Origin: a virus
Reading direction: 5' to 3' (one strand)
Length of the DNA stretch: 21,085 nucleotides
Virus record (IMG/VR): IMGVR_UViG_3300021962_000773
Span: 1-21,085 of that record
Part shown: piece by piece, positions 1-21,085 of the stretch
Numbering within the stretch: the stretch's first letter is position 1
How the letters are laid out: each line of letters starts with the position of its first letter
Notes under the pieces: generated by a model
What the model was told of the DNA's origin: nothing
What the model saw: only the letters and a program-made list of their open reading frames with translations
Database searches by the model: none
Position numbers and translations under genes: made by a program

Positions 1-366
1 TTCTATATCGATCATTTCTTTAATCGTGATAGCACTGAGAAAATCGTTGATATGATCTATCGCGTCGTTGGTACATCTACACCTGAAGAAATTAGAATCC
101 GATTCAATCAAAATCTTGATTTGATGTTGTTGCATTACAATACTATTCCAGATGCAATTCAAAAACAAATTTACAAGCAAGTTGAATCTGACCTAGGTAA
201 ATTGCCAAACTCATCTAAATTGGTAAAGATGGAATACATTCTTGAAGGAACTGAGTGGATGAAACAATCTACTGGTACACCAGCAGGATACGATCCATTT
301 GCAAATCTAAATATTTCAGAAACAAAGAAGGAGCAAGACAGTAAAATAACTAACGAATTATTCTAA
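1..366 (+). CDS. C-terminal part of unrecognised protein (5' truncated by window)
   Basis: The frame is open from base 1, so the ATG at 52 is probably internal and the gene begins outside the window. The visible 121 residues are mostly helical and charged, with an aromatic start (FYIDHFF), a segment IVDMIYRVVG, and a low-complexity hydrophilic tail ending ITNELF. I do not recognise the family. The neighbour 130 nt downstream looks like T4 gp62, whose partner gene 44 lies just upstream in T4, so I compared this C-terminus with gp44 and found no convincing match. It reads in the same direction as everything downstream, and a 40-residue ORF starts 3 nt after its stop, consistent with co-transcription. 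Confidence 0.75.
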   Translation, partial: FYIDHFFNRDSTEKIVDMIYRVVGTSTPEEIRIRFNQNLDLMLLHYNTIPDAIQKQIYKQVESDLGKLPNSSKLVKMEYILEGTEWMKQSTGTPAGYDPFANLNISETKKEQDSKITNELF

Positions 367-369
367 TAT

Positions 370-492
370 ATGAAAATGAAATTAATTGTAAAAGAAGGAA
401 CTTACGAGGCAGATTCTTTATTCAATCTAATCATTGAAGTACTAAAGCATAGATTTTGGCATTTACGTACTCATGGAAAATGGATGGATTAA
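370..492 (+). CDS. small hypothetical protein, 40 aa
   Basis: A short ORF that fills the gap between two larger genes. It begins MKMKLIVKEGTYEADSLF and ends HLRTHGKWMD. The start follows the previous stop with the spacing TAA-TAT-ATG, which is seen again in this window at 14750-14756, and its stop lies 4 nt before the next ATG. Residues 14-30 form a likely amphipathic helix and the end is rich in His and Trp. No family is recognised. The tight fit between neighbours supports translation; the short length is the main doubt. Confidence 0.5.
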   Translation: MKMKLIVKEGTYEADSLFNLIIEVLKHRFWHLRTHGKWMD

Positions 493-496
493 ATAA

Positions 497-931
497 TTGA
501 ATATGTTAGATGAAACCAAACTATTTGACTTTGTAAAGTTAATGTTTACAAAGCCAAAAGAATATAGGGCTGTGAAACAGCATAATAAGAAGAGACATCA
601 ATTTATGATCAATCGATTCTTTGCAATTAAGTTTCCAGCAAATGCACAGTTATTTAATCTCAATGGTATCAATCCAATCGCAGTGATTGATAGTTGGCAA
701 TTGGTTGCCCAAAGATTTAATGGTGTGCCAGGCTGGATCTATACTAAAACTAAAAAATCTACATCGGCAAATGCTGATAAATCCAAATATATACCAAGTG
801 ATGAAGCTATCAAACTCTTTATGGATAAGAACGAGATTGGTAAGCGAGAATATAAAGAGCTTGAAAAATTTGCTAAAGCTGATTTATATAAATCATTACA
901 ATCGATCGAAAGATCAATTCAAGTATATTAA
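497..931 (+). CDS. gp62-like DNA polymerase clamp-loader small subunit
   Basis: The 144-residue protein aligns by eye with remembered T4 gp62, the small clamp-loader subunit that works with the gp44 ATPase to load the gp45 sliding clamp. Shared features, in order, are an N-terminal helix LFDFVKLMFTKP, the block QFMINRFFAIKFP with a following LNGIN (T4: KFMVENALSQFP then AMN), an IYTKTKK basic stretch (T4: GKWAK), and a C-terminal helix after SDEAIKLF. T4 gp62 is 187 residues, so this version is shorter, lacking mainly N-terminal residues. It lies in a run of short genes just before the structural block. Clamp-loader function is inferred from this weak alignment and could be wrong; the gene itself is secure. 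HHpred against PDB entry 3U60 would settle it. Confidence 0.6.
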   Translation: MNMLDETKLFDFVKLMFTKPKEYRAVKQHNKKRHQFMINRFFAIKFPANAQLFNLNGINPIAVIDSWQLVAQRFNGVPGWIYTKTKKSTSANADKSKYIPSDEAIKLFMDKNEIGKREYKELEKFAKADLYKSLQSIERSIQVY

Positions 932-948
932 TTCAGTAAATCTATACA

Positions 949-1596
949 ATGGATTTTAATCAACTACCGACCGCAATCGATATTAATCTATACAAATATA
1001 ATTATTTAGATAATCAAATTTGGACCAGATTAAAGAACGATACCGACATAATTGAAATTAGTGATGATAGTATTATTGCGAGCCGCGAGCAGGTATTAGC
1101 GCTGCTCGATGTGTACTATTCACGAGATATTAATAAGATTAAATCCATTGGCGCCGAGTTTCTACACAAAGAAGTAACAACACCGTGGTTTTTATACCAT
1201 GCGTGCAACGAGATGATCTATCTCAAGTTTATTAAGTTCACACTCAATACCGATAAGCAGTACACCAGAATGATCGAGATTGACGGAGAGAAGATGGTTA
1301 AGTTCGACTTTAAAATCCTATCAATGACCGTTAATCTATTTGATTTCTTCACACAATCTGAGTTGAAAAAGGTCAATAAAGTTTTGATTGAACTGGGACT
1401 ATTTGAAGAGGATACGCCATACTCTAGATTAAAGATTGATAATTTTTTAGATACAATCGAGGCATATATTAATGACGTCGATAATTTTGAAGATACTAAT
1501 AATCAAGTAGTTGACCTTTTAGTTTCATTTATGGATCTAATTGACCCAAAAATAGATCGAGACAATCCACTAGTTCTCTTTGTTACTGACTATTGA
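949..1596 (+). CDS. hypothetical protein, 215 aa
   Basis: A solid ORF 17 nt after the gp62-like gene. It is acidic and probably globular, with no membrane segment or signal peptide. Visible stretches are an N-terminal NLYKYNYLDNQIW, a central TTPWFLYHACNEMIYLKFIKF rich in aromatics, and an Asp-rich C-terminal third (YINDVDNFEDTNNQ, then FMDLIDPKIDRDN). I do not recognise a family. It is the last gene before an AT-rich hairpin at 1599-1627, so it probably closes the upstream transcription unit. Its position before the neck/terminase block gives no firm clue to its role. Confidence 0.8.
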   Translation: MDFNQLPTAIDINLYKYNYLDNQIWTRLKNDTDIIEISDDSIIASREQVLALLDVYYSRDINKIKSIGAEFLHKEVTTPWFLYHACNEMIYLKFIKFTLNTDKQYTRMIEIDGEKMVKFDFKILSMTVNLFDFFTQSELKKVNKVLIELGLFEEDTPYSRLKIDNFLDTIEAYINDVDNFEDTNNQVVDLLVSFMDLIDPKIDRDNPLVLFVTDY

Positions 1597-1598
1597 TT

Positions 1599-1627
1599 TA
1601 TTTTATCTGAATATATAAGATAAAATA
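1599..1627 (+). terminator. AT-rich 10-bp hairpin overlapping a late-promoter-like box
   Basis: TATTTTATCT (1599-1608) is a perfect inverted repeat of AGATAAAATA (1618-1627), with a 9-nt loop GAATATATA. It starts 2 nt after the stop at 1596. No T-tract follows, so it may be an RNA-end stabiliser or weak terminator rather than a canonical intrinsic terminator. The ATATATAA box thought to be promoter-like lies in the loop and right arm. Confidence 0.45.
1609..1625 (+). promoter_or_regulatory. late-promoter-like box GAATATATAAGATAAAA
   Basis: It belongs to a set of similar A/T boxes (core GATATATAA) found 24-40 nt before starts of structural genes here. The core begins about 29 nt before the ATG at 1639. 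It resembles the T4 late promoter TATAAATA in composition and position. It partly coincides with a hairpin. Confidence 0.45.
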
Positions 1628-1638
1628 GATTAACATAC

Positions 1639-2040
1639 ATGCAATTATTTAGCAATTTTGGTAAAAGAGAAGGTTTAGTATATCTCATCGTATTTTTATG
1701 GGTAGTTATGGGAGTACTTGCAGCATGGAAGGGTGCTGACTTTGCGGATCTAGCAATTTACTTCGGATCTCTTACGGCGTATGCAGCAACATATATTTGG
1801 GCTGAAAGTAAGCGCCCAAGTCAGAAAACAAGCATATTCAAATCTGGCCCAAACTCAAGAAGAGAAATAATGATTTATGTTGTGGTTGCACTCTGGATGA
1901 TTGCCGGTGTTGCAGCAATTTGGTATTTGGCCAACCTAGAATCCTTAGCAATGTACTTCGTTTCATTAACAGGTTTTGTTGCATCTTGGATTGCAGGCGA
2001 AGTTTATACACCACAGGATAAAATTAATAAAAAGGAATAA
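1639..2040 (+). CDS. membrane protein made of a tandem 65-residue duplication
   Basis: The 133-residue protein has four predicted membrane segments (roughly residues 13-30, 36-54, 78-96 and 102-120) arranged as two copies of one unit. Copy 1 (about 10-56) and copy 2 (about 75-121) align without gaps at an offset of exactly 65: RE, Y15/Y80, LW 20-21/85-86, G25/G90, W30/W95, YF 41-42/106-107, SLT 44-46/109-111 and E56/E121 all coincide. A basic Ser/Pro linker (KRPSQKTSIFKSG) joins them and the tail is basic. It stands directly before the neck gene, whose ATG follows after 2 nt. A holin or other lysis/envelope role is possible, but nothing specific shows it. Confidence 0.85.
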   Translation: MQLFSNFGKREGLVYLIVFLWVVMGVLAAWKGADFADLAIYFGSLTAYAATYIWAESKRPSQKTSIFKSGPNSRREIMIYVVVALWMIAGVAAIWYLANLESLAMYFVSLTGFVASWIAGEVYTPQDKINKKE

Positions 2041-2042
2041 TA

Positions 2043-3992
2043 ATGGTAACTGGATACACAGCAAATGAGTACGGCGATTATTTAATTGCATCCCTTAAAG
2101 ATCCATATTACAATACAATTAAAGTATTGGATTGGACCATTGTTGCGGGTGTGCAGAATACCAAAACGGTTGGAAAATTAAATGTAACTGCTGGATCATC
2201 TACAATCTTTGGAAGATTCACCGATTTTAGTCAATTTGTAGTTGGCGATGAAATTATTATTGGAAATACACTATTTGAAATCTCAGCGATTAATTCTCCA
2301 ATTGAATTAGAAGTAACAGTCGCACCTGAATTTTCAACAACTGAAATCGAATTCTATATTCCAGTTAACTCATCAAACTATTTTGATTACGAATATAGAT
2401 GGTCGAACAATGGCACTCAATTTTCAGAATTTAGAACATTAAACAAGGGTCTTGCGTTTGGAGATCTTTTAGGATTAACATTTGATCCAACAAAACCGTT
2501 ATGGTTAGATATTAAAGCTGAAGTAGCTGCGCTTTCACAAGCACATACAATTTCACTAATTTCAGTTACATTTACATTAGAAACCGAGGCTGGTACAATT
2601 GAAAGTTGCCCGCAGTTTTGTACTGAATGTACAGATCCATTTGCAATGAATGGTTGTGCTAATATTGAAGTTTCTTGCGATGCAAACCTATTTAATCCAT
2701 ACAATTTAAATAAGAGCACTACAATCTACAAACAGATCGTTGGAATGGTTAGCGATATCTTTGGTCACCAAGTTCAATACTTTAGAACCGAGCCAGATAT
2801 GCGAACTGAGGACGTTCATTTGATGGAGTATTCATTACACAATGTGGTTGCAAAACAAAACATTAAGATCTTGGTGCCAGATAATGAGTTCCCAGAAGAA
2901 GCGGCAACATTCGATATTTTCGGTATGGAATTTGCAGAGTTTGAGGTTCATATCACCGCTGAGGAATTTGAGAAAGTATTTGGATACGGTAAAAAGCCAC
3001 GCAATAAAGACTATATGTACATTCCACTTATTAATAGAATGTATGAGGTAAACACGGTTGCAATTGCTGATGAGTTTAATCAAACCAACTCTTATTGGAG
3101 AGTTATGTTAACCAAATACCAAGAAAGAACATCAGTTATTAAAGGTCAATTTGAGGTTGAGACCGACACATTGACAACTGGCGTTGAAGAAATATTTGGA
3201 GAGAGACAAAAGCAGGAACAGGTTAAAGATACAAACCCAGTACAATTCCAATCAGTTTCTACATCGTACCGTGATGGAATTAGAGGGTTTGTTGATCGAG
3301 CACTAAGCATTGTTGATTATGATCTAAAGAATAGATGGACTGTTGTTAGTAAAAACTACTATGATTTAACAAAGTTAAATACACAAAGTACTGGGGTTGA
3401 ATATTCAATTCAATCTAAATTAGCAACCGGAGATAATATGGCAATCACACTTTGGTTTGCCCCGCAATTCCAATCGACCGATACGAATGAGTACGTTTTA
3501 TTTGGTGACTTAGCTGCTCTTGGTGGATTCAAATTATTTGTATCAAACACTAAGTTTAGAATCAATGTCGCTGGCAATGATTATGAATTTACACATGGAG
3601 TTACCCTGCAAAAAGGAGAATGGTATGGTTTAGTATTAAACTTTAACAATATGTTCTTACAACTTGCGCTTTCATTATACAGATTAGATCTAAATAATAA
3701 TAGAGGAATGACGCCAGGTAGCAGACCACAAGACAACAATAATAATCTAATTGAAGAATACAGCGGTTTGTTATCAATTGGACAACCTATTGTTTGGGAT
3801 TCTGGCTCAAATTATCACCTTCGCGGAAATAAAACATATATGACAAACATTAGAGTGTTTACAAATGTTGTAGAATATGAACAACACCATAATGTATTGA
3901 ATCAATATGTAGTTAGAGACAATCAATTAGCAATTCTTATAGATAATTCTATCCCAAGTTTAGGATATCAGCGTTTCAAGAACGCCAGATAA
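2043..3992 (+). CDS. gp14-like neck protein with extra N-terminal and LamG-like domains
   Basis: Three parts are visible in 649 residues. Residues 1-185 are beta-rich and unrecognised. A Cys-rich linker follows (C189, C193, C196, C205, C212). Residues about 228-365 match the pattern I know from T4 neck protein gp14: helical start, then VGMVSDIFGHQVQYF, an FGMEF/EVHIT strand region, and DYMYIPLINRMYEV. The C-terminal ~190 residues (about 462-620: TLWFAPQF, KLFVSN, FRINV, KGEWYGLVLNF, LSLYRLD) look like a LamG/concanavalin-type jelly roll. T4 gp14 is only 256 residues and joins head to tail after DNA packaging. Position immediately before gp16-gp17-gp18-gp19 fits the T4 order 13-14-15-16-17-18-19. 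The extra domains could form collar or whisker-like decoration; that is inference. Confidence 0.65.
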   Translation: MVTGYTANEYGDYLIASLKDPYYNTIKVLDWTIVAGVQNTKTVGKLNVTAGSSTIFGRFTDFSQFVVGDEIIIGNTLFEISAINSPIELEVTVAPEFSTTEIEFYIPVNSSNYFDYEYRWSNNGTQFSEFRTLNKGLAFGDLLGLTFDPTKPLWLDIKAEVAALSQAHTISLISVTFTLETEAGTIESCPQFCTECTDPFAMNGCANIEVSCDANLFNPYNLNKSTTIYKQIVGMVSDIFGHQVQYFRTEPDMRTEDVHLMEYSLHNVVAKQNIKILVPDNEFPEEAATFDIFGMEFAEFEVHITAEEFEKVFGYGKKPRNKDYMYIPLINRMYEVNTVAIADEFNQTNSYWRVMLTKYQERTSVIKGQFEVETDTLTTGVEEIFGERQKQEQVKDTNPVQFQSVSTSYRDGIRGFVDRALSIVDYDLKNRWTVVSKNYYDLTKLNTQSTGVEYSIQSKLATGDNMAITLWFAPQFQSTDTNEYVLFGDLAALGGFKLFVSNTKFRINVAGNDYEFTHGVTLQKGEWYGLVLNFNNMFLQLALSLYRLDLNNNRGMTPGSRPQDNNNNLIEEYSGLLSIGQPIVWDSGSNYHLRGNKTYMTNIRVFTNVVEYEQHHNVLNQYVVRDNQLAILIDNSIPSLGYQRFKNAR

Positions 3993-3997
3993 AACCG

Positions 3998-4016
3998 GGA
4001 TAAATAATCTATAATA
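3998..4016 (+). promoter_or_regulatory. late-promoter-like box GGATAAATAATCTATAATA
   Basis: It lies in the 36-nt gap between the neck gene and the small terminase gene, about 30 nt before the ATG at 4029. GATAAATA differs by one base from the T4 late box TATAAATA. The leader TTAACATTT before the ATG is A/T-rich without a Shine-Dalgarno sequence, as for the other late genes here. Confidence 0.5.
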
Positions 4017-4028
4017 AAATTAACATTT

Positions 4029-4673
4029 ATGTCAAACGATAAGAAAAGCATAAAATCACAGGCTGAAGACATTAGAAAAGAATTAGATGATTTGATTGGA
4101 AGTAATGATCCAATTGAAGATGTGATTGATACAGATCCTGCGCTACCGGCTAAAAACGATACCCCAGCGCTTCCATCATACGGTCAATTAAAAACTAATT
4201 CAACAACAAAGGCCCAAAAGACCATTACGAGCTTAATGAAATTCTATCTTGATGAAGAAATCATTGAGCGCGATGAATATATTCAGGCTAAAAAGAAGAT
4301 TGATGAAATGACAATGTCTTCATTAATCTATCAATTACAGGCCGGTGAAAGAGCACTTACAACCCTACTGGAAGCAATTGAAGACGGTGATGTTGCCCCA
4401 AGAATGTTTGAAGTTCTGGCAACTCTTCAAAAATCAATGTTGGATATTATTAAGTCACAAACAATGTACTTAATGGCAGCGGAAGAGGGTGCTAAGCGTA
4501 TTGCAAGAGATATTGAAATCTATCGCAAGAGGGATGATATTAGAGAGATTGAAGCAGCTTCAGGTGGGGCACCAGTTGGAGACATGGTTCAAAGAGGTAC
4601 TAAAGACTTGATGAGAATGATTAGAAATGGCATCAACGATAATGAAATCGAGGATGTAGAAATCACAGAATAA
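4029..4673 (+). CDS. 16: small terminase subunit (gp16-like)
   Basis: The small terminase recognises DNA and regulates the large packaging motor. This protein has 214 residues (T4 gp16: 164). The first ~65 residues are acidic and probably disordered (VIDTDPALPAKND). A central helical hairpin follows (about 70-165: FYLDEEIIERDEYIQAKKKIDEM, then ALTTLLEAIEDGD and ATLQKSMLDIIKSQTMYLMAAEEGAKRIARDIEIY), typical of the oligomerising coiled coil of gp16 proteins. The C-terminus is acidic and may contact the large subunit. No sequence signature is decisive; the call rests on helical architecture and on its place 1 nt before an unmistakable large terminase. Confidence 0.8.
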   Translation: MSNDKKSIKSQAEDIRKELDDLIGSNDPIEDVIDTDPALPAKNDTPALPSYGQLKTNSTTKAQKTITSLMKFYLDEEIIERDEYIQAKKKIDEMTMSSLIYQLQAGERALTTLLEAIEDGDVAPRMFEVLATLQKSMLDIIKSQTMYLMAAEEGAKRIARDIEIYRKRDDIREIEAASGGAPVGDMVQRGTKDLMRMIRNGINDNEIEDVEITE

Positions 4674-4674
4674 T

Positions 4675-6501
4675 ATGTCAGATTACGTAGGAGATAATCG
4701 TTGGATTCCAAAGGGTGAATCTGTTGAAGATTCAGCTAAATTAATTTGGTCAACAAAAAGCATAAATGAGCTTGTTCTAGCACTGGATCGAGGATACAGA
4801 CCTTCGGTCCCAATGCCGTTTTATGAGGGCAAGCAATTCTTACGTCGCGGAAATATTGTATTTGAATATACTGAAGAAGAGATTGCAGAATTGGCAAGAT
4901 GCGCTAATGATATCGTATATTTTGCTGAAAAGTACGCGGTGGTAATGACCGATAACGGTATTCAAAAGGTTAAACTAAGGGACTATCAAAAGGATTTACT
5001 TAGATCCTTTCAAGATAATAGATTCAACGTTGTTCTTGCATCCAGACAGATGGGTAAGACCGTAACAGCGTCAATCTTTAATGCTTGGTACTTAACATTC
5101 AACTACGATAAGACCACACTCTTACTTGCTAACAAATCTGAATCAACTAAAGAGATTATTGACAAGGCAAAAGTTGTAATTGAAAACCTGCCATTCTTTA
5201 TGAAGCCAGGTATTATCAAGTACGACGTTATGAACGTTCGATCTGACAATGGATGTCGTTTGATTGGACAATCAACCACCGCAAAATCAGGTATTGGTTT
5301 TACAATTCACAACCTATATCTGGACGAGTTTGCGCACGTTCACCCAACTATTGTGGATTCTTTCTATGAGAACGTTTATCCAACCCTCTCAGCATCTAAG
5401 ATATCACGTATCAACATTACTTCTACCCCTAATGGTTTCAATAAGTTCTATGAAATCTATGCAGAGGCTGAAAAAGGCAATAACGAATATAAAGCGACCA
5501 GAATTGATTGGTGGCAACACCCAGATCGAGACGATGCTTGGTACAAGAGAGAATTAGCAAACCTAGGTTCAGAAGAAGGATTCAACCGCCAATATGGTAA
5601 CGAATTTACAAGTTCATCGTCCCTACTATTAAGCCCAGGTACGATGAAGCAAATCAGACAAAGTGCCAAGAAATTTGAGTGGTATGATTTTGAAGAGTTT
5701 GATAATATCCACATCGATACAAAAGGATATTTAGCGTTCCATCCTGATTTTGATCCAGAAGAAGCTGGCAGTAGCGGCAGATACTATTTATTTTCTGTAG
5801 ATATTGCCGAAGGAAATGGTGGAGACAGCTCAGTTATTAATATCTTTGAAGTTGAACCAATGGAAGATAAAGACATTGAAAACTTTGTCAGTCCAGGTGC
5901 GATGTATGACTTCTTTAAATTGAATCAAATCGGAGTGTTTCGTAGTAATGAACACCCGATTGAAGATTTTGCAAAGATCCTATATACTTTAGCAATTGAC
6001 ATTTTTAATTCTGAAAATACAAAATTAATCATTGAATACAACACATACGGCAGTATCTTAATCAAGTATTTAAGCACGGTTTTTCCAGGTCGTAACGACT
6101 TTGAGGATGAAATGATCTTGAGATTCAAGCACAGACACGATGCTAGAACCTTGAATCCAGGTATTCGTTTAAAGAGCGATAATAAGTCAGTATTCTGCCA
6201 AAACTTCAAAAAGCAGATCGAATTGAATCGTATCAAGATTAATGATATCGAAACAGTGCAGGAGGCCAGCCTATTTGGAGTGTTAAGAAATGGAAGTTAC
6301 GGCGCACAAATGGGACATGATGATACAATCATGACGGCGATTATTGCAACTGAATTTTTTGGAACAACCGATTACGCAGATTATGTCGAAGAATTATTAG
6401 ACATCATTGAGCCAGAAAAGTTTGAACTAATGGAAAAGATCCTATATAAAGATAGTGATATTCAAGGTGATTTACAATATGATATTTATGACCTCTTATA
6501 A
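4675..6501 (+). CDS. 17: large terminase subunit: packaging ATPase and nuclease (gp17)
   Basis: This motor pumps DNA into the prohead and cuts the concatemer. Its 608 residues match T4 gp17 (610). The ATPase half shows an adenine-binding Q (YQKDLL, about 104-109), Walker A SRQMGKT (123-129), Walker B LYLDEF with the catalytic Glu following Asp (214-219), and coupling motif TSTPNG (249-254). The RNase H-type nuclease half has the expected acidic triad in FSVDIAEG (D376), LIIEYNTYG (E454) and GHDDT (D549/D550). The ending FFGTTDYADYVEELLD resembles the gp17 C-terminal region. Start ATG 4675 follows the gp16 stop after 1 nt. All key residues are present, so the protein should be active. Confidence 0.97.
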   Translation: MSDYVGDNRWIPKGESVEDSAKLIWSTKSINELVLALDRGYRPSVPMPFYEGKQFLRRGNIVFEYTEEEIAELARCANDIVYFAEKYAVVMTDNGIQKVKLRDYQKDLLRSFQDNRFNVVLASRQMGKTVTASIFNAWYLTFNYDKTTLLLANKSESTKEIIDKAKVVIENLPFFMKPGIIKYDVMNVRSDNGCRLIGQSTTAKSGIGFTIHNLYLDEFAHVHPTIVDSFYENVYPTLSASKISRINITSTPNGFNKFYEIYAEAEKGNNEYKATRIDWWQHPDRDDAWYKRELANLGSEEGFNRQYGNEFTSSSSLLLSPGTMKQIRQSAKKFEWYDFEEFDNIHIDTKGYLAFHPDFDPEEAGSSGRYYLFSVDIAEGNGGDSSVINIFEVEPMEDKDIENFVSPGAMYDFFKLNQIGVFRSNEHPIEDFAKILYTLAIDIFNSENTKLIIEYNTYGSILIKYLSTVFPGRNDFEDEMILRFKHRHDARTLNPGIRLKSDNKSVFCQNFKKQIELNRIKINDIETVQEASLFGVLRNGSYGAQMGHDDTIMTAIIATEFFGTTDYADYVEELLDIIEPEKFELMEKILYKDSDIQGDLQYDIYDLL

Positions 6502-6504
6502 ATA
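6497..6504 (+). promoter_or_regulatory. exact T4 late-promoter octamer TATAAATA
   Basis: The octamer overlaps the stop codon of the large terminase gene, 56 nt before the tail sheath start. It equals the T4 late -10 consensus, but in this AT-rich genome it could arise by chance; the GATATATAA box 25 nt downstream is the better candidate. Confidence 0.3.
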
Positions 6505-6520
6505 AAGTCAAGAATATTTT

Positions 6521-6535
6521 GGATATATAATAAAA
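6521..6535 (+). promoter_or_regulatory. late-promoter-like box GGATATATAATAAAA before tail sheath
   Basis: It sits in the 58-nt gap before the sheath gene, starting 39 nt upstream of its ATG. It shares GATATATAA exactly with the boxes before the tail tube gene (8882) and the tape-measure gene (10954). A strong late promoter is expected for the sheath, one of the most abundant virion proteins. Confidence 0.6.
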
Positions 6536-6559
6536 GCAAAAAAATAAAAATATAATATT

Positions 6560-8878
6560 ATGGCACTAAGTCCGCAATTATTGCAATTTAAGTCAAGTGG
6601 AGTATACCGCTTAGAGTTTGATAAATCTCAAACTGCTAACATTAATGTTGAAACACTTAGATTAGTAGTAGGTCACTCAAGAAAAGGACCTTACAACACA
6701 CCAGTTTTAATCTCAAACGTTGAAGAATTTACAAACGTATTTGGTTCTATCGACAGAGCATTAGAGAAAAAAGGAATGTTCTTCCACAGATCTGCACTTG
6801 AATCTCTTTCAAGAGGTCCAATTTTAGCATTAAACGTTGCATCGTTTGGTGCTCAAGATCTTGGTTCTTATGCATTACCTGTAACTAACGGATCTGTTGA
6901 TTCATTAACCGCAGTAGTTGATGATGATAAGCTTTACACATCATTCTTCGATATGGATAAGTTTATGACTCCATCAGACGATAAGGTTATTTCTTCTTTA
7001 AGCAACGTTGCATTAGCTAATGATAATTCACTAATCAACTTGGTAAACATCAAGCAAAACGGTATCACAGTTTTCATCAGAAAAGCACAGAGTGTTTCTG
7101 AATTTAATATTACTGCAAGAGAGTGGTACGGTGAAGGTAACGTTCCAGCATACTTAAATGATTTTGATTATATGTCAGATTTCATGATCGACGTATTTGT
7201 ATTTAAGGGTGAATTTGATCCTTCAGTAGTATCAAGCGATCCAGTTTACGGAGAATTCTTTAACGCTGACGGTTTAGACAAAACTAAATTAGCTCAATTC
7301 TCTAACTTAAGACAAGTTAGCTTAGAAGCACAATACACTGGTTCAGTTATTCCAGGATTCAAGGATTTAGAAGGTAGAAACCTTTACATTGAAACTATGA
7401 TCAATAACGAATCAAGAAAGACAGGTTTATTCTGTGCAATTGATGAAGATGCAGTCATGGACGAGGCTGGAACTAAGATTGATTTAGTTGGTCACGAGTT
7501 CGACGCAGCAGAAGACTACGAACTATTATCATACATCGTAGAATCTGGCGCAAACGATAGAGTAATTGCTACCGCATTCCCAGGAGCCGCTACTGTATCT
7601 CCAGTTAATGGAGTTTATGCTGCATCTGGTTCTATGTTTACCGTTGATTATGCAACAGCAGCAAACACACCAGCAACATTCCCAATTTCAGTTGGAGATT
7701 ATGTTCCTGCTAAAACAGCTGTTACAGCACCTGGTAGATTAGCAAAAGTAAAAAGAGTTGCTAAATTAGGCACCGTTTACACAGTATACTGTGACGTTGA
7801 AGTTCCAGCAACTTGGGGCGGAGAGTATGTATTATCATTTGAAAATGCATCATTAGTATACAAGCCATTTGTATTACCTGGAGCAGATTTACAAGCTAAG
7901 ACAATTAGCGCATGCTTAAATGTATTACAGGGTGGAAACGGAATTTACGACGCGTTAATTGATAAGGACATCATCGACTACAGATACATCGTTGATACAT
8001 TCGCTTCTTACGATGCAACTGGAGTCTTAAACAAGAGACAATTATCTCAATTAGCATTAGATAGACAAAACGCATCTGCAATCTTAAACGCACCAACAAT
8101 TGCTGATTTTAAATCTTCAACTAACCCATCTTTCACAGATGCAGACGGTAACTTTAAGGTTCAATACATTGCAACTGGCGGTAATTTAGATAAGAATCCA
8201 ACTGCATTATACGCTTTACCTTCTATCGGAGAAGGAGCTAACTACGCATTCTACTACGGCCCAGGTCTAGTGGTAAGCGACAATGGTAAGGATATCATCG
8301 TTCCACCGGCAGCATACGTTGCTAATAACTACATCGACAAATACACTGCAGCGCAGCCTTGGTCAATTATCGCTGGTCCAAGAAGAGGGGTTGTATCGGG
8401 TACAGATGTTAAAGGAGCTGAATATTCTTTCGATAAAGCAGACAGAGACATTTTAGAGCCATTTGGAATTAACCCTATCGTTTTCCAAAGAGGAGTTGGT
8501 TTAACAATCTTAGGTAATAAAACTGCACAGCAGTCTATTAAATCAGCACTTTCTTCTGCACACGTTAGAGAGGCATTAATCTACATCCAAAACGGTATCG
8601 CAGATATCCTTAAGGATTATGTGTTCGAATTCAACACTACACAAACTCGTTTAGAGATCAAAACTTTAGTTGACTCATTCATGGAATCAGTTAAAGCAGA
8701 CGGTGGTGTATACGAATACAGAAACATCATGGATCAAACTAACAACACAGATGAAGTAATCGATAATAACTTCGGTATTGTTGATACGTATGTAGAACCA
8801 GTTAAAGGTTTAGAGATCGTTGTTCACAGAACTACAATCCTAAATACTGGCGAAATTGCTACAGGAAACTTTAATTAA
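6560..8878 (+). CDS. 18: contractile tail sheath protein (gp18)
   Basis: The sheath protein forms the contractile outer layer of the tail. It has 772 residues (T4 gp18: 659). The N-terminus GVYRLEFDKSQ with VVGHSRKGPYNTPVLISNVEEFTNVFG is the characteristic entry to the sheath domain (GPxNxPxLVxSxxEFxxxFG). The C-terminal domain has the conserved order RQLSQLALDRQNA, QPWSIIAGPRRGV, GINPIVFQRGVGLTILGNKTAQ, and the helical ALSSAHVREALIYIQ, ending with a beta tail VEPVKGLEIVVHRTTI that swaps between neighbouring subunits. The extra length lies in the central, surface-exposed insertion (about residues 120-430). It follows the terminase gene as in T4. Codons are dominated by A/T-ending forms with many TTA and GTT, as expected for a highly expressed gene of this genome. 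Confidence 0.95.
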   Translation: MALSPQLLQFKSSGVYRLEFDKSQTANINVETLRLVVGHSRKGPYNTPVLISNVEEFTNVFGSIDRALEKKGMFFHRSALESLSRGPILALNVASFGAQDLGSYALPVTNGSVDSLTAVVDDDKLYTSFFDMDKFMTPSDDKVISSLSNVALANDNSLINLVNIKQNGITVFIRKAQSVSEFNITAREWYGEGNVPAYLNDFDYMSDFMIDVFVFKGEFDPSVVSSDPVYGEFFNADGLDKTKLAQFSNLRQVSLEAQYTGSVIPGFKDLEGRNLYIETMINNESRKTGLFCAIDEDAVMDEAGTKIDLVGHEFDAAEDYELLSYIVESGANDRVIATAFPGAATVSPVNGVYAASGSMFTVDYATAANTPATFPISVGDYVPAKTAVTAPGRLAKVKRVAKLGTVYTVYCDVEVPATWGGEYVLSFENASLVYKPFVLPGADLQAKTISACLNVLQGGNGIYDALIDKDIIDYRYIVDTFASYDATGVLNKRQLSQLALDRQNASAILNAPTIADFKSSTNPSFTDADGNFKVQYIATGGNLDKNPTALYALPSIGEGANYAFYYGPGLVVSDNGKDIIVPPAAYVANNYIDKYTAAQPWSIIAGPRRGVVSGTDVKGAEYSFDKADRDILEPFGINPIVFQRGVGLTILGNKTAQQSIKSALSSAHVREALIYIQNGIADILKDYVFEFNTTQTRLEIKTLVDSFMESVKADGGVYEYRNIMDQTNNTDEVIDNNFGIVDTYVEPVKGLEIVVHRTTILNTGEIATGNFN

Positions 8879-8881
8879 TAA

Positions 8882-8892
8882 GATATATAAAA
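8882..8892 (+). promoter_or_regulatory. late-promoter-like box GATATATAAAA before tail tube
   Basis: It lies in the 30-nt gap between sheath and tube genes, 27 nt before the tube ATG. The core GATATATAA is identical to that before the sheath and tape-measure genes. The leader ends ATTAACATGG without a Shine-Dalgarno sequence. Confidence 0.55.
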
Positions 8893-8908
8893 AAACAAAT
8901 AAATTAAC

Positions 8909-9463
8909 ATGGCTTTACCACACTATTCACAAGATCAAACATCGAGAAGCGGTAGACAATTTGAACCAGTTCAAGCGAATTTATTCGAAGTAACTATTCT
9001 TCCACCGGCTGGAGTTGCTGATGCACCTTTAATGTTGCAACACATCAACTCGATTAGCGGTCTAAATCTTTACAAAGAGGTAGCTGCTGTTGAACAGAAA
9101 TATAAGTTCTCACAACGTTCTTACGCTGGCATGCCAGACGCAACAACTGTTGATGTCACTATTAACTTCTCATTAAACTTAAACGATGCTAACCAAGCAT
9201 ACTTATATAAGTCTTTAAGAAGCTGGTACAATAAGCAATTCAATCCTCAAACTGGAGCAATGGGTCTTAAAAAAGATTACGTTGGAACTATCGTTGTAGT
9301 ACAATTCAATAGAGCAGGAGATATTTACAGAACTGTAACTCTTGAAGATTGCTTTATTACTTCAGGTCTTCCATTCACTGGCGACTTAAGCTACGAAACT
9401 ACTGAAGCACAAGCTTTAGAAGTATCGTGGAGATGTGATACTTGGAAGGAAGTATTAGCTTAA
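8909..9463 (+). CDS. 19: tail tube protein (gp19)
   Basis: The tube protein stacks in hexameric rings to form the rigid inner tube through which DNA passes. At 184 residues it is slightly longer than T4 gp19 (163). Recognisable features are an N-terminal strand ANLFEVTILPP, the loop ISGLNLYKEVAAVEQKY, the core PDATTVDVTINFSLNLNDANQAYLYKSLRSWY with a Trp-Tyr at the end of the helix, the strand YVGTIVVVQFNRAGDIYRTVTLEDCFITSGL, and the closing EAQALEVSWRCD. This order is typical of the gp19/FII tube family. It directly follows the sheath gene and is followed by a strong terminator, so sheath and tube probably share an abundant late transcript. Confidence 0.94.
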   Translation: MALPHYSQDQTSRSGRQFEPVQANLFEVTILPPAGVADAPLMLQHINSISGLNLYKEVAAVEQKYKFSQRSYAGMPDATTVDVTINFSLNLNDANQAYLYKSLRSWYNKQFNPQTGAMGLKKDYVGTIVVVQFNRAGDIYRTVTLEDCFITSGLPFTGDLSYETTEAQALEVSWRCDTWKEVLA

Positions 9464-9476
9464 TCTAGAATTCATA

Positions 9477-9509
9477 AATAGGGGATTCGGCAACGTCTCC
9501 CCTATTTTT
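9477..9509 (+). terminator. intrinsic terminator after tail tube gene
   Basis: AATAGGGGA (9477-9485) pairs perfectly with TCCCCTATT (9498-9506) over 9 bp, with a 12-nt loop, and the right arm runs into TTTTT. It starts 14 nt after the tail tube stop. It would separate highly expressed sheath/tube mRNA from the downstream tail-assembly genes, which have their own late-type boxes. Confidence 0.8.
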
Positions 9510-9531
9510 ATGAAACAAAAACATAATATGT

Positions 9532-9545
9532 TGATATAATAATAA
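9532..9545 (+). promoter_or_regulatory. late-promoter-like box TGATATAATAATAA
   Basis: It stands between the terminator and the ribbon-helix-helix-like gene, 25 nt before its ATG. It matches the other late-type boxes in GATATA-A and spacing but lacks one TA repeat. The leader ATTAAACATGG again resembles that of the tail tube gene. Confidence 0.45.
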
Positions 9546-9557
9546 CTACAATTAAAC

Positions 9558-9773
9558 ATGGAGAAACTAACCAAAAAGTTACAAGTTTTGCTCTCAGAGG
9601 ATGAAGTTACAGCGATTAATAGAATTATATTAAATGATGCAATCGAAGGCGGTGAAAGACCCGTTTCAATCTCTGCGTTCATTCGCACAATTGTTAGAAA
9701 AGAAATTGATTTAAAATCGGACTCTATTAAAGAGTGGAACAAAGATAATATTAAGAAACTTAAAAACAAATAA
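9558..9773 (+). CDS. ribbon-helix-helix-like small protein, 71 aa
   Basis: The pattern fits an Arc/MetJ-type ribbon-helix-helix DNA-binding domain: a short beta strand KLQVLLS near residues 7-13, a first helix EDEVTAINRIILNDAIEGG, then a turn and second helix beginning VSISAFIRTIVRKEI, where the S-x-S-x-F-I-R start of helix 2 is typical. The C-terminus is Lys-rich (KKLKNK). Such proteins usually dimerise and bind operators with the paired strand. A regulator between tail tube and tail-assembly genes is unusual, and its own late-type box and preceding terminator suggest separate expression. No target can be seen. A non-DNA-binding structural role remains possible. Confidence 0.65.
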   Translation: MEKLTKKLQVLLSEDEVTAINRIILNDAIEGGERPVSISAFIRTIVRKEIDLKSDSIKEWNKDNIKKLKNK

Positions 9774-9775
9774 AT

Positions 9776-10720
9776 ATGAGCGACCAACAAGATCTCAATT
9801 TAAACGATGAATATAAAAAAATCGTTGAGTCTCAAGAAAATGCTGAAGCACCTGCTGAAAACCTAGGTAAGGTTAGTATGGACAGGTTTAAACAACCTGA
9901 AGCAGCAGATGCTGATTTAGTATTAGGGTACCATCAAATTAATGTTGCTAATTTGCCATCGGCTGGTATGTTCTATCCAAAGAACACAGAAATTTCTATC
10001 AGATCTGCTAAAGTTTCTGAAATTAGACACTTTTCAGCAATCGATGAAAACAATGTCTTAGACGTTGATGATAAATTAAATTACATTTTAGAGCAATGTG
10101 TTCGCGTTGTTCATTCAAAAACCAGAATGTCATACAAAGATCTATGCGAAGAGGATCGATTCTATATCATCCTATCTATTAGAGATTTGACATTCCCAGA
10201 ACCAGAATCTAGCCTTTCAGTAGAACACACTGATAAGAAGGGCAACAAACATCAAATCGAAATCAAGAAGGAAAACTTTACATACTTTAGAATTCCAGAA
10301 ACACTTGATAAGTATTATGATCATGAGCAGCGTACATTTTTGATTGAAACCAAATCATTTGGTACAATTGAAATGCGTCCACCAACCATTGGTGTTATGC
10401 AGCGTATGACTTCATACATCAAAGACCGTCAAGAGAAGAATGAAAAGATCGATCAATCAGTTCTACAAATCATGCCATATTTGGTAAGTGAGTGGAGAGG
10501 ATTTACAGATCGTGATATCTTTAAATTTGAGGTCGATATGAACGGATGGAGCAATAAAAAATATAGTTTGATCTATAAGCTCGCAGAACAGATGAAAGTT
10601 GGCATCAAACCAGATATGGAAGTACAGATCGGGGATGAGTGGGAGGTCGTCCCAATCGGCTTTCGCGACGGCATCAAGTCTCTTTTCATTGTTCAAGATA
10701 TCGCTGGAGAACTTCTTTAA
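9776..10720 (+). CDS. gp26-like baseplate hub / tail-assembly chaperone
   Basis: At 314 residues it is longer than T4 gp26 (208). After a disordered acidic N-terminus comes NLPSAGMFYP (59-68), a motif I associate with the T4 gp26-type baseplate protein family, followed by SIRSAKVSEIRHFSAIDEN, a helical region RMSYKDLCEEDRFYIILSIRDLTFP, a beta hairpin SLSVEHTDKKGNKHQIEI, and a C-terminal half with EMRPPTIGVMQRMTSYIKD. It stands after the tube gene and before the tape-measure gene, where many tailed phages place tail-assembly chaperones with a frameshifted extension. Its stop TAA at 10718-10720 follows CTT CTT, and a +1 reading frame continues to 10940. Role as chaperone versus hub component is inferred. 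Confidence 0.75.
   Translation: MSDQQDLNLNDEYKKIVESQENAEAPAENLGKVSMDRFKQPEAADADLVLGYHQINVANLPSAGMFYPKNTEISIRSAKVSEIRHFSAIDENNVLDVDDKLNYILEQCVRVVHSKTRMSYKDLCEEDRFYIILSIRDLTFPEPESSLSVEHTDKKGNKHQIEIKKENFTYFRIPETLDKYYDHEQRTFLIETKSFGTIEMRPPTIGVMQRMTSYIKDRQEKNEKIDQSVLQIMPYLVSEWRGFTDRDIFKFEVDMNGWSNKKYSLIYKLAEQMKVGIKPDMEVQIGDEWEVVPIGFRDGIKSLFIVQDIAGELL
10712..10720 (+). promoter_or_regulatory. candidate programmed +1 (or -2) frameshift site CTT-CTT-TAA
   Basis: At the stop of the gp26-like gene the sequence reads GGAG-AA-CTT-CTT-TAA-G. CUU before a stop, with a GGAG upstream, resembles the +1 site of bacterial prfB (CUU UGA). Slippage of the CUU-reading tRNA onto UUU would continue as AAG ACG AAG TTT in the +1 frame, adding 73 codons to 10940 and giving a protein of about 387 residues. 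A -2 slip would enter the same frame. Not proven. Confidence 0.5.
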
Positions 10721-10940
10721 GACGAAGTTTCACATATATCATCAATTACATATTCAACCTTCTGAATTGGAGGCAATGGAATACTATGAATTCCATTACT
10801 TAATGAAAGATTTGGTCGAACACCTGAAGAAGGAGAACGAAGCAAATCAAGGCCAAAAAGAACAAACAGGAGATATGATGAGTAAGATGAAGATACCAAA
10901 CATGAAAGTACCAAATCTAAAGGTTCCTTCGCTTAAATAG
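10719..10940 (+). CDS. +1-frame extension / gp51-like small tail-assembly protein
   Basis: The frame beginning at AAG 10719 encodes KTKFHIYHQLHIQPSELEAMEYYEF, then a charged helix and a tail with three near-repeats K(I/V)PN(M/L)KV. The first in-frame ATG after the upstream stop is at 10776, behind TTGGAGG; starting there gives only 54 residues and removes IYHQLHIQPSELEAM, which looks like the start of a folded helical domain. The frame is also open upstream to an ATG at 10599, deep inside the gp26-like gene. Expression as a frameshift fusion is therefore the best reading, with independent initiation at 10776 as the alternative. Position before the tape-measure gene matches G/GT-type chaperone extensions; similarity to T4 gp51 is only suspected. 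Confidence 0.6.
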   Translation, partial: KTKFHIYHQLHIQPSELEAMEYYEFHYLMKDLVEHLKKENEANQGQKEQTGDMMSKMKIPNMKVPNLKVPSLK

Positions 10941-10953
10941 TGGAGGAACCTTT
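10919..10953 (+). terminator. 10-bp hairpin around the stop codon of the +1-frame ORF
   Basis: AAAGGTTCCT (10919-10928) pairs perfectly with AGGAACCTTT (10944-10953) across a 15-nt loop that contains the TAG stop. There is no long T-tract, so it may be a weak terminator or an mRNA 3' stabiliser. It abuts the late-type box of the tape-measure gene. Confidence 0.55.
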
Positions 10954-10965
10954 GATATATAAAGG
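10954..10965 (+). promoter_or_regulatory. late-promoter-like box GATATATAAAGG before tape measure
   Basis: The exact core GATATATAA starts on the base after the hairpin at 10919-10953 and 40 nt before the ATG at 10994. A second A/T element GTATAAAGATAAAA follows 1 nt after the box. Confidence 0.55.
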
Positions 10966-10993
10966 TATAAAGATAAAATAGGACAGTTTTTAA

Positions 10994-13252
10994 ATGCAAA
11001 TATTATTAGCACCCCTTGTTAGATTAACAAAATTGATGGAAGACCAGAATGTAATGGTCAAAGATATGCATGCAATTTTAACAGTAGATCTTAAGAAGGC
11101 AAGTGTTGATAATGCTAAAGAATTAAAGAAACAAACAACCCTATTAACAGATATTAGAAATTTAATAAAGCAACAGATCCAACAGAAAGAAGATCAAAAA
11201 TCTAGTGGTGGAGGCGGAGCTAAAATAAAGATGCCAAGTATTATGGGCGCTGTTGGTGCTGGTTTTGCAATTGTAACTATGGCAGCTGCCCTAGTTGCTG
11301 CAGCAGGAATATTTAGTATTATGCCTCAGGTTTCACCTGCTCAAATCTTAACTGCAATCGCAATTGGTGCAGTATTTATGATTTTAACCCCAATGTTTGT
11401 GGATATTTCTGAAGCTCTTAGAGGCGGAGGATTAATTAATAGAATTGTAGGTAAATCAATGGGAGTATCGACAGGCAGTATTAAAGACATGTTAAGAGAT
11501 ACTGGCGGTGTTGCTTTAGCAATGATTGGCATGTCATTAGGTCTTATGGCTTCTTCTTGGATTTTTACAGCAATTAAACCAATCACGCTTGCTCAATTTG
11601 CAACCGCAGCCCTAATCGGTATTGCATTTATTCCAATTTCATTTGCATTTGGCCAGATTGTAAAAGGATTACAGAGGGCAAAAATTGGTATGGATAAAGA
11701 AGGATTTAAAAGATTGGGTATGGTAACCCTTTCTATGGCTGCGATTGCACTCGGATTAGCAGCAGTTGCACACATCTGGAATTTAACAATGCCAAAGAAC
11801 TTTATTGCCCTACCAGATGTTACTTGGATCCTAAAGGCAGGTTTAATTATTTGGATTTTCAGCGCTGGATTCTCTAAGATCCTAAAGACAATTAAAGGAG
11901 CATCCTTAAAGGATATGTTATTTGCAACTGCAGCTCTACCTCTACTTGCAATTTCATTGGTTGGAGTTGCATGGATCTTCCAATATTTTAGTGAAGTTTC
12001 TGAATGGGTTGCGCCTCCGGTTGAATGGACCCTTAAAGCTGGTTTAGCCATGTTTGTTTTTGGAGTGCCATTTGTATTGATCTCAATGTTAGCTGGTAAA
12101 GCAGGTCTTAAAGGAATCTTATTGGGTGCTCTTGCAGTTCCATTGATTGCAATTGGTGTCTTAGCAACTGCATGGATATTTTCACTCCTTTCAGGAGTTG
12201 AATTTGTTTCACCACCGATGGATTGGGCCCTTGCAGCCGCTTTATCAATTACTGCGTTTGCAATTCCACTTGCAGTAGTTGGCCTATTAGCACAATTATT
12301 AACACCAGTTGGAATTCTACTCGGAGCAGCAGGTATCATCTTAATTGCTGGTACAATGTGGGTTGTTGCTTGGATCTTTAGTAAATTACCAGATTTAAGT
12401 GCAATTGCTGCAAATTTCACAGATGCAATTATGTATCCAATCAATGCAATGATTACCGCCTTAGGCAGATTTAAAAATGAAATTGGCATTGAAAATATGG
12501 TGCCATTAGCCGGTGGATTACTTGCAATTGCTGGTGGTTGGTTAGCCTTAACTGCTGCGCTCGCAGGAACCGCAGTGAGTGGATTAATTCAAGGGGTTGC
12601 AAACGTCGGTACTGCGATTCTAGATGGAATTTCAAGCCTATTTGGCGGAGGTAAAACCAAATCACCAATTGAATTGTTAGATATGTTAATTGGCCGAACT
12701 GATGGTATTATTAAACTGGCAGATCCTGTTAAAAAATTAGGAGTTGCATTTGGTAAAATTGCGGCAACTACCGAAATGGTGGTTCGTGGAGTTACAGCAT
12801 TCTCACCGTTTCTTGACGAAGATAAGGCAAGTACTTTTGAAAAGAGTGCATCAGCGGCTGAAAAACTTGCAAAAGCATATAGTTCAATTGCTGCTTCAAG
12901 TAAAATCATGAACATTCCAGCCCTACAGGCTTCAGCTAGAATGTTTGAAGCAATTGCCAAAATTGCAGAAAATAACGGGCAAGACGCAATTACTGAATTG
13001 TCTAAGTCATTACTGGCCGCAGTGAAAGAGCTTTCTGAAACCGTTAAAAATCTTGAAAACTCAACAGCTGGTCAGAAAGAAGGTATTACCGAAGCTATTT
13101 CAGGCGCAATGTCAACCTTTATTGATAAGATTAAAGGTGCAAAAGATGAGACTGGTAAAGAAGCAGGTCTTATCGATATTGAACCAATCGTGCTTGCGAT
13201 TCAAGAACTTGAAGAGAGATTTGACCGAGCAATTAAGGTTCAAGCAGTTTAA
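10994..13252 (+). CDS. probable tape-measure protein built of hydrophobic repeats
   Basis: Tape-measure proteins set tail length, fill the tube and are ejected into the host. This 752-residue protein begins with a helical, coiled-coil-like region (1-70), a Gly linker (SSGGGGAK), then about 400 residues of strongly hydrophobic repeats (about 85-480), and a more hydrophilic helical C-terminus (about 560-752: KASTFEKSASAAEKLAKAYSSIAAS). The repeats carry (A)WIF-type marks at about 107, 191, 262, 329, 396 and 462, the later ones 66-71 apart, each followed by a second hydrophobic helix and often PP or P before W. At about 1.5 angstrom per residue the length predicts a tail near 110 nm. It follows the tail-assembly chaperone locus, the normal tape-measure position. 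Another membrane-active virion protein is the alternative. Confidence 0.65.
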   Translation: MQILLAPLVRLTKLMEDQNVMVKDMHAILTVDLKKASVDNAKELKKQTTLLTDIRNLIKQQIQQKEDQKSSGGGGAKIKMPSIMGAVGAGFAIVTMAAALVAAAGIFSIMPQVSPAQILTAIAIGAVFMILTPMFVDISEALRGGGLINRIVGKSMGVSTGSIKDMLRDTGGVALAMIGMSLGLMASSWIFTAIKPITLAQFATAALIGIAFIPISFAFGQIVKGLQRAKIGMDKEGFKRLGMVTLSMAAIALGLAAVAHIWNLTMPKNFIALPDVTWILKAGLIIWIFSAGFSKILKTIKGASLKDMLFATAALPLLAISLVGVAWIFQYFSEVSEWVAPPVEWTLKAGLAMFVFGVPFVLISMLAGKAGLKGILLGALAVPLIAIGVLATAWIFSLLSGVEFVSPPMDWALAAALSITAFAIPLAVVGLLAQLLTPVGILLGAAGIILIAGTMWVVAWIFSKLPDLSAIAANFTDAIMYPINAMITALGRFKNEIGIENMVPLAGGLLAIAGGWLALTAALAGTAVSGLIQGVANVGTAILDGISSLFGGGKTKSPIELLDMLIGRTDGIIKLADPVKKLGVAFGKIAATTEMVVRGVTAFSPFLDEDKASTFEKSASAAEKLAKAYSSIAASSKIMNIPALQASARMFEAIAKIAENNGQDAITELSKSLLAAVKELSETVKNLENSTAGQKEGITEAISGAMSTFIDKIKGAKDETGKEAGLIDIEPIVLAIQELEERFDRAIKVQAV

Positions 13253-13274
13253 TCTGAAACTTTTTCTATCATCT

Positions 13275-13290
13275 GGATATAATTATAAAA
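13275..13290 (+). promoter_or_regulatory. late-promoter-like box GGATATAATTATAAAA
   Basis: It lies 24 nt before the ATG at 13300, in the 47-nt gap after the tape-measure gene. It keeps GGATATA as before the sheath gene but diverges afterwards. The surrounding ATAATTATAAAATTAT is partly palindromic. Confidence 0.45.
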
Positions 13291-13299
13291 TTATATCTT

Positions 13300-13638
13300 A
13301 TGATCAACACAATTTTTATTTTAGTAGTACTCGCATACATTGCGATCAATATTGCATGGAATCGCTCCAATTCTAGAAAATTAGAGGATCTATCAACCCG
13401 GGTCGAAAGTATTCAAGCGATGGTAGATCGAACTGACCGCCTTCAAATGCTAGCAATCGAAGAATTGAATCAATTCGTTATTAATAAAACTAGAGATCTT
13501 GAAAAAGTTATTTCTCGAGATCTTCAAAACTTAACAAGCGATTTGGATCGTACTATTGGTTCAATTGATTCAATCCAAGAAAAAATTGCAGAACTTGAAG
13601 TAAGTGTACAGAACATTATAAACCGAATGACAACATGA
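13300..13638 (+). CDS. membrane-anchored coiled-coil protein, 112 aa
   Basis: Residues 1-20 (MINTIFILVVLAYIAINIAW) form one membrane segment or an uncleaved signal anchor. The remainder is hydrophilic and strongly heptad-like (KLEDLSTRVESIQAMVDRT, then DLEKVISRDLQNLTSDLDRTIGSIDSIQEKIAELEVSVQNII), predicting a long coiled coil. This layout is similar to inner-membrane spanins and to other phage envelope-tethered proteins, but no lipoprotein partner (outer-membrane spanin) is visible next to it. Its stop overlaps the next start as ATGA, so it heads a small operon of three genes behind a late-type box. Function unassigned. Confidence 0.8.
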   Translation: MINTIFILVVLAYIAINIAWNRSNSRKLEDLSTRVESIQAMVDRTDRLQMLAIEELNQFVINKTRDLEKVISRDLQNLTSDLDRTIGSIDSIQEKIAELEVSVQNIINRMTT

Positions 13639-13883
13639 GTAACACATCAACCACTGGTGGATTTTCAACCATCAACTACCAACTAAAGCCTTTAAAGTCC
13701 GACATCATTCAACGGTTGTTAACCGATGGTCACATCACAGTTGAAGAAGCAATGACTCTGATGATGCAAGAACAAATCATCCCGGCTCAACCCTATTATC
13801 CTTATCAACCCCCATTTAATCCATCTGTGACCCACCCATTCGGTCATGATTATACATACACTAAAGATTCTAATAATGAGTAG
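13635..13883 (+). CDS. small hypothetical protein with Pro/Tyr-rich tail, 82 aa
   Basis: The start overlaps the preceding stop (ATGA at 13635-13638). Residues 20-46 (SDIIQRLLTDGHITVEEAMTLM) look like two helices with a polar turn, a helix-turn pattern seen in short protein-binding modules. The second half is rich in Pro, Tyr and His (PAQPYYPYQPPFNP) and probably extended. No family is recognised. Its end overlaps the next gene by 8 nt (ATGAGTAG), which argues that the three genes are translated from one message. Confidence 0.75.
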   Translation: MSNTSTTGGFSTINYQLKPLKSDIIQRLLTDGHITVEEAMTLMMQEQIIPAQPYYPYQPPFNPSVTHPFGHDYTYTKDSNNE

Positions 13884-14091
13884 TTTATTAAGTAAAATTA
13901 GAGAGATGGAAGAGGATGGAACACTTCCAGTTTTTGATCCAACTAATGTATCGCATGTTCTCAATCGAGCAAGTGATTTAGGGGTAAAATCGATGGTCTT
14001 ATATTCTGCTATGGATATTATCAGAGATCAACCCCAGTTAACAAATGAAGACGCAATCTTAAAAGCAGCAGATTTGTGGAAAGTACTATAA
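13876..14091 (+). CDS. small hypothetical protein, 71 aa
   Basis: I choose the ATG at 13876, which overlaps the previous stop by 8 nt, over an upstream in-frame ATG at 13846 that would overlap by 38 nt and add a stretch MIIHTLKILI that looks like out-of-frame sequence. The protein begins MSSLLSKIREMEEDGTLP and is mostly helical (VSHVLNRASDLGVKSMVLYSAMDII, then NEDAILKAADLWKVL). No family recognised. It is the last gene of the late-type run before the accessory region. Confidence 0.75.
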   Translation: MSSLLSKIREMEEDGTLPVFDPTNVSHVLNRASDLGVKSMVLYSAMDIIRDQPQLTNEDAILKAADLWKVL

Positions 14092-14750
14092 AGAATGAAA
14101 TAACCCTGAATGAAACCAGGGAGCAGGCAATCGTTAGAATTTTAAATGCCTCTAATGCTAAAGTTGGCGTTGAGATTGGTGTATTTAAAGGCGGCTTTTC
14201 AAAAGCAATTCTTCAAGGCTGGGGAGGTAAACTCTATATGATTGACCCATGGCGACCATTGGGCGATGAGTACTTGGATTCATCCAATCATAAATTGCAC
14301 GCAACTGCATACAGCGATACAATGAATTCGATCAAAGGACTTGAAGATCGAGCAATTATGATCAGGGCCTTAAGCAATCAAGCAGTTGACCTGTTTGCAG
14401 ATAATTCGCTTGATTACGTATACATCGATGGCAATCACGCATACGACTGGGTTAAAGAAGATCTTGAATTGTGGTGGCCTAAACTAAAATCAGGCGGTCT
14501 TATGGCTGGACATGATTACCTCTTGATCAATTGGAATAATAATCCAACACTCGAAAATGGTAAAGACATACACGTGTATGCTGATGGTTATCAATGGAGC
14601 GTGAGCAATCAATTTTATGAAGACTCTGATATAAAATATGCTGGAGTTTTTGGAGTCAATCCAGCAGTTCATGAATTTGCGCAGAAATATAATTTGGATT
14701 ATGATCTAACGAACGAATGGACCTCAACCTTTTTAATCACTAAACCTTAA
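14076..14750 (+). CDS. class I SAM-dependent methyltransferase (Methyltransf_24-like)
   Basis: The 224-residue protein has the Rossmann methyltransferase layout: motif I VGVEIGVFKGGFS (about 30-42), an acidic residue after strand 2 in YMIDPW (D57), a strand-4 block SLDYVYIDGNHAYDWVKEDL (111-130), and KSGGLMAGHDY (138-148) ahead of strand 5. IDGNHxYxxVxxDLxxWWPxLxxGGxxxGHDY is typical of the Methyltransf_24 group, found among glycan- and antibiotic-modifying genes. Translation probably starts at GTG 14076, overlapping the previous gene by 16 nt, because no in-frame ATG precedes motif I. It lies 3 nt before an RmlC-like epimerase gene, suggesting a sugar-modification pair. Substrate unknown. 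Confidence 0.85.
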   Translation: MESTIKNEITLNETREQAIVRILNASNAKVGVEIGVFKGGFSKAILQGWGGKLYMIDPWRPLGDEYLDSSNHKLHATAYSDTMNSIKGLEDRAIMIRALSNQAVDLFADNSLDYVYIDGNHAYDWVKEDLELWWPKLKSGGLMAGHDYLLINWNNNPTLENGKDIHVYADGYQWSVSNQFYEDSDIKYAGVFGVNPAVHEFAQKYNLDYDLTNEWTSTFLITKP

Positions 14751-14753
14751 TAT

Positions 14754-15314
14754 ATGGAAGTTAATACATTTAAAATTGAAGGACTAATTGAATTTCAACC
14801 TAAGATTTTTACAGACAGCCGAGGCCAATTCATTGAAACCTTTAACGAGGAGTTGCTAGGATCACTCGGGTTTAATCATCACTTTAAACAAGATAATCAA
14901 TCTATCTCAAAGGCTGGGGTGTTTAGAGGGATCCATTTACAACTGGATCCACACGCTCAAGGCAAATTGGTTAGGGTTGCAAAGGGTTGCGCAATTGATT
15001 ATGCAGTGGATCTTAGACAAGGTTCACCCACCTTTGGCGAATGGCAGAGCGTAGAACTTACGGCAGAGAAGGGAAATCAATTCTGGGTGCCGGCTGGATT
15101 TGGCCATGCATTCCTTGCAATGGAGGACAATACAATCTTTTGTTATAAGTGCACTGAGGTATATGCCCCTAATCACCAGGTGAGCATCCGGTGGGACGAT
15201 AAAGATATTGCACTGGAACTACCAATCCAAAATGTGGATGTGTCTGAGAAGGACCAGAATGCTATATACTTAACTGAGTTTGTAAATCAATATCATTTAA
15301 CACATACAACCTAA
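14754..15314 (+). CDS. rfbC: dTDP-4-dehydrorhamnose 3,5-epimerase (RmlC/RfbC-like)
   Basis: RmlC converts dTDP-4-keto-6-deoxyglucose to dTDP-4-keto-rhamnose, step three of dTDP-L-rhamnose synthesis. The 186-residue length fits the family. Visible signatures are DSRGQFIETF (21-30), QDNQSISKAGVFRGIHLQ (46-63) with the catalytic-base His at 61, KLVRVAKGCAIDYAVDLRQGSPTFGEW (71-97) with the conserved Lys, FWVPAGFGHAF (110-120), and YKCTEVYAP (131-139) with the family's active-site Tyr. The start follows the methyltransferase stop after 3 nt. No rmlA, rmlB or rmlD is in this window, so it would need host intermediates or act as a related epimerase. It may serve phage or host glycan alteration. Confidence 0.9.
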   Translation: MEVNTFKIEGLIEFQPKIFTDSRGQFIETFNEELLGSLGFNHHFKQDNQSISKAGVFRGIHLQLDPHAQGKLVRVAKGCAIDYAVDLRQGSPTFGEWQSVELTAEKGNQFWVPAGFGHAFLAMEDNTIFCYKCTEVYAPNHQVSIRWDDKDIALELPIQNVDVSEKDQNAIYLTEFVNQYHLTHTT

Positions 15315-15445
15315 TGATACCAATTACAACAATCCCATTGAATATGGACAATCGAATGCTTCGAATTGGATTTGGCAAACACGATGGAATCTATTTCTTT
15401 CGTGTTGACTTGTGGTGGAAGGGCTATAGAATTGATTGGCTATGA
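15314..15445 (+). CDS. small aromatic-rich protein, 43 aa
   Basis: The ATG shares a base with the rfbC stop (TAATG at 15312-15316) and its TGA overlaps the next start (ATGA at 15442-15445), so it fits exactly between genes. The protein ends GIYFFRVDLWWKGYRIDWL. A similar ending, FGFYCVDVIWGKWGFSVSW, occurs in the 54-residue ORF at 19606, suggesting a small family of beta-hairpin proteins with an FxVDxxW core. Function unknown. Confidence 0.6.
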   Translation: MIPITTIPLNMDNRMLRIGFGKHDGIYFFRVDLWWKGYRIDWL

Positions 15446-15657
15446 CTGAATTTGTAGGATATATTGCAACTTTCTTGGTAATGTTATCATTTATGATGAA
15501 GGACGTTACCAGATTGAGGATCATCAACGCAATAGGATGTGCCGCTTGGGTATTGTATGGTGTTTTATTAGAGAGTAACCCAGTCGTTATTACAAACATT
15601 GGGATCTTATTGATCAATGCAACACACCTGTTCAAAACTTTTACGAAAAAAAGTTGA
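15442..15657 (+). CDS. small inner-membrane protein, YgjV/SemiSWEET-like
   Basis: The ATG at 15442 overlaps the preceding stop; a TTG at 15436 is a weaker alternative. The 71-residue protein has three predicted membrane helices: VGYIATFLVMLSFMM, LRIINAIGCAAWVLYGVLL, and VVITNIGILLINATHLFK. The order and the segment RLRIINAIGCAAWVLYG recall YgjV-type and SemiSWEET half-transporters, which have three helices and dimerise. The Pro-Gln motif typical of SWEETs is not present, so transport of sugar is not established. It follows a sugar epimerase gene, which makes the association suggestive. It is the last gene before the promoter at 15653-15695. Confidence 0.65.
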   Translation: MTEFVGYIATFLVMLSFMMKDVTRLRIINAIGCAAWVLYGVLLESNPVVITNIGILLINATHLFKTFTKKS

Positions 15658-15695
15658 GAATAATTTTTTAGTCTCGATTTTTTTGCTTATATTAG
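15653..15695 (+). promoter_or_regulatory. host-type promoter, cassette copy 1
   Basis: TATATTAG at 15688-15695 is preceded 17 nt upstream by TTTTTA (15665-15670) and, with 31 nt between, by GTTG (15653-15656). The same three elements at identical distances occur at 16164-16207 and 17077-17120. The box ends 25 nt before the ATG at 15721. The -35 element is weaker than in the other copies. Confidence 0.55.
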
Positions 15696-15720
15696 TACTA
15701 TAATTAAAAATAAACACAAC

Positions 15721-15927
15721 ATGGAAAAATTAATGGCTGCCTCTGGAGTTATAGCAATCGCTGCACTTGTTTCAATTATCGCCGCATGGCCAGTTCAACT
15801 TCTATGGAACGCATGCTTGGTACCAGCAGTCGAAGGTATTCATCTGATTGGATTTTGGCAAGCCCTAGGAATCACTGTACTATTTAACATTCTATTCAAA
15901 CAATCACATCGTTCAAAAAATGATTAA
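15721..15927 (+). CDS. small membrane protein, 68 aa
   Basis: Two predicted membrane segments: residues 5-33 (ASGVIAIAALVSIIAAWPVQLLW) and about 42-60 (LIGFWQALGITVLFNILF), ending in a basic tail QSHRSKND. The phrase LWN...FWQALG...LF is a pattern I have seen in small Bacteroidota and phage membrane proteins of unknown function. It is the first gene behind a TATATTAG promoter and overlaps the next gene by 8 nt (ATGATTAA), indicating co-translation. No role assigned. Confidence 0.8.
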   Translation: MEKLMAASGVIAIAALVSIIAAWPVQLLWNACLVPAVEGIHLIGFWQALGITVLFNILFKQSHRSKND

Positions 15928-16159
15928 TAAAGTTACTGAAATATTTCAAGCTTGGCGCATTTCATATAGCCCAAACGCAGATCAAGCAGATCTAGCAGCT
16001 GAGCGTATTCAAATCTGTAATGCTTGTGAATTTAAGCGTGATAATCCAATGATTCACTGTTCAGTATGTGGTTGCGCCCTTAAAAAGAAGATCTATTCAC
16101 CCGTTAAAGGAGCCTGTCCTAAAGGGTTTTGGCAAGAGGCTGAAGATAAATTTTTGTAA
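15920..16159 (+). CDS. zinc-ribbon protein, 79 aa
   Basis: Cysteines at 33, 36, 47, 50, 52 and 66 (ICNACEF, HCSVCGC, GACPKGFW) form a CxxC...CxxC(G)C pattern typical of a zinc ribbon. The N-terminal 30 residues are helical. The ending KIYSPVKGACPKGFW is a recurring feature in a family of short phage zinc-ribbon proteins that I recognise by shape but cannot name with certainty. The start overlaps the preceding membrane-protein gene by 8 nt. Nucleic-acid or protein binding is likely but unproven. Confidence 0.8.
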   Translation: MINKVTEIFQAWRISYSPNADQADLAAERIQICNACEFKRDNPMIHCSVCGCALKKKIYSPVKGACPKGFWQEAEDKFL

Positions 16160-16163
16160 AAAA

Positions 16164-16207
16164 GTTTGCCCAAAGTTTTACCACATCAAATTTATTTGTT
16201 ATATTAG
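16164..16207 (+). promoter_or_regulatory. host-type promoter, cassette copy 2
   Basis: GTTTG (16164-16168), 8 nt, TTTACC (16177-16182), 17 nt, TATATTAG (16200-16207). It is largely identical to the copy at 17077-17120, including TCAAATTT in the spacer. The box ends 20 nt before the ATG of the phosphatase gene at 16228. No terminator stem is retained here, unlike the 17077 copy. Confidence 0.65.
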
Positions 16208-16227
16208 CCTTATAAATTAAAGCAATT

Positions 16228-16680
16228 ATGAAAAAAGTAGTAATTTTTGATCTTGACGGCACATTGGCCATCATTGACAAGCGTAGACAAAAGGCCACTA
16301 AGCCCGATGGTAAGATGAACTGGCAAACTTTCTTTGCCCCAGAGAACATTCAATTAGACGAGCCAAATTGGCCAGTGATCGAGAGCTTCAAAGCAATGAA
16401 AGCTTCTGGATTTATTGTTGGCATCTTTAGCGGCCGCGATGATATCAGTCGCCAAGAAACTATGGATTGGTTAACCCAACATGACATTGACCCAGCATTC
16501 TTGCGCATGCGCCGAAATGGTAGCTTTGTGCCAGACGATAAGTTGAAAAAACTTTGGTTAGATGATTTGCTTGAAAATGGCAATGAGATCTTGTGCGTCT
16601 TTGATGACCGAGATAAAGTGGTAAAAATGTGGAGAGACAACGGTATCACCTGTATGCAAGTTAATTACGGAGATTTTTAA
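16228..16680 (+). CDS. polynucleotide 3'-phosphatase (HAD; T4 PseT C-terminal half)
   Basis: The protein corresponds to the phosphatase half of T4 polynucleotide kinase (PseT), which removes 3' phosphates from nicked RNA before ligation. HAD motif I is VVIFDLDGTLA with nucleophile D8 and acid D10; motif II is IFSGRDD (67-72); the distal motif is CVFDDRDKVVKMWRDNGITCMQV, ending NYGDF, which closely follows the T4 ending [27 protein letters not shown] in spacing and key residues. At 150 residues it is one domain with no kinase portion; a P-loop kinase gene begins 3 nt after its stop. So the T4 bifunctional enzyme is two proteins here, in reversed order. Confidence 0.88.
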   Translation: MKKVVIFDLDGTLAIIDKRRQKATKPDGKMNWQTFFAPENIQLDEPNWPVIESFKAMKASGFIVGIFSGRDDISRQETMDWLTQHDIDPAFLRMRRNGSFVPDDKLKKLWLDDLLENGNEILCVFDDRDKVVKMWRDNGITCMQVNYGDF

Positions 16681-16683
16681 GTT

Positions 16684-17073
16684 ATGAAAGAGTTATTTTT
16701 ATTGAGAGGCCTTCCAGGAAGTGGTAAGTCTACACTAGCAAAATCATTGGGTGGAGAGCATTATGAAGCCGATATGTATTTTACTAGAGGATTGGATAAT
16801 GTATATCAGTTTGATGCTTCTAAATTAAAAAACGCACATGAGTGGTGTAGAATGATTACCGAATCTTCAATGATGGATTCTAAAGAAAAAATTGTAGTCT
16901 CAAATACATTCACCCAAGAGTGGGAGATGGAAGCTTACTACGAATTAGCTGAAAAGTACGGTTACCGAGTCTATTCATTGATTGTTGAAAACCGTCACGA
17001 TGGAGTCAACGAACACGGAGTGCCGGCTGACAAGTTGGAAGCTATGCGCAACCGCTTTGAAATAAAGTTGTAG
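16684..17073 (+). CDS. P-loop polynucleotide-kinase-like protein (AAA_33 type)
   Basis: Walker A is LRGLPGSGKSTLAKSL (7-22). Further marks are the acidic EADMYF (28-33), a block KNAHEWCRMITESSM, the VVSNTFTQEWEMEAYYELAEKYGYRV stretch (about 71-96, strand 3 plus an arginine-free W-E-M helix start), and a lid EHGVPADKLEAMRNRFE (110-126). These are typical of the 5'-kinase family that includes T4 PseT's N-terminal half and NEDD4BP2-like kinases. Paired with the phosphatase 3 nt upstream, it would restore ends of cleaved tRNA or nicked nucleic acid. No RNA ligase is visible in this window. The gene ends just before a strong terminator. Confidence 0.82.
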   Translation: MKELFLLRGLPGSGKSTLAKSLGGEHYEADMYFTRGLDNVYQFDASKLKNAHEWCRMITESSMMDSKEKIVVSNTFTQEWEMEAYYELAEKYGYRVYSLIVENRHDGVNEHGVPADKLEAMRNRFEIKL

Positions 17074-17076
17074 AAA

Positions 17077-17120
17077 GTTTGGCCCGGATTTTACCGGGTC
17101 AAATTTTTGTTGTATATTAG
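17077..17120 (+). promoter_or_regulatory. host-type promoter, cassette copy 3, fused to terminator
   Basis: GTTTG (17077-17081), 8 nt, TTTACC (17090-17095), 17 nt, TATATTAG (17113-17120). TTTACC is formed by the loop and right arm of the terminator. The box ends 19 nt before the ATG at 17140. Confidence 0.65.
17078..17108 (+). terminator. intrinsic terminator after kinase gene
   Basis: TTTGGCCCGG (17078-17087) pairs with CCGGGTCAAA (17094-17103) over 10 bp with one G-T pair and a 6-nt loop ATTTTA, followed by TTTTT. It starts 4 nt after the stop. The same bases hold the -35 region of the next promoter. Confidence 0.85.
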
Positions 17121-17139
17121 CTAAGTAATCAAACAGACC

Positions 17140-17757
17140 ATGAAAGCAATCGACAATTTAGAGCTGATCAAGCCACTTCTCAACTTCGACAACGAAGGTG
17201 ACTTCTACATGCTGTACGTATTGAAGCGCAAGAAGGACCAACCTGAAGGCGAACGAGACAACCACCAATCGGTAAGAACCATCAAGTCGTATTGCATCAG
17301 TTCGATCGAGTACCTTGACAAGCGTTACGAAGAGATCAAAACCCTGTGTGAAGTGTTCAAAGCCCGAGCCTACATTCACGTTCAAAAGCAGAACCACAAT
17401 GACGTGGCCCTGGAGATGATCCCACAGATCGTGAAGCGAATTCAATCGGGTCAGATCAACCAGCAACACGTCTTTGATTCAGTGGTTGGTCAGTTGAAGA
17501 CCTATGAGAAGCGTTGGATCGTTGACATCGATACTCGCGGTGGCTTGTACTTGCTGAAGGCCAAACAGGTGATCGATGGGTGCCGGCCTGAAGGCAGCAA
17601 GATCGAGGCGGTCATCCCGACCAAGAACGGTTACCACTTGATCACCAGTCGATTTGACGTGATGGAGTTTAATCGATTGATGGCAGTTGAAGGTGAAGTG
17701 CCGGACATTCAGAAGAAAAACCCAACCATCCTTTACATCCCTGAAACTTTAATGTAA
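17140..17757 (+). CDS. hypothetical protein of a Bacteroidota/phage family, possibly primase-fold
   Basis: The 205-residue protein starts MKAIDNLELIKPLLNFDNEGDFYMLYVLKRKK. Later marks are FKARAYIHVQKQNH, a helix VALEMIPQIVKRIQSGQ, the strand WIVDIDTRGG (about 125-134), and AVIPTKNGYHLITSRFD (about 159-175), with a Pro-rich end NPTILYIPETLM. A hydrophobic strand ending DxD and later K-N-G-x-H-L-I recall archaeo-eukaryotic primase (PrimPol) folds, which use DxD and an sxH motif; this is a hint only. I recognise the overall pattern from Bacteroidota phages but know no function. Its G+C is clearly higher (near 50 percent over sampled lines) than its neighbours, with CTG, GTG and GAC codons, suggesting recent acquisition. 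It has its own promoter. Confidence 0.75.
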   Translation: MKAIDNLELIKPLLNFDNEGDFYMLYVLKRKKDQPEGERDNHQSVRTIKSYCISSIEYLDKRYEEIKTLCEVFKARAYIHVQKQNHNDVALEMIPQIVKRIQSGQINQQHVFDSVVGQLKTYEKRWIVDIDTRGGLYLLKAKQVIDGCRPEGSKIEAVIPTKNGYHLITSRFDVMEFNRLMAVEGEVPDIQKKNPTILYIPETLM

Positions 17758-17774
17758 AACATTGTATAATCTTT

Positions 17775-17791
17775 AAAACCAACGACAAATG
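17775..17791 (+). repeat. junction repeat AAAACCAACGACAAATG, likely relic of a lost paralog end
   Basis: The 17-nt sequence recurs at 18277-18293 and 18723-18739 with single-base changes. There it encodes the ending KTNEK* of one gene overlapping the next ATG. Here no gene ends, yet TTT-AAA-ACC-AAC-GAC-AAA-TGA would read FKTNDK*, so it looks like the leftover tail of a deleted copy. Confidence 0.6.
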
Positions 17792-18028
17792 AAACATACA
17801 GCAGTAGATTGGTTGTATAACAACCTAAAATCTCACTTTGAACACGATGGAGATTTATTGGAATGCGTGCAAATGTCAATGCAGCAAGCCAAAGAAATTG
17901 AGAAGGAGCAGATAATAAATGCTTATGAACAAGGTATTGAAGATGGCTATTGGCATCCAGAAAATGGATATACTAATCAATTTAAAGATGCAGAACAATA
18001 CTACAACGAAACCTTTAACACCAAATAG
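17789..18028 (+). CDS. MKQTAVEW-family small protein, copy 1
   Basis: The 79-residue protein starts MKHTAVDWLYNNLKSHF, has a central helix QQAKEIEKEQIINAYEQGIEDGY, and ends DAEQYYNETFNTK. Two paralogs follow at 18082 and 18291, sharing the MKxTAVxW start, the K-E-E-K-Q helix and the YYxETF end. I know this pattern from many small proteins of Bacteroidota phages and genomes, without assigned function. The leader is the conserved 17-nt junction repeat and no clear promoter of its own is visible, although ATTGTATAATC at 17761 is A/T-rich. A stretch of 26 nt at 17885-17910 is identical to 18363-18388. Confidence 0.8.
   Translation: MKHTAVDWLYNNLKSHFEHDGDLLECVQMSMQQAKEIEKEQIINAYEQGIEDGYWHPENGYTNQFKDAEQYYNETFNTK
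17885..17910 (+). repeat. 26-nt direct repeat shared by paralog copies 1 and 3 (also 18363-18388)
   Basis: The 26 bases starting CAAGCCAAAGAAATTGAG and ending in GGAGCA are identical at 18363-18388 while flanking codons differ. They encode (Q)AKEIEKEQ. The identity suggests recent duplication or gene conversion between copies 1 and 3. Confidence 0.75.
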
Positions 18029-18059
18029 TTGGTTGCCCAAACTCTCGTTCGTATATTTA
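18029..18059 (+). promoter_or_regulatory. host-type promoter TTGGTT-N17-TATATTTA
   Basis: TTGGTT (18029-18034) and TATATTTA (18052-18059) are separated by 17 nt in the gap between two paralogs. TTCGTATATTTA is shared with the promoter at 20429-20459. The box ends 22 nt before the ATG at 18082. Confidence 0.55.
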
Positions 18060-18081
18060 ATCAAATAAAGAATAAAGAGAA

Positions 18082-18294
18082 ATGAAACAGACTGCAGTAG
18101 AATGGTTTACAAACCAACTTGAAAAGCATTATGTTTTTCAAGACATCAGAAACACAACGGCATTCTTACACGCCAAAGAAATGGAGATGAAACAGATAAT
18201 GGATGCTTATGATGAGGGATGGTCTGATGGCTTTGATGACAAAGACCTTAACGATGACTACTACAATGAAACCTTTAAAACCAACGAGAAATGA
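18082..18294 (+). CDS. MKQTAVEW-family small protein, copy 2
   Basis: The 70-residue protein starts MKQTAVEWFTNQLEKHYVF, keeps the central KEMEMKQIMDAYDEGWSDGF helix and ends DDYYNETFKTNEK. It is more diverged from copy 1 than copy 3 is in the central helix at DNA level. Its stop overlaps the start of copy 3 (ATGA at 18291-18294) inside the 17-nt junction repeat. It has its own promoter in the 53-nt gap upstream. Function unknown. Confidence 0.8.
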   Translation: MKQTAVEWFTNQLEKHYVFQDIRNTTAFLHAKEMEMKQIMDAYDEGWSDGFDDKDLNDDYYNETFKTNEK

Positions 18295-18740
18295 AACAGA
18301 CAGCAGTAGAGTGGTTGATGGAGATAGACAAATCTCGTGCAATCACCATAGAAGAATGGCAACAAGCCAAAGAAATTGAGAAGGAGCAACACCGAAAAAC
18401 ATATCATCAAGGTCTTAATAGCAATTTCCAAGACTTTGAACAATACTACAGCGAAACCTTTAACACCGAAGAAATGACAAGAGAAGAAAAGCTAGAAACA
18501 ATAGTAAAGCTATTTGCAAAAATTATGTTTTATGGAGATTGGGAATGGGGAACTCCAAACGAAAGAGTCATAACTATGCTAATGCAAGAAGTTGGTATGT
18601 ACCCGTTTAAAGACGAAGATGATATGATTTCTAAAACCCCAGTAAACGACGAGTTGTATAAAAAGGCAATTAAGGAAATACCGTCCAGACAAGCTAAAGG
18701 ATGGGATGAAAGTATACCCGTTAAAACCAACGAAAAATGA
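18291..18740 (+). CDS. MKQTAVEW-family protein, copy 3, with extra C-terminal domain
   Basis: Residues 1-60 are a full family member (MKQTAVEWLMEIDKS, QQAKEIEKEQHRKTYHQG, FEQYYSETFNTEE). Residues 62-149 are an added domain starting MTREEKLETIVKLFAKIMFYGDWEW and ending ESIPVKTNEK. The added part begins with a Met (ATG 18474) and could once have been a separate gene, now joined in frame because the first unit ends TEE instead of a stop. The ending KTNEK* again overlaps the following ATG in the 17-nt junction repeat, so the extra domain was inserted before a conserved tail or acquired one by recombination. Confidence 0.8.
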   Translation: MKQTAVEWLMEIDKSRAITIEEWQQAKEIEKEQHRKTYHQGLNSNFQDFEQYYSETFNTEEMTREEKLETIVKLFAKIMFYGDWEWGTPNERVITMLMQEVGMYPFKDEDDMISKTPVNDELYKKAIKEIPSRQAKGWDESIPVKTNEK

Positions 18741-18856
18741 CCCACGAAGTACTCTACAACATACTTCGAAACACATTCCATTCTCAGTCTGGCTTATTCT
18801 TGAGTAAGGAACAATGTTACGAGGTTGCTGAGTTTATTTTAAATAAAGTAAAATGA
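18737..18856 (+). CDS. small hypothetical protein, 39 aa
   Basis: It fits exactly between neighbours: start overlaps the previous stop as ATGA (18737-18740) and stop overlaps the next start as ATGA (18853-18856). The protein MTHEVLYNILRNTFHSQSG then LFLSKEQCYEVAEFILNKVK is probably two helices. The double ATGA overlap argues that it is translated by re-initiation. No family recognised. Confidence 0.6.
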   Translation: MTHEVLYNILRNTFHSQSGLFLSKEQCYEVAEFILNKVK

Positions 18857-19050
18857 CACTACTTTACATTCTAATCTACATTATCGGATTTTTTGTAACT
18901 GCTTGGATTAAAGGACCGAAGGATGCTAGCGGTGAAGAAGATATAGCAGGTCAAGCATTCATTGCTTTAATATGGCCTATCCTAGCAGTATTTTTTATCC
19001 TAGTCTCACCAGTATTCATTGTAGAACAAATGAACAAATTGAGAAAATGA
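18853..19050 (+). CDS. small membrane protein, 65 aa
   Basis: Two predicted membrane segments: residues 2-18 (TLLYILIYIIGFFVTAW) and 35-57 (AFIALIWPILAVFFILVSPVFIV), joined by an acidic loop GPKDASGEEDIAG. The end EQMNKLRK is basic, so both termini may be cytoplasmic. Start and stop overlap the neighbouring genes as ATGA. Function unknown; a superinfection-exclusion or holin-like role is possible for such proteins but not shown. Confidence 0.75.
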   Translation: MTLLYILIYIIGFFVTAWIKGPKDASGEEDIAGQAFIALIWPILAVFFILVSPVFIVEQMNKLRK

Positions 19051-19394
19051 GCAAGCTAAAACAAACCAAAATCCCGTTAACATTAGAAGGTAATATTTTC
19101 CAGATTGCCCTTGAACAAAATGTAGTTGAAAACGAATTCAATTGGAAGCTGGTTCGTGAACATGACGGAAAGACCAATCAATCTAAGGAAATAATGTGGG
19201 TTGAGTGGAATGAAGAAGGTAGGTTTAAGGCAAGACACCCGCTTCCGGAAGTAGGTCTTTCCTTGATTATGTCTCCCTTCAACCAGTTTTTTACCTGGCA
19301 AACAACTCCTATTACAGAGGTGTTGGAAAAACAAGAATATTATCTTAAATTTAAGACTAAGAACTCAGTATACGAATTATGGAAGCTATCTTGA
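19047..19394 (+). CDS. hypothetical protein, 115 aa
   Basis: I choose ATG 19047, overlapping the preceding stop as ATGA, over an in-frame ATG at 18972 that would run through the membrane-protein gene. The protein starts MSKLKQTKIPLTLEGNIFQIALEQ and is beta-rich with many aromatics (FNWKLVREHDG, IMWVEWNEEG, FNQFFTWQTTPITEV, YYLKFKTKNSVYELWKLS). It overlaps the next gene by 16 nt. No family recognised. Confidence 0.75.
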   Translation: MSKLKQTKIPLTLEGNIFQIALEQNVVENEFNWKLVREHDGKTNQSKEIMWVEWNEEGRFKARHPLPEVGLSLIMSPFNQFFTWQTTPITEVLEKQEYYLKFKTKNSVYELWKLS

Positions 19395-19606
19395 AGTTTA
19401 ATCTGCCGGAAGATCATGTTGAATTTGAACTGGCAGTCAATGGTGCTAAAGCACAGGCAGCATTGTGGGAGATGGATCAATGGTTAAGAGCACAGTACAA
19501 GTACATGCCCGATTCTGAATATAGTGAGGACAAGTACAACACATTTGAAAAGTGCCGAGATCATCTCCGGGAGATTATGGTTGAGAATGGCCTAAACTTT
19601 GATTAA
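19379..19606 (+). CDS. small conserved phage protein, 75 aa
   Basis: The protein MEAILKFNLPEDHVEFELAVNGAKAQAALWEMDQWLR with a C-terminal helix YNTFEKCRDHLREIMVENGLNFD matches a pattern (F-NLPED-EF--A-NG----ALW--DQWLR---KY-PD) that I recognise from many Bacteroidota-infecting phages. It looks like an N-terminal strand followed by helices. No function is known to me. Its start overlaps the previous gene by 16 nt and its TAA shares a base with the next ATG (TAATG). Confidence 0.8.
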   Translation: MEAILKFNLPEDHVEFELAVNGAKAQAALWEMDQWLRAQYKYMPDSEYSEDKYNTFEKCRDHLREIMVENGLNFD

Positions 19607-19770
19607 TGAGAATTGAACGCTATACCCAGGCCTACGAGTTTTTTGTAACTCCGTGCATCAAGTACACCTACGATCAGTCCCTGTTTGGATTCTACTGCGT
19701 GGATGTGATCTGGGGGAAGTGGGGATTTTCGGTATCTTGGGGACACAGGAAGAAACTTGACTTCAAATAG
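19606..19770 (+). CDS. small aromatic-rich protein, 54 aa
   Basis: The ORF starts in a TAATG overlap and ends LDFK*. Its second half FGFYCVDVIWGKWGFSVSW resembles FFRVDLWWKGYRIDWL in the 43-residue ORF at 15314, with the F-x-VD-x-x-W core shared. Likely two or three beta strands. No function known. The shared pattern in two otherwise unrelated positions supports both ORFs as real genes. Confidence 0.65.
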   Translation: MRIERYTQAYEFFVTPCIKYTYDQSLFGFYCVDVIWGKWGFSVSWGHRKKLDFK

Positions 19771-19784
19771 CTTCACCGCTATTT
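19765..19784 (+). terminator. weak hairpin after the 54-residue ORF
   Basis: AAATAGC (19765-19771) pairs with GCTATTT (19778-19784), loop TTCACC; the stop codon TAG is in the left arm. Only a short T-rich run follows, so terminator function is uncertain. Confidence 0.4.
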
Positions 19785-19803
19785 ATTCTAAACAATCAAA
19801 ATA

Positions 19804-20391
19804 ATGGCTGACAATTTTGACCTAAAGAAGTTCTTAACTGAGAATAAGCTAACTTCAAACAGTAAAGTAGGAGAACAAGAAATTAACGGAGCCGGCAAAG
19901 TTACTACCGCAGAAAGTAAATCATTCGTTAATGAGGATAAAAAAACACGGTTCGTTGATGACCTTCTTGACAAATGGCAAATAGAATTGGGAGGTACACA
20001 CCCAAACGCACCAAATCGACCCCATTATAGTTTCTTTTTGAGTAAACCTGGAAGAGGATTTTGGACACGATTTGATGGTAAGAAGTATAAAGATATGGAT
20101 TATATTATGTCTTCTACTCGTGAATCAACAATGGACTTGAAAGATAGGTTAAAAGATAAACAATCACCTATTAAATCGGAAAAAGACTTAATGGACTGGG
20201 CTTGGAATAAGCTTAAACAAATGTCCAATGGTAAAGAGCTTGAAGTATCAGGTGAACACGGCAGTGACTCGAAGGATCCAGCTGTTATGATTGGCGACTA
20301 CATTTTCATTTACAGAGGGACATGGGGAACACCGGTAATTAAATACGCCTCTAAGAGTATTTTGAGAAACTTAGGAGTATGGCGCTCATAA
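19804..20391 (+). CDS. hypothetical protein with FDLKKFLTENKLT N-terminal tag, 195 aa
   Basis: The protein starts MADNFDLKKFLTENKLTSNSK, followed by a Ser/Glu/Lys-rich probably disordered stretch to about residue 48, and then a folded part with HYSFFLSKPGRGFWTRFDGKKYKDMDYIM, SEKDLMDWAWNKLKQMSNGKELEVSGEHG, and a basic end KSILRNLGVWRS. I associate the FDLKKFLTENKLT start with proteins of Bacteroidota phages that carry it before unrelated domains, possibly a capsid-targeting or processing signal; that is a recollection, not proof. It has no visible promoter apart from A/T-rich sequence and is followed by a strong terminator. Confidence 0.75.
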   Translation: MADNFDLKKFLTENKLTSNSKVGEQEINGAGKVTTAESKSFVNEDKKTRFVDDLLDKWQIELGGTHPNAPNRPHYSFFLSKPGRGFWTRFDGKKYKDMDYIMSSTRESTMDLKDRLKDKQSPIKSEKDLMDWAWNKLKQMSNGKELEVSGEHGSDSKDPAVMIGDYIFIYRGTWGTPVIKYASKSILRNLGVWRS

Positions 20392-20424
20392 AAGTCTAAA
20401 ACCTTTTTAAAATATTTTTGAATT

Positions 20425-20449
20425 AGGCTTGGATTTCCAAGCCTTTTTT
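20425..20449 (+). terminator. intrinsic terminator after the 195-residue gene
   Basis: AGGCTTGG (20425-20432) pairs with CCAAGCCT (20437-20444), 4-nt loop ATTT, followed by a run of six T residues. It lies 33 nt after the stop and overlaps the -35 element of the next promoter. Confidence 0.88.
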
Positions 20450-20459
20450 CGTATATTTA
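20429..20459 (+). promoter_or_regulatory. host-type promoter TTGGAT-N17-TATATTTA, fused to terminator
   Basis: TTGGAT (20429-20434) lies in the terminator stem and loop; TATATTTA (20452-20459) follows after 17 nt. TTCGTATATTTA is shared with the promoter at 18029-18059. The box ends 18 nt before the ATG at 20478. Confidence 0.6.
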
Positions 20460-20477
20460 GTAAAATAAAATAAGGTT

Positions 20478-20729
20478 ATGACAGAAGACATCTTTGAAAA
20501 ATTAGGATTTGAACGCAACGACGTATCACCTGAACAATCAGGACAGGCTACTCCTTTCCACTACTACACCCTCGACATCGGAGACATCTGCTTTATTAGC
20601 AATGCCAGCGATGAGGCAGAAGAAAAGGGATGGGAATGCTCTATCTTTGACTCTATGACTCTTAAAGTAAAAGGAGCAGGAGATTTGGAAGAACTGGTTA
20701 AGATCGTAATACTACACACCCGTGAATAG
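20478..20729 (+). CDS. hypothetical protein, 83 aa
   Basis: The protein starts MTEDIFEKLGFERNDVSPEQSG and continues with a beta-rich part (HYYTLDIGDICFISNASDE, GWECSIFDSMTLKVKG) and a final helix LEELVKIVILHTRE. The start I-F-x-K-L-G-F-E with later strands is common in short Bacteroidota proteins of unknown function. It is the first gene behind the promoter at 20429 and overlaps the next small ORF by 8 nt (GTGAATAG). Confidence 0.78.
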   Translation: MTEDIFEKLGFERNDVSPEQSGQATPFHYYTLDIGDICFISNASDEAEEKGWECSIFDSMTLKVKGAGDLEELVKIVILHTRE

Positions 20730-20811
20730 TTCGGTATTCCTTGCCATAGTAGTGGTCTTCATATCAGCCTACTTTGTAGGCCTTCACATAGATAAAGCAA
20801 ACAAAAAATGA
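20722..20811 (+). CDS. single-span micropeptide, 29 aa
   Basis: A GTG start inside the end of the previous gene gives MNSSVFLAIVVVFISAYFVG followed by LHIDKANKK, one membrane helix with a basic tail. Its TGA overlaps the next ATG (20808-20811). It fills an otherwise 78-nt gap in a run where every other junction overlaps, which is the main support. Confidence 0.5.
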   Translation: MNSSVFLAIVVVFISAYFVGLHIDKANKK

Positions 20812-21059
20812 ACGAGACTAAGTTCCACCAAATTATTATGTACCTGACCTTCTTCAGTTTAGGAGTGGTACTTTCAGGATTTATGATGAGCCGGGAGATG
20901 TTCCAGGAACTAGTTCTTATGATGCTAGGAGGGATGGTTTTTCTATTTGTCTCCCTTGCATACAATTACATACGCGGTATCGATCACATGCAGGAACATC
21001 ACCCTGACTACAAAGGAGAAGACTTGTTCGATGAGGGGGAAACTGAATCCAAACTTTAA
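20808..21059 (+). CDS. small membrane protein, 83 aa
   Basis: Two predicted membrane helices, about residues 8-26 (IIMYLTFFSLGVVLSGFMM) and 33-54 (ELVLMMLGGMVFLFVSLAYNYI), then an acidic soluble tail DHMQEHHPDYKGEDLFDEGETES. The start overlaps the upstream micropeptide as ATGA. No function recognised. A hairpin 8 nt after the stop suggests the end of the transcription unit. Confidence 0.75.
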   Translation: MNETKFHQIIMYLTFFSLGVVLSGFMMSREMFQELVLMMLGGMVFLFVSLAYNYIRGIDHMQEHHPDYKGEDLFDEGETESKL

Positions 21060-21067
21060 GTTTAGGT

Positions 21068-21083
21068 CCGGAAAGTATTCCGG
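21068..21083 (+). terminator. hairpin at window end, possible terminator (truncated)
   Basis: CCGGAA (21068-21073) pairs with TTCCGG (21078-21083), loop AGTA. The window stops 2 nt later, so a T-tract cannot be checked. Confidence 0.5.
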
Positions 21084-21085
21084 CT

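What the first reader, a model, noticed from the sequence alone, without database searches (positions are those of the whole stretch)
10599..10940. Probable programmed +1 frameshift (CUU-UAA) fusing the gp26-like protein to a 73-codon extension before the tape-measure gene
The gp26-like ORF ends CTT CTT TAA, with GGAG a few bases upstream. The +1 frame is open across the stop and encodes a helical domain (FHIYHQLHIQPSELEAMEYYEF) whose start lies upstream of any ATG not buried in the previous gene. CUU before a stop with an upstream Shine-Dalgarno-like element is the layout of the prfB frameshift. Known tail-assembly chaperone pairs (lambda G/GT, P2 E/E') sit between tube and tape-measure genes and use frameshifting, most often -1; +1 shifting is known in Listeria phage PSA. 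A +1 RF2-like site in a T4-like gp26/gp51 locus would be an unusual variant. The last ~120 nt of the gp26-like gene also use more G+C-rich codons, as if two frames were constrained.
Basis: partly seen in the sequence, partly recalled or inferred. Interest (0 to 1): 0.78.

Follow-up and report, generated by a model that had tools for sequence, protein, structure and literature searches.

The report
Phage tail chaperone made by frameshift

Summary
The fused +1 reading frame is real, but the shift site is not CUU-UAA. In 61 close homologs the last codons before the stop change only in ways that are silent in the +1 frame, so +1 translation starts upstream of the stop. All 154 homologs counted carry one in-frame UUU_C at the same place (window 10661-10664). 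It is followed by a rare codon in the two big clades (CGY or CCC). In 7 of 97 distinct sequences a +1 stop lies one codon upstream of it. A GGAGG, usually in a small hairpin loop, precedes it by 14-17 nt. Three more distant homologs lack the site. The frame-0 protein is a gp26-family (PF12322) protein whose model best matches the HK97 tail assembly chaperone (Z 5.0). The +1 extension is homologous to T4-like gp51. So this is most likely a lambda G/GT-type tail assembly chaperone pair (314 and 387 aa). In 14 T4-like and Ackermannviridae phages examined, gp51-like sequence sits in the -1 frame over a slippery gp26 end; T4 itself has two paralogous genes. Nothing was tested experimentally. New variant of a known kind.

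The parts
9776..10720 (+). frame-0 gene: gp26-family (T4_baseplate) tail/baseplate-hub assembly chaperone, short product 314 aa
   Evidence: phrog_36717 E=5e-31; relatives match PF12322; profile match to T4-like gp26 E=3.1e-9; model best resembles HK97 tail assembly chaperone, Z 5.0
10632..10653 (+). predicted mRNA hairpin (arms 10632-10638 and 10647-10653) with GGGAGG in the loop
   Evidence: z -2.6 against synonymous recoding for the window; mean z -2.1 over 48 representatives; compensatory changes in relatives
10642..10646 (+). Shine-Dalgarno-like GGAGG, 14 nt upstream of the UUU codon
   Evidence: GGAGG in 81 of 87 distinct upstream 40-mers against 0.09 per kb in the gene body
10661..10666 (+). 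proposed +1 shift site UUU_CGC (P-site tRNA-Phe UUU to UUC; rare A-site codon CGC)
   Evidence: TTT C in 154 of 154 loci counted (three other homologs lack it there); only in-frame TTTC of this ORF; CGC is 2% of Arg codons in the clade
10665..10940 (+). +1-frame extension, 91 codons plus TAG: gp51-like (T-like) domain of the 387-aa long product
   Evidence: phrog_634 E=3.6e-5; profile match to the -1-frame gp51-like extensions of T4-like phages E=2.2e-10; third-position-dominated divergence
10685..10720 (+). dual-coded stretch, frame 0 FIVQDIAGELL-stop and +1 SLFKISLENFFK
   Evidence: frame-0 third positions invariant (0 of 11 variable) in 45 distinct sequences against 0.53 mean difference in the gene body
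10712..10720 (+). CTT CTT TAA: frame-0 stop, end of the short product; not the shift site
   Evidence: not shared by the second large clade that keeps the extension
8909..9463 (+). tail tube protein (context)
   Evidence: phrog_4542 tail tube E=1.2e-9
10994..13252 (+). 752-aa ORF, probable tape measure (context)
   Evidence: position and length; only a weak match to phrog_2231 of unknown function

Best explanation
One mRNA gives two tail-assembly chaperones. Most ribosomes read frame 0 to TAA at 10718 and make a 314-aa gp26-like protein (G-like). A fraction slip +1 while tRNA-Phe sits on UUU (10661-10663): it re-pairs with UUC because the next base is C and the A-site codon CGC is slow. They then read 91 codons in the +1 frame and make a 387-aa protein with a gp51-like C-terminal domain (GT-like). 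A GGAGG shown in an mRNA hairpin loop just upstream probably raises the slip rate. Shown from sequence: the open and constrained +1 frame, the conserved UUU_C, the bound on the site from both sides, the homologies, the SD-like and hairpin conservation. Inferred: that the shift occurs and how often, that the hairpin and SD stimulate it, and that the two products act on the tape measure and tube as lambda gpG and gpGT do.
For: (1) +1 frame conserved in 61 of 61 close homologs and in a second clade and singletons. (2) Substitution pattern flips upstream of the stop: frame-0 third positions 0.53 mean difference in the gene body, 0.00 in the overlap; changes fall at +1 third positions. (3) UUU_C in 154 of 154 loci counted; A-site codon CGC/CGT or CCC, which make up 2%, 13% and 1% of their synonymous sets in the clades concerned. 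(4) Bounds: 7 of 97 distinct sequences have a +1 stop one codon upstream of TTC, and 11 lack any ATG/GTG/TTG before the conserved core. (5) +1 peptide matches phrog_634 'baseplate hub assembly catalyst' and the gp51-like extensions of T4-like phages, E=2.2e-10. (6) Frame-0 protein is gp26-family; model matches HK97 tail assembly chaperone at Z 5.0, next row 2.4. (7) GGAGG enrichment; hairpin stability and covariation. (8) Literature: UUU_Ynn is +1-prone in bacteria (PMC5009743); UUU_CGU is the influenza PA-X site (PMC3498833); upstream duplexes promote +1 shifting on 70S ribosomes (PMC6321510).
Against: No protein or reporter data. Three distant homologs lack UUU_C at that place: MA9V-1 has UUU_C eight codons downstream, LR756504 has CCC_A, PTm1 has neither. 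The SD-like GGAGG lies 11-25 nt upstream, mostly 14 or 17, not the 3 nt of prfB. Bacteroidia ribosomes have an occluded anti-SD (PMC8710568). The hairpin differs in form between clades and is weak in several. CAA after UUU in Lak-type phages is not rare. The first seven +1 codons after the slip vary freely, so the exact slip codon rests on motif conservation and the upstream stops, not on dual coding. Loci are related, so counts are not independent events. The window protein itself has no Pfam hit.
Confidence: 0.87

Rival explanations
1. One reading: +1 slip of tRNA-Leu at CUU-UAA (10715-10720), prfB-like, with GGAG as stimulator.
For: CTTCTTTAA is invariant in all 62 window-clade loci; CUU_U is a known efficient +1 site.
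Against: +1 frame is selected upstream of the stop and homology to gp51 begins there; GGAG not conserved and the second clade ends AAAGAATAA yet keeps the +1 extension.
Confidence: 0.04
2. Separate gene: ribosomes initiate independently in the +1 frame inside the gp26-like gene, using the GGAGG as a true Shine-Dalgarno.
For: Strong GGAGG; GTG or ATG codons exist in the +1 frame in many sequences.
Against: No start codon is positionally conserved; 11 distinct sequences spread over all clades have no ATG/GTG/TTG between the upstream +1 stop and the conserved core; Bacteroidia rarely use SD for initiation (PMC8710568).
Confidence: 0.05
3. +1-frame entry at another site between 10661 and 10685, for example CTT_T at 10682, or a -2 shift.
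For: Dual coding proves +1 reading only from about 10685.
Against: CTT is CTA, TTG or ATT in relatives, so it cannot re-pair there; no conserved site allows -2 re-pairing; UUU_C is the invariant slip-capable tetranucleotide.
Confidence: 0.07
4. Two genes formerly fused and now split by an inactivating frameshift or by sequencing error.
For: None found.
Against: Same arrangement in dozens of independent contigs and in isolated phages (PAU, pT24, MaF61), with both frames under selection.
Confidence: 0.01

Closest known systems
Lambda G/GT tail assembly chaperone frameshift (and counterparts in P2, Mu, HK97)
   Same: Two products with a shared N-terminal part from a gene between tube and probable tape measure; model of the shared part resembles HK97 chaperone
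   Different: Shift is +1 at UUU_C instead of -1; proteins belong to the gp26/gp51 family; shared part larger, extension shorter
Influenza A PA-X and amalgavirus UUU_CGN +1 sites
   Same: Same tetranucleotide UUU_C followed by CGN with a slow A-site codon, away from any stop codon
   Different: Bacterial ribosome, dsDNA phage, unrelated genes; here with upstream GGAGG and hairpin; A-site codon may also be CCC, CCT, CAA, CTC
prfB (RF2) +1 frameshift CUU_UGA
   Same: +1 direction, SD-like sequence upstream, P-site re-pairing
   Different: No stop codon at the shift site; SD-like element 14-17 nt away, not 3 nt; no release-factor logic
YopN-TyeA UUU_Ynn +1 shift (Yersinia)
   Same: UUU_Y +1 shift on bacterial ribosomes (PMC5009743)
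   Different: Unrelated genes; no conserved SD/hairpin mentioned in the passage read
T4-like gp26 / gp51
   Same: Both parts are homologous
   Different: Cyanophages and others carry gp51 in the -1 frame over U_UUU_UUY; T4 has two separate paralogous genes
Forward (+1) frameshifts annotated in actinobacteriophages (PMC10885494); Listeria PSA/A118 tsh CCC_UGA; haloarchaeal HSTV-2
   Same: +1 shifting in phage tail genes is known
   Different: Different genes, sites and hosts; in the passages read none is said to use UUU_C

Membership tests
G/GT-type tail assembly chaperone | lies between tube and tape-measure genes | tested here: inconclusive
   Tube confirmed (phrog_4542); the 752-aa ORF downstream is tape measure by position and length only
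G/GT-type tail assembly chaperone | short and frameshifted long product share the N-terminal part | tested here: inconclusive
   Strongly supported by sequence conservation; the products themselves were not observed
G/GT-type tail assembly chaperone | fold of the G part | tested here: inconclusive
   HK97 chaperone 2ob9 is the top VIA match, Z 5.0, rmsd 3.7 over 87 residues, next row 2.4; Foldseek alone E=4.6
G/GT-type tail assembly chaperone | both products absent from the mature virion; G:GT ratio matters for tail assembly | not testable with these tools
   needs proteomics and genetics
gp26 family (PF12322 T4_baseplate) | sequence homology to T4 gp26 family | tested here: met
   Window protein itself has no hit; relatives PAU 2.7e-9 and LR756500 7.6e-8 over the cut-off; profile-profile E=3.1e-9
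gp51 / phrog_634 | C-terminal domain homology | tested here: met
   window +1 peptide E=3.6e-5, 15 of 23 members match at E up to 1; profile-profile E=2.2e-10
prfB-type +1 site | shift at a sense codon directly before a stop, SD about 3 nt upstream | tested here: not met
   +1 frame constrained upstream of the stop; upstream GGAG and the CTT-TAA end not conserved
UUU_CGN +1 motif (PA-X, amalgavirus type) | UUU_C tetranucleotide with CGN in the A site | tested here: met
   Window clade CGC/CGT throughout, MaF61 CGA; other clades UUU_C with CCC, CCT, CAA or CTC. Likeness of motif, not common descent

The most novel reading that the evidence does not exclude
gp26/gp51 is the tail-chaperone pair of T4-like phages at large, and its long form is made by -1 shift (cyanophages and others), +1 shift (mostly Bacteroidota phages) or gene duplication (T4). 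The +1 version uses a previously undescribed element: a Shine-Dalgarno shown in an mRNA hairpin loop 14-17 nt upstream of UUU_C plus a rare codon, working on ribosomes whose anti-SD is normally hidden.
Probability: 0.5. Interest if true: 0.8.

Novelty: new variant of a known kind. Interest (0 to 1): 0.7.

Why it matters
Internal +1 shift sites without a stop codon are hard to spot, and few natural bacterial cases are known (PMC5009743). This one is conserved among proteins only about 22-30% identical, gives a clear testable element (UUU_C, rare codon, hairpin-borne SD), and would correct annotation in huge and jumbo phages such as PAU, pT24, MaF61 and the Lak phages. It also offers an answer to two stated oddities: why T4 lacks the G/GT frameshift (PMC5009743), and why cyanophage gp51 lacks the first ~200 residues of T4 gp51 (PMC3037559).

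Tried and rejected
CUU-UAA as shift site: rejected on dual-coding pattern and lack of conservation. Hairpin AACTTC..GAAGTT around the stop: seen by eye, broken in several relatives, dropped. -2 shift: no conserved re-pairing. Independent start: no conserved start codon. T4 26/51 as syntenic model: T4 genes are on opposite strands. Direct profile comparison of the window family with single T4 gp26 or gp51 sequences was weak; it became clear only with T4-like alignments. Alignment A1 was too diverse for a collection scan (error). Searches were input errors. One search used a made-up 40-residue probe, found nothing, and is not evidence. Foldseek against PDB gave no significant match. The whole fusion could not be translated with the word TTTC=F because TTTC occurs again in the +1 frame, so the 387-aa product was not folded. 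PubMed Central searches found no report of a gp26/gp51 frameshift or of this site; the library lacks most subscription papers, so priority is not established.

Full report
OBSERVATION. The frame-0 ORF 9776-10720 encodes 314 aa and ends CTT CTT TAA; the +1 frame is open from 10599 to 10940. A scan of IMG/VR gave 67 loci. In the 61 examined besides the window, the +1 frame is open across the stop and, where not cut by a contig end, continues 71-80 codons with a conserved protein (K[TIV][KR]F..Y...L.[LIV]QPSE...YYE.HY), and the end is always CTTCTT|TAA. So the fused frame is real.

WHERE THE +1 FRAME BEGINS. Reading the same alignment by codon, changes in the last codons of frame 0 fall on frame-0 first positions and are silent in the +1 frame: TTR (Leu), ATH (Ile), TCN (Ser), CTN (Leu). 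Frame 0 meanwhile changes amino acids (D[IFL][ATS][GTQS]ELL). Quantified on 45 distinct window-clade sequences: mean pairwise difference at frame-0 codon positions 1, 2, 3 is 0.35, 0.28, 0.53 in the gene body, 0.05, 0.00, 0.23 just after the slip site, and 0.14, 0.02, 0.00 in the overlap (third positions: 0 of 11 columns vary). After the stop the +1 positions show 0.22, 0.13, 0.49. The second clade (55 distinct sequences) is more conserved but shows the same tilt. The +1 frame is therefore translated upstream of the stop, which excludes CUU-UAA as the shift site.

THE SITE. Distant homologs from isolated and assembled phages and a second large clade keep a +1 extension. In 154 loci counted, exactly one in-frame TTT C lies in the last 28 codons, always at the homologous place: TTT followed by CCC 85, CGC 34, CGT 28, CAA 3, CCT 2, CGA 1, CTC 1. 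In the window it is at 10661, the only in-frame TTTC of the ORF. Three homologs were left out of this count because they lack it there: MA9V-1 (UUU_C eight codons downstream), LR756504 (CCC_A) and PTm1 (neither). In the gene bodies CGC and CGT are 2% and 13% of Arg codons in clade A, and CCC is 1% of Pro codons in clade B, so the A-site codon is rare in both clades. Seven of 97 distinct sequences have a +1 stop one codon upstream of TTC, and 11, spread over all clades, have no ATG, GTG or TTG between the upstream +1 stop and the conserved core. The shift is thus bounded between about one codon before TTT and the start of the conserved core eight codons later. Within that range UUU_C is the invariant slip-capable tetranucleotide (P-site UUU to UUC, both read by tRNA-Phe).

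STIMULATORS (weaker part). GGAGG occurs in 81 of 87 distinct 40-mers upstream of TTT, against 0.09 per kb in the gene bodies; spacing is mostly 14 or 17 nt (range 11-25). The 48 nt upstream fold better than synonymous recodings: mean z -2.1 over 48 representatives, 67% below p 0.05. The GGAGG usually lies in the loop. Compensatory changes support the stem in five clade-A relatives (100% paired, covariation 0.40 against 0.19 shuffled) and in clade B (97.6% paired, seven double changes at one pair). In some window relatives a different hairpin is predicted, and in several the effect is absent. Published work gives a basis: UUU_Ynn is prone to +1 shifting in bacteria (PMC5009743); slow A-site codons are discussed for UUU_C in PA-X (PMC3498833); upstream hairpins mimic the SD duplex and promote +1 shifting on 70S ribosomes (PMC6321510); F. 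johnsoniae prfB keeps a +1 site with an SD-like sequence although its anti-SD is occluded, while Chryseobacterium relatives with altered anti-SD lack it (PMC8710568). The Chryseobacterium phage MA9V-1 also lacks GGAGG here, which fits but is one case.

WHAT THE PROTEINS ARE. The frame-0 family matches PF12322 (T4 gp26) through its relatives and T4-like gp26 by profile comparison, E=3.1e-9. An AlphaFold2 model (pLDDT 80, pTM 0.74) matches predicted baseplate-hub assembly chaperones in BFVD, and its best solved match is the HK97 tail assembly chaperone (Z 5.0, rmsd 3.7 over 87 residues, next row Z 2.4); Z under 8 alone is not proof. The window +1 peptide matches phrog_634 'baseplate hub assembly catalyst' (E=3.6e-5) from its ninth residue, and profile comparison with gp51-like sequences gives E=2.2e-10. 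The gene order tube, chaperone, extension, long ORF (probable tape measure) fits a G/GT pair. Products would be 314 aa and 296 + 91 = 387 aa.

WIDER PICTURE. In P-SSM3, S-CAM22, P-SSM5, S-N03, DSL-LC02, Melnitz-3, phiM19, Moby, VH7D, Asswx_1 and RHph_I9, gp26 ends on T_TTT_TTC or a close variant (TTT, TTG) and a gp51-like sequence continues in the -1 frame; STML-13-1, Cygsa01 and D533 have ATT TTC or CTT TTC. This looks like a -1 frameshift, inferred from 14 phages only. T4 gp26 and gp51 both match PF12322, and gp51 carries an extension after its gp26-like part, so T4 appears to have replaced the shift by gene duplication. Earlier authors noted that cyanophage gp51 lacks about 200 N-terminal residues of T4 gp51 but keeps its C-terminus (PMC3037559), and that G/GT shifting is widespread except in T4 (PMC5009743).

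VERDICT. Long fused product real by conservation; shift +1 at UUU_C; function as a G/GT-type chaperone pair likely; SD/hairpin stimulation plausible. All mechanism statements are inferences from sequence. New variant of a known kind.

Noticed in passing
L176-L185, L191-L194 (T4-like and Ackermannviridae phages), end of gp26: A gp51-like sequence lies in the -1 frame overlapping gp26 at U_UUU_UUC or similar in 14 of 14 phages read: probable -1 frameshift, annotated as separate genes or missed.
   Followed up: partly
L080 3803-4429 (-) and 4480-5229 (+), phage T4: T4 gp26 and gp51 both match PF12322; gp51 looks like a gp26 paralog with the extension fused in frame.
   Followed up: partly
L072, L077, L078: Three distant homologs (MA9V-1, LR756504, PTm1) keep a +1 extension but lack UUU_C at the usual place; MA9V-1 also lacks GGAGG, and published work reports an altered anti-SD in Chryseobacterium.
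   Followed up: partly
window 9558-9773: 71-aa ORF between tube and chaperone gene with no family match; by eye it resembles a ribbon-helix-helix protein.
   Followed up: no
window 17789-18740: Three tandem small ORFs share the N-terminus MK[HQ]TAV[DE]W, apparent local duplications.
   Followed up: no
window 10878-10937: The extension ends in a repetitive tail (MK.PNMK.PNLK.PSLK) also seen in most homologs; role unknown.
   Followed up: no
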